Origin: Chamaesiphon sp. 341R_metabat_111 | Lineage (GTDB): Bacteria > Cyanobacteriota > Cyanobacteriia > Cyanobacteriales > Chamaesiphonaceae | Reading direction: 5' to 3' | NCBI GenBank assembly: GCA_025351825.1 | Contig: JANXVE010000080.1 | Span: 1-56,698, forward strand | DNA: 56,698 nucleotides | Part shown: in pieces, positions 1 to 56,698 of the stretch | How positions within the stretch are numbered: the stretch's first letter is position 1 | Layout: each line of letters opens with the position of its first letter | Made by a program: the position numbers and the translations under genes | The notes under the pieces: model-generated | The model's input: the letters and a program-made list of their open reading frames with translations, nothing else | Database searches by the model: none | Told to the model about the DNA's origin: nothing

Positions 1-319
1 AGGCTGTGAGCAAAGTATGAGTTTTGCGAGAGCTGCCACTACCAAGTTCGATCAATTCACAGGCTCCGGTGAGGGCAATGATTTCCGAGACGTAGGTTTC
101 GAGGATTGCTTGCTCGGTGCGGGTGGGATAGTATTCAGGTAGATCGGTAATTTGCTCAAATAGTTCGGAACCTCGATCGTCATAAAAGTACTTACATGGC
201 AAAGTTTTCGGGGTTTGAGTCAATCCCTGAATCACGTCACTACCATCATCGATCTTGGGCAGATCGGTACTGAGATTAATCCATCGAAGTCGATCGGTTG
301 CGGGAATTTGAGTTTGCAT
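1..319 (-). CDS. egtD: EgtD-like L-histidine N-alpha-methyltransferase, N-terminal part (runs off window)
   Basis: The frame opens at ATG 319-317 and stays open to base 2, giving 106 codons. Only the N-terminal third is present because the gene leaves the window at its 3' end. Visible motifs are PCKYFYDDRGSELFEQIT followed by LPEYYPTRTEQAIL, then the SAM-binding start ELIELGSGSSRKTH. This order is typical of EgtD/DUF2260 methyltransferases, which trimethylate histidine to hercynine in ergothioneine synthesis. A related SAM-dependent protein of the same family with another substrate cannot be excluded from this fragment. An EgtB partner would have to lie outside the window. Confidence 0.8.
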   Translation of the reverse strand, partial: MQTQIPATDRLRWINLSTDLPKIDDGSDVIQGLTQTPKTLPCKYFYDDRGSELFEQITDLPEYYPTRTEQAILETYVSEIIALTGACELIELGSGSSRKTHTLLTA

Positions 320-408
320 ATAAGATTCGATATCGATCGATTGCGGTGGGTGCTGGAATGAGTTTGTAGTCTATCTACATTAGAAATCTTATACCTAAAT
401 TAAAACAG

Positions 409-741
409 GTGGGTATTCCCTACTTTCTCGATGCTTGTCTTGGCTATCATCCCCATTTTGCTTACTGGTCGATCGATCCAAATGATCTAACAACTAAGCG
501 AGAAGGGCTTTGGAATGAAGATGGGTACGCTAAAATTAAGGTGACGATTACCTATCGCAACCAATTCAATCCGGTTTATGTAGCTGATGAATATCTGATT
601 AGTGCCCACGTAAACAAGGCTCAATGTGGAGACAACAAAAGAATTTCTGAATCTATGAAGGATGATTTGAGGGCGCGAGGGGCAATTTTTGATGATGCTC
701 CAGGAGATCGACCTGAATCTCGAACTCTAATTCCTCGCTAA
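409..741 (+). CDS. hypothetical protein, 110 aa, GTG start
   Basis: I do not recognise this family. The frame starts at a GTG without a convincing Shine-Dalgarno. No ATG lies upstream before the in-frame stop at 367-369. The product looks soluble and mixed alpha/beta, with an aromatic N-terminal part (PYFLDACLGYHPHFAYWSID) and a charged C-terminus. It lies between the egtD-like gene and the HEPN/DUF262 module. It could be a small accessory gene or the remaining 3' part of a longer decayed gene. Confidence 0.4.
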   Translation: MGIPYFLDACLGYHPHFAYWSIDPNDLTTKREGLWNEDGYAKIKVTITYRNQFNPVYVADEYLISAHVNKAQCGDNKRISESMKDDLRARGAIFDDAPGDRPESRTLIPR

Positions 742-758
742 TATTGATGGAAATTCAG

Positions 759-1802
759 TTATGTCTTGATGTTGTAAATATCCAAGTTCTCACGAGCATT
801 AATATTGAATTTTATGCCTACTTCTGTTTCTAAAGATATATTAATTTCCTGATGTGAAATATCATTAATTTGTAGGCTGACAATTTCAGCCATTTGACAA
901 TCTGCGTTACCAGTAAGAAATAATCGATCTCCTAACTTCAATTTGCTGTTATTAATTCTAGCGACTCCTGCTTGAGGGTTTTTAAACCATTCGCTAATCT
1001 TCCCGATTTTCATAACGTGCCCCTGTTTTTCTTGTTTGAGCAAAAGTTGATAGGTGGCCAACTCAGATAGAGATTCACAGATCATTTCAACAAAGTCGCA
1101 TAGTTGTAACAACTCATCAACACCAAGAATAATATTAATCGAGATCGCATGAGCCGCATTGTTTCGATAGTCTATTAGCTCTCTTAGCAAACCTTCTGCG
1201 GTGTTTTCTTGAATGACATCTCGGATAAAGGTTTTGACATTACGACTATTTTTTACCCAATCCCATCCATTTTGACAAATACCAGCATTTTTTAGCAATT
1301 CATCTAAATCTTCTTTCCGCAAATTGCGATCGTGAAGGATAAATGCATCGGTTAATAGTTCATATGGTTGAGCATCAATAACACCACAATATAGTTTATG
1401 GATCGTTGACTCTAAAGATAACTCATTAAACCTTTGCTTATTTCTCTCTTTCAGTATTCTACTTATATTATCGATATGAGTTTCCTTGATTCGCTCATCT
1501 AAATTAGAGTATTTGGGGACTAATCTCGGTAATTCTTTAATCCATTCTGTGATTAAATCTTCAACAAAACTCTCGTAAATAGCATAAAGTCTAGTTACAG
1601 CCGCACAATTTTCGTAACTAAGCCATTCTCTATCAGTTGGAATGACTTCTATCAATTCTTTAAATAAAGGTGAATGATCGATCTCATTTGCCGCTCTGCT
1701 TGCCAAATCTCTGATCTTTTCATTTAGCTTGATACTTTGACGAATAATGTCTAAATTTGGCTTGATCTTGTCTGACAAATTATAAAAGATTGTCGATCGC
1801 AT
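759..1802 (-). CDS. HEPN (RiboL-PSP / MAE_28990-type) nuclease with C-terminal EF-Tu domain II-like barrel
   Basis: A 347-residue protein. The long alpha-helical part (about 20-260) carries the HEPN R-x4-H signature RNNAAH, with Arg213 and His218, in the context RELIDYRNNAAH. That matches the RiboL-PSP/MAE_28990-like HEPN ribonucleases found in conflict systems. Residues about 263-347 read as a separate small beta domain. It begins KIGKISEWF, continues LKLGDRLFLTG and ends VGIKFN, a pattern like translation-factor domain II (EF-Tu-like) barrels. The ATG lies 2 bases after the stop of the DUF262 gene, so the two are almost certainly co-transcribed. The likely role is an RNase effector in phage defence or a toxin-antitoxin-like system, with the barrel perhaps contacting tRNA or the ribosome. 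The HEPN call is firm from the motif; the barrel call is a pattern match by eye. Confidence 0.72.
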   Translation of the reverse strand: MRSTIFYNLSDKIKPNLDIIRQSIKLNEKIRDLASRAANEIDHSPLFKELIEVIPTDREWLSYENCAAVTRLYAIYESFVEDLITEWIKELPRLVPKYSNLDERIKETHIDNISRILKERNKQRFNELSLESTIHKLYCGVIDAQPYELLTDAFILHDRNLRKEDLDELLKNAGICQNGWDWVKNSRNVKTFIRDVIQENTAEGLLRELIDYRNNAAHAISINIILGVDELLQLCDFVEMICESLSELATYQLLLKQEKQGHVMKIGKISEWFKNPQAGVARINNSKLKLGDRLFLTGNADCQMAEIVSLQINDISHQEINISLETEVGIKFNINARENLDIYNIKT

Positions 1803-1804
1803 AT

Positions 1805-3013
1805 CTAGTCTTTAGCTACACGATCTAGCATTTGACTAAATAGCTCGATCCGCTTTTGAGTACCTGCTTTAGTAGAACCTTCTCCAGTGAATAATTTATA
1901 GTTTGTTTTGTCAGACAGTAACATTTTAGTTGCCTCTATTACTTGTTTTTTTCTTTGAATTAACTTTTCTCTATTATCTAAGTTATAACTACACCCGACC
2001 ATTACCGCATCATAATATTCTTTGTAAGAACGATTCGACCATTCTTGCTTATTAATGTCAAATGGTTTGAATAATTTTTCGCCATAGATGCCATCGGCTA
2101 GGTTTATAGTTTCAGAGAAAATATTTCCTAGAAAATCAATGTCTTCCTGCTTAAAAGTCGTTGTTTTTCTCATATAGCTATCGAGGAAATCTATCTTTCT
2201 ATTTCTAAATTCGCTAGCATGACGGAGCGCAAAGAATCTCAAAATTAATTCGATATCTTCCATTTTTTTGTATAGATTATTATCGATTAACTCTGGATCG
2301 TCATCATGACTAGGAATTCCCCACGCTTTGGTAAAAATGGAATTTCTTGATAGGCTAAATAGCAAATCATTAAAATCACTAGACAATAAACAGTTACGAA
2401 CCTCTTGTTTACTAAGTTTTACACCACCAGTATTGATTCGCTCAAAAGCAATTTGCTTGAGTAAGGCAGCTTCTTCTGGATCGGCAGCAGATTCAGTGAT
2501 TAATGTTATGGTTGAAATCGAACGTCGATCGATACCAGCTTTGATTTGAGATGGCAACTCACTATAGCTAAGACCATTTAGTTCCGTCCAAAATTCTAGC
2601 CCGATTAGCTTAAATTTATTATGATAGAAATCATATAGTGTTGTCAGTCTTTGCTGTCCATCAATGACCTCATACGAGTTGTATCTAACTTCATATAAAA
2701 TGATTGGTAGAACTGGAATATTCATCAAAAAAGATTCTATCAGTCTTGATTTTTTCTCGTCATCCCATCTCTTTCTTCTTTGATACAGAGGTTGAATATT
2801 TAAGTAGTCAGGCTTATCGATCGCATTGACTAAAGTTAGTAATTTCTCTCTGTTCATCTCGGTGATTACTCTTCTCTCACCCTTACTATACTTATCGTTA
2901 ATTTCTGATTCAGAATATGTCGATCGTGTCTTTTCTGCTTTCTCCTTAATCCACATACCTCTTTCGCTAGGTGAAAACATTGTGTCTGAAGGTATGGTTA
3001 ATCCAGTAGCCAT
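1805..3013 (-). CDS. DUF262 (ParB/GmrS-like) domain protein, partner of the HEPN nuclease
   Basis: A 402-residue DUF262 protein. The landmarks are QPLYQRRKRW (about 74-83), the nucleotide-binding DGQQR motif at 118-122 followed by LTTLYDF, and FERINTGGVKLSKQEVRN (190-207). This is the order seen in GmrS-type and other ParB/Srx-fold DUF262 proteins. No HNH (DUF1524/GmrD) nuclease follows, so the HEPN gene directly downstream probably supplies the effector. Known DUF262 proteins include subunits of type IV modification-dependent restriction systems that use NTPs. Here the role is inferred to be sensing or regulating. The promoter must lie in the roughly 60 bases between this start and the tkt terminator. 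Confidence 0.78.
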   Translation of the reverse strand: MATGLTIPSDTMFSPSERGMWIKEKAEKTRSTYSESEINDKYSKGERRVITEMNREKLLTLVNAIDKPDYLNIQPLYQRRKRWDDEKKSRLIESFLMNIPVLPIILYEVRYNSYEVIDGQQRLTTLYDFYHNKFKLIGLEFWTELNGLSYSELPSQIKAGIDRRSISTITLITESAADPEEAALLKQIAFERINTGGVKLSKQEVRNCLLSSDFNDLLFSLSRNSIFTKAWGIPSHDDDPELIDNNLYKKMEDIELILRFFALRHASEFRNRKIDFLDSYMRKTTTFKQEDIDFLGNIFSETINLADGIYGEKLFKPFDINKQEWSNRSYKEYYDAVMVGCSYNLDNREKLIQRKKQVIEATKMLLSDKTNYKLFTGEGSTKAGTQKRIELFSQMLDRVAKD

Positions 3014-3070
3014 GACATTTTTACCTCAAGTTGCTGCTAACCGCGAGCTTTATCCTCATTATACCCAAAT

Positions 3071-3095
3071 GAAAAAGGTGGGCTGATGCCCACCT
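3071..3095 (-). terminator. Rho-independent terminator of tkt
   Basis: Perfect 8-bp inverted repeat AGGTGGGC / GCCCACCT with a TGAT loop (3076-3095). On the minus strand it is followed by five T residues. It lies 25 bases past the tkt stop and upstream of the DUF262 start, so it should insulate the two transcription units. Confidence 0.8.
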
Positions 3096-3119
3096 CGATC
3101 TCAAAATTAAAGTTATTGA

Positions 3120-5132
3120 TTAACCCAAGACTTCTTTCGCTGTTTTCACAACATTATCGACGGTGAAACCGAATTTCTCCATCACAACGCCACCTGGAGC
3201 CGAAGCACCAAATCGATCGATTGTAACCAAACCACCATCGATACCGACAAAGCGGTGCCAACCTTGGCTGCAAGCTGCTTCGACTGCTACTCGTTTGGTG
3301 ACGGATTTAGGTAGGACAGACTCTTTGTAAGCTGCGTCTTGCTCGTCGAATAATTCCCACGATGGCATGGAGACGACGCGGACTTTCTTGCCTTCGGTGG
3401 TGAGCTTTTCGGCGGCGGTGACGCAGAGCATTACTTCGGAGCCAGTACCGATCAGGATGATGTCGGGGGTGCCTGCGGAGTCTACGATCGTGTAAGCTCC
3501 TTTGGCTACGCCAGCGATCGAGGTGCCTGGTAGGTTAGGTAGATTTTGACGGGAGAGGGCGAGGAGAGTCGGATCGGTTTGGTTGGCTTTTTCGATCGCT
3601 ACTTTGTATGCGCCGGATGTTTCGTTGCCGTCGGCGGGACGAATGACGGTGAGGTTCGGAATTGCCCGTAAGGAGGCAATAGTCTCGATCGGTTGGTGCG
3701 TGGGGCCATCTTCACCCTGCCCGACGGAATCGTGAGTCATCACCCAGATTGAACCCGCTTTGGATAGGGCGGAGAGGCGGATGGGTGCGCGCATGTAGTC
3801 AGAGAAGATCAGGAAGGTTGCGCCGTAGGGAATCAAGCCGGAGTTGTGGAGGGCAATCCCGTTACAGATCGCACCCATTGCATGTTCGCGGACACCGAAG
3901 TGGACGTTGCGATTTTGGTACGCACCTTTTTGGAAGTCACCGGAGGTTTTGATTTCGGTGAGGTTGGAGTGGGTGAGGTCAGCGGAACCGCCGATTAAAC
4001 CTGGAAGGACGGCTGCTAGTTTGTTGAGACAGATTTCGGAGTGCTTGCGACTAGCTACTGCGCTATCTGCGGGGGTGTAGGTAGGCAAGACGCTATCCCA
4101 ACCAGCCGGAAGTTTGCGGGAGGTCAAAGATGTGAAATCGGCTGCTTCGGTGGGATATTTGCTGGTGTAGCTGGCTAGAGTCGCATTCCACGCGCTTTCG
4201 GCTTTGGCACCGTTGGCGATCGCTTCGTGCATGTGGGTGACTGCATCAGCAGGCAATTCAAAGGGAGCATATTCCCAGCCGAGGTATTCGCGGGTGAGTT
4301 TGATTTCTGCTTCACCCAAAGCGGCACCGTGAATCCCGGCGGTGTTGGATTTATTGGGGGAACCGTAACCGATGATCGTGGTGACTTTGATCATCGTTGG
4401 TTTGTCGGCGACTTTCTTAGCAGCAGCGATCGCGGCTTCAATTGCAGCTAGATCGGTGTTGCCATCTTTGACGTGGATCGTATGCCAGCCGTAAGCGTCA
4501 AACCGAGCGGATACGTCTTCGGTAAAGGCGACATCGGTGGAGCCATCGATCGAGATATGGTTATCGTCATACAGCACGATCAGTTTACCCAGTCCCCAGT
4601 GTGCCGCGATCGAAGCTGCTTCACCCGAAATTCCTTCCATGTTGCAACCATCACCGACGATCACATAGGTATAGTGGTCAACCAGAGTAGCGTCAGGCTT
4701 ATTAAATTTCGCGGCTAAATGCGCTTCAGCCAGTGCTAAACCAACGCCATTTGCAATCCCTTGACCGAGGGGGCCAGTAGTAACTTCAATTCCAGCAGTT
4801 TCAAAGTTTTCAGGGTGTCCAGGTGTGCTGGAACCCCACTGTCGGAACTGTTTGATATCTTCAATGCTGACGCTATCATATCCGGTGAGATAAAGCAGCG
4901 CGTATTGCAACATCGAACCATGACCAGCCGACAATACAAACCTGTCACGGTTGAACCATTGGGGGTTCTTGGGGTTGTGCTGCATGAATTTTTGCCACAG
5001 CACATACGCCATCGGAGCCGCACCCATTGGTAAACCTGGGTGTCCAGATTTCGCTTTTTCGATCGCATCAACAGCGAGGAAACGAATAGAATTAATAGCA
5101 AGTTGGTCTAAGGATTGAGCAGCTACAGGCAT
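3120..5132 (-). CDS. tkt: transketolase
   Basis: A 670-residue, full-length transketolase (Calvin cycle and pentose phosphate pathway). It transfers two-carbon units between sugar phosphates using thiamine diphosphate. The N-terminus [20 protein letters not shown] with [13 protein letters not shown] is classic. The ThDP/Mg motif is [17 protein letters not shown], the pyrimidine-domain glutamate lies in [16 protein letters not shown], and the C-terminal domain ends normally. The start is ATG 5132. No strong Shine-Dalgarno is visible, which is common in cyanobacteria. It is monocistronic: a terminator follows, and the gene upstream is divergent. Confidence 0.97.
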
Positions 5133-5440
5133 GATATATGTAATTTAAACTACTGACTAGTTTCGGCGCAGGTAGACAAGTGCAGGATTGGTATCGTCGC
5201 ATTTATCATTGCAATTGTTAACTATCATCCCATCTGGTGGAAGGATGAGCAAGAACTTTTAGCTGCACAAATGGCAATAATCACTAAATCAATAGCTAAA
5301 TCCATAAGTTTGCGTTCGATCCGATCTGCTGCGCTATCATCTGTCATCCGCCAGAGCCGCAATCAGCATCGAAAACATGACTCGGCGATCGATTATACTA
5401 AAGTAAGATATTCTTACTTTATGCCGATCGGAGGTTAGAG
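5133..5440. other. divergent intergenic region tkt / abrB-PIN
   Basis: 308 bases without a credible gene. The right end holds the operator/promoter of the toxin-antitoxin pair, described separately. The left part must contain the tkt promoter and 5' leader, but I see no clear -35/-10 pair there. Confidence 0.6.
5394..5435 (+). promoter_or_regulatory. promoter, operator palindrome and RBS of the AbrB-PIN operon
   Basis: A -10-like TATACT (5394-5399) runs directly into a perfect 10-bp inverted repeat, TAAAGTAAGA / TCTTACTTTA (5399-5408 and 5412-5421, 3-base spacer). GGAGGT at 5430-5435 is a strong ribosome binding site for the ATG at 5441. A palindrome over the start of transcription is what an autorepressing AbrB-type antitoxin would bind; that role is inferred. 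Confidence 0.6.
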
Positions 5441-5677
5441 ATGCTTGCCAAGCTAACAGCTAAAAATCAGCTTACTTTACCAAAAAGTATTACCAACGAG
5501 ATCGCGCCAACCGAATATTTTGATATTAAGGTTGAAAATGGGCAAATCATCCTTACACCAGTCAAAATTCACCCCACCGATGCCGTCCGCACTAAATTAG
5601 CAGCTCTAGATCTCAGCGAACAAGATATTCTTGATGCGGTAACTTGGGCACGATCGCCTCAGGATCTGGTGTTATGA
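5441..5677 (+). CDS. AbrB/MazE-type antitoxin (SpoVT-AbrB fold)
   Basis: A 78-residue protein with an N-terminal swapped-hairpin DNA-binding domain: MLAKLTAKNQLTLPKSI, then FDIKVENGQIILTPV. The C-terminal tail (DAVRTKLAALDLSEQDILDAV) would be the toxin-neutralising part. The stop codon overlaps the start of the PIN gene (ATGA), indicating translational coupling. It is expected to neutralise the downstream toxin and to repress its own operon through the palindrome at 5399-5421. Confidence 0.85.
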   Translation: MLAKLTAKNQLTLPKSITNEIAPTEYFDIKVENGQIILTPVKIHPTDAVRTKLAALDLSEQDILDAVTWARSPQDLVL

Positions 5678-6093
5678 CACAGCCGATCCGAGCTGTAATT
5701 GATACCAATATTCTGCTGTCCGCACTAGTTTTCAGTAGCGGTAGCTTGAGTCGATTTCGTCAGCTCTGGCAAAATGAAGCTTTTAAGCCACTAGTTTCCA
5801 AGCCAACCGTGACTGAGCTGATCCGAGTGCTAGCTTATCCTAAATTCAAGCTGACCCCGATCGAACGAGAGGACTTACTGGCAGACTATTTACCCTATTG
5901 TGAGACGGTACCGCTGCCGATCGAGCTGCCTCAAATCCCACCATGTCGAGATCCTTATGATGAGCCATTTCTACAGCTAGCACTGTTTGGGCAAGCGGAA
6001 TATCTAGTAACTGGAGATCGCGATTTATTAAGTCTTGCAGATGCTTTCGATCGTCCGATTGTCACTGCTACACATTTTTTAGATCTGTTTTAA
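5674..6093 (+). CDS. PIN-domain toxin (putative ribonuclease, VapC-like)
   Basis: A 139-residue PIN-domain protein. The acidic cluster is visible as IDTNILLSAL at the N-terminus, TVTELIRVL in the middle, CRDPYDEPFLQLAL, and YLVTGDRDLLSL near the end. These supply the conserved Asp/Glu residues for metal-dependent RNA cleavage. The ATG at 5674 was chosen because it overlaps the antitoxin stop as ATGA; a longer reading of the frame starts inside the antitoxin gene. It belongs to the 'putative toxin-antitoxin system toxin component, PIN family' type. The RNA target is unknown. Confidence 0.85.
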   Translation: MTQPIRAVIDTNILLSALVFSSGSLSRFRQLWQNEAFKPLVSKPTVTELIRVLAYPKFKLTPIEREDLLADYLPYCETVPLPIELPQIPPCRDPYDEPFLQLALFGQAEYLVTGDRDLLSLADAFDRPIVTATHFLDLF

Positions 6094-6127
6094 TTTGTGA
6101 GGAGACGGACAGATTTGCTTTGTATTA

Positions 6128-6180
6128 GAGCCTAAAGCCTAAAAGCTAAAGCCGAAAGCCTTTCCTAAAGCCTTTATTAA
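6128..6180. repeat. heptanucleotide STRR cluster (CCTAAAG)
   Basis: Degenerate tandem copies of CCTAAAG/GCCTAAA in the spacer between the PIN gene and the TerB-like gene. The same short tandem repeat recurs at 7451-7495, 11180-11330, 46264-46294 and 55395-55435. Short tandemly repeated sequences of this kind are typical of cyanobacterial genomes. Confidence 0.7.
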
Positions 6181-6254
6181 AAATCATCTCTATCTCTTCC
6201 CTTTCCCCCTACTATCTGGTATTACTAGCGACAGGATAGTCGATCGCACAAATT

Positions 6255-6737
6255 ATGAACATGCCAAAATACGATAGTATCTTCAATTCTGAAGAAGAGT
6301 ATACCGAAGAGCCATTGAATGAAGCTGAGGGTTTGGCATCGATCGTGCTAATTGCTGCGCTGGCAGATAATCCTAAGGATTTGGTCGCGCCGGATTTATT
6401 TCTAGATATCCTGGCGGATTTTGATTTATATGTAGAGTATTCTGAAGAAGATTTGTTGTCGATGGTCGATCGATTGACGGGTATTGCCGCAAGTTATGGA
6501 CTAGGAGCATTATTTAATGCTGCGGATGAAGCGATTCCTGATGATTTGGTGCCTGATGCTTATGCTGCGGCGATCTTGGCAAAGATGGATCCTGATACTG
6601 GGGAAATTCCGGCTCGATCGCAGGTATTTTTGAAGGAGCTACAAGCTGTGATGGATATTGATGATGAGGAGGCTGCTGAAGTGGTGGCGGAGGTTCAGAA
6701 GAGTTTTGAGTCGGGTACAGATAGTGGGAATGCTTGA
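6255..6737 (+). CDS. TerB-like domain protein
   Basis: A 160-residue acidic, all-helical protein. The pattern EGLASIVLIAALAD (about 25-38), LADFDLYVEYSEEDLLSMVD and DPDTGEIPARSQVFLKELQ, ending MDIDDEEAAEVV, fits the TerB / tellurite-resistance-type helical fold common in cyanobacteria. No membrane segment or signal peptide is visible. The function is unknown; TerB-like domains bind metals or act as stress and scaffold modules in other proteins. It ends just before the hairpin repeat at 6764-6854 and faces the chemotaxis operon. Confidence 0.6.
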   Translation: MNMPKYDSIFNSEEEYTEEPLNEAEGLASIVLIAALADNPKDLVAPDLFLDILADFDLYVEYSEEDLLSMVDRLTGIAASYGLGALFNAADEAIPDDLVPDAYAAAILAKMDPDTGEIPARSQVFLKELQAVMDIDDEEAAEVVAEVQKSFESGTDSGNA

Positions 6738-6763
6738 GATTTAGATGGTCGGCAGTGCTAGTG

Positions 6764-6854
6764 AAAGCGTAGATCTCTGGGTACCCATGAAGGGCACCCC
6801 TACAGGTTAATTATGTAGGGGTGTCCCTTATGGGTACCCAAAGATCGACGCTTT
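6764..6854. repeat. long hairpin repeat, copy A
   Basis: A near-perfect inverted repeat. The left arm begins AAGCGTAGATCTCTGGGTAC and runs through AAGGGCACCCCTACA; the right arm is its complement, ending GACGCTT. The same unit occurs at 17355-17616 (interrupted), 24349-24431 and 39599-39670. This copy lies between two convergent genes, where the hairpin could act as a bidirectional terminator. It contains no ORF, so it would be a non-autonomous (MITE/REP-like) element. Confidence 0.8.
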
Positions 6855-6900
6855 TACCAATATATTTTGATTGCTAGCCATTTGAATCAGTCACTATTGA

Positions 6901-7446
6901 CTAATTCAAATGGCTGACAAGCTGTTTATTTCCTGCTGGTTTCATAATCGAGCGATCGAGTCCCAGCAACAAGATTTGCAATGGTTCTAGACCATTTTCT
7001 TGGGGAACGATCGCCATGTGGCTGACAAAGCTGAGTTGATTGACTTCGCGATAGGCGAGGGGAATCTCGCGAATCATCTCAGGTTCGATATCGAGTAGTT
7101 CGGGGGCGGTTTTAACTGGTAAGCCGCAGAGTTCGCCAGCTTGAGTATGAAATAAAATTAGGAATTTGGAAGAATCTTGCTGCGGATCGATCGTGGTGAA
7201 TTTTTGGCGCAAATCTACAATGGTGAGATTTTGGTTTCCAAAATTAATCATCCCAATTCCATCTTTGAGAATAGCTCGATCTGTCGGATACACGATCGCT
7301 TTCTCAACTGCTTCGACGGGTAATGCAAACCGATATTGAGACATGGATGTCTGTTCGATATTCGCCAGTGAGAATACGACTGTGCGAATGGTATCAGTAT
7401 CATCGTTGATGCTGGATAATCGTTTGGGGATGGGGGTGGTTAGCAT
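6901..7446 (-). CDS. CheW-like adaptor protein (second copy)
   Basis: A 181-residue CheW-domain protein. QYRFALPVEAVEKAIVYP, MINFGNQNLTIVDLRQKF and CGLPVKTAPELLDIEPEMIR are the usual strands and loops of the two-barrel CheW fold that couples receptors to CheA. It is the last gene of the chemotaxis cluster, 190 bases after the cheA gene across a repeat-filled spacer. The first CheW is at 14878-15471. Two CheW proteins in one array may allow different receptor/kinase pairings. Confidence 0.85.
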   Translation of the reverse strand: MLTTPIPKRLSSINDDTDTIRTVVFSLANIEQTSMSQYRFALPVEAVEKAIVYPTDRAILKDGIGMINFGNQNLTIVDLRQKFTTIDPQQDSSKFLILFHTQAGELCGLPVKTAPELLDIEPEMIREIPLAYREVNQLSFVSHMAIVPQENGLEPLQILLLGLDRSIMKPAGNKQLVSHLN

Positions 7447-7503
7447 TTTAATTAGGCTTTAGGGGTTAGGCTTTAGAGAGGCGTTAGGGTTTAGTTCAAA
7501 AAG

Positions 7504-7600
7504 AGATCTGTAGGTTGGGTTGAAGAATGAAACCCAACGCACTCAACCAGTATTGAGGTGGATGTTGGGTTTTGCTACGCGCAACCCAACCTACAGATCT
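7504..7600. repeat. hairpin repeat, second family (full copy)
   Basis: An inverted repeat with terminal arms AGATCTGTAGGTTGGGTT / AACCCAACCTACAGATCT. The interior carries GAAACCCAAC and GTTGGGTTT. Half of the same unit recurs at 55454-55489. It sits in the cheA-cheW spacer, and the rest of that spacer holds heptamer repeats and a short TCTCAAT tandem repeat. Confidence 0.8.
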
Positions 7601-7636
7601 AACAACCCAATTCTCAATTCTCAATTCTCAATTAAT

Positions 7637-10600
7637 CTACACCCCTACTGGCTGTTCTAACTTAGCAACAATATCTAATAGATCCTTCTCAGATTGGGGC
7701 TTGGTGAGGTAATCTTTGGCACCTAGAGTCATTGCTAATTGACGATGTTTTTGACCACCGCGTGTGGTGAGCATAACGATCGGAATTTGGGACAACTTGG
7801 GATCTTGGCGGCAATGGCTGAGGAATTCAAAGCCATTCATTTGCGGCATCTCAATATCGCACACTACCAGTCGAATCCGAGGATGTTCTTGGAGCTTTAA
7901 TAATCCTTCGCGACCATGACCCGCTTGGATTACTTGGCAACCAGCTTTGGTGAGAGAGCGAACCAAGCTTTGACGCTGAACGAGGGAATCATCGACGATT
8001 AGTACCTGCAATTGTTTGCCTGGTTTAGCTGGGTTGCGGTTGGCAATTTCCTCTAGCTTTTCGGCTACTTCGACGGGGACTCGATCTGCTGCTGGAGCTA
8101 GGGCAGGGCGTGCTACCTGTGGTAGTGCTGGCAAGTTCGAGGGAGTGGTAGAAGTTGAGGTATTTGTGCTAACTCGCCCTAGTAATTCGACTGGATCGAT
8201 CGCCAGTGTCAGACTACCATCACCCAGAACGCTATAACCTTGGATATAGCTGGGCATTCCAAAGGTTTGACCGAGGGATTTGACGACTAGTTCTTGCTCG
8301 ACTAAGATGCGGCTGACTTCGAGACAGACTTGTTCGTTGTCAATATCGAGGAGAAGTAGAGCGTTAGTGGCGTTTTTGGCTTTAGTGGGAAAGAGATTTG
8401 TGGCTGTTTCGTTGGTGCCAATCTCGCACTGGTAGTCGATCAGACTATTGACGGCATAAATCGGGATCAGCTTGCGCTCTTCACCGTCACCCCACTGGAG
8501 AAATTTGGATGTACCGCCTGTAAATAAAGATTGAGTTTTAATCCGATCCGCTGGTGGTAATAGTACCTGGCTAATTGACTCAGAGCGCAAGGCGTATACG
8601 GATCCTGCTGATTCACAAATCATTAATCGAGTTGTGGTCAGATTGAGCGGGAACTGCATCACAAAGGTGGTACCTTTGCCGAGGACAGATCGAACATCGA
8701 TCGTGCCGTGTAAGGCCCCAATCCGGTCACGGACGACATCCAAACCGATGCCGCGACCTGAAAGATCGTTTACTTTTTCAGCGGTGGAGAAGCCTGGTGC
8801 GAACATGATTTCGGCGAGTTCGGCTTCGGTGGCTAGATGGCTGGGATCTAGTAAGTTCATATCGATCGCCCGTTGCCGGATTCTGACCCAGTTTAAGCCT
8901 TGTCCATCGTCGCTAACTTCAATTTTGGTGCGATTGCCTTGATGGTAGGCTTTGATGGTGAGTTTACCAGTTTCGGACTTGCCTTGAGCTGCGCGGACTT
9001 CAGGAGCTTCGACACCGTGATCGTAAGCATTCCGAACTAGATGCAGCAATGGATCGTAGAGTTTTTCAGCAATGATTTTGTCGATCGAAACTTCACTCCC
9101 GATTAGCTCTAACTTGGCAGGTTTGCGATGGGAAGCGATCATCTGCTGGAGTAGTCGGGGGAAGCGATTGAGGACGGTAGAAATCTCTACCATCCGAGCT
9201 TCAAACAGTTCTGATTGAGCTTCGGCGAGCAATTGTTTGCGTTTGCCCAAGGTCATCCGCGATTTTTGGGTCATCTCGAATAATGTGCTAACTTTGATGC
9301 CCAGATCGGTGATGTCGTCGGTGAAATTTTGCAACAGGATGCTCAATTCACTGTAGACATCAAGTTCCATGCTATCAAAATAAGAGCTGAGTTCGACAGC
9401 CTTTTTATTTTTCTTACCTCTGGTTTTAGCTGTGCGACGGGAAGCAGATTTTGACCGTTCACCGAGCAAGGTATTGTTATCAGCCCAGTCATTTACGAGC
9501 CGGAGTTTCTGCTCACAGCGACGATATTGTTCGACAGTTTCTTGCGCCATTGCTTGCAACTGTTCGGAGCGGAGATATTGTTGATTGTCATCAATCAATA
9601 GTTCACCAATGGTATGGCTGAGACGTTCGAGTTGGACAGTGGCAACTCTGACACTTACTAGTGGTTCGGCTTGAGCTTCACGTTCGGTGGCTGGATTTTC
9701 CTTGGCGTTATTTGCTGCCACCTGGAGTTCCTCAGCCATCGATCCTGGATGTTCGAGGGAAATTGACCCGAAGATTCGATCGATCCCAGATCTGGCAGTT
9801 AGAGCCAGAGTGGAGCTAGTCGGAGATTCAATTAGTTCGATCGGATATTCACGCTGAGTTAGAGCTAGATCGATTGATTCTGCTTCAAAGAAAGAACTAA
9901 CTTCGATAATTTCCAAGTCATCGTCAACTATTGCAACTGAATCATCGATCTCTGAAACTGAGTTACTAGTATCGACTAATGATAACCAATCTTCACTCGC
10001 AGATGCAGTACTTGAATCTGTGACTTCTACAGATACTTCTGGAATTGAATCATCGACTAATGACAACCAGTCTTCGCTAGTAGAGGTAGTACTTGAATCT
10101 GTGACTTCTACAGATATTTCTGGAGTTAAATCATCGACTAATGACAACCAGTCTTCGCTAGTAGAGGTAGTACTTGAACCTGTGACTTCTACAGATACTT
10201 CTGGAGCTGAATCATCGACTAGCGATAACCAATCCTCACTTGCAGATGCAGTAGTTGATTCTACCTTGTCGCTACTAACTGAATCATCAAATTCAGCCAA
10301 TGATAACCAATCGCTAGCATCATCCACAGAGCTGAATTGCACTGATGATAAATCCCCAGAATGTTCAGTCCAAGCATCTAGTTCTGATGATACCTGACCC
10401 CCGACAGAGCGATCTCCACCAATAATCGCAATTTGGGCTTGCTGAAAATTGGCCAGAGCGATGGGTGCGAGTTCTAAGGCTCTGGCTGGGTGGCGATCCA
10501 ATGCTGAGAGGGTGGTGGTGGCAATTGCCGCAATTCCTGGCAGACTATAGGATCCACCTAATTCTAATAAAAATTCGGCTAGCGATCGCAGACTTTCACT

Positions 10601-11146
10601 CACTTTACCAGCATTTTTACTGGCGATCGCGGTAGCTAGATCTTGGAGATCTTGGGGGATACTATCGGTAAAAATTGAGCCAATTACGTCGAAGCCGAGT
10701 TCGGCGGCGGTAGGTAGGGGTGTTTCCCGTCCAAAGAAGTCGCCTAAATGATCCTGAAGCTTGGCAAATAATGTCGCCGTCCGTTCGAGGGTAGCTGCTT
10801 CGTCGTAGGGAATGCCTGCGAGTAACGCACTCAAGGGGTCATATAGGCAATCGTAGCCCTCCAATAGCAGCGAACCCAGTTCCGCATCAATTTCTAGTTC
10901 GGCTGGGTAGAGAGCCTGGAAGACATCTTCCAAGTGATGGGCGATGGTTTCGATCGTCTTGAACCCACAATTGGCGGCACTACCCTTGATGGTGTGTGCA
11001 GCCCGCATCAGGGTATGGACGCGCTCGATCGTTTTTTCTTCGACTAGTACGACTAGCGTTTCTTCGATGGTTTGGAGTAGTTCCGCCGCTTCGATCTCAA
11101 AATATCGATCGAGTGACTCTTGAAAATCTTGATCGTCGGTGGTCAT
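7637..11146 (-). CDS. CheA-type hybrid histidine kinase (PixL/PilL-like) with C-terminal receiver
   Basis: An 1169-residue kinase. The N-terminal Hpt domain contains RAAHTIKGSAANCG with the phospho-accepting His. A second, degenerate helical segment (about 160-240) lacks that motif. An acidic linker (about 284-392) carries 27-residue repeats around SEDWLSLVDD. Then come a dimerisation region, the HATPase (LVRNAYDHGVEAPE, DDGQGL, GRGIGLDVV), a CheW-like domain, and a receiver (LIVDDSLVQRQ, CDIEMPQMNG, KPQ). This is the layout of cyanobacterial phototaxis/pilus motility CheA proteins. It would phosphorylate the CheY and PatA-type regulators encoded upstream. The start is ATG 11146. Confidence 0.92.
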   Translation of the reverse strand: MTTDDQDFQESLDRYFEIEAAELLQTIEETLVVLVEEKTIERVHTLMRAAHTIKGSAANCGFKTIETIAHHLEDVFQALYPAELEIDAELGSLLLEGYDCLYDPLSALLAGIPYDEAATLERTATLFAKLQDHLGDFFGRETPLPTAAELGFDVIGSIFTDSIPQDLQDLATAIASKNAGKVSESLRSLAEFLLELGGSYSLPGIAAIATTTLSALDRHPARALELAPIALANFQQAQIAIIGGDRSVGGQVSSELDAWTEHSGDLSSVQFSSVDDASDWLSLAEFDDSVSSDKVESTTASASEDWLSLVDDSAPEVSVEVTGSSTTSTSEDWLSLVDDLTPEISVEVTDSSTTSTSEDWLSLVDDSIPEVSVEVTDSSTASASEDWLSLVDTSNSVSEIDDSVAIVDDDLEIIEVSSFFEAESIDLALTQREYPIELIESPTSSTLALTARSGIDRIFGSISLEHPGSMAEELQVAANNAKENPATEREAQAEPLVSVRVATVQLERLSHTIGELLIDDNQQYLRSEQLQAMAQETVEQYRRCEQKLRLVNDWADNNTLLGERSKSASRRTAKTRGKKNKKAVELSSYFDSMELDVYSELSILLQNFTDDITDLGIKVSTLFEMTQKSRMTLGKRKQLLAEAQSELFEARMVEISTVLNRFPRLLQQMIASHRKPAKLELIGSEVSIDKIIAEKLYDPLLHLVRNAYDHGVEAPEVRAAQGKSETGKLTIKAYHQGNRTKIEVSDDGQGLNWVRIRQRAIDMNLLDPSHLATEAELAEIMFAPGFSTAEKVNDLSGRGIGLDVVRDRIGALHGTIDVRSVLGKGTTFVMQFPLNLTTTRLMICESAGSVYALRSESISQVLLPPADRIKTQSLFTGGTSKFLQWGDGEERKLIPIYAVNSLIDYQCEIGTNETATNLFPTKAKNATNALLLLDIDNEQVCLEVSRILVEQELVVKSLGQTFGMPSYIQGYSVLGDGSLTLAIDPVELLGRVSTNTSTSTTPSNLPALPQVARPALAPAADRVPVEVAEKLEEIANRNPAKPGKQLQVLIVDDSLVQRQSLVRSLTKAGCQVIQAGHGREGLLKLQEHPRIRLVVCDIEMPQMNGFEFLSHCRQDPKLSQIPIVMLTTRGGQKHRQLAMTLGAKDYLTKPQSEKDLLDIVAKLEQPVGV
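9973..10296 (-). repeat. 81-bp tandem repeat inside cheA (27-aa units)
   Basis: Copies begin with CGACTA at 9973, 10054, 10135 and 10216, exactly 81 bases apart. The fourth is diverged, and a short degenerate copy follows near 10297. Each unit encodes SEDWLSLVDD followed by a Ser/Thr/Glu/Val-rich spacer. The length keeps the frame intact. Confidence 0.9.
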
Positions 11147-11164
11147 GGGGGTTGGGGGTTGGGA

Positions 11165-11332
11165 GTTTGGGGTTGGGGGGGGAGGCTTTAGGCTTTGGGC
11201 TTTAGGCTTTGGGGGAAAGAAAGGCTTTGGGCTTTGGGCTTTAGGGAATGTGGAAGTTAGCGTTTGGAGATTAGGGAATTCAACCCTAATCTCTAACCCT
11301 AAAGCCTAAAGCCCAAAGCCTAATCCCTAACC
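11165..11332. repeat. STRR block between MCP and cheA genes
   Basis: Almost the whole 186-base spacer consists of G-rich heptamers (GGCTTTG / GGCTTTA), followed by their reverse complement (CCTAAAG). The two halves could form a long imperfect hairpin in the mRNA between the receptor and kinase genes. Confidence 0.75.
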
Positions 11333-14300
11333 CTAGTCCACCTTAAAGCGACTAACGCTAGTCTCTAACACCTCAGAGGTGGTAATCAACTGTTGGCAAG
11401 ACTGGGCGATTTGGGTGGCACTGTCAGAGGTGAGGTTGGCAATCATTGCTACATCAGTCATTACTTCAGTCAGTTTTTGGGACTGTTTGTTTTGAGTGTT
11501 GGCTGATTTACCGATCTCTTTGACGAGTTCGCTGATTTGGCTAGTTGCTACTACGATCTCGCTGAGACTTTGGCGGGTTTCGTTGACCAGGTTGGTACCT
11601 TGAACGACTTGGGCGATGCCGATTTCCATTGCTTCGGTTACGTCGTTGGTGTCGATCCGGATTTCGTCTACCAGCCGTTCGATTTCAGTGGTAGCGTTGG
11701 CAGATTGATAAGCCAGAGAGCGAACCTCATCGGCTACTACCGCAAATCCTTTACCATATTGTCCGGCGCGGGTTGCTTCGATCGAAGCGTTCAGGGCCAG
11801 CAGGTTGGTTTGGGTAGCGAAGTTTTCAATCAGGTTGACTACTTTGGAGATCTTTTGGAAGGTTTCACCCAAGCGTTTGATTTTCTTGGCGGTGGTTGAT
11901 ACGGTCGAGCGGATTTCGAGAATCTCCTCTACAGTGTTTTCCATCAAGGCATCGCCAGTTTGGACGGTGCGGTTAGCGGATTGAACTACTAGCTCGACCT
12001 TTTGGGCGAAGTCGGAAACTTCTTGACTGGAAGCCGCCATCAAGTCTACCTGGATCAAGGCTCGATCGAGTTGTTCGAGTTCTTGTTCGGCTTGAGCGGA
12101 GAGGTTGTTGACCAGCATGTTGTTTTCGATCGAAGTCGTACTTACGCTGGTTGCAGCGGTTTGGACTTGGCGCACCAGTTCCCGCAGGCTTTGAATCGTG
12201 GTGTTGTAACCATCGGCGATGGTGCCGATCTCGGTTTCAGATAGGGGCGCGCGGACGGTGAGATCGCCTCGGAAGGATGGTCCGATCGCTTTGAGGACGC
12301 GGAGAGCTTCTGATTCTAGTTCTTGGCGGTTGGCGCGTTCTCGATCGACGATTGCCGATAGTTCTTGCTCTTGAACCTTAACCCGATCCAGGTATTCAGC
12401 AAGCTGGAGGGCGACACCGATTTGGAGGGCAACTTGCTCGATTACCGCTCGTTCGGAAGCATCCCAAATGCGGGGACCATCGTTTTGATAGACTCCGAGC
12501 AGTCCCCACAGCACACCACCTTTGAAAATCGGGGCGAGAATGTAGGCTCTGGCTTGATATTTTTCTAGTGATTGAATGTAGCAATCAGGGAAGTTTTTGG
12601 TGTAAATATCATTAACGGCGGTGGATTTTTGACCCTTGGCATATTTACCACCTTTAGTATTTTGGAGGTAGGTATCTTCTTCGGTGATGTCTTTTTCCGA
12701 CCATTTCCGCAGCAGACAGCGATCGTTACCAGTCCGATTGCCACTGAGTACGGAATCTCTATCCTGATCGACGAGGAGGGAAACCCAGCCACTACCGACG
12801 GATTCGGCAACGACTTGACCACTCCAGTCAGGGTTGAACTGATAAACTACAGATCGATCGGCTTTGGAAGCTTGGCGGATTTCTTGGACGACGCTAGAGA
12901 AGACATCATCAACTACGAGTGACTGACGAATTCGATCGGCAATTCGATTGATGGTTTGCTCTTGATCCGCACGTTTTTGAAGCTGTTTGATATAGTCGAT
13001 TTGCTCCATCGCAATTCCGACTTGCAGACCCATCTGGCGGAGAGTTTCGACTTCTTCTTCCCGCCATTTGCGGGTACCAGTATTTTGGTATGCCCCAATC
13101 AGTCCCCACAGTTTCCGGTTGGCACCGAAGACTGGTGCCAGCATGTAGGCTCTGGCTTCAAACTGCTCTAGGAGCTGGATGTGGCAAGTTTGATGGCCTT
13201 GGGTATAGATGTCATCGACGGCAAAGCATTCACCATCTTTATAACGACCACCTTGGGTGCGTTGGAGGAAGGTATCTTGGACGATGTGAACGGTTTTAAT
13301 CAAGTCAACCCAACCAGGGGCAGCAGATTCAGCGATAAACCGACCACTCCAATCTGCGTCGAATTGATAGATTGCCAACCTGTCACTATTGAGTAGTTTC
13401 CGACCATCTTGGGTCGCAACTTGGAAGACAGTTTGCTCATCTTTGGCGGTACGGAGCCGCTCTTGGAGCTTGGACAGTCCCCGCTCCCGTTGCAGCCGCT
13501 CTTCCATCTGCTTGGATTGGAATTGGCTCTGGCGACGGCTAGCGGTCTGCTGAAGTGGGAAGCTAAAGGTTTTCGCATGTTCCAACATTGCTTTGAGTTC
13601 GGACTCTTGCCAGTTCCGCGCACCGGAGTTTTGGTATACGCCCAACATGCCGATTAGTTGGCTGTTTTGAATCACGGGCACGACGATATACGCCTTCATT
13701 TGCAGTGGTTCGAGGGATTCGAGCAAGCATCGATCGAATCCTTTGGTGGTAATATCGTTGACGACGTAATAAGCCTTACAATTTTCCGGCGTAATCGAGT
13801 AGTCCATGTCTAGGGATGTGCCAGCTTTAGCCCAGTTCACACCGACTGATTCAGCGATGACTTGACTACTCCAGTCGGCATTGTAAGCCACCACCATTGC
13901 CCGATCCGCTTGGAGTGTATTGCGGATATCATCTAGGGTGGTTTGCATCAGCTCTTGGGCTTCGATCTCGATCGCGGCCATCAAGTCCCGCCGCTGAGAT
14001 AATTGCAGGAGGGGTTGATTTGGTTGGAGGGCGAGGGTAAGTTCTAGGGACAGTTGGGACAGGCAAGTAGTCTCGGTTTCTGACCACTGGCGCGCTCGAT
14101 CGCACTGATGAACTACCAGTAGACCCCAAACGCGACCGAGGCTATAAGTATCGGTGCTGGCGTTGTAGCCATTAACTAAAATTGGGATCGCGACTGTGGA
14201 TTGGACTTGATATTGGTCTAAGATTTGTTTCTGGTAGGGGTTGGTTTCGCTATTGATCAGCGAAATCGACCGTTGAGATCGATCGTCAGTCAGTTGCTCG

Positions 14301-14818
14301 AAGCCAAAGCCAACCTGAGGAATTTCGACATTTAGAGTCGGAGTCAAGCCCGATTGAACTGCTTCGGCGATCACTCTACCCATGCCAGCTTCAGTCAATT
14401 GATAGACCAAAACGCGATCGGCATTGAGCAATGCTTTGATTTCACTAACGGCACTATTGAGTGCCGCCATTGGTGCCCCAGCTTGTCTGATTTTAGTCGA
14501 GATTTTATGGACTCGATCGGCATCAACACTCGATTCAGCAGCTACAGTTACCGGACTAGCTGCGGTCAAAAATCCGGCTAATTCTCTAGCTTTACGGAGG
14601 TTTTGGCGCAGGGGTTCAGCGTTGGAACTATTGGAATTTTCTAATTTAACTTGAGCATCTTGGAGAATTGCTAATAATTGCTGTTTGGCGGTAGTACTAT
14701 TCATAGGATGATCTAGATTGGATAGCTGTTTTTGCTCGATGGATGAGGCGATGGAGTTAATCGGATCTGAAGTTTTATCAGATTTTTCGTCTGCCGAACC
14801 AAATATACTTTTTAACAC
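11333..14818 (-). CDS. methyl-accepting chemotaxis protein with four GAF domains (PixJ/PtxD-like)
   Basis: An 1161-residue receptor without any obvious membrane segment. It has GAF1 about 105-265, GAF2 about 290-425, GAF3 about 452-605, GAF4 about 623-805, a HAMP-like linker about 835-895 and an MCP signalling tip with [17 protein letters not shown]3 has Cys545-His546 ([11 protein letters not shown]) and GAF4 has Cys746-Tyr747 ([10 protein letters not shown]), both at the position of the bilin-attaching Cys of cyanobacteriochromes. GAF2 has Cys364 in a similar place; GAF1 lacks one. It may therefore be a photoreceptor for phototaxis, or the GAFs may sense something else. The start is ATG 14818. 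It lies between cheW and cheA in the operon. Confidence 0.9.
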
Positions 14819-14877
14819 TGGTGATAATTTTTATTACTAAATTTTGGTAATTGATTTAATCGTGACTAATGCTAGTT

Positions 14878-15471
14878 CTAAATAATTCCGGCTGCATCGC
14901 CTTTGGCGCAGCGAATCACCTGGTGCAGATCTACGACTACTCGCGATCGAGATTCAGGATCGATAAAGTAGCCTGATAAAAACGAACGAATTCGATCGGT
15001 AAACATCGCTTCGCCGATCGCCAGACATTGGTGCGGGTCATAGGTTTCGATCGTGCCAACTCGATCGATCAAGAGGGCAACTGTCTCATTTTGAACCTGG
15101 AATAACATCCCCATGCCAGTGGCAACTGCTGCGGACTGGTGATAACAAGCTCCACCCATCAGGTGGGCTAAATCTACGACCCAAGTTGCTTTTCCACCAT
15201 AGTTAATAATTCCCAATAATGAGCTGCCCATCTGGGGCACAGGTAAAATTTCAGCCAGTGAAATCTTAATTGTGGCCTGTAAATTAGCTAGGGGGATTAG
15301 GGCTTGTAAGCTGTCACCGATGGTAAAACCTAAGAATCTTTGGGCTTCATCACTGTTGGCAGTACTTACTGAATTAGCAGATCGATCCGGTTGGTGTGAC
15401 TGACGATCTAGCTGGGCCGAACGTGTTTTGTTAATAGTTTGATTCATAACTGCTAAATTTAGATAACTCAA
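14878..15471 (-). CDS. CheW-like adaptor protein (PixI/PilI-like)
   Basis: A 197-residue protein. After a roughly 45-residue polar N-terminal extension comes a CheW domain: FTIGDSLQALIPLANLQATI, SSLLGIINYGGKATWVVDLA, and VALLIDRVGTIETYDP. It should dock the MCP onto the kinase. The start ATG overlaps the cheY stop by 4 bases, so the two genes are translationally coupled. Confidence 0.88.
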   Translation of the reverse strand: MSYLNLAVMNQTINKTRSAQLDRQSHQPDRSANSVSTANSDEAQRFLGFTIGDSLQALIPLANLQATIKISLAEILPVPQMGSSLLGIINYGGKATWVVDLAHLMGGACYHQSAAVATGMGMLFQVQNETVALLIDRVGTIETYDPHQCLAIGEAMFTDRIRSFLSGYFIDPESRSRVVVDLHQVIRCAKGDAAGII

Positions 15472-15830
15472 CCAATTAATCGATCGATTGTTGCCAATAA
15501 AGTTGGCTCATCTACTGTCTTGCTCAAATAAGCATCAGCACCGCTCATATCGCCCCAGGTGCGATCGATCTGCTTGTCCTTAGTTGAATACATCACGATC
15601 GGAATAGCTTGAGTTGATGGCTCAGTTTTGAGTTTGCGACATAGCTCAAATCCACTTTCTCCAGGCAGGATCACATCCAGGACGATCAGATTTGGCTTAA
15701 AGCTTTTAAGTCTAAGCTCTGCTTCTTCCCCACTAGTCACTACCAAGATCGAAAATCCTTTGCCTTCCAAACATTTCTTCAGCTTATCTGCCTCTAACTT
15801 ACTATCTTCAACAATTAAAATTTGACTCAT
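15468..15830 (-). CDS. CheY-like single-domain response regulator (PixH/PilH-like)
   Basis: A 120-residue receiver domain without an output domain. The acidic pocket is IVEDSKLEADKL. The phospho-acceptor Asp is in LIVLDVILPGESGFEL, followed by VMYSTKD and the conserved Lys in LSKTV. It lies 2 bases after the PatA-type regulator and overlaps cheW by 4 bases. It would be phosphorylated by the cluster's CheA and control pilus-dependent movement. Confidence 0.92.
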   Translation of the reverse strand: MSQILIVEDSKLEADKLKKCLEGKGFSILVVTSGEEAELRLKSFKPNLIVLDVILPGESGFELCRKLKTEPSTQAIPIVMYSTKDKQIDRTWGDMSGADAYLSKTVDEPTLLATIDRLIG

Positions 15831-15832
15831 GA

Positions 15833-17083
15833 CTACTTACTTACTCCAACAAGGTGTTTTCCGATCATTTGTAAAACTGCTTCTGACTCGACTGGTTTGC
15901 CCAGAAAACCATTCGCTCCAACCATTTTCGATCGCATTCGATCGATCAATCCATCTTTACCAGTCAGAATAATCACTGGAATATGTTTTAAACTAGGTGT
16001 TTTCCTAATTTGTTCACATACTTCATAACCATTGGTAATCGGCATTAATAAATCCAGAAAGATAAAGTCTGGCTTATTTCTAATCAAGCTCGGCATGATT
16101 TTGAGCGGATCCTGAACTCCATAATGCCGAAATCCATTCGCTGACAAAATTCGCTCCAGCGACTGATAAATTAAGAGACTGTCATCAATACAAGCAATTA
16201 ATGGAGCCTGTTTGGTTTGAGGATTTCCCAGTGCTGCTGAGTTGCCAGTTGGCGGTCCAGATCTACTTCCTAGTGGAGAGTGTGTGTCACTATTAGCAAC
16301 TGGATTAGCAGGTTTAGCTGTCTTCGATTTTGGCTGTGGTAATAAGCCGATAAAACCAGACCGAAATAACGGTAATAATGTCCTCGTAAAATCTGCCACA
16401 GATTGCCGATTATTCGCTGCTAATCGGCGGATCGATCGATTACCATCAATTGCTAAAACCGTATGGTATAAATCGGATCCATCCAGAACTTTGGAAATTT
16501 CTTCACTAGACTTAGCAATCATCGGAAATAAGCTAGGTGCGTAAACTCCCAACTCTAATTTCGACCATTCTTGCCATGTTTGAATCGATTTAGTTAAAAT
16601 TGGCTCGATTTCTAGGACTGGTAAAACTAAATTTAATTCAGTATTTCCGGCTCCAGTTTCGATAACTTTATAAAATAGGCGATTGCCACTGTGCTGGCTA
16701 AATTGGATGATATCGAACAAACATTCAACAACCATACCCGTCACCAGATTTGCACACTTTTGTCTGTCTATTAATTCATCAGTTAATAGACTTGCTAATG
16801 TATGCGAATCCAATGGCTTTTCAATTGGATTGTTGATATCTGCTAACTTATTTAAGGGTATGTCTAATTGAGCTAAACCTAAATGCCGCTGCCAGCAATC
16901 AAGTAGATCTACGCCACCACTAACCCAACCCACTCGTCCCAATCGAAACGAAAATGTCCAGCTTAAGCTTGGCTCGATCTTGACAACGAGATTGCCGCTG
17001 AAAGAATTAGCCTTAATATTTTTTAATTGAATAATTAGATCTTTAAAACTCAGAGCTACTGGTTTATCGTTAGTTTGAACCAT
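15833..17083 (-). CDS. PatA-type response regulator (DUF4388/PATAN + receiver; PixG/PilG-like)
   Basis: The N-terminal half is a PATAN/DUF4388 domain (ALSFKDLIIQLKNIKANSFS, then FRLGRVGWVSGGVD). A roughly 50-residue Pro/Ser-rich linker leads to a C-terminal receiver: ACIDDSLLIYQS, phospho-Asp in FIFLDLLMPITNG, LTGKDG, and Lys in LGKPV. I chose ATG 17083 (MVQTNDKPVALSF), 416 residues, because it has a purine-rich GGGGTG upstream. A 21-residue longer reading begins with residues that look like leader sequence. It is the first gene of the phototaxis/motility operon. Confidence 0.88.
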   Translation of the reverse strand: MVQTNDKPVALSFKDLIIQLKNIKANSFSGNLVVKIEPSLSWTFSFRLGRVGWVSGGVDLLDCWQRHLGLAQLDIPLNKLADINNPIEKPLDSHTLASLLTDELIDRQKCANLVTGMVVECLFDIIQFSQHSGNRLFYKVIETGAGNTELNLVLPVLEIEPILTKSIQTWQEWSKLELGVYAPSLFPMIAKSSEEISKVLDGSDLYHTVLAIDGNRSIRRLAANNRQSVADFTRTLLPLFRSGFIGLLPQPKSKTAKPANPVANSDTHSPLGSRSGPPTGNSAALGNPQTKQAPLIACIDDSLLIYQSLERILSANGFRHYGVQDPLKIMPSLIRNKPDFIFLDLLMPITNGYEVCEQIRKTPSLKHIPVIILTGKDGLIDRMRSKMVGANGFLGKPVESEAVLQMIGKHLVGVSK

Positions 17084-17354
17084 TATTTCACCCCATCCAT
17101 CTACACTATGAGATCGCCTGTCAAATTCAAAGCCACCTGCGGTCACAGAAGCACTGTACTTACCAGAACGTTTGCCAATGCAGAAAGAGATCGATCCTTG
17201 ATGTCTACCTAGCTATTGTTCCCACAACGATCTCAAAAGCAAACAATTCCCACGCCAAATTTCTCACACTTTTGGCGATGGTGCTGTTTTGATATATTTT
17301 TTGCAGATAATATGTATACTCAGATCTTGCACAAGTACTGAGATATTAGTAATT

Positions 17355-17616
17355 AGCGTAGATCTCAGGATCCTCATGAAGGGCACCCCTAAACAAGTTA
17401 CCTGTAGGGGTGCCCTATCTTGTCGTTTTCTTATATCTCCTGTCTTGTCTTGACGCACACAACTGGGAGGAAACCTCCCAGTCGATGCGTCGCTGTCTCA
17501 CCTTTTTTGACGGGGAACCCGTCCAAAGGTGAGCCGCTAACGGAGAGGCTACGCCAACGGGGAGAACCCCCGAATAAGAAAACGCCGCTTCATGGGTACC
17601 CTCGGATCTCTGCTTT
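17355..17616. repeat. long hairpin repeat, copy B, split by an insertion
   Basis: The left arm starts AGCGTAGATCTCAGGATCCT and passes through GAAGGGCACCCCT. The right arm begins with AGGGGTGCCCT (to 17416) and resumes at TCATGGGTACC (17590). The hairpin is thus cut in its right arm by about 173 bases of unrelated DNA. Compare the intact copies at 6764, 24349 and 39599. Confidence 0.75.
17417..17589. mobile_element. about 173-bp non-coding insertion (MITE-like) within repeat copy B
   Basis: The ends carry an 11-bp inverted repeat, CGTTTTCTTAT near the left end and ATAAGAAAACG near the right. Inside are hairpins CTGGGAGG/CCTCCCAG (17463-17481) and CTCACCTTT/AAAGGTGAG (17497-17533), plus a GGAGAGGCTACGCCAACG motif of a kind often seen in cyanobacterial repeats. 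It has no ORF. Target-site duplication is at most 2 bases. Confidence 0.55.
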
Positions 17617-17635
17617 CACCAGAAACCCAACACTC

Positions 17636-18496
17636 TCAACCGCTAAAGATGGTATCTGTCAAATTCGCATCGGTGAAAATAGTCCGTTCGAGCTTGGCAT
17701 AGCTGAGATTCGCGCCTCTAAGATCCGCCCCAGTCAAGTCCGCTCTAGATAAATCCGCCCCAGTCAAATTTACACCGCGTAGATTCGTCCCGTGCAGAAT
17801 TGCCCCTAAAAAGCTAGCTTTAGTCAGATTAGCCCAAGCTAAATCGGCACGAGTCAAATTTGCCCGCTCGAAATTGGCATAAGCAGCATAAACATTGACT
17901 AAATGCGATCGATTCAGCCATGCTTGAGTTAGATTAGTTTGATACAAGTGTGCTGAACCCAGCTCTGTCTCAGTCAAAATTGCCTGACTCAAATCTGCTT
18001 GCGCCAAATTAGTCTCAACGAGATCTGCATAACAAAGAGTTGCGCGGTTTAGTCTAATCCCATCGAGATCCGCACACCTTAATGTGGCAGAAGTCAAATC
18101 GACAGAAATCGCATTTACCCCTGCTAGATTAGCCCCGCGCAAATCGGCAGCACTGAAGTTACTACCCATCAAATTGGCATCATCGAGCTGCGCCCATCGC
18201 AAATCTGCCCCAACTGCGCGGCAATTGATACTCTCGATCGATCTTAGATTAGCATTGACTAGATCTGCTCGATCGAGGATGCTATTACTTAGATTTGAAC
18301 CACTCAAATTTGCGGCTACTAGCTTGACATCACTCAGATTCGCCCGCCGCAAATTAACATCATGCAAATCCGTACCGCGCAGATTCATCCCGCTCAAATC
18401 GGCATCGCTCAAGTCTGGTACTTCCAGGTACTCCGCCCGCCAATGCAACCAAGCCACAGCTCCCCGCCGCAATACAGCATCCGCACTCACTCCCAT
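17636..18496 (-). CDS. pentapeptide repeat protein
   Basis: A 286-residue protein made almost entirely of A(D/N)LXX pentapeptides (for example LSDADLSGMNLRGTDLHDVN), which should fold as a right-handed quadrilateral beta-helix. About the first 30 residues (MGVSADAVLRRGAVAWLHWR) form a short helical cap. There is no signal peptide, so it is probably cytoplasmic. The function is unknown. The ATG lies 3 bases after the stop of the upstream putative BMC-like gene, so the two are probably one operon. Confidence 0.9.
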   Translation of the reverse strand: MGVSADAVLRRGAVAWLHWRAEYLEVPDLSDADLSGMNLRGTDLHDVNLRRANLSDVKLVAANLSGSNLSNSILDRADLVNANLRSIESINCRAVGADLRWAQLDDANLMGSNFSAADLRGANLAGVNAISVDLTSATLRCADLDGIRLNRATLCYADLVETNLAQADLSQAILTETELGSAHLYQTNLTQAWLNRSHLVNVYAAYANFERANLTRADLAWANLTKASFLGAILHGTNLRGVNLTGADLSRADLTGADLRGANLSYAKLERTIFTDANLTDTIFSG

Positions 18497-18499
18497 CCC

Positions 18500-19312
18500 C
18501 TACTCCTGCTTGCTGCCCTCTGGAAATGGCCGACCGGGTAAACTCGCCAGCGAAGCCAAGATCCCCGCTTCCGCTGCCTTGATATCCTGCTCTTCTCCAC
18601 CCAAGTACAACCGTCCAAACACGCCTACTGATGATATTTGGAGAATATTAATCCGCGCCGATTTCTCAGCCTCATTTGCCGCAATCGATGAATAAGCCGC
18701 TGGCTCTACTTCCAACACGTACAGCGTTTGTCCTGCCAGGATCATATTCCCCCGCCGCCCGCGATTGATCATCTGCGTATGATGGGGCGTAATATTCCGA
18801 ATGATTCGACTCGAAATCACCCGTGGCTTGAGACAGTCAGCTCGATTCACGCCCAAGTATTCTAGGATTGCTCGTCCCGCTGCATGAACATCACCCTGAT
18901 TACTCGCATGGATTTCCATCAACCCATACAGCCGCTCGATAATCTGCACTCCTGGCTTGACATCCGCCGACTTGAGCGCAATATCCATCATTTGATTGAT
19001 CTCGACTCCAGGCGAAACCTCAATCCACAGTGAGGAATCCGACGGCAATGGCAAAAACCCCTGGGCTTCTGTGCCCAGATATGCAGCATGTTGACGTTGC
19101 AATCGATCGATAAAAACGTAACTCCGAAGGTCGATTCCCAAAGACTTTAAAACTTGTCCAGCCTGTTCAGTATACCTTAGTTGGATATCGTTATCATTCA
19201 ATTTGGGAGCGTGGGAGCGTGGGAGTTGGAATGCCTCTTTCTCCCGTACTCCGTCGCCCCCGTGCCCCCGTGCCCCCCACACCCCACATCTCTCAAAAAC
19301 AAAAGGAAGCAA
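18500..19312 (-). CDS. putative tandem BMC-fold (microcompartment shell-like) protein
   Basis: A 270-codon frame. Two segments resemble bacterial microcompartment (BMC) domains. The first is about 95-155 ([20 protein letters not shown], then [14 protein letters not shown] and [10 protein letters not shown]). The second is about 192-258 ([33 protein letters not shown] and [13 protein letters not shown]). This would make a BMC-T-like tandem protein, but the similarity is by eye and weak. About the first 35 residues derive from G-rich low-complexity repeat DNA, so the real start is probably internal. TTG 19201 ([10 protein letters not shown]) is one option; no ATG fits. It is co-transcribed with the pentapeptide gene. 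Confidence 0.5.
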
Positions 19313-19360
19313 GAAAAACCTCTCTTGCTCCCTTTGTCTATAACTAGCTAATTCAACCTA

Positions 19361-20089
19361 TTATTTGGGCATCACAGGCGTACCAGGTGCAGATGGGGCA
19401 CCTGGTGCAGGTGGCGCACTAGGCGAACCAGGCATCGATGGAGTTCCAGGTGTAGGAGGTGCGCTAGGTGAAGGAGCACTAGGCGCAGGAGCACTAGGTG
19501 CAGGTGCACTAGGAGCACTAGGTGCCGCAGCAGGAGCTGCTTGATTGGCAACTTGAACCAATTGACCTAATAGTCCTTGAAGAGCTTTCTGACCGACTGG
19601 AGCACCAGCAACTGCCTTCTCAGGGCCGAGTTCGCCCACCAATGCTCTGACGTACTCATTGTAAGCACCAACTGAAGCATTCAGCTTGGTGGCATTGATG
19701 TTGCCATTGCCAGCACGCATACCTTGAACTGTAGTAGCCAAGGTTGTGGCAGCTTTGCCAGTTGCTCCATCAGCAGCAGTACCAGCAGGTAACAAGGAAG
19801 CAACCAGCGGTGCAGGTGCTGCGCCATTGATTACATCAAAAGTAGCCGCATCGCCAACAGCGTTAGCGGTTAGAGACTGTGAAAACTGGTTGACAGCACT
19901 TTGACTCTGGGAAGCATAACCAGATCCGCCATTACCACCAACAACTCCACCACCACCAACGTTAGTGACAGAAGTGAATGTGTTGCCGTTGTCGGAACCG
20001 TTATTAATTTGTGCGTTAACTGGAGCGAGATTGAGTGCCACTAAGCTAGTTACAGCACCCAATCCTAACAAATAAGATGAGATTTTCAT
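19361..20089 (-). CDS. secreted protein with Pro/Ala/Ser-rich C-terminus
   Basis: A 242-residue protein with a typical signal peptide (MKISSYLLGLGAVTSLVALN, cleavage likely after NAQ). A Gly/Asn-rich stretch follows, then a helical domain (about 70-180), and a low-complexity tail of SAPAPSAP/PGTPSMPG-type units. I do not recognise the family. The tail could span or bind cell-wall polymers. It lies 96 bases downstream of the SLH outer-membrane protein gene in the same orientation, which suggests an envelope role. Confidence 0.65.
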   Translation of the reverse strand: MKISSYLLGLGAVTSLVALNLAPVNAQINNGSDNGNTFTSVTNVGGGGVVGGNGGSGYASQSQSAVNQFSQSLTANAVGDAATFDVINGAAPAPLVASLLPAGTAADGATGKAATTLATTVQGMRAGNGNINATKLNASVGAYNEYVRALVGELGPEKAVAGAPVGQKALQGLLGQLVQVANQAAPAAAPSAPSAPAPSAPAPSAPSPSAPPTPGTPSMPGSPSAPPAPGAPSAPGTPVMPK

Positions 20090-20185
20090 GTTTAAGTTGG
20101 GGATCGAAGAGGATAAATAAGATTGCTGGAGATTTGGGCGTTACTACCCAAACCTCTCAGCAGGTAACAAATCAACTAGCTGTGG

Positions 20186-21916
20186 TTAGAAGTGGAAACC
20201 TAAACCACCGCTGACGCTAAAGCGCGAACCACCAGTTTCAGGATTGGCGATGTCAACAATTGCTGGAGTGATTTGGAAACCAGAACCACCACCGAAAGGA
20301 ATTGTGATTGGTAAACCAACACTCAAATCTTGACCGTTCCAGTCGCCAACGAGGGAAACATTGGAGAATAAACGGGTTCCGAGACTACCAAAGACATTGA
20401 TCGTGTCATTTTTGGCGCGGATATCACCAATACTACGGAAGCGACCAGCACCAGCACCAACGGAGAGCGTGGTGTTGCTGAAGAAGCCCATGTTTGGATC
20501 TGGGTTGAGGATCAAGCTAGCTACACCGTAGCCAGTTTGAACACCACCGTTGGTACCAAAACCAGGTGTACCAGGGTTATTGCCGAAAGTGATAGCATTT
20601 TCAATACCACCTGCGATTGCAAAGTTGTCACCGAGCAATTTGTGTAGCTTGAAGCTCACACCACCATTATCAAAAAGACCAGTGGTACCGCTAGCAAGAT
20701 CTCGGTTGTAGCTAGTTGCAACAGTTTCTAATCCAAGGAAGTTGCGAGCATCACCTAGACCCAAACCGACGGAATAAGCAAAGGTTTCGCGACCTTTAGC
20801 TTTTTCTGCTGTGGTTGCCGCAGTATCATTTGGCAGACGGACTGCTGGGTTATTTACTTGTGGACGAGTCTCGCCTTGGAAGCCAGCACCGAGGAAGAAA
20901 TCACCCCAGTTTGCGCCAAAAGCGGTAGGCGTGCCTAGACCACCGACAGGGAACGTGCTAGTTGCAGTAGCTGCGACGATTTCAGGTACTTGGCTAGGAA
21001 TGCCCAATTTGGAGATCGCTTCATCAGCGGTCATTTTTGGAGCTTCAACACCTGGGAGACTGGTAACGTAGACACCATTAGGACAGGATGCGATGTATTT
21101 GTTTGCAGGACTCGCTTTGTCTAAAGCGGTCAACCTACCCGCACCAACCAATACTTGGTGGATATAGGCAGCTACATCGGCACGAGTCGCAACCGTATTA
21201 GGACCGAAGTTACCACCAGGTAGCTTGCTGCTGTCGTACTCGACGCTGACAGCTACGCAACGTTGGGTTGCTGCTACCAGGGCGTTTTGACCATAGCTAG
21301 GAACTTGAGCTGCGTCACCAAATACGCCATTGATATCGAGGTTGCCGGATGGTTCTAGCTTGCTACCATTGACTAGCGAAACTAAACTTTGAATCCGAAT
21401 GATGTTTTGCTTGGGCGCAAAAGTACCATTTGGGTAGCCGGAAAGGAATCCACCCTTGTAAGCTTTCTGGATGACTTCCGCTGCCCAATACTTTTTGGGT
21501 ACGTCTTTGAATTTACGTGCAGCCCGAACTTCTTTGAGGTCAAAGGCTTTGTTGAGTAAAGCGGCGAACTCTGCACGAGTCACGGGTTGATCGGGCTTAA
21601 AGGTACCGTCAGGATAGCCTTTGATGATGTCCTTAGCAACGAGTGCTCTGATGAAAGGTTCGGCCCAGTTGCCCGCAACATCGCTAGCTTGAGCGATCTT
21701 ATCTGTAGCTGGGGTTGCTGGTGCCGTATTATTTCCTTTCAATACTTCGGCTAATGGTGCAGACGCTGCAAGTTTGTCATTAGTCGATGCAGTAGATCCG
21801 GCAAATGCAGGAGCAATCGCCATCGATACACAGGTGAAGATAGATCCTAACAATAAGGATACAATTCGACCAGTCTGAGCAATTCTGAAATTAGATGGTT
21901 GTTTATTTTGGTTCAT
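20186..21916 (-). CDS. SLH-domain outer-membrane beta-barrel protein
   Basis: A 576-residue protein. The signal peptide (about 1-40) ends in AIAPAFAG. SLH domains follow at about 80-125 (WAEPFIRALVAKDIIKGYPD) and 140-185 (KDVPKKYWAAEVIQKAYKGG). A third, degenerate one is at about 195-260. The C-terminal half is rich in alternating strands and Gly and ends in a terminal Phe (GGLGFHF), as outer-membrane barrels do. Cyanobacterial SLH-barrel proteins anchor to peptidoglycan-linked polymer and act as porins or structural proteins. This one is shorter in its SLH part than SomA-type porins look. The substrate is unknown. Confidence 0.8.
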   Translation of the reverse strand: MNQNKQPSNFRIAQTGRIVSLLLGSIFTCVSMAIAPAFAGSTASTNDKLAASAPLAEVLKGNNTAPATPATDKIAQASDVAGNWAEPFIRALVAKDIIKGYPDGTFKPDQPVTRAEFAALLNKAFDLKEVRAARKFKDVPKKYWAAEVIQKAYKGGFLSGYPNGTFAPKQNIIRIQSLVSLVNGSKLEPSGNLDINGVFGDAAQVPSYGQNALVAATQRCVAVSVEYDSSKLPGGNFGPNTVATRADVAAYIHQVLVGAGRLTALDKASPANKYIASCPNGVYVTSLPGVEAPKMTADEAISKLGIPSQVPEIVAATATSTFPVGGLGTPTAFGANWGDFFLGAGFQGETRPQVNNPAVRLPNDTAATTAEKAKGRETFAYSVGLGLGDARNFLGLETVATSYNRDLASGTTGLFDNGGVSFKLHKLLGDNFAIAGGIENAITFGNNPGTPGFGTNGGVQTGYGVASLILNPDPNMGFFSNTTLSVGAGAGRFRSIGDIRAKNDTINVFGSLGTRLFSNVSLVGDWNGQDLSVGLPITIPFGGGSGFQITPAIVDIANPETGGSRFSVSGGLGFHF

Positions 21917-22398
21917 GGTTTCCCTAGCGCACTCCTCACCGGAAAAGTTGTCACTTTACATTCTACTGTAAATTTCCGGATCGAGAGAAATTAGTTGTTT
22001 ATTGTAAGTTTACAAGTTAATGGTCGATTTTCGATCCAGATTGTTTTATCGATCGATTGAATCTACATGTGTTTCAATTCAATACTCAAGCATTCCAGAC
22101 GTTGTATCGATTTCCCTGAGCCTTAATCCTCACAAGTTCAGATATTTGGCTGAGTACATTTCCCCAAAACAAATATATCTTGAATATGTTGACGAAGCTT
22201 TTACCAGCAGTGCTCTATCACTAAGATCGACCGAGATCGCCTAGTTTTAGATCGCTTCAATCAATCGGTTGCTACCCTCTTACACTAGCACACAACGTTA
22301 ATTGTAGTCCTGTTGGTCAAGGTTAGAAATCGAGCTTAAATCTCGATTGAGATATTAATTTTCAACTTGTTAAAAACCGTCGATCGTGTCATAATATT
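21917..22398. other. gene-free divergent region (482 bases)
   Basis: AT-rich region between the SLH protein gene (minus) and the capD-like gene (plus). It should hold both promoters. I see no repeat, no RNA gene and no credible short CDS; a 74-codon frame at 22020-22244 has no homology that I recognise and no Shine-Dalgarno. Confidence 0.5.
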
Positions 22399-24333
22399 AT
22401 GTCCACTAAAAGCCGATCTTTGTTGAGTATTGAAGCTACTGCTGCGACTCTTGAAAAACGTGTGAATGCACTTTCCAATTATCAGAAGTATACAATACTG
22501 ACGTTCGTAGACATCAGTTTGTTCCTAACTTCGATTGGAGCTGCAGTCGGCTTTGAGTATGGATTCGACAACATGTCTACAAGAATCTGGCATGTAGGTA
22601 GCTTTATTGCGATCGAGATCATTGTCAAAATCGGATTGTTCTGGGCTTTTAGCATTTACCAACAAGTACTTCGCTACACGGGCAGCGAATTCATCTTCAC
22701 AATTGTCAAAGCTGTTGTTGCCAGTTGCATTTCGATCGCTCTAATCGATAACATATTCGATCTCTCCACAATGCCAGCTTCGGTGTTGTTGAGTGACGGG
22801 ATGCTAACACTGATTCTAACGATCGCTTTTCGTCTGAGCGTGCGACTGACACTGGGCAAAATACATCAGATTAACTACCCAGGCAAAGAGACTGGTGGGG
22901 TAGTGATCTATGGAGCTGGAAGTGCTGGTTGTATCCTTGCCCAAGCCTTGGCTGGAGAAGGCAACAAAGCTTTGATTGGCTTTGTCGATGATAGTCCCTA
23001 CCTTCAAGGTCGGAATGTCCAGGGCACGAAAGTTTATGCCCCAACAGATTTGGCCAAACTCAAGTCAACGGTTGGGTTTCAAGAAATATTGCTCGCGATG
23101 CCATCGATCGAAGGTCAACGCAAGCGCGATATCCTCCAGCAACTGCAAATTCTCGGGGTACCTGTTAAAACCGTACCGAGTATCAATGAGATTTTGAGCG
23201 GTCATGTTTCAGTCAATAAGGTGCGCGAACTGGATATCGAAGACTTGTTAGGTCGAAAAGCGATTGCTGCTAATCCCAAATTACTCGAACATGATATTAC
23301 CAATCGAGTCGTACTAGTTACTGGTGGGGGTGGTTCGATCGGATCTGAACTCTGCCGCCAAATTGCTAAATTGCAACCGAGCCTATTGATCGTCTATGAG
23401 CTGCACGAGTTTGCTCTGTACCAAATGGATATGGAATTGAGCGAACACTACCCACAACTAAATAAAGTTGCCTGTTTGGGATCGGTGACTGATGCTCAAG
23501 CATTCACAAGAATCCTCAAAAAGTATGATGTGGCGACTATTTATCATGCAGCCGCTTACAAGCATGTGCCGATCGTCGAAGCCAATCCGATCTCTGGGAT
23601 GAACAACAACATCGGTGGTACACTGATTGCGGCTCAATGTGCGATCGATTGTGGCGTAGCTAAATTTGTCTTGATCTCTACTGACAAAGCCGTCCGTCCT
23701 ACCAATATCATGGGTGCGACCAAGCGCGTCGCTGAATTAGTCCTTCAGGGGTTGGCCGATTTGCCTACTCACAACACCTGCTTTACAATGGTGCGGTTTG
23801 GGAACGTCCTCGGCAGTAGTGGCTCCGTTGTACCTCGCTTCCGCGAACAAATTACTTCGGGTAAATCAATCACCCTGACCCATACAGACATCACCCGCTA
23901 TTTCATGACAATCCCCGAAGCTGCCACACTCGTGATTCAAGCTGGTGCAATGGCCAAAGGTGGTGAAGTTTTCTTGCTTGAAATGGGCGCGCCTGTTAGG
24001 ATCTACGATCTTGCGGCTCAGATGATCCGCCTACATGGAATGGAACCACACAGGGATGTCAAAATAGAAATTACCGGATTACGTCCTGGTGAGAAAATCC
24101 GCGAGGAACTGTTGATTGATATCGGTGCCGCGATCGAAACTGGACATCCCAAGATTTTTTGTGCTCGTGAAGAAAAGTTAGCCTGGAAAGATCTTTCGCC
24201 CCAACTAACTAGGTTGCTAGATGCCGCTGCCGAATCTGAGGTCAGCGAATGCGTCGCCGTGCTCCACGAGCTGGTTCCTGGCTACAACCCAACCGGACAG
24301 TATGCAAAGGCTAAGGAAATTCTGACCGTCTAA
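22399..24333 (+). CDS. membrane-anchored nucleotide-sugar epimerase/dehydratase (CapD/FlaA1/WbpM-like)
   Basis: A 644-residue protein. About four transmembrane helices occupy 24-135. A CoA-binding/Rossmann segment follows with VVIYGAGSAGCILAQAL, then the catalytic SDR domain with VLVTGGGGSIGSELCRQIAK (about 308-327), YHAAAYKHVPIVE and STDKAVRPTNIMGATKR. This is the polysaccharide-biosynthesis CapD family, typically UDP-GlcNAc 4,6-dehydratases or C6 dehydratases feeding capsule, EPS or LPS synthesis. The length is normal for the family. A hairpin repeat follows the stop. Confidence 0.9.
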   Translation: MSTKSRSLLSIEATAATLEKRVNALSNYQKYTILTFVDISLFLTSIGAAVGFEYGFDNMSTRIWHVGSFIAIEIIVKIGLFWAFSIYQQVLRYTGSEFIFTIVKAVVASCISIALIDNIFDLSTMPASVLLSDGMLTLILTIAFRLSVRLTLGKIHQINYPGKETGGVVIYGAGSAGCILAQALAGEGNKALIGFVDDSPYLQGRNVQGTKVYAPTDLAKLKSTVGFQEILLAMPSIEGQRKRDILQQLQILGVPVKTVPSINEILSGHVSVNKVRELDIEDLLGRKAIAANPKLLEHDITNRVVLVTGGGGSIGSELCRQIAKLQPSLLIVYELHEFALYQMDMELSEHYPQLNKVACLGSVTDAQAFTRILKKYDVATIYHAAAYKHVPIVEANPISGMNNNIGGTLIAAQCAIDCGVAKFVLISTDKAVRPTNIMGATKRVAELVLQGLADLPTHNTCFTMVRFGNVLGSSGSVVPRFREQITSGKSITLTHTDITRYFMTIPEAATLVIQAGAMAKGGEVFLLEMGAPVRIYDLAAQMIRLHGMEPHRDVKIEITGLRPGEKIREELLIDIGAAIETGHPKIFCAREEKLAWKDLSPQLTRLLDAAAESEVSECVAVLHELVPGYNPTGQYAKAKEILTV

Positions 24334-24348
24334 GGTTAGTAGATAACA

Positions 24349-24431
24349 AGCGTAGACCCAGGGTACCCATGAAGGGCACCGCTACAAGTTACCTGTAGGG
24401 GTGCCCCTTGTGGGTACCCTGGGTCTACGCT
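24349..24431. repeat. long hairpin repeat, copy C (most symmetrical)
   Basis: AGCGTAGACCCAGGGTACCC at the left end pairs with its near-perfect complement at the right end; the loop is around ACAAGTTACCTGT. It sits between the convergent capD-like and terC genes, 15 bases after the capD stop. It may serve as a shared terminator. Confidence 0.85.
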
Positions 24432-24480
24432 CAATAATAGTATTTTTAAACTGGATAAAAGATGTGAGATTACAAATGAT

Positions 24481-25167
24481 TTACTCTTGAATTGATTCCT
24501 TGCGTTGAGAAAAGCCCCAAGTAAAGATAATTGCCACCAGCACGATCGTCAACTGTTCGGGAATCTCCAAGCTGGGATACAAAGCGCGAACGAGCAGCTT
24601 GACTCCCACCAAACCCACCGCCACATAGCCAGCATCTTCGAGGTGAGTATATTCATCCAACCAGCGAATGAATAAATCGGCCATGAACCGGAGTAAAATA
24701 ATCCCGATCGTCGCACCAGTAATCACTAGCCAAGTATCCGTTGATACTGCAATCGCCGTCGCTACACTATCGAGGGAAAATGCCAGATCGGTAATCGCGA
24801 TGATCGGAATTACTTGCCACAGAGAAGTGTACTGAGGACGTTGTTTTTCGCCATCTTCCCCCTTCTGAGCGGTAAAATACTGAAACACCAGCCACAGTAG
24901 ATAAGCAGCCCCTAAGACCTGAAATTGCCAGTAGCGGACTACCCAAGTAGCGGCAACAATTAGTGTCATCCGCAGAATATAGGCAAACAGTAAACCAAGA
25001 TTTAAGGCTTTGGGGCGGAGGGTTTCATCAACCAATCCTTGGGAAATGGATGCAAGGGCGATCGCATTGTCGGCAGATAGGACTGCTTCTAGGGCGACGA
25101 GAACTAGGAGAAGAACTGGTGTAGACATTCCAATATCTACTGGTAATTCGATCGGTTTGTCTATCAT
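24481..25167 (-). CDS. TerC-family integral membrane protein
   Basis: A 228-residue protein with about seven hydrophobic segments. The family signature ALEAVLSADNAIALASIS is in the first helix, and a second acidic motif, DLAFSLDSVATAIAVS, lies in the middle. TerC/Alx-type proteins move or handle metal ions such as Mn2+, and cyanobacterial and plastid TerC relatives are linked to thylakoid membrane protein insertion. The start could be ATG 25167 or the internal MSTPVLLLVLVAL; the first 13 residues are polar. Confidence 0.85.
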   Translation of the reverse strand: MIDKPIELPVDIGMSTPVLLLVLVALEAVLSADNAIALASISQGLVDETLRPKALNLGLLFAYILRMTLIVAATWVVRYWQFQVLGAAYLLWLVFQYFTAQKGEDGEKQRPQYTSLWQVIPIIAITDLAFSLDSVATAIAVSTDTWLVITGATIGIILLRFMADLFIRWLDEYTHLEDAGYVAVGLVGVKLLVRALYPSLEIPEQLTIVLVAIIFTWGFSQRKESIQE

Positions 25168-25498
25168 CGATAAAGTGAATTGAGGATGGGCAAAAAGAAG
25201 TTTAGAGTTTGAACTAGTTACGCTGCTTCAGCAGGTATGTCTGTAATAGATTTCTTGTGTGAATCCAAAGCTGCTCATATTTTGACTAGTTAATTAGAAT
25301 CTACAAGTCATATTGCTAACAACTAGTAACTAACAACTAACAACTAAAACACTATGATTTGATATTCATGCAAGAGGTCTAATGATGTTGCTAGTTTCAC
25401 CTATATTGTATCTGCCGATCGGGCGCGATCGGTAGGTTGCTACAGACAACTTGACATACTCTCTACCCACCAAAAAATAGACAGGCACCATTCACTAT

Positions 25499-26200
25499 TT
25501 ATGAGGACGTTCGACCGCCTTGGTGGCGCGCTTCGTGTTCGACTTGATAATGTAAAAATAGCTCCTGCTCGACCTGCTCGACACTCAATAACTTTAATTT
25601 CGGAGCTGATGCAGGGGTAAAACCAACCCCCGCAACTGGACTGGGTGAAGTCGTACCGCCATAGATAACCGGACAAACCGTCAACCACAACTCATCGATA
25701 AAATCAGCAGCAAATAAACTGGCTGCTAGTTCCGCACCACCCAAGAAACAAATATTTTCAACGGCTAATTCAGCCAATTTCACTTTCACCACCGCCCAAT
25801 CAAGATCCTTACCATCGGCAGTTTCACAGACTAGTATTCGATCGAAACTAGTGCGCTCCAACCACTCTACCGCACCACTTGTAGTCGTTAATAGCCACCG
25901 CTCGATCGATTGACTAAAGAATGGCAAGCTGGGATCGAGTTTCCCACTCCGCGAGCAAATAATCTGTGGTGGTTGTGCCGAGACACCTCGATCGAGTCTA
26001 GCTTGAATCAATGCTGGATTTGTCTCGATCGCAGTACCGCCATCATTGAGCGTACCGCTACCAACCAAAACCACGTCAGACATCATAATCTGCTGTTCGA
26101 GGTGGGCGTAATCCCGCTTAGACCCAAAACTTGGGGCAGACTTGGTTACATCTGAAATCTTGCCATCGGCAGTCATCGCCAAAACGAGAGTTGTTTTCAT
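25499..26200 (-). CDS. RibD C-terminal domain / dihydrofolate-reductase-like reductase
   Basis: A 233-residue RibD_C protein. MKTTLVLAMTADGKISD, DVVLVGSGTLNDGG, NICFLGGAELAASLFAADFI and DELWLTVCPVIYGG match the NADPH-binding reductase of pyrimidine reduction in riboflavin synthesis. There is no N-terminal deaminase domain, so it is either a stand-alone reductase or a related enzyme of unknown substrate. It is divergent from pyrF. Confidence 0.8.
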   Translation of the reverse strand: MKTTLVLAMTADGKISDVTKSAPSFGSKRDYAHLEQQIMMSDVVLVGSGTLNDGGTAIETNPALIQARLDRGVSAQPPQIICSRSGKLDPSLPFFSQSIERWLLTTTSGAVEWLERTSFDRILVCETADGKDLDWAVVKVKLAELAVENICFLGGAELAASLFAADFIDELWLTVCPVIYGGTTSPSPVAGVGFTPASAPKLKLLSVEQVEQELFLHYQVEHEARHQGGRTSS

Positions 26201-26348
26201 CGAGATTCACCATAGTGTGGTACTCGATCGATCTTAACATAGCCAACCTTTGCAACTAAACGGCCCAACCAGTCCTGAGATTCGACCTGCTCAGAGCGTA
26301 CCTTTGGGGCTAAACTAAAAAAGCAGATTACTATCGCTACCAATCCCC

Positions 26349-27086
26349 ATGTCAGTAGATCGAACCAATCTTTCTCAAAAAAACATCGACCCCAAAGACA
26401 GATTGATCTTCGCACTCGATGTCGAGAGCAGCGAGCAAGCACAGCAACTAGTCGAACAACTCGGTGATGCCGTGACATTTTACAAACTCGGACTAGAAAT
26501 GTTCATGGGTGGGAACTACTATGAAACGATCGATTGGTTGCTCGATCGCAATAAAAAAGTGTTTGTCGATCTGAAGTTTTTTGACGTACCCCAAACCGTC
26601 GGATCTGCCGTCCGTCAACTGACCAATCGCGGCGTGAGTTTTGTCACGGTACATGGCAATGATGCGATTCTCGCCGCCGCCGTCCAGGAAAAAAAAGAAC
26701 TAAAAATCCTCGCAGTCACCGTCCTAACTAGTCTCGATCGTAGCGACCTCAACGATCTGGGTTTTGAGTGCGATCCTGAAGCTCTAGTGCTGTCTAGAGC
26801 CAAACGAGCACTAGCGATCGGCTGTGATGGGGTGATTTCATCTGGACTCGAAGCCAAAGCGTTGAGAGCCGATCTAGGCGCGAATTTCCTCGTCGTGACA
26901 CCAGGCATCAGACCAGTAGACAATACCGAAGCAGAGCGCGGCGACCAAAAGCGGATCGTCGATGTCCAAACCGCCTTTACCAATGGGGCTGACTATATCG
27001 TCGTCGGCAGACCGATCAAACTCGCCGCCGATCCATATCTAGCAGCAGCAGCAATCCAAACCACAATCGCTGGAATCTTTACATAA
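26349..27086 (+). CDS. pyrF: orotidine 5'-phosphate decarboxylase
   Basis: A 245-residue enzyme of UMP synthesis. LIFALDVESSEQAQQLVEQL starts the barrel. The catalytic Lys/Asp array is VFVDLKFFDVPQTV, with VTVHGND, VTPGIRP and YIVVGRPI lining the phosphate site. This is a complete type 1 OMP decarboxylase. The gene is followed by a GC-rich hairpin at 27104-27127. Confidence 0.95.
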   Translation: MSVDRTNLSQKNIDPKDRLIFALDVESSEQAQQLVEQLGDAVTFYKLGLEMFMGGNYYETIDWLLDRNKKVFVDLKFFDVPQTVGSAVRQLTNRGVSFVTVHGNDAILAAAVQEKKELKILAVTVLTSLDRSDLNDLGFECDPEALVLSRAKRALAIGCDGVISSGLEAKALRADLGANFLVVTPGIRPVDNTEAERGDQKRIVDVQTAFTNGADYIVVGRPIKLAADPYLAAAAIQTTIAGIFT

Positions 27087-27103
27087 TGAAAGCTACTCTC
27101 TTG

Positions 27104-27127
27104 CCTCCTCCCCTTTATAAGGGGAGG
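27104..27127. repeat. short hairpin repeat CCTCCCC...GGGGAGG
   Basis: Perfect 7-bp arms around TTTATAA, followed by ACTGAGGTGGGGT. This resembles a widespread cyanobacterial intergenic repeat. It lies 17 bases after the pyrF stop and might act as a terminator, though no T-run follows. Confidence 0.45.
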
Positions 27128-27184
27128 ACTGAGGTGGGGTAAAGATCTCCGCACGTCAAAATTATTCACCCCACAACAAAACCA

Positions 27185-27676
27185 GTGAGACTAGTTGCGA
27201 TCGATTTTGAGACAGCCAACCGCGATCCAAACAGTGCCTGCGCCCTGGGCATCGTGCAGATCGAGGATCGAACCATCATCCACGAAGAAATCTTCCTCAT
27301 TCGTCCCCCATCCTACCGTTTTGAATTTACCAAAATTCACGGCATCATGTGGTCGGATGTCGCTCAAGCCCCAACCTTCAAGCAAATCTGGCCCCAAATT
27401 TCCACCAGGATCGAACGTGCTGATGCCCTAGTCGCTCACAATGCCAGTTTCGACAGGCGTGTACTCTATGCCTGTTGTGACTTCTATCATATTCCCCCAC
27501 CCAAACAGAAGTTCATCTGCACCGTCGCCCTTGCCCGCGAACGCTGGAATCTCTATCCCACTAAACTTCCCGATGTTTGCCGTCATCTCAACATCGAGCT
27601 AGATCATCATCAAGCTCTCTCTGATGCCCGCGCTTGTGCCGAGATTGTGATTGCAGCGGAGCTTGTGAGTTTGTAA
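27185..27676 (+). CDS. DEDDh-type 3'-5' exonuclease (DnaQ-like)
   Basis: A 163-residue exonuclease domain. The acidic pair is in LVAIDFETANRDP, the middle motif is LVAHNASFDRRVL, and the final H-x4-D is HHQALSDARACAE. Stand-alone domains of this size trim DNA or RNA ends in repair or RNA turnover; the partner is unknown. It starts with GTG 27185; no ATG fits. Confidence 0.88.
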   Translation: MRLVAIDFETANRDPNSACALGIVQIEDRTIIHEEIFLIRPPSYRFEFTKIHGIMWSDVAQAPTFKQIWPQISTRIERADALVAHNASFDRRVLYACCDFYHIPPPKQKFICTVALARERWNLYPTKLPDVCRHLNIELDHHQALSDARACAEIVIAAELVSL

Positions 27677-27710
27677 TGATTGAACCAAGGGGGAGGCAAT
27701 CCCCCAACAG

Positions 27711-29006
27711 CTAGATACTCAGACGTTGATAGATCTCATCGAGGTGCTTGAGATGTTGAGTAGGATCGAAACAGTGCTCGATCTCCGCTGGAGTCAGATG
27801 TTCAGTCACGCGGGGGTCGCTGGCGGTTAGTTTGTGGAAGTCTCCACCTGGGACATTCCAGACGGCCATCGCGTTGGATTGGACGATCGAGTATGCTGTT
27901 TCTCGATCGAGTCCTTTACCCACCAATGCTAGCAATACACCCTGGCTGAAAACCACACCACCATAGCAGTTGAGGTTCCGTGCCATGTTTTCGGGATAGA
28001 TCAGCAGATTTTTGATCAGATTGGTGGTTTCGACCAGCATGAAATGGGTGATGATGCAGGAGTCGGGCATACACACCCGCTCGACTGAGCTATGGGAAAT
28101 GTCCCGTTCGTGCCAGAGGGCAACGTTTTCGAGAGCGGCAATGGCGTTACCGCGCAAGATCCGCGCCATACCAGTTAAACGTTCGGAGCGAATTGGATTG
28201 CGCTTGTGGGGCATGGCGGAGGAGCCTTTCTGTCCCTTGGAGAAGAATTCTTCTACTTCTAAGACATCAGTTTTCTGAAGGTTGCGGATCTCGACCGCAA
28301 ATCGCTCCATACTGGCACCAATTAGGGCGAGGACTTGGGCGAATTCGGCGTGAATGTCACGGGAGATCACTTGGGTCGAAGCTGTGTCTGGAGTCAAGCC
28401 TAGCTTCTGACAAGCGATCGCCTCTGCCCGTGGTTCGATATTTGCGTAGGTACCGACAGCACCCGAAATTTTCCCCACTGCAATAGTCTGACGCACTCGC
28501 ACCAATCGATCGCGGTTCCGCAGCATTTCAGCTAGCCAACCAGCGAGTTTGAAGCCAAAAGTAATCGGCTCGGCATGAATCCCGTGGGAACGCCCGATCA
28601 TCACCGTATTGCGGTGCTTTTGAGCTTGATACCGAATCGCTTGAATTGTTTCTTCCAAGCGGGTGAGCAACACATCGACACTTGCCACCATTTGGAGAGC
28701 CAGCGCAGTGTCCAACACATCCGAGCTAGTCATGCCAAGGTGAATATACCGCCCAGCCGCACCAACGTACTCATTTACATTGGTCAGAAATGCAATCACA
28801 TCGTGACGGACTTCAGCCTCGATCTCTAAAATCCGATCGACATCAAATTTAGCTTTTGCCTTAATCTCATCAACGGCTGCTTGGGGAATATGTCCCAGTT
28901 CCGCCTGGGCTTCACAGACGGCAATTTCTACTTGCAGCCAAGTCTGAAACTTATAGGTATCCGTCCAAATTTCGCCCATTTCAGGCAGAGTATAGCGTTC
29001 GATCAC
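27711..29006 (-). CDS. purB: adenylosuccinate lyase
   Basis: A 431-residue enzyme for two steps of purine synthesis, cleaving SAICAR and adenylosuccinate. It has the fumarase-superfamily signature SSAMPHKRNPIRSE, plus TSSDVLDTALALQM and SHGIHAEPITFG. I chose GTG 29006 (VIERYTLPEMGEIW) because family members begin at this point. An alternative TTG at 29027 would be only about 8 bases from the -10 box, too close for a leader. Confidence 0.94.
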   Translation of the reverse strand: MIERYTLPEMGEIWTDTYKFQTWLQVEIAVCEAQAELGHIPQAAVDEIKAKAKFDVDRILEIEAEVRHDVIAFLTNVNEYVGAAGRYIHLGMTSSDVLDTALALQMVASVDVLLTRLEETIQAIRYQAQKHRNTVMIGRSHGIHAEPITFGFKLAGWLAEMLRNRDRLVRVRQTIAVGKISGAVGTYANIEPRAEAIACQKLGLTPDTASTQVISRDIHAEFAQVLALIGASMERFAVEIRNLQKTDVLEVEEFFSKGQKGSSAMPHKRNPIRSERLTGMARILRGNAIAALENVALWHERDISHSSVERVCMPDSCIITHFMLVETTNLIKNLLIYPENMARNLNCYGGVVFSQGVLLALVGKGLDRETAYSIVQSNAMAVWNVPGGDFHKLTASDPRVTEHLTPAEIEHCFDPTQHLKHLDEIYQRLSI

Positions 29007-29034
29007 GAGTCCGTCACTTGAATACAACTACTTT

Positions 29035-29043
29035 ATTGTATCA
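29035..29043 (-). promoter_or_regulatory. extended -10 promoter of purB
   Basis: On the minus strand the sequence reads TGATACAAT, an extended -10 (TGn + TACAAT). Transcription would then start near 29028, about 22 bases before the GTG start. No -35 is recognisable in the G-rich DNA upstream, which fits an extended -10 promoter. Confidence 0.4.
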
Positions 29044-29044
29044 G

Positions 29045-29103
29045 GGCGGGGGGCATGGGAGCACGGGGGCGCGGGAGCACGGGGGCGAGGGGGCATGGGA
29101 GCG
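29045..29103. repeat. G-rich low-complexity repeat (GGGAGCACGGGGGC)
   Basis: Tandem variants of GGGCATGGGAGCACGG / GGGAGCACGGGGGC. A related block (GGGAGCGTGGGAGC and CCCCGTGCCCCCGTGCC) lies at 19205-19290, over the presumed leader of the putative BMC-like gene. Confidence 0.7.
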
Positions 29104-29169
29104 ATGGTAGATTTACTATTCACTATTCACCGAAACATTGGCAATGTTGTTTTAACCTAAGAGCTAAGA

Positions 29170-29607
29170 TTACTTGCCCCGATTCATTTTCCGGCGGCGT
29201 ACCTTAGCTGCGACTGTAGCTCGATCGACTGGAAAACCCGCAACCGAAATTTCTTGATATTGCCGCTCTGCTTCTAATTTCTTTAGCTCAGTGTAGTCAA
29301 CCCACACGATGCAGTTCACTGGACAAGTGTCGATCGCTTCTTGGATCGTATCTTCGAGATCGCCATCTTGACGAGCTACTCGCGCTCTGCCATGATCTGG
29401 CTCGATAAAAAATGTATTCCGCGCAGTGTGAGCGCAATGAAGACAACCGATACAGGTCATCTCATCGACATATACGCCCTTTTGTCGCCATACCCCACCT
29501 AGTTCTGGCTCGAATCCAGAGCGATCTTCCGCGTCTCGCAAGAAGCCGCCCAGTTCTGGCTCAAATCCAGATTGGTTAGAATCTATTGGTGGGGTGAAAT
29601 CACTCAC
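29170..29607 (-). CDS. 4Fe-4S ferredoxin-like protein
   Basis: A 145-residue protein. Cys52-x2-Cys55-x2-Cys58 (CIGCLHC) and Cys95-Pro (CPVNC) supply one [4Fe-4S] cluster; the usual second set of cysteines is absent. This is a conserved cyanobacterial/plastid ferredoxin type of unclear partner. The N-terminus contains the 9-residue unit SGFEPELGG twice (13-21 and 30-38), the product of a 51-base duplication. It lies 3 bases downstream of ycf35 in the same operon. Confidence 0.85.
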   Translation of the reverse strand: MSDFTPPIDSNQSGFEPELGGFLRDAEDRSGFEPELGGVWRQKGVYVDEMTCIGCLHCAHTARNTFFIEPDHGRARVARQDGDLEDTIQEAIDTCPVNCIVWVDYTELKKLEAERQYQEISVAGFPVDRATVAAKVRRRKMNRGK

Positions 29608-29610
29608 GAT

Positions 29611-30000
29611 TTAGGCACTCCAGCGTTGAACAACGAGCTTGATTGAACCATCTTGTCGATTGTGTTCCTCGGCTACTTGGAAGCCTTGCTTAGTTGCTTC
29701 AGTGACAACGGTATGATAAGCATAGCGTTGAGTGACTTGACTGAGGAACCGATCGACCGACCAATTTTGCTCCCAGAATTGAAGATCGGTGACTAGTTCA
29801 TACTCATTATTGACATTGAGACTAAAGCCAATATCATAGCCATTTGCCTGTTCGATCGTCACTGCTGCTGTACGAGTATCACCCTGATAGCCGCGCACTG
29901 GTTGAGGGCCAGCTTTCCAGTCGATGCCTAGATCTGTTAATGCCGCAGTGAGGGATTCAACGTTGCGGATTTTAGTTTTGATATTGCTAAAGTGTGACAT
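29611..30000 (-). CDS. ycf35: Ycf35 family protein (DUF1257)
   Basis: A 129-residue protein matching the plastid-encoded Ycf35/DUF1257 family: MSHFSNIKTKIRNVESLTAA at the start, YDIGFSLNVNNEYELVTDLQ and FWEQNWSVDRFLSQVTQRYA in the middle. The function is unknown, but it is conserved in cyanobacteria and red algal plastids. Its neighbours, a DUF2997 protein and a one-cluster ferredoxin, form a recurring trio. Confidence 0.93.
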   Translation of the reverse strand: MSHFSNIKTKIRNVESLTAALTDLGIDWKAGPQPVRGYQGDTRTAAVTIEQANGYDIGFSLNVNNEYELVTDLQFWEQNWSVDRFLSQVTQRYAYHTVVTEATKQGFQVAEEHNRQDGSIKLVVQRWSA

Positions 30001-30007
30001 GTGGGTT

Positions 30008-30053
30008 AGTTGATAGTTGATAGTTGATAGTTGATAGTTGATAGTTGATAGTT
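30008..30053. repeat. heptanucleotide STRR (TGATAGT)n
   Basis: About six to seven tandem copies of TGATAGT upstream of ycf35, between it and the DUF2997 gene. A shorter run of the same sequence is at 55350-55380. Confidence 0.85.
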
Positions 30054-30117
30054 AACCTATAAACTGCGTTAATAACCATCGATCGAAACATGATTAGCTC
30101 GCGCCTACATGTCCCAG

Positions 30118-30324
30118 TTACCAGGTAGCTTGGGTGGTGGCAGTGGCGGTTAGTTCGATATTTTGGGCGAAATATTCGGCTGTTTGGGTTTGGCTGACTA
30201 CATCACCTAGTTGGGATTCGATCGCTGCTGTGACTACGGTACAAGGTTGACCCACTACCCCAGTGACTTTTTCCTGTACTCGTCCATCTGGATGGATGAT
30301 AAACTCGATTGTCTCCATGCTCAT
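30118..30324 (-). CDS. DUF2997 family protein
   Basis: A 68-residue protein. METIEFIIHPDGRVQEKVTG and CTVVTAAIESQLGDV fit the small DUF2997 family, usually encoded next to ycf35. The function is unknown. It is probably the first gene of the DUF2997-ycf35-ferredoxin operon, separated from ycf35 by the tandem repeat. Confidence 0.8.
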   Translation of the reverse strand: MSMETIEFIIHPDGRVQEKVTGVVGQPCTVVTAAIESQLGDVVSQTQTAEYFAQNIELTATATTQATW

Positions 30325-30559
30325 TGATTCGGTAAGTCTCCTGGCTTGATAGTCGATCGATAATTTAATCTTGATGATTTACCTACTCAGACGGATTACC
30401 ATTTGAAGCCAGTAGTCAACAATTTATCAAAACCTTGTAAAAGTTATTATTTAATAGAGCCGTTATCTGCATTATAGGCAAGTTTTACTCAACTGAGAAG
30501 CTGCATCAAGTTTCGTAAACTTCAATTTCTATTCTTTCAGGACTATAAATTGGCCGTAG

Positions 30560-31690
30560 CTATTCAGACCAAATTGCCTCTACCTGTCTAGCCAATGCTT
30601 CGGCTTGTTGTCGAGAATTTTGGGGTGTTTTGTTTGGATCGATTCCGACCAAAACTGTGACGTGTCCCAGTTTGCGACCAATTCGAGACTGCTTGCCATA
30701 CCAATGAACAAAGGCATTTGGGATTGCCGAAATTGCTTGACGTTTGAGCAAATAGTCGTCTTGGCTATCTTCATAACCCAATAAATTGACCATTACCGCC
30801 CCACCACAAGTAAGCTCAGTACTTCCCAGCGGTAAGCCAGCCACAGCCCTGATTAGTTGGCTAAATTGGGATGTAGCACAAGCTTCAATGGTCAGATGTC
30901 CAGAATTGTGCGTACGGGGGGCGATCTCGTTCACCAATACCCGTCCATCGCAAGTCGCAAACAGTTCGATCCCGAATACCCCGACCGCGTCTAGACTAAT
31001 CAGTAATTTAGATGCGATCGATCGACAGATTTCGATCGTTTGCTCTGATAAATCATCGAGGGTAAATACCCGCCGACACACTTGTTCCTGTTGTTGAGTT
31101 TCTAGGATGGGGTAAGTAACAACCTCACCACTGGCACCTCTAGCGGCGATGACGGCTAGCTCTCGATCGAATTTAACAAATTCTTCAACTAGAAATGGCG
31201 TGTCTGGATAGCGATGATAGAGGTCTGCTAGAACAGATTTAGCTTCGATCATAAATGTCCCCTGTCCGTCATAACCATTGCGTCTGGCTTTGACAACAAC
31301 TGGAAACTCAAATCCTGGGGGTAATTCTGGCTGGGCTAGTGCCGCAAACTTGGGTACGGGCAAGCCTAAATCTCGCAGGTAACAGCGTTGGGTATATTTA
31401 TCCAGTAGCGGAGCTAAAGCCGCTAGAGGCGGTAGAAATACTGCATCGAGTTTTCCTAACCCATCTAAGTCAACAAACTCATTTTCAAACGTAATTACGT
31501 CGCATTTAGTCGCCAAAAGCTTTGTGGCGGCAACATCATCAACCGCCGCAAATACTACCTCTTCTGCCAAACTAACAGCAACATCTGTCGCATCAGGAGT
31601 TTGGATTACTACTTTTATCCCCAATTCCTGGGCGGCACTAGCCATCATCCAAGCTAGTTGCCCGCCGCCAATTACACCAATTCGTTTCAT
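30560..31690 (-). CDS. purK: 5-(carboxyamino)imidazole ribonucleotide synthase
   Basis: A 376-residue ATP-grasp enzyme of purine synthesis that makes N5-CAIR from AIR, bicarbonate and ATP. IGVIGGGQLAWMMASAAQEL starts the N-terminal domain. FPVVVKARRNGYDGQGTF is the ATP-grasp lid, and VNEIAPRTHNSGHLTIEAC is the PurK signature. The start is ATG 31690. Confidence 0.95.
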   Translation of the reverse strand: MKRIGVIGGGQLAWMMASAAQELGIKVVIQTPDATDVAVSLAEEVVFAAVDDVAATKLLATKCDVITFENEFVDLDGLGKLDAVFLPPLAALAPLLDKYTQRCYLRDLGLPVPKFAALAQPELPPGFEFPVVVKARRNGYDGQGTFMIEAKSVLADLYHRYPDTPFLVEEFVKFDRELAVIAARGASGEVVTYPILETQQQEQVCRRVFTLDDLSEQTIEICRSIASKLLISLDAVGVFGIELFATCDGRVLVNEIAPRTHNSGHLTIEACATSQFSQLIRAVAGLPLGSTELTCGGAVMVNLLGYEDSQDDYLLKRQAISAIPNAFVHWYGKQSRIGRKLGHVTVLVGIDPNKTPQNSRQQAEALARQVEAIWSE

Positions 31691-31713
31691 TTCGACCCCG
31701 ATCTAACTCAATC

Positions 31714-32211
31714 TTATTTACAGGCGAGGGAATCGCGGGTGGCGATACCAGTTTTGGGATTTACACCAGTCGCGATTTTGCAGAGTTCCTTCTGCTGGAG
31801 TTTGCCCAAGATGGCATCGGTAAAGTCAGCTCCAGCAATATTGGTATCGGTAAATGTCGCTCTTAACATCATTGCTTCAAAGAAAACAGCATCACTGAGA
31901 TCCGCATTCACAAATCGGACTTGATCTAGTAAACCTTGAGTGAGGTTTGCACCGTGGAGATTGGTGTAGTTTAGGGTCGAAGAACTAATTACTACTCCCG
32001 TGAGATCTGCCCCAGTGAAATTAGTCTTGTCCATCTTGGCGGTAGTAAATACGGCTGTCTGGAGGTTCTTGCCTGAAAAATCTTGCCCGTTGATATTGGC
32101 ATTGTCGTAGGAGAGCATGGGCTTGTACTGAGACGTTCCCCCTGCGGCGATCGCTTGGCCAGGAAAGAAGATTAAGATTGAAGCGAAGAATAAGGCGATA
32201 ATAGTAGGCAT
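31714..32211 (-). CDS. exported pentapeptide repeat protein (probably thylakoid lumen/periplasm)
   Basis: A signal peptide MPTIIALFFASILIFFPGQA (cleavage near AIAAG) precedes about 110 residues of pentapeptide repeats (DFSGKNLQTAVF, ADLTGVVISSSTLNYTNLHG). A C-terminal pair of Cys residues (ELCKI and LACK) may form a disulfide, as in lumenal pentapeptide proteins. I chose ATG 32211, which has GGAAA five bases upstream; an earlier start would place a polar stretch before the signal peptide. The role is unknown. Confidence 0.82.
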   Translation of the reverse strand: MPTIIALFFASILIFFPGQAIAAGGTSQYKPMLSYDNANINGQDFSGKNLQTAVFTTAKMDKTNFTGADLTGVVISSSTLNYTNLHGANLTQGLLDQVRFVNADLSDAVFFEAMMLRATFTDTNIAGADFTDAILGKLQQKELCKIATGVNPKTGIATRDSLACK

Positions 32212-32359
32212 ATTTTCCAGTGAACAGTTGTGCTGCGACCGCAAGATGGTGAAGATCGAACTCAGGCAAGTTAATTCTTAGTCTGAATTTTTACATTCCT
32301 TAACATGCTCAGTTTATCGCAAAAGCATGACCAGCGATCTAGCCCCGACAGTAAAGTCG

Positions 32360-32415
32360 ATTACCTCTCTGCGTAGGCAGACGCTCCGCGAACGGCGCAG
32401 CTATCGTAAAGCTAA
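32360..32415. repeat. palindromic cyanobacterial repeat fragment
   Basis: The sequence around TGCGTAGGCAGACGCTCCGC and GAACGGCGCAGCTATCG is of the palindromic type common in cyanobacterial intergenic DNA. It lies in the leader of the small hypothetical gene at 32473. Confidence 0.5.
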
Positions 32416-32472
32416 CGCCCTGGTACCCCTAACGGTCGAGGTACAATCGAGCAAGTACGCTGTTCTACCTTC

Positions 32473-32757
32473 ATGTCCGATTCCGTTCAACAAGAAGCTT
32501 TTCAAATTTTGGATAGCCTTGCTTTCACAGCTTTGGAGCAATCCCAACATCTCACTCCAGAATCGATCGAACGAATTGTCAATTCCTTACCTGACTTCAT
32601 CAAAGTCGCCCTAATCGAAAAGTCTACCGAACTAGAATGCCCGCTTGAAGCGACAATTGAAATGGTAATTTCCAGTTTTTTAGATGAAGAATCATTAAGC
32701 TTTGAGGATTGCTTGCTGGCAAAACGTCTCAAAGATTCTGGAGCCAATCATCAATAG
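32473..32757 (+). CDS. hypothetical protein, 94 aa
   Basis: A small helical acidic protein (SDSVQQEAFQILDSLAFTAL and LLAKRLKDSG). I do not recognise the family. It is followed 6 bases later by the holin-like gene, so the two are probably one transcript. Base composition and codon use are like the neighbours, and the frame has a sound ATG, so I regard it as real. Confidence 0.6.
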   Translation: MSDSVQQEAFQILDSLAFTALEQSQHLTPESIERIVNSLPDFIKVALIEKSTELECPLEATIEMVISSFLDEESLSFEDCLLAKRLKDSGANHQ

Positions 32758-32763
32758 ATTACT

Positions 32764-33117
32764 ATGGTCAAATTACTGATTAACTGGATTCTAAATGCGA
32801 TCGCCTTCCTGATTACGCAGCGGATTATCGACCATTATTTACCTGGGCAGTTTCATCTCAGAGATATTACTACCGCACTAGTCGCCGCATTATTACTCGG
32901 TTTAATCAATAGTACCATCCGCCCGATCTTAAAATTACTGACGTTCCCCCTCACCTTGCTGACATTGGGGTTATCATCCCTACTAATAAATGCTCTGTGT
33001 CTGGGATTTGTGGCGATGCAAGTACCTGGATTTCACATCAATGGCATCATCCCCACCATCGCAGGTTCGATCGTGCTGTCGATCGTCTCAACTATTATCC
33101 ACTGGTTCCACAAGTAG
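32764..33117 (+). CDS. phage holin family 4-like small membrane protein
   Basis: A 117-residue protein with four predicted transmembrane helices (INWILNAIAFLITQRIIDHY, ALVAALLLGLINSTIRP, LTFPLTLLTLGLSSLLINAL, TIAGSIVLSIVSTIIHW). The motif GLINSTIRPILKLLTFPLTL is typical of the Phage_holin_4 superfamily, widespread as a chromosomal gene in cyanobacteria. There is no prophage around it, so a general membrane role is more likely than lysis. Confidence 0.85.
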   Translation: MVKLLINWILNAIAFLITQRIIDHYLPGQFHLRDITTALVAALLLGLINSTIRPILKLLTFPLTLLTLGLSSLLINALCLGFVAMQVPGFHINGIIPTIAGSIVLSIVSTIIHWFHK

Positions 33118-33246
33118 CAAGTTTGCCCCGATTGTAAAGTAGCTATTGGGTAATTGGGTCAATTCTACTAAAATTACTAGATAGTCTCGATCGCCTGTAA
33201 GTCCGACACTACTTAAAATTTTAGCTTTAACAGTTGGGAGAAAAAA

Positions 33247-34548
33247 TTGGTTTCTACATCTAATTTGAAAACTACAAAGTCAGAAGAAATTTTTGCGGCT
33301 GCTCAGAAACTGATGCCAGGTGGCGTAAACTCGCCAGTTCGGGCGTTTAAATCCGTTGGTGGTCAACCGATTGTATTCGATCGAGTCAAGGATGCCTATA
33401 TCTGGGACGTAGACGGCAATCAGTACATCGACTACGTGGGCAGTTGGGGGCCAGCGATCTGCGGACACGCCAATCCTGAAGTGATTGCGGCTTTACATGC
33501 AGTGCTGGAAAAAGGGACTAGCTTCGGTGCGCCCTGCTATCTGGAAAACGTCCTCGCAGAGATGGTAATTAATGCCGTTCCCAGCGTGGAAATGGTCAGA
33601 TTTGTGAATTCTGGCACGGAAGCTTGTATGGCTGTCCTGAGGCTGATGCGGGCCTTTACCGGACGGGATAAAATTATCAAGTTTGAAGGCTGCTATCACG
33701 GACATGCAGATATGTTCTTGGTGAAGGCTGGTTCTGGGGTGGCTACGCTCGGTTTACCCGATTCCCCAGGCGTGCCCAAATCGACTACGGCGGACACTCT
33801 GACTGCGCCTTATAATGATTTAGAAGCTGTGAAGGCTCTATTTGCCGCAAATCCCGATACGATCTCTGGTGTCATCCTCGAACCTGTCGTTGGCAACGCT
33901 GGTTTCATCGTGCCTGATGCTGGTTTTCTCGAAGGTTTGCGATTGATTACTCAGGAATATGGTGCGCTGCTGGTATTTGATGAAGTAATGACTGGCTTCC
34001 GCATCTCCTACGGTGGCGCACAGCAGCGATTTGGGGTAACTCCCGATCTCACCACGATGGGTAAAGTAATCGGCGGTGGCTTACCTGTAGGTGCCTATGG
34101 TGGACGCAGGGAGATCATGTCAATGGTCGCACCTGCGGGGCCAATGTATCAAGCGGGTACCCTATCGGGAAATCCATTAGCGATGACAGCAGGGATCAAA
34201 ACCCTGGAACTGCTCCAGAAGCCTGGTGCATACGAGTACTTAGACAAAATTACTACCCGTTTGGCTGATGGCTTGGTGCAAATTGCTAAAGAAACCGGAC
34301 ACGCTGCTTGTGGTGGTAATATCAGTGGGATGTTTGGCTTATTCTTCTGTGAAGGGCCAGTTCACAACTTTGAAGATGCCAAAAAATCTGATGTGACTAA
34401 ATTTGGTCGCTTTCATCGCGGGATGTTGGAGCAGGGGATCTATCTGGCACCATCGCAGTTTGAGGCTGGTTTCACGTCTTTAGCACATACAGATGCCGAT
34501 ATCGATCGAACTCTAGCAGCAGCTCGGACTGTCATGTCCCAAATGTAG
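33247..34548 (+). CDS. hemL: glutamate-1-semialdehyde 2,1-aminomutase
   Basis: A 433-residue PLP enzyme making 5-aminolevulinate, the first committed precursor of chlorophyll, heme and bilins. [56 protein letters not shown] and the PLP-lysine region [18 protein letters not shown] are all present. It starts with TTG 33247, supported by GGGAGA about 7 bases upstream. Confidence 0.96.
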
Positions 34549-34608
34549 CGTTTTAGTAGCTAAGTGTAAATGCTTAGTTACTGGAAATTGAACAGCATAA
34601 TGGCGGAA

Positions 34609-34632
34609 AGTACGCTCTATATAGTGCGTACT
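34609..34632. other. hairpin downstream of hemL
   Basis: AGTACGC / GCGTACT arms (7 bp) around a TCTATATAGT loop, about 60 bases after the hemL stop. A second, imperfect hairpin (TAGCTAAG/CTTAGTTA) lies at about 34557-34580. Neither has a T-run; they may protect the 3' end or terminate weakly. Confidence 0.4.
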
Positions 34633-34807
34633 GGGTCTAATGATGTCTGGCTACCTAGAGATTTCCTCTATCATAATAAGTGTTGCCGATCGCACAGCGT
34701 TTTCAGCCGAGAATCGATCTCGATGAGTCTAGCTTAAATCGGTGACACTTATTCACCGGAACTTTCTTGCCACAACCTTGTCTGGTAAACAAGCATATTA
34801 AATTAAC

Positions 34808-37501
34808 ATGGACATTTACTGCACTCGTCTTCATTGCGAACAACCACTAAACTCGTTCGTCGATCTAGATGATAGTAAATTATTAGAAACTACAGCTCAA
34901 CAGCATTGTGCAAATTGTGGGATGCCGCTAATTTTGGAGGGACGCTATGTACCGCTAGAATTGTTACAGCATGATGAACTAAGCACGACGTTTCTCGGCA
35001 AAGATCTACATGCCGCAGATTTTAGGCATTGCACAATCGAGCAACTCCAAATCGATCCTAGCTTTAGTCCCAGTCAAATCGAAACCGCGACAAAAATATT
35101 CGATCGTGAAGTGAAAGTTTTAGGTAAACTAGGCGAACATCCCAAAATTCCGCGTCTACTAGATTCACTCGAAATCATTGCCCCCGCAGCTCCAGATCTT
35201 CCATCCCAAAAGTTTTTATACTTAGTTCAAGAATATATTGACGGTCAAAATTTAGAGGCTGAACTACTCGCCCAGGGTAAGTTTACAGAAGCAGAAGTTA
35301 TTGTTGTCTTGAGAGAGGTTGCCAGAATTTTAGAGTTTGTCCACTTTCAAGGATCGATTCACCGCAATATCAAACCAGCAAAGATCCTCCGCGACTCGCT
35401 CGGCAAAATCTATCTAACTGATTTTGGAGCTGTGAAGCAAATTAATGCTGAGACAGGCGATATCACTGGCGATCTCTCACCACGCAAGTCCAAGTCTGGA
35501 TTCAGATTAGAATACACGCTATCGAATAACTACTTAAGACCAGAAATATACCCATCTTCAGACTTATATAGTTTAGCTGTGACTTGTATAAACTTACTCA
35601 CAGGTAAACAGCCTAACCAATTATTTAATATTGATACAAATACTTGGCAGTGGCGCGAACCAGGTCTTCAAGTCTGTGATGCTTTAGGGGCAATTCTCGA
35701 TCGAATGTTGCAACAACTTCCTCCCGATCGATTTGGCTCGGCTAGAGATGTCTTAGATGTCTTAGATGACAGTTTGGGAGCACCGATTCTAAGTATCCCA
35801 GTAGATATTATTAGCGCAAATGAGTTCAGTCTTGAGACTAATCCTAGCGTTATGATCCTAGATAAGCCTTATGACGATCCTTTTCAGCTCGATGAGAGTT
35901 TTTTCCAATTAGATGATGATTTTCTTCAGCTTGATCGCGATTTGTTTCAACTTGACGATCGCTTATTTGAAGATGAAAAAACTCCGACACCACTCAGCAA
36001 TGCTCCCCTACAAATCATCCCTAAAGTTATTCCAAAACCCGATCGACAGTGGCAGAAAATTGGTGTATTAGGGTTAGGAATCACTGGGTTGAGTGCAATG
36101 ATTGTTCTTGGCTTTTCGCGATTGTTTGAGCAGAAACCGACGATGAGTGATACCCTCACCCAAGATGCTCAAGCCGCAATGGTTCGCCATAGTAGCGTGG
36201 GTGAACGGATTTTAGTTGGGGTCGAAGGCAATCGTGATACTTATAAATTCAAAGAGTTGAAAAAGTTGGGAGTTGCGGCGATCGCTAGCAAGAACTATCC
36301 TGAAGCTGTAGTCAAATTGCAAGCAGCTTTAGTCGAAAATCCTAATTCACCAGAAACTTTAATCTATCTCAACAATGCCTTAATTGGTGAAAAGAAAAGT
36401 TATACAATCGCTGTCGCCGCCCCAATCGAGAGATCCCTCGACAGGGCTTCTGAAATGTTGCGGGGATTTGCTCAAGCTCAAGCAGAGATGAACCAAGTCG
36501 GTGATATCAATGAAGCTAAAATCAAATTAAGAATAGTCGATGATAGTGACGATCCTAAAACTATTGAAAGCATTGCCTCTGCGGTGATAGATCTACCAGA
36601 AGTTCTTGGTATCGTCGGTCACAATCGCAATGATGTAACGATGAAAGCCGCAAAGATTTACAATCGTAAAAAGCTAGCTTTTATTGCTCCCATTAGTACG
36701 GCAGCTAATTTAACAGGAGCTGGTAAACCATACATTTTTAGAACTAATAATAAAGGAGACGCGATCGCCAGCAAACTTGTCGATCACTTAGTTAATGTCG
36801 ATCGTAAACGTAAAGTAGCTATTTTTTATGTACCTTCTATTGCCGCTAATAATGAATTCAAAACTCAGTTTGCCAATAAGCTAGCTGCTGAAGGCGGCAA
36901 AGTCGTCGGGAGTTTTCCATTTTCTAATGTAGCTACAACTGGATCGTCTTCGGCTGGTTTTGCCTCAGCCTTCGATGCCCAAGCCCATCTCCAACAAGCC
37001 AAAAGCGTGGGTGCAGAAGCAATTCTCCTGCTGTCGGTTGGACGCTCTAGTCGTGAGGCTCTAAGTATCCTCAAGGTTAGATCTGACAAATATCGTGAAT
37101 TGAACGTGTTGAGTGATACTGGTTTGTATAGTTCCAATACGCTGAAGGCTGGTAGAAATGCACGGGGGCTGGTAATGATCGTGCCTTGGCAAGAATCAGA
37201 AAGTAGCCCGCAATTTTCCACAGGTGCCAAACAGTTGTGGAATACCCAAGTTAATTGGGTAACTGCCACATCCTACAACTCGGTAAAGGCTCTAGGTGCC
37301 GCCATCAAAGCCCAAGCATCGCCTTCCCGAACTGGTGTAATGAAGAATCTGGCTAAGAATGAATTCATGGGTGCCTCGGGGCGATTTCAGTTTAAAAACG
37401 GCGAACCTACCGAACGCTATATTCTAGTTAAAGTAGGCAAGACTCCAGCTAATTATAAATATTCTTCGCAAATGGGGTATGACTTTTTGCCATTCGAGTA
37501 A
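34808..37501 (+). CDS. 4-Cys-prefix pseudokinase / transmembrane / periplasmic-binding-protein-like fusion
   Basis: An 897-residue protein. Cys5, Cys10, Cys34 and Cys37 form a zinc-ribbon-like '4-Cys prefix', as in SpkB-type kinases. A protein kinase fold follows (about 45-320). The catalytic loop reads HRNIKPAKI, so Asn187 replaces the catalytic Asp and Lys192 the metal-binding Asn. DFG (205-207) is kept, but the VAIK lysine is not recognisable. Next are an acidic heptad repeat (358-389, FQLDESF-type), a transmembrane helix (about 418-436), a TPR-like segment (about 485-525) and a type 1 periplasmic-binding domain (about 535-897; IKLRIVDDSDDPKTIES, VLGIVGHNRNDVT, KLAFIAPIST). It is probably a receptor-like signalling protein without kinase activity. 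Confidence 0.82.
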   Translation: MDIYCTRLHCEQPLNSFVDLDDSKLLETTAQQHCANCGMPLILEGRYVPLELLQHDELSTTFLGKDLHAADFRHCTIEQLQIDPSFSPSQIETATKIFDREVKVLGKLGEHPKIPRLLDSLEIIAPAAPDLPSQKFLYLVQEYIDGQNLEAELLAQGKFTEAEVIVVLREVARILEFVHFQGSIHRNIKPAKILRDSLGKIYLTDFGAVKQINAETGDITGDLSPRKSKSGFRLEYTLSNNYLRPEIYPSSDLYSLAVTCINLLTGKQPNQLFNIDTNTWQWREPGLQVCDALGAILDRMLQQLPPDRFGSARDVLDVLDDSLGAPILSIPVDIISANEFSLETNPSVMILDKPYDDPFQLDESFFQLDDDFLQLDRDLFQLDDRLFEDEKTPTPLSNAPLQIIPKVIPKPDRQWQKIGVLGLGITGLSAMIVLGFSRLFEQKPTMSDTLTQDAQAAMVRHSSVGERILVGVEGNRDTYKFKELKKLGVAAIASKNYPEAVVKLQAALVENPNSPETLIYLNNALIGEKKSYTIAVAAPIERSLDRASEMLRGFAQAQAEMNQVGDINEAKIKLRIVDDSDDPKTIESIASAVIDLPEVLGIVGHNRNDVTMKAAKIYNRKKLAFIAPISTAANLTGAGKPYIFRTNNKGDAIASKLVDHLVNVDRKRKVAIFYVPSIAANNEFKTQFANKLAAEGGKVVGSFPFSNVATTGSSSAGFASAFDAQAHLQQAKSVGAEAILLLSVGRSSREALSILKVRSDKYRELNVLSDTGLYSSNTLKAGRNARGLVMIVPWQESESSPQFSTGAKQLWNTQVNWVTATSYNSVKALGAAIKAQASPSRTGVMKNLAKNEFMGASGRFQFKNGEPTERYILVKVGKTPANYKYSSQMGYDFLPFE

Positions 37502-37513
37502 GTATTGCGTAGC

Positions 37514-39565
37514 TTAACTAGTTTGTAATACTTGCATCGCACTCTTAATAAGCTGAAAGTAAAACGGCTTGGTAATATCGATCGATTCAATCGGTGCTGC
37601 CGTACTAATTAATTCGGCGATTTTCTGACCTTTATTAACTATCAATGCGCCACCCTGTTCATTGATAATAGTAATCCGCAGCTTATCGTCAGAGATACTG
37701 CAATCATAATCACGATCTTGATAATTGAACTGATACTTTTGAGCTGAAACTGGCAACCTGACACTAACTACTTCTAGCTCGATCGATCTCATGTCTTTCC
37801 AGTTATTTTCCTTGAGTTTGTAAGCAATATCTAGATATTTAGGTAATGGAAAATAGTCTCCAAATCTCCACGCGATCGCTTTTATCCCTCTGGGAAATTC
37901 TGGCGTATCAACTGTAAACTTTAGATGTCCTTTACCAACTATCTTTTGTTCGATTACCCGCACATTTGCCGTCCAGAATACCGGATCGGGATTCTCCATT
38001 CCACAAGGATGAATCGCATCTATCTGTTCGTACAGTGACATGTTAATTGCCTCTAGACCCGCCTCAGCATCAATTTTGACCAGATATTTGAGATGCTCGA
38101 TCTCCAGGCATTTGTGAGCAAATTCACTCAACCTTTGTTGGACTTGGACTAGATTTTCTGTCAGCATTGAAAATCCGCCAGCAGCTCGATGTCCGCCGTA
38201 TTTACCCAGCAAATCGCCACAGTAATTAAGAGCATCAAATACGTTAAATTCAGGAATACTCCGCGCCGAACCGCGAATATGCGGATGAAATCGCGCTGAG
38301 GTTTCCGCCTTCGGCACGTCTCGCTTTCGCTCGCCTACAGCGTGCGTTTCACCAAGCGGATGTTCATCCTCATTCGTACCGATAAATACTGGAACACCAT
38401 AGCGTTCGACTAACCTCGAGGCGACAATTCCAATTACGCCATGATGCCAACCAGGATGAACGATTATTAGTACCCGATTTTGTTTAATATTATAATCACC
38501 ATTTTCAATCAGATCGATCGCTTCTTGCTCGATTGAGACACACATATCTTGACGTTGTTTATTTACCTGCTCGCATTGAATCGCTCTGGCTAATGCCACA
38601 CTCATATCGTCAGTTGTTAGCAAATTGATGATAATCTGAGGATCGTCAATTCTGCCGATCGCATTAATTCTCGGCCCTAATCTAAACCCAATATCTTCAG
38701 GTTTCATCGCCGTATTTTTTGCCGCCGTTCCACCTTGGGTTCCCGACATTTCAATTAAGGCTTGAATCCCCGTAACTTTAGAACTGGGTAATAGCTGCAA
38801 TCCCTGCTTGACTAAGCGACGGTTAATCCCCGTTAATGGTGCAAGATCTGCGATCGTTCCCAGTGTGAATAATTCTAATAACTCATCGCTCAAGGATGGT
38901 TTATTTAACCGAGCTGACAACTCCAGAGCCAATAAATAAGCGACTCCCACCCCCGCAATCGATCGATACACCGAAGACTCCGCAATCAATTTCGGATTAA
39001 GGATCGCATTTGCTGGCGGTAATACTTGCGGTAAATCATGGTGGTCTGTTATGATGGTAACTAGACCCAATTCTGCGGCTCTCACGATCGCATCCACAGC
39101 AGAGATGCCATTATCCACAGTGATGATCAGCTTGACACCCTCAGAGTGAAACTCTTCCACAATTCGCCGATTGATCCCATAGCCATCCGACATCCGACTG
39201 GGAATGGCATAATCTACATCTGCACCCAAAGCCGACAAAGCACGTAATAGCAACGCCGTACTCGTCATCCCATCCGCATCATAGTCGCCACAAATCGCAA
39301 TCTTGGACTTCTGCTCGATCGCACTCACCAGTAAATCTAAACTAAGCTCTAGATCTGGAAATTCTGTCAACGGTGAGGGCAATACCGCTGTCTCTGGGTG
39401 AATAAACAGTTCCGCCTGTTCGAGTGTCTCAATCCCCCGATTTATCAATACCTGTGCGAGTAAAGGCGATGTCGCCACTTCCGGCGTAAGCGTAATTCCC
39501 GCCGCCAGCGTTGCAGCCTGTGACGAATTGCTCGGTGCGATCTGCCAGCGATGTTGGGGAAGCAT
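37514..39565 (-). CDS. recJ: single-stranded-DNA-specific exonuclease RecJ
   Basis: A 683-residue RecJ. The DHH-family motifs are ICGDYDADGMTSTALLLRAL and ITDHHDLPQ; the DHHA1 part has GKYGGHRAAGGFSM. It degrades 5' single strands in recombination and repair. I chose ATG 39565 (MLPQHRWQIAPS); a longer reading starts inside hairpin repeat copy D and is spurious. Residues about 405-422 (GETHAVGERKRDVPKAET) interrupt the normally compact VFIGTNEDE...IRGSARSIPEF region. They are encoded by a repeat-like 54-base insert (38300-38353) that keeps the frame. Confidence 0.93.
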   Translation of the reverse strand: MLPQHRWQIAPSNSSQAATLAAGITLTPEVATSPLLAQVLINRGIETLEQAELFIHPETAVLPSPLTEFPDLELSLDLLVSAIEQKSKIAICGDYDADGMTSTALLLRALSALGADVDYAIPSRMSDGYGINRRIVEEFHSEGVKLIITVDNGISAVDAIVRAAELGLVTIITDHHDLPQVLPPANAILNPKLIAESSVYRSIAGVGVAYLLALELSARLNKPSLSDELLELFTLGTIADLAPLTGINRRLVKQGLQLLPSSKVTGIQALIEMSGTQGGTAAKNTAMKPEDIGFRLGPRINAIGRIDDPQIIINLLTTDDMSVALARAIQCEQVNKQRQDMCVSIEQEAIDLIENGDYNIKQNRVLIIVHPGWHHGVIGIVASRLVERYGVPVFIGTNEDEHPLGETHAVGERKRDVPKAETSARFHPHIRGSARSIPEFNVFDALNYCGDLLGKYGGHRAAGGFSMLTENLVQVQQRLSEFAHKCLEIEHLKYLVKIDAEAGLEAINMSLYEQIDAIHPCGMENPDPVFWTANVRVIEQKIVGKGHLKFTVDTPEFPRGIKAIAWRFGDYFPLPKYLDIAYKLKENNWKDMRSIELEVVSVRLPVSAQKYQFNYQDRDYDCSISDDKLRITIINEQGGALIVNKGQKIAELISTAAPIESIDITKPFYFQLIKSAMQVLQTS
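38300..38353 (-). repeat. 54-bp repeat-like insertion inside recJ (in frame)
   Basis: Bounded by GGTTTCC and GTTTCACC, with an interior TCGCTTTCGCTCGCC. The composition is unlike the surrounding gene and similar to palindromic intergenic repeats. It encodes 18 highly charged residues between two conserved RecJ blocks. Confidence 0.6.
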
Positions 39566-39598
39566 AATCAGGTAGTTGATGGTTGATAGCGATAACCC

Positions 39599-39670
39599 GT
39601 GGGTACCCATCAAGGGCACCCCTACAAGCTACCTGTAGGGGTGCCCTTGATGGGTACCCAGAGATCTACG
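39599..39670. repeat. long hairpin repeat, copy D
   Basis: CGTGGGTACCCATCAAGGGC ... GCCCTTGATGGGTACCC, with the usual CCCCTACA/TGTAGGGG inner stem and an AGCTACC loop. It lies between the OYE gene and the recJ start on the same strand. The outermost bases of the left arm (GCGTAGATC in other copies) are lost. Confidence 0.85.
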
Positions 39671-39726
39671 ATCTTACTAGCGTTTATGTACTGGTGCAAG
39701 CTGTGAACTTACCTTGGATTTTAGAT

Positions 39727-40803
39727 TTAGGCGACTAAATACGGATAGTCAGTATATCCATCAGCTCCAGCAGAATAGAACTTACTCGGATCTGGCGCAT
39801 TCAACGGTGCATTTTTAGCAAATCGTGTAGGTAGATCCGGATTCGCTAGGAAAGGAACACCAAAAGCCACCGCATCGAGCTTACCACAAGAGATCGCCGC
39901 TTCTGCCTCCTCAGCACTGTAGCCCATATTACCAACGATCGCGCCTTTGTAGATCGATCGAATCGGAGTCATCACATCACCTTGCTGTTCACCCATAGAA
40001 TCTGCCCGCATCACATGCAGATAAGCCAGATTATAATCATTAAGCTTAGTTGCTAGCCATGTCACCAGGGCAATCGGATCGCTATCAACCATACTATTAA
40101 AGCTATTGAGTGGTGAAATTCTCATCCCCACACGCTCACTTCCCCAAACGGAGATCGTCGCATCCAGCACCTCTAATAATAACCGAGCGCGATGTTCGAT
40201 CGAGCCACCATATTCCCCACCGCGCTTGTTCGAGCCATCCCGCAAAAACTCATCCAACAAATAACCATTAGCCCCATGAATTTCCACCCCGTCGAATCCA
40301 GCCGCCTTCGCATTTACCGCCGCCGCCTTAAAACCAGCAATAATTGCCGGAATTTCCGCATCAGCTAACTCGCGGGGAACAGTATAGGGAAACTTCCCAT
40401 CAGGAGTATGGATTTCATCATTAGTAATCGCGATCGCACTCGGTGCAACTGGCACCTTACCACCATTCAATAATGGATGACAAGCCCGCCCACCATGCCA
40501 GATCTGCAACACAATTTGACCACCTTCAGCATGTACTGCATCAGTAACTAGTTTCCAGCCAGCCACTTGCGCCTCATTATGAATCCCTGGCTCCGCCCCA
40601 AACGCCGAGCAGCCATCCATCGCCGCAGTAGCTTCCGCAATAATCAATCCCGCACTAGCCCGTTGACTATAGTGCTCCGCCATCAAAGCCGTCGGTACAT
40701 GATTTTCGTCCGCCCGACAGCGCGTCAATGGTGCCATCAGCATCCGGTTGGGGATGGTTAATGCCCCAAGTTTCAGGGGTGTAAACAAATGGGTAAATGT
40801 CAT
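39727..40803 (-). CDS. old yellow enzyme-type alkene reductase (NADH:flavin oxidoreductase)
   Basis: A 358-residue FMN enzyme. IPNRMLMAPLTRCRA opens the barrel. QIWHGGRACHP holds substrate- and FMN-binding residues, and the signature HGANGYLLDEFLRDGSNKRG is complete. NemA/OYE-like enzymes reduce activated C=C bonds, quinones or nitro compounds with NAD(P)H. It is divergent from an ArsR-type regulator gene that probably controls it. Confidence 0.92.
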   Translation of the reverse strand: MTFTHLFTPLKLGALTIPNRMLMAPLTRCRADENHVPTALMAEHYSQRASAGLIIAEATAAMDGCSAFGAEPGIHNEAQVAGWKLVTDAVHAEGGQIVLQIWHGGRACHPLLNGGKVPVAPSAIAITNDEIHTPDGKFPYTVPRELADAEIPAIIAGFKAAAVNAKAAGFDGVEIHGANGYLLDEFLRDGSNKRGGEYGGSIEHRARLLLEVLDATISVWGSERVGMRISPLNSFNSMVDSDPIALVTWLATKLNDYNLAYLHVMRADSMGEQQGDVMTPIRSIYKGAIVGNMGYSAEEAEAAISCGKLDAVAFGVPFLANPDLPTRFAKNAPLNAPDPSKFYSAGADGYTDYPYLVA

Positions 40804-40858
40804 GGCTAACTAATTAATCTTGAAGGGGTAGGTTAGTCTGCTCGATCTATTTCGATAA

Positions 40859-40873
40859 TTCGATATTCTCGAA
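40859..40873. promoter_or_regulatory. candidate operator TTCGA-N5-TCGAA
   Basis: Inverted repeat TTCGATATTCTCGAA in the 165-base divergent region between the OYE gene and the arsR-type gene. Its size suits a winged-helix dimer. The same half-site, TTCGA, also occurs at 40851. The binding is inferred only. Confidence 0.35.
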
Positions 40874-40968
40874 CTATTAAACTATATCAACCAATATGAG
40901 ATAATGCAAGTAGCTCTCGATACAATTAAAGATTGACAACACATCTGCAACTGTCAACCCCACCCACC

Positions 40969-41280
40969 ATGCGCCCCTTCTACCATCCCCAATCCGAAGA
41001 TATCTCCCTCGTCGGCGTACTATACGCTTTGGGAGATCCGGTGCGGTTGCAGATTGTCCAAAGATTGGCTCAAACAGGAGAACTAACTTGCTCGGATCTA
41101 GATTGTGCTGTCGCTAAATCCACAATGTCCCATCATTTCAAAATCCTGCGTGAATCGGGATTAGTGCTGACGCGGAAGGAAGGAACTCAACACATCAATA
41201 CCCTCCGCTCTGCCGATCTCGACAGGCTCTATCCTGGACTTTTGGCAGTGGTATTGAAATCTCATGTTGCTGCTGTCTAA
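40969..41280 (+). CDS. ArsR/SmtB-family transcriptional regulator
   Basis: A 103-residue winged-helix repressor: YALGDPVRLQIVQRLAQTGE, LDCAVAKSTMSHHFKILRES and GLVLTRKEGTQHINTLRSAD. The metal-site cysteines of SmtB are absent, and only Cys in LTCSDLDCA remain, so the signal may be an electrophile or quinone rather than a metal. ATG 40969 (MRPFYHPQSED) is preferred; the upstream TTG would add an unlikely polar stretch. It is divergent from the alkene reductase gene. Confidence 0.9.
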   Translation: MRPFYHPQSEDISLVGVLYALGDPVRLQIVQRLAQTGELTCSDLDCAVAKSTMSHHFKILRESGLVLTRKEGTQHINTLRSADLDRLYPGLLAVVLKSHVAAV

Positions 41281-41348
41281 ATAATGCTGTCTTTGGGCTG
41301 TAAGGGTTCAATGTCACTGGTAATTGATAGACTCGATCGACCCTAAAT

Positions 41349-41753
41349 CTACCCTTTACCAGGATAAAGTAAATGCTCTGGATCTAGCCAAACAATGTAG
41401 AAAATCTCGTCAATGAAAAAACCGTGAACTCGACCATGTTCGTTAGCAGATAATGAAAATTGATAGGGCGTATCAACCAACTGTTCCTCATTTGGCAATC
41501 CAAATCCAGCCTCGCTTGTATCATTCCAATCGATCGGATGACATCGCAACGCACTACTACGATTGGTTAATAGCTCTCGAACAGATAAACCCGATAAAGA
41601 TTTCAGTCGGTCGAGCAATGTTAACAAATAACTACCACCTTTCTCTCGACAATGAAACCATTCATGACCATCTTGATAATACTTAAACGAAAAACTAATC
41701 CCGACCAGAATTAACTGGGTGGGCTTAATTCCCGACTTACCAGCAGTGGGGAG
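41349..41753 (-). CDS. partner of Panacea antitoxin, locus 1 (start codon unclear, possibly decayed)
   Basis: The open frame runs from just after TAA 41754-41756 to the stop at 41349. The clear core is SLSANEHGRVHGFF followed by FYIVWLDPEHLLYP. The only standard start is TTG 41627 (92 residues). However, upstream codons read LVGISFSFKYYQDGHEWFHC in frame, which looks like genuine protein. No ATG/GTG precedes it, so an ATT or CTG start, or loss of the start codon, is likely. The C-terminus resembles that of the protein at 49666-50118 (WLDPEHLLYP against WWDPNHQICP). It lies directly downstream of the Panacea gene and is the presumed toxin. Confidence 0.6.
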   Translation of the reverse strand, partial: LPTAGKSGIKPTQLILVGISFSFKYYQDGHEWFHCREKGGSYLLTLLDRLKSLSGLSVRELLTNRSSALRCHPIDWNDTSEAGFGLPNEEQLVDTPYQFSLSANEHGRVHGFFIDEIFYIVWLDPEHLLYPGKG

Positions 41754-41763
41754 TTACGTCTTC

Positions 41764-42213
41764 CTAATTTTCTTCGACACGCGCCCCGTAATACTCCTTC
41801 ATCCAATTTTTCTCAATCTGGACGGTAGAAGCAATATCAGCGGCTATTCCACCTCTCGCTAAGATCCACGGATCTTCAGCATGGGTCATCTGCTCTAGTT
41901 CGTAACCATCGCAGCTAAAGTATTCATCGCTGACACCCTCTAAAAATTCGATTAGAGTAGGTGCGAGTTGTGGCGTGACATCTACAGTGATTGGTTGCCA
42001 GCGAAAGGCTTTATATTTTTGGTACAGTTCAGGAATTACAGGGCCATGTACCCAAGCCTGAAAATCTTCAGCAAACAGTGGCGCGTCATGAATCGCCAAA
42101 TGCCAAGCTTGCGCGTAATAGACTAGTTTTTGCAGCTTCAAGTTGCTGATAAAAGAACCTGTATCTTTTGCCAACCAAATAAAATAATCTGCAATTTCAA
42201 AGCATGACACCAC
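41764..42213 (-). CDS. Panacea-domain (DUF4065/SocA-like) antitoxin, locus 1
   Basis: About 149 residues. CFEIADYFIWLAKDTGSFIS, then LKLQKLVYYAQAWHLAIHD, AWVHGPVIPELYQKYKAF and MTHAEDPWILARGG are the hallmarks of the Panacea domain, which neutralises many unrelated toxins and occurs in SocA-like adaptors. The start is probably GTG 42213 or 42210, matching where the locus 2 homologue starts. A TTG at 42237 would add 8 residues. It is the first gene of a two-gene operon with the partner at 41349. Confidence 0.87.
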   Translation of the reverse strand: MVSCFEIADYFIWLAKDTGSFISNLKLQKLVYYAQAWHLAIHDAPLFAEDFQAWVHGPVIPELYQKYKAFRWQPITVDVTPQLAPTLIEFLEGVSDEYFSCDGYELEQMTHAEDPWILARGGIAADIASTVQIEKNWMKEYYGARVEEN

Positions 42214-42475
42214 TTTAGTTTTCTCGCTGTGACACAATTACAACAGCATAACTGCTCCTACATATAATTATAGTCTATCTTTACTAATACACCCATTACG
42301 GAAAATTAACATCGATCGAGATCCCTAGCCAACACCCACTAATCTCGATATAATTCAGACATCAGACTTTGATTAACCTAGCGTAAATACAGGTAACTGC
42401 CATGAACATTTTTACTCGTTACGCTTAACACATTTCCACCATCAATGGTGTCAGAAAAAATTTATCTAAGTCCAA

Positions 42476-43597
42476 GTGAAATATTCTTCACCCTTAAACT
42501 CATTAGCTGAGGGTACATGGTTTAAACTCATCTGTGGTGCTAGCTTTGGGCACTTGCCAGCTATTCGCAGTCTGGCGATCGCTTATACATTAGCTGGAGC
42601 TGATTGTATCGATGTAGCGGCCGATTTAGCAGTAATTACCGCTACAAAAGACGGGATTAAAGTTGCTCAAAAATTAGCATTGGCAGATCGAACGCAGGGA
42701 TATTCAATGATGAATGTGCCGCTATTGATGGTGAGTTTAAATGATGGTACCGACCCGCATTTTCGCAAGGCGGAATTTGATGCTACTCGATGTCCGGCTG
42801 ATTGTTCGCGTCCGTGTGAGCAAATTTGTCCGGCTGATGCCATCAGTGCAACGGGTGTGATTGATGCACGTTGCTACGGCTGTGGGCGGTGTTTGCCAAT
42901 TTGTCCATTGAATCTAATTACGACACGCGATCGAACTGCAACTCCTAGCAGTATTATCCCCTATCTCACCCAGGTGGATGGGATCGATGCGATCGAAATT
43001 CATACTCAGACAGGACATCTAGCAGACTTTCAAAAGCTATGGAGTATCCTCTCACCAGTTGCCCATCATCTAAAATTGTTGGCGATTAGCTGTCCTGATA
43101 GTAGTGAATTAATCGCTTACTTGCGATTAATTCACGCTACCATAGCGGCGACTTATCACCCGCAGCCACTACCATTTAGCCTCGTTTGGCAAACCGATGG
43201 TAGACCGATGAGCGGGGATATTGGCGCAGGTACAACTCATGCGGCGATTAAATTGGGCGAAAAAGTTCTGGGTGCAGATCTTCCAGGCTATGTGCAGCTA
43301 GCTGGCGGTACCAACCATTACACCGTTCCTAAGTTGCGGGAGCGGAGACTTTTACCGCCAAGCGACAAACACGTTCATGGGGTGGCTTATGGTAGCTATG
43401 CGCGGGTGTTACTCGCGCCGATTTTTGATGAGCTGGACTTACAGGATCGCGATCCTGGAAAATTAGAGAGCCATCCAGACTTATTATCAGCGGCTGTCTC
43501 GATCGCACATGAATTAGTCGCACAAATTAAAGGATTAGACAATATCCATCCAACCTCTAACTCTTTCTCCGCGCCCTTCGCGCCTCTTCACCTGTAA
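42476..43597 (+). CDS. ldpA: LdpA, iron-sulfur protein of light-dependent circadian period control
   Basis: A 373-residue protein. An N-terminal region (ICGASFGHLPAIRSLAIAYT) is followed by a two-cluster ferredoxin-like part, with CPADCSRPCEQICPADAIS and CYGCGRCLPICPLNL, and an LdpA C-terminal domain. In Synechococcus, LdpA senses redox state and feeds light information to the clock through CikA and KaiA. It starts with GTG 42476. Its stop overlaps the next ATG (TAATG), linking it to the ycf45-type gene. Confidence 0.9.
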   Translation: MKYSSPLNSLAEGTWFKLICGASFGHLPAIRSLAIAYTLAGADCIDVAADLAVITATKDGIKVAQKLALADRTQGYSMMNVPLLMVSLNDGTDPHFRKAEFDATRCPADCSRPCEQICPADAISATGVIDARCYGCGRCLPICPLNLITTRDRTATPSSIIPYLTQVDGIDAIEIHTQTGHLADFQKLWSILSPVAHHLKLLAISCPDSSELIAYLRLIHATIAATYHPQPLPFSLVWQTDGRPMSGDIGAGTTHAAIKLGEKVLGADLPGYVQLAGGTNHYTVPKLRERRLLPPSDKHVHGVAYGSYARVLLAPIFDELDLQDRDPGKLESHPDLLSAAVSIAHELVAQIKGLDNIHPTSNSFSAPFAPLHL

Positions 43598-45375
43598 TGG
43601 ACGAAAATTTAAGTTTAGGTAGAACCCAAATTACCGACGATCTTGGTGATTTATTGGCAGTGTTACCAGAGTCAATTCGGACGACATTAGAACAGCATCC
43701 CAAACTCAACATCCTGATTGAAGTCGTAATGGATCTAGGGCGTTATCCCGAAGCCAGATTTCCCAATGGCGCAGAATATCTGAGTGATGTTGCGATTACT
43801 AGAGCCGAATTGGAGTATTGTGTCGATCGATTAGGGTCATTCAGTGGTGACAATCGCGCTGGGATCGAGCGCACCCTCCACCGGATTAGCTGTATGCGAA
43901 ATCGGACTGGTGAAATTGTCGGACTAACTTGTCGTGTTGGGCGGGCAGTTTATGGCACGATCGAAATGATCCGCGATCTCGTCGAAACTGGCAAATCGAT
44001 CTTGATGTTGGGTCGTCCAGGCGTGGGTAAAACTACCGCACTGCGGGAGATTGCGCGAGTATTAGCCGACGAACTGGGCAAACGGGTAGTAATTATCGAT
44101 ACTAGTAACGAAATTGCTGGCGATGGCGATATTCCCCATTCGGCGATTGGCAAAGCCAGACGAATGCAAGTCGCCCGTCCCGAACTTCAGCATCAAGTGA
44201 TGATTGAAGCCGTCGAAAACCATATGCCCGAAGTGATCGTCATCGATGAAATCGGCACCGAACTCGAAGCTCTGGCCGCGCGGACGATCGCCGAACGCGG
44301 GGTACAATTAGTCGGCACCGCCCACGGTAATAAGCTCGAAAATCTGCTCAAAAACCCCACCCTTTCTGACCTAGTAGGCGGGATCCAAACCGTCACCCTT
44401 GGCGATGATGAAGCCCGTCGCCGAGCATCCCAAAAAACCGTCCTCGAACGAAAATCTCCCCCCACATTTGAGATCGCCGTGGAAATGCAAGATCGCCATC
44501 AGTGGGTTGTCCACGATAACGTCGCCGAAATGGTCGATATCCTCCTGCGTGGTCGCCAACCGACACCTCAAATCAGAACAGTTAATGATGAAGGTAAAGT
44601 TAGCATCGTCCGTCAGGTCGCCGAACTCGGTCGCAATGGACTGATGCCACCTCCCAACGTACCTCAAGCTCGCGGCTGGAGATCGACTGGACGCATGGCT
44701 CCCATGACTCCTCAAATCCCGCTAACGCCACTGGAATTAAGACCTAATACCCTCGCCACAAATGCCTCTCAAGCCACACTAGAAGCCGATCTAGGGTTTG
44801 CCCAGCTCCTAGAGCAAAATTGGGACAGCGACGAGCCATCGTACGCTGGAGCCGTCACTGGAGCCAATGGCGAAGACCTACCCCTGCATGTCTATCCCTA
44901 CGGAATTGGTCGGGACGAATTAGACCAGGTAATTGAAATTTTAAACTTACCAGTTGTGCTAACCAAAGATATCGCTAATGCTGATGCCGTATTAGCACTG
45001 CGGACACATATCAAAAATCACTCCAAACTGCGGCAGATTAGCAAAGTTCGCCAAGTGCCAATCTATAGCGTTAAATCGGGTACGATTCCCCAGATCACCC
45101 GCACCCTGAGACGAATGCTGCACATGGACGATCCTCTTCCTGGTGACGATTTGCAATTACTCTCTCAAAATGGCAAGCATGATGAAGTTGAAGCACTGGA
45201 GGAAGCCAGACTAGCCGTCGAACAAATCGTCATCCCCAATCATCAACCTGTCGAATTATTACCTCGATCGAGTTATATTCGTAAGATGCAGCACGAGCTA
45301 GTCGAACACTATCGACTCAAATCGTCCAGTTTCGGCGAAGACCCCAATCGCCGCTTGCGAATTTTCCCTGATTAG
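43597..45375 (+). CDS. ycf45: Ycf45-type R3H/AAA ATPase
   Basis: A 592-residue protein. The SpoIIIAA-like ATPase domain has Walker A (SILMLGRPGVGKTTALREI), Walker B (PEVIVIDEIGTELEALAA) and a sensor (VQLVGTAHGN). The C-terminus ends in an R3H-type segment (HEL...EDPNRRLRIFPD) that would bind single-stranded nucleic acid. It is homologous to plastid Ycf45. The function is unknown, and it is translationally coupled to ldpA. The length is normal for cyanobacteria. Confidence 0.9.
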   Translation: MDENLSLGRTQITDDLGDLLAVLPESIRTTLEQHPKLNILIEVVMDLGRYPEARFPNGAEYLSDVAITRAELEYCVDRLGSFSGDNRAGIERTLHRISCMRNRTGEIVGLTCRVGRAVYGTIEMIRDLVETGKSILMLGRPGVGKTTALREIARVLADELGKRVVIIDTSNEIAGDGDIPHSAIGKARRMQVARPELQHQVMIEAVENHMPEVIVIDEIGTELEALAARTIAERGVQLVGTAHGNKLENLLKNPTLSDLVGGIQTVTLGDDEARRRASQKTVLERKSPPTFEIAVEMQDRHQWVVHDNVAEMVDILLRGRQPTPQIRTVNDEGKVSIVRQVAELGRNGLMPPPNVPQARGWRSTGRMAPMTPQIPLTPLELRPNTLATNASQATLEADLGFAQLLEQNWDSDEPSYAGAVTGANGEDLPLHVYPYGIGRDELDQVIEILNLPVVLTKDIANADAVLALRTHIKNHSKLRQISKVRQVPIYSVKSGTIPQITRTLRRMLHMDDPLPGDDLQLLSQNGKHDEVEALEEARLAVEQIVIPNHQPVELLPRSSYIRKMQHELVEHYRLKSSSFGEDPNRRLRIFPD

Positions 45376-45463
45376 AGCTAGGCTCTAGCTTCCAATCCTG
45401 CGGGCTAGAGCCTAACACCTACTTGACAAGGGGAAACTCGATCGAGTAGATTGAGAACATCTA

Positions 45464-45536
45464 GGGGTCATAGCTCAGTTGGTAGAGCACTACAATGGCA
45501 TTGTAGGGGTCAGGAGTTCGAGCCTCCTTGTCTCCA
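45464..45536 (+). tRNA. tRNA-Ala (anticodon GGC)
   Basis: A 73-base cloverleaf. The D-arm is GCTC/GAGC. The anticodon stem CTACA/TGTAG holds the loop ATGGCAT with GGC at 34-36. The T-arm AGGAG/CTCCT has the loop TTCGAGC, and the discriminator is A. The G3-U70 wobble pair, the alanine identity element, is present in the acceptor stem (GGGGTCA / TGTCTCC). There is one T-T mismatch at 5-68. CCA is not encoded. Confidence 0.95.
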
Positions 45537-45828
45537 CTAGTTGGTAAACGTTTGCTGGTAAGGCTTTTAGGAAACAAGTCATGTCCTAATAGCCGTATTT
45601 TTGTGTCTACTTACCAGTCGATTGGGCAGTGTGAAAGGTAAAATATGTTGAACCATTGCTAGAAGAAACGATCGAGGGGTTACTATTGAGATTACAGCTA
45701 TCGATCGAGTAAAACGAAATAACCACTGGTCAATAAGGGTTGGCGGCTAGACCGACTACCCTTGGGGGTGTAACTGCGCGATCGAAAGTACTGCCAATCC
45801 TAATTTTTTGGAGATATTGGGTCCGCCG

Positions 45829-46242
45829 ATGAATGTTGAGTCTATCCGGTTTTGCGATCGCAGTGTCGATCTCGATCTTTACAAACTGCAAGCATTACTG
45901 AATAAAAGTGCATTTTGGGCAGTCGATCGAAAAATTGAAGATCTTAAAGTTGCGATCGATCGCAGCGAACCTGTAGTGTCAGCATGGGACGAAGACAAGC
46001 TAGTAGGTTTTGCTAGAGCTACTTCCGACGGAATCTATCGTGCGACAATTTGGGATGTAGTCATTGATGGCGACTACCAACGACTGGGCTTAGGTCGAAA
46101 ATTAGTTGAGACTGTCCTCGCACATTCCTGTATGCAACGAGTCGAAAAAATCTATCTCAGCACCACTCATCAGCAAAGCTTCTACGAACGGTTGGGGTTT
46201 GTCGTAAATAGCAGCACGACAATGCGGCTCGACCGAGGTTGA
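45829..46242 (+). CDS. GNAT-family N-acetyltransferase (Ycf52-like)
   Basis: A 137-residue GNAT domain with the acetyl-CoA loop YQRLGLGRKLVETVL, core strand TIWDVVIDGD and C-terminal YLSTTHQQSFYERLGFVV. The family resembles plastid Ycf52 and plant chloroplast acetyltransferases. ATG 45829 is preferred over TTG 45808. The substrate is unknown. In the 292 bases between the tRNA and this gene I see only an imperfect hairpin around AAGGGT/ACCCTT. Confidence 0.85.
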   Translation: MNVESIRFCDRSVDLDLYKLQALLNKSAFWAVDRKIEDLKVAIDRSEPVVSAWDEDKLVGFARATSDGIYRATIWDVVIDGDYQRLGLGRKLVETVLAHSCMQRVEKIYLSTTHQQSFYERLGFVVNSSTTMRLDRG

Positions 46243-46263
46243 CGGAAATGATCTATCTGTCTT

Positions 46264-46294
46264 AAAGCCCAAAGCCTAAAACCTAAAGCCTAAT
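46264..46294. repeat. heptanucleotide STRR (CCTAAAG)
   Basis: Four adjoining variants of AAAGCCTAAA after the GNAT stop. Same family as at 6128, 11180 and 55395. Confidence 0.7.
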
Positions 46295-46497
46295 TATTAA
46301 CATTTGTAAATATTCTGAGGATAGATCTGAATTCAATTACCAGCCTCAACAGCATTGCAATCTAGGCATAAATAGGGCTGTAGCGATCGATAAGCAGAGA
46401 TTAACAGTCCTGAGATTACCTTGCTTCCAGGCTAGGAAGCGGATAACATAATGCATGAGATTATTGAAAAATAAAAGTTTTCGTAGACACCTATTTT

Positions 46498-46505
46498 AAG
46501 GAGGA
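46498..46505 (+). promoter_or_regulatory. strong Shine-Dalgarno of psbB
   Basis: AAGGAGGA lies 10 bases before ATG 46515, the strongest ribosome binding site in the window. It fits the very high expression of CP47. Confidence 0.75.
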
Positions 46506-46514
46506 TCGTAGTCA

Positions 46515-48044
46515 ATGGGACTACCCTGGTATCGTGTGCACACAGTCGTCCTGAATGACCCAGGTAGACTGATATCCGTGCATTTAATGCATACAGCTTT
46601 GGTTGCTGGTTGGGCTGGTTCGATGGCTCTGTTTGAACTATCAAACTTCGACCCTAGCGACGCAGTTTTCAACCCCATGTGGCGACAAGGAATGTTTGTC
46701 CTGCCCTTCATGGCACGTCTTGGAATCACCAAATCTTGGGGTGGCTGGAGTGTTGTTCCAGGTGAATCGGCAGCAGATGCTGGTTTCTGGTCTTTTGAAG
46801 GTGTAGCTACCGCTCACATCATCCTATCTGGGCTGCTGATGCTAGCTTCAATCTGGCATTGGGTTTATTGGGACTTGGAACTGTTTACAGACCCTCGGAC
46901 TGGTGAACCTGCGTTGGATTTACCCAAGATGTTTGGGATTCACTTGTTCTTGTCTGGTTTACTCTGCTTTGGCTTCGGCGCATTCCACTTGACTGGTCTA
47001 TTTGGTCCAGGCATGTGGGTAACGGATCCATTTGGGATTACGGGACATGTAGCTCCAGTGGCTCCAGAATGGGGTCCAGCGGGCTTCAATCCGTTCAATC
47101 CTGGTGGCGTAGTCGCTCACCACATTGCAGCGGGTACAGTCGGGATTATTGCTGGTTTATTCCACTTGACTGTCCGACCACCAGAACGGCTTTACAAAGC
47201 TCTGCGGATGGGAAATATCGAAACTGTACTTTCTTCAAGTATTGCCGCAGTTTTCTTCGCAGCGTTTATTGTTGCGGGTACGATGTGGTACGGATGTGCC
47301 ACTACCCCGATCGAGCTATTTGGCCCAACTCGGTATCAGTGGGATAGCGGTTATTTCCAACAGGAAATTCAACGTCGCGTTCAGACTGGCATGGAAAATG
47401 GTCAGACTGAAGCTGAAGCTTGGAAGGCAGTACCAGACAGACTGGCATTCTATGACTATGTAGGTAATAGCCCAGCTAAAGGTGGTCTATTCCGAACTGG
47501 TGCAATGAATAAAGGGGATGGAATCGTTCAAGGTTGGCAAGGACATCCAGTATTTAAAGATGCGGAAGGTCGAGTACTGAGTGTACGCCGTCTACCAAAC
47601 TTCTTTGAAAGTTTCCCTGTGATCTTGACTGACTCTGAAGGGATCGTACGTGCAGATGTACCGTTCCGTCGGGCAGAATCCAGATACAGCTTCGAGCAAG
47701 CTGGAATCACTGCTAGCTTCTACGGTGGTGCTTTGAATGGTCAAGTCTTTACAGATGCCAACCAAGTCAAGCAGTTTGCCCGCAAAGCTCAAGGTGGCGA
47801 AATCTTTGAATTCGATCGCGAGAAACTTGGCTCTGACGGTGTATTCCGGACTAGTCCTCGGGGTTGGTTTACTTTTGGTCACGCCGTATTTGCGTTATTC
47901 TTCTTCTTTGGTCATCTCTGGCATGGTTCGCGGACAATCTACCGCGACGTATTTGCTGGTGTAGAAGCCGATCTAGAAGAGCAAGTAGAATGGGGATTAT
48001 TCCAGAAATTGGGAGATCCTTCTACTCGGAAGAAAGAAGCCTAA
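46515..48044 (+). CDS. psbB: photosystem II CP47 reaction-centre protein
   Basis: A 509-residue CP47, the inner chlorophyll-a antenna of photosystem [22 protein letters not shown] opens the protein. Six transmembrane helices carry chlorophyll-binding histidines ([49 protein letters not shown]). The large lumenal loop E lies between helices V and VI, and [18 protein letters not shown] is helix VI. Full length; psbT follows 87 bases later. Confidence 0.99.
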
Positions 48045-48131
48045 TAAATTGGGGACTGGGGGTTGGATCGTCTCTAATCCCTATTTCCCAGCTACTGTTA
48101 AACAAAAAAATAATCCTCTAGGATTCTCACG

Positions 48132-48236
48132 ATGGAAGCAACTATTTATATTTTGGTAACGGCGTTGGCTTTGGGTGTGGTGTTTTTTGCGATCGCGTTT
48201 CGCGAACCAGCAAAGATTCCCCGCAAGAAAGATTAA
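48132..48236 (+). CDS. psbT: photosystem II protein T
   Basis: A 34-residue single-pass membrane protein: MEATIYILVTALALGVVFFA, then IAFREPAKIPRKKD. PsbT sits at the PSII dimer interface and supports D1/QA stability. It is co-transcribed downstream of psbB, as in most cyanobacteria, and is followed by a terminator. Confidence 0.98.
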   Translation: MEATIYILVTALALGVVFFAIAFREPAKIPRKKD

Positions 48237-48259
48237 GCAACAATTTCAGTTTAGGCACG

Positions 48260-48309
48260 ATCTGAGCTAATCTAGAGAAATCTCTAGGTAGCTCAGATTT
48301 TGCTTTTGG
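48260..48309 (+). terminator. Rho-independent terminator of psbB-psbT
   Basis: Perfect 10-bp outer stem ATCTGAGCTA / TAGCTCAGAT with an inner CTAGAGA/TCTCTAG stem, followed by TTTGCTTTT. It lies 24 bases after the psbT stop. Confidence 0.85.
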
Positions 48310-48432
48310 GGTACCAGTCATGCGTAGATCTACCCACCCGCACTATAAATGTGCTGCCCTACGGGCACCCCTCCTTGGAGGGGATTTTTCACCCTAGATC
48401 CTAACTCCCATCTCCCATCTCCCAACTATCTA

Positions 48433-48897
48433 ATGCAATGTCCTCGCTGCCAGTATACAGATAGTCGTGTGTTAGAGTCTCGATCGACAGAAGCGGGACA
48501 AAGTATTCGCAGACGGCGGGAATGTCTGGAGTGCAAGCATCGGTTTACGACCTATGAGCGGCTAGAATTTGTGCCAGTAACTGTAATCAAGCAAAATTCC
48601 CACCGCGAGTATTTCGATCGATCCAAGCTGCTCAGAGGGATGATTCACGCCTGTCAGAAAACTGGATTACCACCGGAGACACTAGAAGGGATCGTCGATA
48701 ATATCGAATCTCAACTCCAAACCAGAACCCTGCGTGAAGTGACTACGGCCGAAATTGGCGAGCTGGTGCTGTCAGAATTGCAGCCATTAAGTGAAGTCGC
48801 CTATATTCGATTTGCGTCTGTCTATCGTCAATTTCAGGGGATTCGGGATTTTGTGGATACACTACACCAGTTAAATCAAGGTCGAAATCAGATATGA
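48433..48897 (+). CDS. nrdR: transcriptional repressor NrdR
   Basis: A 154-residue protein with the Zn ribbon [20 protein letters not shown] and [18 protein letters not shown], then an ATP-cone ([20 protein letters not shown]). NrdR senses ATP/dATP and represses ribonucleotide reductase genes through NrdR boxes. ATG 48433 is correct because the family starts at MxCP; the frame is open upstream but that stretch is non-homologous. Confidence 0.95.
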
Positions 48898-49139
48898 GTA
48901 GTTAGGAAAATTAAATGTAAAATAAAATACCGCTCAGTGACACGATATTCTCTATGACTTAATGTCGATCTGTAGGCTCCATTACATCGACTTCGAGTCT
49001 TAGAGTGGAGAACAAGAGGCTAGCTACAATTTATTGTTGCCAATTTTGGCACTGTAGGATACAATAGTACTATTAATGATTATTTTACAGCAATTCTAAT
49101 GTTTGCTTGAAAAATGGGCATTATATATTATGCTATTTA

Positions 49140-49188
49140 AGCACTGATTCATTTACAAAATCAAATTTATTGTAAATGCATCAGTGCT
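49140..49188. promoter_or_regulatory. large palindrome upstream of Panacea locus 2
   Basis: Arms AGCACTGATTCATTTACAA (49140-49158) and its complement at 49170-49188, with one mismatch in 19 and an 11-base loop. It lies 40 bases before the antitoxin ATG. It could be an operator for autoregulation, or an RNA stem-loop in the leader. The remaining 330-base spacer after nrdR shows no gene. Confidence 0.55.
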
Positions 49189-49227
49189 GTGAACTCGCGA
49201 GTACTTTATAACTTAGTGAAAAATACT

Positions 49228-49656
49228 ATGGCTAGTGTTTTTGATGTTGCAGATTATATTCTTAAAGTTCTTGGGTCTGTTACTGCAATGAAGCTTCAAA
49301 AGTTAGTTTATTATTCACAAGCTTGGTCTTTAGTTTGGGACGAAAAGCCGATTTTCACAGAAACTATTGAAGCTTGGGCAAATGGACCTGTGTGCGTTGA
49401 ACTTTATAATGTTCACAAAGGTCAATTTAAGATTAGTAGTTTACAGGAAGGAAATTCCGATAATCTCAATCTTGTGGAGAAAGAAACAATCGATGGTGTT
49501 CTTAAATTTTACAAGGACAAGAGTTCTCAATGGTTAAGTGATTTAACGCATCAAGAAGATCCTTGGATTCAGGCTCGGAAAGGTTTAGCTCCCGGACAAC
49601 GAGGGAACGTAACAATCACTCATGCTTCAATGGCAGAGTATTATGAAGGATTATAG
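49228..49656 (+). CDS. Panacea-domain (DUF4065/SocA-like) antitoxin, locus 2
   Basis: A 142-residue protein homologous to the one at 41764-42213. VFDVADYILKVLGSVTAMKL, QKLVYYSQAWSLVWDEKP, AWANGPVCVELYNVHKGQF and DLTHQEDPWIQARKG line up block by block. ATG 49228 matches the domain start; the in-frame GTG 49189 follows the palindrome. The local DNA is more AT-rich and has fewer CGATCG sites than the neighbours, suggesting acquisition. It is followed 9 bases later by its partner. Confidence 0.88.
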   Translation: MASVFDVADYILKVLGSVTAMKLQKLVYYSQAWSLVWDEKPIFTETIEAWANGPVCVELYNVHKGQFKISSLQEGNSDNLNLVEKETIDGVLKFYKDKSSQWLSDLTHQEDPWIQARKGLAPGQRGNVTITHASMAEYYEGL

Positions 49657-49665
49657 AATTTAATT

Positions 49666-50118
49666 GTGGGCGATAGAAAAAATCCAAAATCAGGCTTCAA
49701 TCGTACTTCTAATCTCACAAAAGATCCAAAGCTATCTTCTAATCCAGATGATTACTATGATCGCAATCCTAATTGGAGAATTTCTCGGATTGAACTATGC
49801 GATCCTTATGGATGGCATAATTTAGATGTCATCATGGCTATTCATATCAAAGAAAAGCTATCGTATTTTGAGACAATGACATGGCGTGAAATTCTATTAG
49901 ATTCTAAAAAACAAAATCATTTTATTTCTGTTGACAAACTATCTAAAAAGGCTCAGGATCGTTTAATAGAGACAAATCAAGACGACGTAGAGGAGCTGCT
50001 TTCACTACGTCTTAATGGAAAAGAAAGGATTTGGGGTGTTGTGGAACAAGGGACTCTTAATCTATTATGGTGGGATCCAAATCATCAAATTTGTCCATCG
50101 ACTAAGAAAAATACGTGA
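49666..50118 (+). CDS. putative toxin partner of Panacea antitoxin, locus 2
   Basis: A 150-residue protein with a GTG start. A polar N-terminal part (NPNWRISRIELCDPYGWHNL) precedes a domain with KEKLSYFETMTWREILLDSK, HFISVDKLSKKAQDRLIE and the end RIWGVVEQGTLNLLWWDPNH. The closing block is related to the partner at locus 1 (GRVHGFF...FYIVWLDPEH). I know no biochemical function for this family. By position it is the toxin of a PanAT-type pair. Confidence 0.65.
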   Translation: MGDRKNPKSGFNRTSNLTKDPKLSSNPDDYYDRNPNWRISRIELCDPYGWHNLDVIMAIHIKEKLSYFETMTWREILLDSKKQNHFISVDKLSKKAQDRLIETNQDDVEELLSLRLNGKERIWGVVEQGTLNLLWWDPNHQICPSTKKNT

Positions 50119-50190
50119 CCTAAAACGGCAAAAGCTAGCTTCGATGATAAAATTTGGGTTTGGACTACTTCCTTTCTAGCTACCTGACTC

Positions 50191-51231
50191 ATGAATACCC
50201 CAGTTTATCCCGTCCGCTGGCATCACGATCGCGTCCTCCTGATCGACCAAAATCGATTGCCAAATGAGTACACCCATGTGGAAATCAGTCGGGTGGATGA
50301 TATGGCACGAGCCATTACCACGATGATCGTGCGGGGTGCGCCAGCGATCGGTGTGGCGGCGGCGTATGGGATGTATTTGGGGGCGAGAGAGATTACGACA
50401 ACAGACAGACCTGAATTTTTGAGCCAGCTTACAGAGATCGGTAAGACGCTCAGAGCTACCCGTCCGACGGCAGTAAATTTGTTTTGGGCGATCGATCGGA
50501 TGGAGCAAACCGCTGCTAGTTGTGCGGGCACGGTGGTGGAGATTACCGCGCAATTACTAGTGGCAGCGCAGAAGATTAATGCTGACGATATCGCCACTTG
50601 TCAGGCGATCGGGAAACATGGTTTGGCGGCTTTGCCCAGCAGTCCCGAACAGCTCTGTTTACTCACTCATTGCAATGCAGGTGCCCTGGCAACGGCTGGT
50701 TATGGTACTGCCCTTGGGGTAGTTCGTTCGGCATGGTCTGAGGGGCGATTGGCGCGGTTGTATGCAGATGAGACTCGTCCCCGCTTACAGGGTGCGAGGC
50801 TGACAAGTTGGGAATGTGTCCAAGAAGGCATTCCGGTGACGGTAATTGCCGATAGTATGGCGGCGCACTGCATGAAGCAAGGATTAATTGATGCGGTGGT
50901 GGTGGGTGCCGATCGCATTGCGGCTAATGGTGATGCGGCAAATAAGATTGGCACCTATAGTTTGGCGTTGATTGCCAAGGCGCACAATATCCCGTTCTTT
51001 GTGGCGGCACCAGTTTCGACGATCGATTTCAGTCTCAGTGATGGTAGTTTGATTCCGATCGAGGAGCGTCATCCTTCTGAGCTGTATCAGATTGGCGAGA
51101 CGATTATTTGTCCGCCTGGTGTTGAATTCTACAACCCAGCTTTTGACGTGACTCCAGCTCATTTGATTCAGGCGATCGTGACCGAATTTGGCGCATTTCC
51201 ACCAGCCGAGATCGTCAGCCTACATCGTTAA
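50191..51231 (+). CDS. mtnA: S-methyl-5-thioribose-1-phosphate isomerase
   Basis: A 346-residue member of the eIF2B/MtnA family. [20 protein letters not shown], the catalytic Cys in [39 protein letters not shown] and [20 protein letters not shown] are all present. It isomerises MTR-1-P in the methionine salvage pathway. Complete; monocistronic by position. Confidence 0.95.
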
Positions 51232-51412
51232 TATACTTTTAATGTCAAATTCTTTGCCATCAAGAAAAAAACACGCAAGTTATTCAGCCTTTTGCCCTTA
51301 TCAACTGGAAGCAATCTATCCCGATCGAAGTGTAAAATATAGATAATAGCGATAATTTAGCAAGTGATAAACTTTGAATAATTTGCAACTATTGGGTAGT
51401 AAGAGTGTAGAT

Positions 51413-53719
51413 ATGTTGAATCCAATTGGATCTACTCTTCAACAGCGATATCAAATTCTGGAGCAATTAGGTCAGAATGGACTCGTGACTACTTATTCGG
51501 CAATCGACCTGCAAATACCTGGTAATCTGCAACTAAAATGTGCGATACACCGCTACGAAATCGCCGATCCGACCCCAGATAGTTCGGATTGGTATCGAGC
51601 GGTACTATCAGCACAGGGCTTGTACACACTCAGCCGTCAGGTGGATCGACTGCCGATCGTCTATAGTTATTTTGCCGAAGGGGACGCATTTTATCTGGTG
51701 CGGGAATTTGTGGCGGGGATGCCCCTGGCGCAAGAATTTCTGGCGGTTCGCCCGTGGAGCCAATCGCAAGTGGTAATGCTGCTGGTAGATTTGCTGGAAG
51801 TACTGCACGACATCGATCGACATCAGATGACTCCAGCTCCAGTGTCATTGAGTCAGATTGTGCGGCGCAATCTCGATCGCAAATTGGTCTTGATTAATCT
51901 GCCCATCCTCTACCAATCATCCCCAGTAGATCCCTATTTAGACCGCCATAATTTGCAGGCGGTGGGAGTAATCGCCATTGCGGCGGCTACAGGTATTGGC
52001 ATCAGTCTCGCCCAGGCAAACAGCCAACAATGGCACGAATTGGCACCTAAGATTAATCGACCAGAATTAGTGACGATGATCGATCGATTAGTTGCGACTG
52101 AACCCGATCGTCAGTATCCCTCGATCGCCGCCGCTTGGCAAGCGATCGCGAGTGTGATGTCCCAAGTCCTGATCCAGCAATACTCTCAGGCGGGTAATCA
52201 GAACGAGATTGCCAAACATGTGCAGCTATTAGTCGATCGAGGGACTGGATACTATGAAATTGGTGATTGCGCTCAGGCGATAACGGCTTACGATCGCGCT
52301 CTAGCTTTGGACAGTAGCTGTGTTGAGGCGTATTGTGGTAGAGGCAATGCGCGTCGCTATCAGGGCGACTACGCAGGCTCCTGGGAGGATTTCAATTTAG
52401 CGGTACAGCTCGATCCCAGCCACGGAGTTGCTTACATCGGCAGGGCACTGGCAACATGTTTTGGGCATCAGCCAGACGTGAATGCGAGTGCGGATTTTCA
52501 GCAGGGTCAAAATTTATTGATTCAGCCCCAAAATGCGATCGCCTATGTGATGCGAGGTACCGCAAAAGCCCAATTACATGACAACCAAGGCGCGATCGCC
52601 GATTATACTAGGGCGATCGAATTAAATCCCAGGCTGGTGCTTGCTTACAATAATCGGGGCAATTTACGCCAGCATTTTGGCGATGTTGATGGGGCGATTT
52701 CAGATTTTAGCAGTGTATTGACGATCGATCCGCACTCGCCCATTGCTTATAATAATCGGGCGATTATTTACACGCAAACTGGTCAATTTTCTGCCGCCAT
52801 TGCCGATTACCAAAAAGCGATCGAATTGCAGCCAGAGTTTGTGAGTGTTCACAATAATCAGGGCAATGCCTACTGTCAGATGGGCGACTATCCCAATGCG
52901 ATCGAACACTACACTAAGGCAATTACACTCGACCCAAATTTTGCAGTAGCCTATAGCAATCGAGCAAATATTTATCGAATTCAAGGTAACTTAGGGGCAG
53001 CTTTAGTGGATTACGATCGAGCGATCGATATCGATTCAGAGTTAGTAATTGCCTATTACAATCGCGGGATTTGTCATCGTCAAATTGGCAATCATCAAGC
53101 GGCGATCGATAATTACACGCAGACTTTAAAACTCGATTCTCAATATTTTTATGCCTATTATCATCGCGGCAATGCCCGTCAATATTTAGGCGATAAACAT
53201 GGGGCGATCGCTGATTATACTCAGACAATTTATTTCGATCCAAACCACATTTATGCTTACTATAATCGCGCAGTTACCCGCAGTGGGATTGGCGATATTC
53301 ATGGCGCAATGGAAGATCTGGAGCGATCGATTGAGCTAGAACCAGCATTTACGTTGGCTTATTATCAGCGGGGGTGGTTACTCGCCATCCATGATGAACA
53401 TGAATATGCAATTGCCAACTATCAGCGGGCGATCGAACTAAACCCCCAGTATCTCGATGCCCACTATCAAAGCGGATGTAGCCATCAAAACTTGAGTAAC
53501 TTATCTGCTGCACTAGCTGATTTTAGTCAGAGCATCAATATCGATCTTAACTATGCTCCAGCTTACTATCAACGAGCAAAAATATACGCGCAAATTGGCG
53601 ATCGGACTGGTGCAATTAGCGACTATCATAAAGCGGCAAATCTCTATCTCGATCGGGGTGATAGCAAAACTTATCAGCAGATTCTCTACTCGATCGATCG
53701 GCTAGTTATGATTAATTGA
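51413..53719 (+). CDS. TPR protein with degenerate kinase-like N-terminal domain
   Basis: A 768-residue protein. The N-terminus (about 1-250) has the outline of a cyanobacterial Ser/Thr kinase (LQQRYQILEQLGQNGLVTTY, AFYLVREFVAGMPLAQEF) but no HRD and no DFG. The ATP-site lysine is also missing (LKCAIHRYE), so it is a pseudokinase. About twelve TPR units follow (AYNNRGNLRQHFGDVDGAIS, ALVDYDRAIDIDSELVIAYY), forming a long superhelix for protein binding. ATG 51413 (MLNPIGSTLQQRY) is preferred over TTG 51374. It is probably a cytoplasmic scaffold; the partner is unknown. Confidence 0.85.
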   Translation: MLNPIGSTLQQRYQILEQLGQNGLVTTYSAIDLQIPGNLQLKCAIHRYEIADPTPDSSDWYRAVLSAQGLYTLSRQVDRLPIVYSYFAEGDAFYLVREFVAGMPLAQEFLAVRPWSQSQVVMLLVDLLEVLHDIDRHQMTPAPVSLSQIVRRNLDRKLVLINLPILYQSSPVDPYLDRHNLQAVGVIAIAAATGIGISLAQANSQQWHELAPKINRPELVTMIDRLVATEPDRQYPSIAAAWQAIASVMSQVLIQQYSQAGNQNEIAKHVQLLVDRGTGYYEIGDCAQAITAYDRALALDSSCVEAYCGRGNARRYQGDYAGSWEDFNLAVQLDPSHGVAYIGRALATCFGHQPDVNASADFQQGQNLLIQPQNAIAYVMRGTAKAQLHDNQGAIADYTRAIELNPRLVLAYNNRGNLRQHFGDVDGAISDFSSVLTIDPHSPIAYNNRAIIYTQTGQFSAAIADYQKAIELQPEFVSVHNNQGNAYCQMGDYPNAIEHYTKAITLDPNFAVAYSNRANIYRIQGNLGAALVDYDRAIDIDSELVIAYYNRGICHRQIGNHQAAIDNYTQTLKLDSQYFYAYYHRGNARQYLGDKHGAIADYTQTIYFDPNHIYAYYNRAVTRSGIGDIHGAMEDLERSIELEPAFTLAYYQRGWLLAIHDEHEYAIANYQRAIELNPQYLDAHYQSGCSHQNLSNLSAALADFSQSINIDLNYAPAYYQRAKIYAQIGDRTGAISDYHKAANLYLDRGDSKTYQQILYSIDRLVMIN

Positions 53720-53747
53720 AGTTTAGATTACCCGTTTAGTGCTGTAA

Positions 53748-54017
53748 CTAATACACTCGACTAGCCGGAATCCCTTCCCAAGCCGTCGCTGCGGGCACTC
53801 GTTCCCCTTTCATAATTAGCGACATTGGATGCAGTGACACATCTGCGGCTAATGCAGAATCATATAGAACTACTGCTGCTGTGCCCAATTGACAACGATC
53901 GACACAGACGGTACTAGCTGTTTTGACCTGCTTTTTGCTAGCTAATTCACTGGTGGTGACGATCGTTTTAATCCCACCATCCGATAAGATATACTCAATT
54001 CGATCGGCTAGGCTGTT
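53748..54017 (-). pseudogene. remnant of a Pls/PosA-type NRPS-like gene
   Basis: About 89 open codons without any start, ending in TAG at 53748. The start SLADRIEYILSDGGIKTIV resembles a piece of an adenylation domain. The end HPMSLIMKGERVPAATAWEG resembles the C-terminal left-handed beta-helix region of Pls/PosA NRPS-like proteins. In a whole gene these parts lie hundreds of residues apart, so this is an internally deleted fossil. An upstream TGA blocks the frame at 54018-54020. The rest of the 53720-54212 spacer shows no gene. Confidence 0.6.
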
Positions 54018-54212
54018 TCAAATTTTCGCTCAAAGTCATTTGGTTGGCTAGTTGAGAAGGATTAACTACAGCACAATATATGACTATCTTGGTTAGCATT
54101 CGGTTCGATTCCGAGTGCTATCGCATATCTTAGTGTAGATTGAGCCTAATTCCACAGCTTTGAGCGGCATTCAATCGTGACGACTTCATTTACCGATCGT
54201 CAGTTACAATTG

Positions 54213-54473
54213 TCAGACGCGATCGTGAACTAGATGCGGACTCCGAGATCTAGCTCCATCATCATCTCGACCCATTAATTCATCCGCATCAAAGTCCAGG
54301 ATGTCTAAATCCAAAATATCCGCAGGATCGAATTCCGAGCTGCTAGCTGATGCAGCCACCACTTCTTCCACCTGCTCGACCTCGTTCTCAGGAATCATTG
54401 ATTCCATATTAAACGAGATAAACAGATAAGCTCCATTGACAAACATTAGAGTAATCAAGCATATTGCCTGCAT
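54213..54473 (-). CDS. hypothetical small membrane-anchored acidic protein
   Basis: An 86-residue protein. One N-terminal hydrophobic segment (AICLITLMFVNGAYLFISF) is followed by a strongly acidic tail (ENEVEQVEEVV, DILDLDILDFDADEL). I do not recognise the family. The ATG at 54473 is sound. It may be a regulatory or assembly micro-protein, or not translated at all. Confidence 0.45.
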   Translation of the reverse strand: MQAICLITLMFVNGAYLFISFNMESMIPENEVEQVEEVVAASASSSEFDPADILDLDILDFDADELMGRDDDGARSRSPHLVHDRV

Positions 54474-54634
54474 CTTAACCCCCTAACCTAGCTGAATTAA
54501 TGATCCTGCTAACGGCTTTTGCTCGGTTTTCAGTAGCTAATTCTGTGGGCGAGCATTGCAGTTAGATAACTATAGCTTATCACGGCTATAACTATTTGGA
54601 ATGTCTGCTTAATATTAATATTTGCTGCTGTAAT

Positions 54635-55339
54635 CTAAACGACAGATCCAAAGAAATCAGTCACTCGATCGAACTCTAGATCTGTATATCGATCGATCGT
54701 CCAATTCGCCCGCCGCTGCAACATGTGAAATGGATAAGTATTAGCAATTGCCACTGCTTGAATACCCGCTCGTTTCAATGCAGTCAGTCCAGCAAAGGTA
54801 TCCTCGATCGCCATACATTCGGCGGGCACTAAATTTAGGTCGGGATGTAATTTATTCAACTTGGCGATACTGAGTAAATACCCCTCAGGATCTGGCTTAC
54901 TCTGCTTAATTTCATCTCCAGCGACGATTGTCTCAAAATAGCGATCGATCCCAGCTTGCTGCAATACAAACTCGGCTTCCGATCGAATTGCCCCAGTCAC
55001 CAAAGCTAGTTTATAGCCACTCTCATACATCTGCTTGATGAATTCAACGACATCAGGATAAATTGGCAACGTCTCCATTTTTGTTAACCGATCCCGATAA
55101 GCGATCGCTTTTTTAGCGATTAATTTATCCAGATACTCATCTGTCACAGATCTGCCACGGGATGCCAGCAACTCAGTTAGAGCAGCTCTGTCACTTCGCC
55201 CTACACATACTCTCCAAAATTCTTTACCCTGTGGCGGTAAATTTTCTGCTATTAACAACTCATCATTTAACTCCCGATGAATTGCTTCATCCTTGATAAT
55301 GACACCGTTAAAATCAAATAAAACTGCTTTTAAAACCAC
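54635..55339 (-). CDS. HAD-superfamily phosphatase (beta-phosphoglucomutase-like)
   Basis: A 234-residue protein. Motif I is LFDFNGVII (Asp9, Asn11), motif II is LALVTGAIRSE, the Lys is in QSKPDPEGYLLS and the acidic motif is CMAIEDTFAGLTALKRAG. The cap domain between residues 15 and 90 is helical, as in subfamily IA. The second Asp of the usual DxD is Asn here, which would weaken general acid/base catalysis. The substrate is unknown. Confidence 0.87.
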   Translation of the reverse strand: MVLKAVLFDFNGVIIKDEAIHRELNDELLIAENLPPQGKEFWRVCVGRSDRAALTELLASRGRSVTDEYLDKLIAKKAIAYRDRLTKMETLPIYPDVVEFIKQMYESGYKLALVTGAIRSEAEFVLQQAGIDRYFETIVAGDEIKQSKPDPEGYLLSIAKLNKLHPDLNLVPAECMAIEDTFAGLTALKRAGIQAVAIANTYPFHMLQRRANWTIDRYTDLEFDRVTDFFGSVV

Positions 55340-55394
55340 ATTTAATTTAGTTGATAGTTGATATTTGATATTTGATAGCTAACTAGCTAGCATT

Positions 55395-55435
55395 TTGCTA
55401 AAGCCTAAAGCCTAAAGCCTAAAGCCTAAACCTTA
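55395..55435. repeat. heptanucleotide STRR (CCTAAAG)n
   Basis: Four to five clean copies of GCCTAAA upstream of the HAD gene, preceded by a (TGATAGT)-type run at 55350-55380. Confidence 0.8.
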
Positions 55436-55453
55436 ACTCTTAATCCCACTAGT

Positions 55454-55489
55454 AGATCTGTAGGTTGGGTTGAAGAATGAAACCCAACA
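55454..55489. repeat. hairpin repeat, second family (half copy)
   Basis: AGATCTGTAGGTTGGGTTGA and GAATGAAACCCAAC are identical to the left half of the element at 7504-7600. The right arm is missing. Confidence 0.8.
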
Positions 55490-55503
55490 AACCTAGACAA
55501 AAC

Positions 55504-56322
55504 CTAAACCTTAACTCCCCTAGTAACTTGATTGAGCCAAAATACATCATTTGTTTGTACTCGATCGAATCCAGCTTTGCCCATCCAGGCATCTAGATTT
55601 CCGGCGGCGTATGCTTGGATATATGGCTCCTCAAATATATTATTCAGCAGCTCTAGACTCCGCAGCGTACGTTGATTGCCATCGAGAATCAGCATTGTGC
55701 CGCCAGGAGCTAGCAATCGATAACTTTCGGTGAGAATAGCCTGAGCGATTTCTGGGGGTGTTTCATGAAATAGGAGCGAAGCCGTTACCAGATCGAAGCT
55801 ACCAGCCTCAAACTGAGTAGCTTCGGCGGTACCGTGTTGCCAATCAATGTCTAAACCCGCCTGTTTCGTTGGCAAAGCCGCTCCCCTGGAGCATCGATCC
55901 GCCGCAATTGCCAGCATGTATGGCGATAGATCTAATCCCGTTACCGCCGCACTTGGAAAATTTTGCTTAATCAACATTGTCGTCGATCCAGTCCCACAGC
56001 CCAAATCGAGCACTCGGTGAGGATAGAAATCAATTTCATTAATCAGACTCTGCCGCACCCACGGTTCATAGGGTGGCAGCACATACTGTGTAATTGGATC
56101 GTAGGTAATCGCCGCCGTCTGAGTCAGGTAGCCACCCTCAATCCCATGAAAATTCTGCCCTTGATAGTAATCAGGATAGCTAAATTCGGCTGCTTGATAT
56201 CGATCGATCGTCCCTTGCCAATCAATCCGATCTCGCACCGCCATCATCTGCTCTTTATCCAGTAAACCCTGCACGATCGGCGAGAGAAACTGCTCCCACA
56301 ATGTATCTGTTCTAATCGCCAT
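55504..56322 (-). CDS. class I SAM-dependent methyltransferase
   Basis: About 272 residues. The SAM site is VLDLGCGTGSTTMLIKQNFP, followed by GLDLSPYMLAIA and FDLVTASLLFHETPPEIAQ. The N-terminal roughly 100 residues (QFLSPIVQGLLDKEQMMAVR, FSYPDYYQGQNFHGIEGGYL) are a helical cap found in cyanobacterial methyltransferases of this type. The substrate is unknown. ATG 56322 (MAIRTDTLWEQF) is preferred to ATG 56328. It lies next to the HigA-like gene, with no obvious link. Confidence 0.85.
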   Translation of the reverse strand: MAIRTDTLWEQFLSPIVQGLLDKEQMMAVRDRIDWQGTIDRYQAAEFSYPDYYQGQNFHGIEGGYLTQTAAITYDPITQYVLPPYEPWVRQSLINEIDFYPHRVLDLGCGTGSTTMLIKQNFPSAAVTGLDLSPYMLAIAADRCSRGAALPTKQAGLDIDWQHGTAEATQFEAGSFDLVTASLLFHETPPEIAQAILTESYRLLAPGGTMLILDGNQRTLRSLELLNNIFEEPYIQAYAAGNLDAWMGKAGFDRVQTNDVFWLNQVTRGVKV

Positions 56323-56338
56323 AATCAATCCTGGATAT

Positions 56339-56692
56339 CTACGCTAAAAATATGCTAGGTGCTAACTTGAATCGATCGGCTAAAGCCTTGGCGAGATTTG
56401 GCTCGATCGATTTCGTTCCTGCTAAAACTTGTGCGACTGCTTCACTAGATCCAAAGATATTAACTAATTCTGTTGGATCGATTCCACTAGATTCAATGAT
56501 ATGCTGCAAGACTTCAGATGGCAAAGCTCTATCGATCGGATAATGCTCTGACTCATAAGTCTCGACCAACATCGTTACTAAATCGTACAATGCTGACTCT
56601 TCAGGTGTTTGGTTTTGCTGAAAAATCAACCGTTCTGCCACAGCCAGAAACTGTTCATATTCATCTTCTGTTTCAATTACTTTCGGCTTCAC
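56339..56692 (-). CDS. HigA-like helix-turn-helix antitoxin (may extend past window edge)
   Basis: 117 residues from GTG 56692. The N-terminal helical part (VIETEDEYEQFLAVAERLIF) precedes a HigA-type domain (PSEVLQHIIESSGIDPTELV, then FGSSEAVAQVLAGTKSIEPN, LAKALADRFKL). It belongs to the XRE/HigA family that usually pairs with an upstream HigB toxin gene, which would lie outside the window. The frame is open to the edge, so the true start may be further out. Confidence 0.8.
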   Translation of the reverse strand: MKPKVIETEDEYEQFLAVAERLIFQQNQTPEESALYDLVTMLVETYESEHYPIDRALPSEVLQHIIESSGIDPTELVNIFGSSEAVAQVLAGTKSIEPNLAKALADRFKLAPSIFLA

Positions 56693-56698
56693 TTCAGC

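Follow-up and report, generated by a model that had tools for sequence, protein, structure and literature searches.

What a predicted RNA-cutting enzyme gains from a domain shaped like that of a translation factor is the question raised by a gene near the start of the window, which is here the whole 56,698-nucleotide stretch of Chamaesiphon sp. DNA that was analysed. A first-pass annotation had proposed that this gene encodes a HEPN nuclease fused to a barrel resembling domain II of EF-Tu, and had read the fusion as a pointer to tRNA or the translation machinery. Our analysis upheld the fusion, with profile matches to HEPN families in the N-terminal part and a predicted barrel at the C-terminus whose fold resembles those of U32_C, EF-Tu, eIF5B, eRF3 and SelB. 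It also identified a DUF262/GmrSD_N partner gene, barrel-free relatives and mobile-element contexts, all absent from that annotation. The features of the locus are collected in Table 1.

Table 1. Features of the HEPN locus in the window, with the evidence for each.
Feature	Position	Strand	Evidence
HEPN protein ORF, 347 aa, stop included	759..1802	-	PF18735 and PF18737 matches
HEPN domain, residues 63-248	1059..1616	-	PF18735 match; all-helical in model
HEPN RX4H motif RNNAAH, residues 213-218	1149..1166	-	Family alignment
C-terminal beta-barrel, residues 263-347, translation-factor domain-II-like / U32_C-like (predicted)	762..1016	-	AlphaFold2, Foldseek, VIA-align; kept in relatives
DUF262/GmrSD_N partner protein, 402 aa, directly upstream of HEPN gene	1805..3013	-	PF03235, PADLOC
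DGQQR nucleotide-pocket motif of DUF262 protein	2648..2662	-	Read from sequence
Terminator-like hairpin after transketolase gene	3075..3096	-	Pattern scan; weak

The HEPN protein and its DUF262 partner

On its profile matches, the window protein is a member of the RiboL-PSP/MAE_28990 HEPN family, scoring well above the curated cut-offs of both PF18735 (E 4.9e-17; 62.9 bits against 28.4) and PF18737 (E 1.3e-16; 61.9 bits against 26.8). It is predicted to be an RNA-cutting enzyme with an RX4H site, in which R213, N214, A217 and H218 were invariant among 45 aligned members. The last 90 or so residues received no assignment in the Pfam search.

The partner protein matched PF03235 (GmrSD_N; E 4.6e-28, 99.1 bits) and the PADLOC profiles NsnA (1.4e-63) and PD-T4-2_A (2.5e-34), and the DG.QR pattern to which its pocket motif belongs was found in 44/44 DUF262 partners checked. 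Pfam searches identified no DUF1524 HNH nuclease domain in either the DUF262 or the HEPN protein. The DUF262 stop codon and the HEPN start codon are 2 nt apart in the window, and across 69 loci of relatives this gap was 6 nt in 44 loci, 2 nt in 6 and usually within 20 nt. A DUF262/GmrSD_N gene lay upstream on the same strand at 67 of these 69 loci, the remaining two being at contig edges. In the window, the weakly supported terminator-like hairpin would set the transketolase gene apart from the DUF262-HEPN unit, one such hairpin being found where 1.6 were expected by chance.

Predicted fold of the C-terminal barrel

AlphaFold2 models were built from family alignments of 45 sequences for both the barrel and the full protein. 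Modelled alone, the barrel was all-beta and not helical (pLDDT 91.0, pTM 0.81), and in the full-length model (pLDDT 93.3, pTM 0.91) the strands spanned residues 263-345, following a helical HEPN part with one long helix. Residues 263-347 are predicted with high confidence to form a closed beta-barrel, and their position agrees with that given in the first-pass annotation.

In a Foldseek search of the barrel against the PDB, the top match was to a Geobacillus U32 peptidase in its C-terminal domain (4he5 and 4he6; E 4.4e-4 and 5.7e-4), with EF-Tu, eIF5B, IF2 and archaeal EF1A as the next matches. VIA-align comparisons of the predicted model gave a Z of 12.0 against 4he6 (rmsd 2.2 over 85 residues) and of up to 11.5 over 80-84 residues against translation-factor domain II (S. 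pombe eRF3, i.e. eRF3/Sup35, 11.5; eIF5B 11.3; EF-Tu 11.3; SelB 10.6), where models without a clear match typically reach a best Z of 7-8. An independent search of a viral structure library returned mostly giant-virus translation factors (IF2/EF-Tu/eIF5B) as top matches, and barrel matches likewise filled the structure-search lists for the HEPN protein. Judged from the model, the barrel is of the same fold as translation-factor domain II and U32_C, and the EF-Tu/SelB/IF2-type matches anticipated by the first-pass annotation were recovered.

The profile match to the EF-Tu domain 2 family that it had also anticipated did not materialize, as single-sequence Pfam searches of the window protein and of sets of 22 and 45 members found no GTP_EFTU_D2 (PF03144) match. 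Kinship of the barrel with domain II therefore rests on predicted fold and not on sequence. PF16325 (Peptidase_U32_C) did not match the window barrel and matched 2/22 relatives marginally (best E 0.0048). Profile-profile comparison by hhalign gave weak raw scores against U32_C (22.1) and pooled EF domain II (24.1), each above 60/60 column-shuffled decoys (maximum 17.6 and 15.9, respectively); the EF-G-only profile gave no signal above decoys, and the score against an EF-Tu-only profile was close to that of the reversed profile. A search of PDB sequences with the barrel profile returned only chance matches.

The barrel resembles translation-factor domain II in its G-D turn and V-G strand pattern and is joined to HEPN only, with no translational GTPase domain in the window protein. 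The EF-Tu residues that hold A76 of tRNA were mapped onto the barrel by hand alignment, in which the register of the first strand is uncertain, and were found replaced; the barrel's net charge averaged approximately -0.7, near neutral and not basic. Both results argue against the barrel as a literal copy of EF-Tu. The reading of the first-pass annotation was retained in part: a HEPN protein with a domain-II-like barrel is present, whereas binding of the barrel to aminoacyl-tRNA ends or the ribosome is a possibility to which the mapped pocket residues and the charge lend no support, and the U32 C-terminal domain uses this fold too.

Distribution and the two architectures

Relatives were found in 28/386 genomes of the phylum, a few decayed fragments included, and the 69 loci from the species collection were nearly all cyanobacterial. 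The barrel profile hit nothing but these HEPN proteins and remnants of them, apart from one chance match, a candidate in another genome (E 5e-4) that was rejected because it sits in an unrelated coiled-coil-like protein. In 146 genomes, the PF18735 family also comprises shorter proteins, most of about 205-265 aa, that stop approximately 45 residues past the RX4H motif and lack the barrel. The members scoring best against the Pfam HEPN models for RiboL-PSP/MAE_28990 end at the same distance from the motif.

A tree computed from the HEPN part placed the barrel carriers to the same side of one branch (bootstrap 92%, SH-aLRT 57, with some long branches), and a DUF262 neighbour was found at 13/19 of the short loci in this tree. 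As barrel-free HEPN relatives keep DUF262, the barrel is dispensable for DUF262 pairing and is an add-on to a known DUF262-HEPN module. The simplest reading of these sequence comparisons is that the barrel was gained once, onto a pre-existing pair, and by the same comparisons it marks one branch of the RiboL-PSP/MAE_28990 family, comprising cyanobacteria, a few proteobacteria and temperate phages of Vibrio. Decayed remnants were observed at two loci, and at one of these the first part of DUF262 is joined directly to the last part of the barrel, as though everything between them had been lost by deletion.

With a mean pairwise identity of 0.44, against 0.54 for the HEPN core, the barrel is evolving more rapidly. 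Divergence of the HEPN core tracked that of DUF262 above background (partial correlation ~0.30), while barrel divergence beyond the HEPN core did not (~0.03), a comparison that is suggestive only, since the sequences are related and the barrel is the faster-evolving part.

Plasmids, phages and genomic neighbours

Barrel-type HEPN genes with a DUF262 partner were identified on a conjugative Shewanella baltica plasmid, in a Thiobacillus MAG and on the 8.2-kb mobilizable plasmid NZ_CP034332.1 of Tabrizicola piscis, where the pair lies beside a DNA methyltransferase. The Tabrizicola barrel was recognised by its alignment pattern alone, the barrel profile not reporting this protein. The row of methyltransferase, DUF262 and HEPN genes (2367-6936) fills over half of the plasmid.

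Searches of phage records with the window protein, and a scan of viral contigs, found no relatives; the same phage records searched with the Shewanella relative gave three matches. In phages of Vibrio cyclitrophicus that have an annotated 186-type integrase, and in one case also an Apl annotation, the DUF262-HEPN pair adjoins the CI repressor (3132-5403 in PQ189381.1), the partner being of the GmrSD_N type and the HEPN C-terminus matching the barrel profile at 16 bits. This position fits that of a phage-borne defence cargo gene. Neighbours of the relatives' loci were mostly not recognisable defence genes, and besides DUF262 the recognisable shared ones look like ordinary, lineage-specific genes.

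Comparison with known systems

A 2013 paper already described this HEPN family together with the DUF262/ParB partner and the methylase link (Anantharaman 2013, PMC3710099), and the window pair resembles the MAE_28990 and RiboL-PSP families in its HEPN domain, RX4H motif and operon with a DUF262/ParB-like gene. The DNA methyltransferase listed there as a partner of MAE_28990 is also found with the Tabrizicola copy. A text search of that paper found no mention of EF-Tu or a translation-factor domain, and no description of a HEPN fused to a translation-factor barrel was found in the open-licence papers searched, in keeping with the remark of the first-pass annotation that no characterised HEPN toxin was known to carry it. 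The DUF262-HEPN pairing is already known, whereas the barrel fusion appears to be undescribed. The papers searched likewise gave no RNase, toxicity or defence assay of a barrel-bearing member.

PD-T4-2, composed of a DUF262 protein and a PF18735 HEPN (PMC10952713), protects E. coli against T4 both natively and in K-12 (Vassallo 2022, PMC9519451). The window partner shares its A-subunit profile, as given above, but the PADLOC PD-T4-2_B profile matched neither the window HEPN protein nor anything in the rest of the genome, and with 168 positions it has no room for a barrel. In GmrSD, BrxU and SspE, a nuclease is controlled by DUF262 domains that bind nucleotides or hydrolyse them (PMC10952713). 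The type IV restriction systems GmrSD and BrxU have in common with the window partner a GmrSD_N (DUF262) domain with the DG.QR motif; they differ in their DUF1524 HNH nuclease, in place of which the window pair has a separate HEPN protein as putative effector.

Peptidase_U32_C, the closest solved fold to the barrel, is also the C-terminal add-on (PF16325) of TrhP, a U32-peptidase-type RNA hydroxylase that modifies tRNA (PMC6599085), although the window protein has no U32 catalytic domain and its family matches U32_C in sequence only marginally. Domain II of EF-Tu, IF2/eIF5B, eRF3 and SelB (PF03144) has the barrel fold in common with the window HEPN and differs in the GTPase domain, Pfam match and mapped A76-pocket residues discussed above. 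In the type III-A CoCoNuT defence systems, HEPN RNases occur together with an OB-fold that finds its best structural match in EF-Tu domain II (PMC11090510), but there the EF-Tu-like fold belongs to CnuH of a McrBC-type system and is separate from the HEPN protein, whereas in the window the two are fused. A precedent among immune nucleases is Cas12a3, in which a tRNA-loading domain contacts the tRNA region also engaged by EF-Tu (PMC12851939); it is an unrelated RuvC nuclease with a CRISPR trigger.

Proposed function and alternatives

We tentatively propose, with slightly less than even confidence, that DUF262-HEPN is a two-gene immunity module in which DUF262 would be the sensor, HEPN the RNase effector and the barrel a guide to the translation apparatus. 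The assignment of sensor and effector is made by analogy with GmrSD, BrxU, SspE and PD-T4-2. The DUF262/GmrSD_N protein would serve as a nucleotide-driven sensor and switch, recognising a sign of infection and licensing the HEPN protein, an RNase acting through the invariant RX4H site. The added barrel would act in substrate guidance, taking the RNase to the translation apparatus, with the tRNA acceptor end or the ribosome as its likeliest target, and the activated RNase would shut down translation and thereby stop the phage.

The gene pair, the invariant catalytic motif, the barrel fold as a prediction, the confinement of the barrel to a single branch and the occurrence of the module on plasmids and in genomes of temperate phages are shown by the present analysis. 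By analogy with the systems above, the module is probably anti-phage, and RNase activity and control by DUF262 may be expected on the same grounds; the predicted fold suggests an attack on the protein-making machinery, with tRNA or the ribosome as the barrel's target being the least certain element. A narrower form, in which the barrel loads the tRNA acceptor end (or the A site) and a DUF262-gated HEPN RNase grips tRNA as a translation factor would and trims or cuts it during infection, seems to us rather unlikely to be correct. If it were, this would be a HEPN immune effector with its own translation-factor domain. Bacterial immunity is increasingly recognised to act on tRNA and ribosomes. 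In the literature searched, no description of the substrates of DUF262-HEPN pairs was found. A translation-factor-type domain on an effector offers a specific and easily testable prediction of its target, and the short barrel-free relatives provide a natural control for barrel function.

The barrel could instead be a docking or oligomerisation domain that binds DUF262 or a second HEPN and controls activation, with no role at tRNA or the ribosome. Domain II, being small and versatile, binds proteins too, the window barrel is near neutral and without the mapped EF-Tu pocket, and DUF262 adjoins every barrel-bearing gene whose contig extends far enough. We consider this somewhat unlikely, given that barrel-free HEPN relatives have the same kind of DUF262 partner and that the divergence of the barrel, once that of the HEPN core is taken into account, does not follow DUF262. 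As the barrel is dispensable for pairing and its divergence does not track that of DUF262, a substrate-side role is favoured. Bait is a further conceivable function, whereby the barrel would mimic domain II of EF-Tu or IF2, sense a translation-factor-binding phage protein and trigger the HEPN RNase. The T4 Gol peptide, EF-Tu and the Lit protease form a known precedent for a phage protein binding EF-Tu; the EF-Tu, eIF5B and eRF3 domains II among the closest folds and the faster evolution of the barrel would fit as well. DUF262 already supplies a likely sensor, however, and the mapped pocket residues are not mimicked, making bait an improbable function.

Similarly low is the probability we give to the view that the two genes serve mainly in toxin-antitoxin function or plasmid maintenance rather than in phage defence, with DUF262 as antitoxin. 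A two-gene operon with a toxin-like RNase, its presence on plasmids and the decayed copies of the locus would be expected of such a pair, but the gene order, with a DUF262 protein of about 400 aa and an NTPase-type motif preceding HEPN, the location next to CI in a temperate phage and the experimentally anti-phage activity of the related PD-T4-2 (PMC9519451) all speak against this reading.

Other observations in the window and source genome

An ORF of 110 aa at 409-741 (+), convergent with the HEPN gene, had no Pfam match, and overlapping small genes at 5441-6093 (+) resemble by eye an AbrB-type antitoxin and a PIN-type toxin. Elsewhere in the source genome, contig C32 (~28718-29284) encodes another HEPN protein, a short one belonging to the same Pfam family, next to a ParA/Soj-like ATPase gene, an arrangement resembling the MAE_18760-ParA dyad described in 2013 (PMC3710099). 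Window positions 1-141 recur identically on contig C112 of this assembly and may reflect an overlap of contig ends.

Follow-up and report, generated by a model that had tools for sequence, protein, structure and literature searches.

Loss of catalytic residues from the kinase domain of a putative LivJ-like receptor protein in part of the genus Chamaesiphon

Proteins combining a kinase with a periplasmic solute-binding domain were described in 2005 by Krupa and Srinivasan (PMC1262709). In the accessible part of that paper, the examples include a Nostoc PCC 7120 protein, in which the kinase is joined to an ANF-receptor-type domain for branched-chain amino acids, and a Streptomyces coelicolor protein with a solute-binding domain. 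Therefore, the architecture itself is not new. In the GlnH-GlnX-PknG system of Actinobacteria, a periplasmic binding protein has been proposed, in the sections available, to control a Ser/Thr kinase and to report an amino acid (PMC6069109). Cyanobacterial pseudokinases of the CP1 group are linked to COG3899 and are described as having no transmembrane regions in the available sections of PMC12599244, where it is also stated that bacterial pseudokinases have been little tested by experiment. Among 286 cyanobacterial kinases surveyed, five, including SpkE, are devoid of the conserved Asp, and SpkE was inactive according to the excerpted text (PMC2176072).

The gene analysed here lies in a window of 56,698 nucleotides, the whole stretch of DNA under analysis, from Chamaesiphon sp. 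341R_metabat_111 (contig JANXVE010000080.1). Its product shares the combination of kinase and binding domain with the proteins of PMC1262709. However, those were presented as kinases in the accessible text, whereas the window protein has lost its catalytic residues. GlnH-GlnX-PknG likewise connects an amino-acid-binding protein to a Ser/Thr kinase, but there the components are three distinct proteins and the kinase is active, as far as the available sections of PMC6069109 describe. Catalytic motifs are missing, wholly or in part, from CP1 proteins as they are from the window protein (PMC12599244, sections available). The window protein does not fall within CP1, since no COG3899 domain was found in Pfam and NCBIfam scans and a transmembrane helix is predicted at residues 418-436. 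The terms 'periplasmic' and 'ligand-binding' are absent from the main text of PMC12599244 on bacterial pseudokinase families, and searches of the open-licence literature turned up no pseudokinase described as carrying a periplasmic-binding domain. The pseudokinase history within one genus appears to be new. The features of the gene are as follows.

34808..37501, + strand: whole gene, 897 aa with the stop codon inside the coordinates; 4-Cys prefix, pseudokinase domain (by motif loss), linker, transmembrane helix, TPR-like stretch and periplasmic-binding domain
34808..34939, + strand: 4-Cys prefix, aa 1-44, with Cys 5, 10, 34 and 37 (NF045510 above cut-off)
34940..35782, + strand: pseudokinase domain (by motif loss), aa 45-325 (PF00069, PknB alignment, orthologs)
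34964..34990, + strand: former glycine-rich loop, aa 53-61, LQHDELSTT, where intact orthologs have GGFG or GGLG (ortholog alignment)
35039..35041, + strand: Glu78 at the VAIK lysine position (ortholog alignment)
35366..35368, + strand: Asn187 at the catalytic Asp position of HRD (ortholog alignment)
35381..35383, + strand: Lys192 at the metal-ligand Asn position (ortholog alignment)
35420..35428, + strand: DFG motif, kept, aa 205-207 (ortholog alignment)
35882..35965, + strand: juxtamembrane array, aa 359-386, in which a unit of 7 residues with F/L-Q-L-D at its core is repeated four times (four motif hits; lag-7 self-match 19)
36059..36115, + strand: predicted transmembrane helix, aa 418-436 (hydropathy 2.11, the maximum of the protein)
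36254..36346, + strand: TPR-like stretch, aa 483-513 (Pfam, under gathering score)
36383..37498, + strand: LivJ-type periplasmic-binding domain, aa 526-897 (PF13458; solved relatives 4mlc, 3ipc and 2liv)

The reading frame starts with ATG, and the order of kinase domain, membrane helix and periplasmic-binding domain given by an earlier sequence-only reading was borne out by the ORF list, Pfam, NCBIfam and hydropathy. The 4-Cys prefix, also named there as kept, matched NF045510 at residues 4-41, scoring 31.1 bits where the cut-off is 24, which places the protein in the cyanobacterial 4-Cys kinase group; its cysteines are conserved in 13/13 orthologs. The Pfam Pkinase profile (PF00069) matched residues 94-279 with an E value of 7e-23, so the kinase fold is present by profile, and the best solved relative of the domain is mycobacterial PknB. 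Orthologs with 82-84% identity (L001/L026, L003/L025) and with 67% (L027) have the same frame and carry the altered residues too; neither is thus a product of chance. The AlphaFold2 models of the window protein, aligned with four orthologs (pLDDT 36.3), and of the intact kinase half of G002 (pLDDT 36.2) were unusable, probably because the alignments had only five sequences.

The HRD region of the window protein reads HRNIKPAKIL at residues 185-194. Therefore, the replacement of the catalytic Asp by Asn187 and of the metal-ligand Asn by Lys192, as well as the retention of DFG, had been read correctly. The extent of the degradation had been understated, however, as the losses of the VAIK lysine and of the glycine loop (GGFG to DELS) were overlooked. 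The APE region is also rewritten. The loss of catalytic residues is well supported: two of the three canonical motifs VAIK, HRD and DFG are gone together with the glycine loop and the metal Asn, and Asp205 alone is retained of the VAIK Lys, HRD Asp, metal Asn and DFG Asp of an active Hanks-type Ser/Thr kinase. Its assignment as a pseudokinase is supported by this motif loss.

The family was searched in 11 genomes, nine of them Chamaesiphon. The full-length fused gene was found in 9/9 Chamaesiphon genomes, the window genome (G000) included. Four of the nine encode an intact kinase (G002, G003, G005 and G006) and five a degraded one. G000, G001 and G008 share K78E, D187N, N192K and the change of GGFG to DELS. 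In G004 the VAIK lysine is replaced by Asp, with the same D-to-N and N-to-K changes as in G000, while G007 has Glu at the VAIK lysine, HRE for HRD and NFG for DFG. DFG is thus kept in 4/5 pseudokinases. Outside the genus, K, D, N and D were all present in 78/78 related kinases (21/21, 40/40 and 17/17), these being the best matches to the window protein and not a random sample. The 40 were fetched from listed kinases beyond the 21 earlier loci, and the 17 came from 23 loci (the two best candidates per genome scored) minus six repeats of genes already counted. Unlisted kinases and further listed ones stand outside the 78, the latter for example in G016, G035, G043, G055, G060, G062, G067, G068 and G096 and as second copies in G025 and G052. 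Judged from these comparisons, the kinase loss is recent and local, and its confinement to part of one genus had escaped the earlier reading.

A search for the same architecture in other cyanobacteria had been suggested. The fusion was seen in G009, G010, G025 and G052 in addition to the nine Chamaesiphon genomes. These four and the four intact Chamaesiphon versions make up the eight intact fused orthologs, whose parts stand in the same order as in the window protein. In contrast to the window protein, they have the glycine loop, K, D, N and D, and no FQLD-like motifs. In other cyanobacteria (L178, L040 and L048), a homologous 4-Cys kinase gene is directly followed by a separate gene for a TM-TPR-binding protein. 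The catalytic residues of these separate kinases are intact, and they carry several C-terminal hydrophobic (TM-like) stretches which are absent from the fused proteins.

The outer part had been described as a periplasmic-binding domain of the transporter or receptor type, and this proved to be LivJ-like. Peripla_BP_6 (Pfam) matched residues 549-877 with an E value of 9e-29 and 101.7 bits against a cut-off of 31.7, and among solved structures the domain is closest to proteins that bind amino acids, for example 4mlc, 3ipc and LivJ (2liv). Thr631 aligns with the Thr of the LivJ AAT motif, and the LivJ Ser position is occupied by Asn608; we take both LivJ positions to be amino-acid contact residues. 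The ligand loop at residues 604-611 reads GHNSSAVS in the outgroup G025 and GHNRNDVT, or close to it, in 9/9 orthologs of the genus. A possible change of ligand would be separate from the kinase loss, because the loop is altered in both intact and dead versions. There is one strong transmembrane candidate, and Lys and Arg are more numerous on its kinase side than on its binding-domain side in 13/13 orthologs. This charge bias predicts a receptor topology with the kinase inside and the binding domain outside. The same genome also encodes an 897-aa frame (L019:166-2856, contig G000:C165) in which a CHAT protease-like domain (Pfam CHAT at 225-360) is joined to the same kind of transmembrane and periplasmic-binding part (Peripla_BP_6 at 586-737). 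The sensor module is therefore combined with more than one kind of inner head.

The location of the changes was compared among the orthologs. In the kinase, 118 positions are invariant in the eight intact orthologs, and 21 of them are changed in all of G000, G001, G008 and G004. These 21 comprise 6/8 catalytic positions and 15/110 of the remaining invariant ones (Fisher p 4e-4). The corresponding numbers were 0/24 in the 4-Cys part, 0/19 in the TPR and 0/101 in the binding domain. In G007, 28/118 positions were changed in the kinase and 1/101 in the binding domain. Intact Chamaesiphon kinases, held out in turn, served as the control and differed at 0-2 of 118-120 invariant positions. By this alignment, the changes preferentially strike catalytic positions and are confined to the kinase half. 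Selection was measured as NG86 pairwise dN/dS only, many deeper pairs being near saturation. For G000-G008 the value was 0.118 in the kinase (dS 0.72) and 0.104 in the binding domain, and for G000-G001 it was 0.125 and 0.117, respectively; pairs of intact orthologs gave 0.06 to 0.11. At a dN/dS of about 0.12 (G000-G008), the degraded kinase domain is, on these estimates, still under purifying selection, and plain decay of an unused gene is disfavoured. The closest pair, G008-G001, gave 0.39 in the kinase at a dS of 0.055, thus from few changes, and 0.144 in the binding domain. Since the kinase value exceeds that of the binding domain, the constraint on the kinase half may have been relaxed to some degree.

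The number of losses was approached with trees. In the kinase-half tree, the five pseudokinases form one clade (support 100/99; third positions 92/94). Four housekeeping genes place the intact G002 beside the pseudokinase carrier G004 (88/93 to 92/96), with G007 outside their group. For the kinase half, a grouping of G002 with G004, G000, G001 and G008 was rejected by the AU test (p 2e-5); for the binding half, pseudokinase monophyly was not rejected (p 0.13). Third-position distances gave no clear breakpoint pointing to intragenic recombination as the cause of the intact G002, for which G007 was the nearest sequence, or almost the nearest, in the majority of the intervals compared.

The linker preceding the helix contains an array that the earlier reading had missed. 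Its 7-residue periodicity is reached in about 1 of 5000 shuffles of the window protein, and Tandem Repeats Finder did not report the array at the DNA level. FQLD-like motifs, a pattern defined after the window protein sequence had been viewed, occur in 5/5 pseudokinases and 0/8 intact orthologs (four each in G000, G008 and G001, two in G004 and three in G007). The periodicity was not significant in G004 (p 0.26) or G007 (p 0.25). As the five carriers are related, the co-occurrence of motifs and pseudokinase counts as one association and not five.

The most economical reading is that the output of the receptor has been switched from phosphorylation to binding. The outer LivJ-like domain would bind a small amino-acid-like ligand, and binding would be relayed through the transmembrane helix to the pseudokinase and the FQLD-repeat linker. 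Both together might act as a ligand-gated scaffold, or as an allosteric or dimerisation partner, for one of the intact Hanks-type kinases of the cell. That a single-pass receptor lost catalysis in its kinase domain within Chamaesiphon, and that the domain was kept under selection for such a non-catalytic signalling role, is a proposition to which we lend about half of our belief. A more specific version, in which a receptor kinase was recently converted within this one genus to a ligand-gated pseudokinase, with the new juxtamembrane array as output surface and the signal shifted from phosphorylation to binding, is put forward more tentatively. Alternatively, the protein could be a ligand sink or a dominant-negative decoy, which keeps the binding of ligand or partner and is beneficial because it does not signal. 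The complete conservation of the binding domain in the four genomes alongside lost catalysis fits this idea, as does the failure to find a separate intact fused copy in G000. However, a pure sink needs neither a kinase domain held at a dN/dS of about 0.12 nor a conserved linker array, and we regard the sink or decoy as rather unlikely.

Two further explanations concern the kinase half itself. It may be decaying after disuse, with the binding half as the part retained; the large changes in the activation loop and the ratio of 0.39 for G008-G001 would then be expected. Such decay is nevertheless improbable in view of the values of 0.118 and 0.125 for the wider pairs, the presence of an internal stop in 0/9 orthologs, and the retention of the HRD His and Arg, DFG and the helix-F Asp252 in the window clade. 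An atypical residual activity, in which a nucleotide is bound and a group transferred by a rearranged mechanism, is hardly more credible. It could be reconciled with the DFG kept in most of the pseudokinases, and a plant pseudokinase with confirmed activity has been reported in the accessible part of PMC9403797, but here the loss takes in the glycine loop, the VAIK lysine, the catalytic Asp and the metal Asn all at once. Sister species carry either an intact or a dead ortholog of the same receptor, in several cases at one shared chromosomal position, and the sensor half is nearly unchanged. The change is therefore open to side-by-side study, and swapping halves between species could ask what the kinase domain serves once it is no longer an enzyme.

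The upstream neighbour of the window gene is a class-III aminotransferase gene (Pfam family), presumably hemL, and the downstream neighbour is a convergent recJ-type gene. In G001, G004, G007 and G008, the gene likewise lies between hemL and recJ. The G002 ortholog adjoins the same aminotransferase gene, recJ is nearby in G003, hemL is about 6 kb away in G006, and the contig of G005 showed neither gene. Neither of the two adjacent genes is a kinase partner, and the proposal of a receptor pseudokinase controlling a true kinase was upheld in part: catalytic loss, the charge-biased helix in 13/13 orthologs and the LivJ-like outer domain agree with it, whereas control of a true kinase finds no adjoining partner gene. 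A look at co-occurring kinases, which had also been recommended, gave at least 10 other kinases with intact motifs in G000 and none adjacent to the window gene. Three other kinase-like proteins of G000 have unusual motifs: L010 has Glu aligned with the VAIK lysine and the sequence HRDLSPEHIV, L023 has HQNIKPENII, and in L020 LIGFS stands at the expected DFG. The window also holds a taxis-like cluster on the minus strand (7637-17146). Its genes encode a CheA-like hybrid at 7637-11146, a methyl-accepting protein at 11333-14818 in which four GAF stretches occur, and, at 15833-17146, a response regulator.
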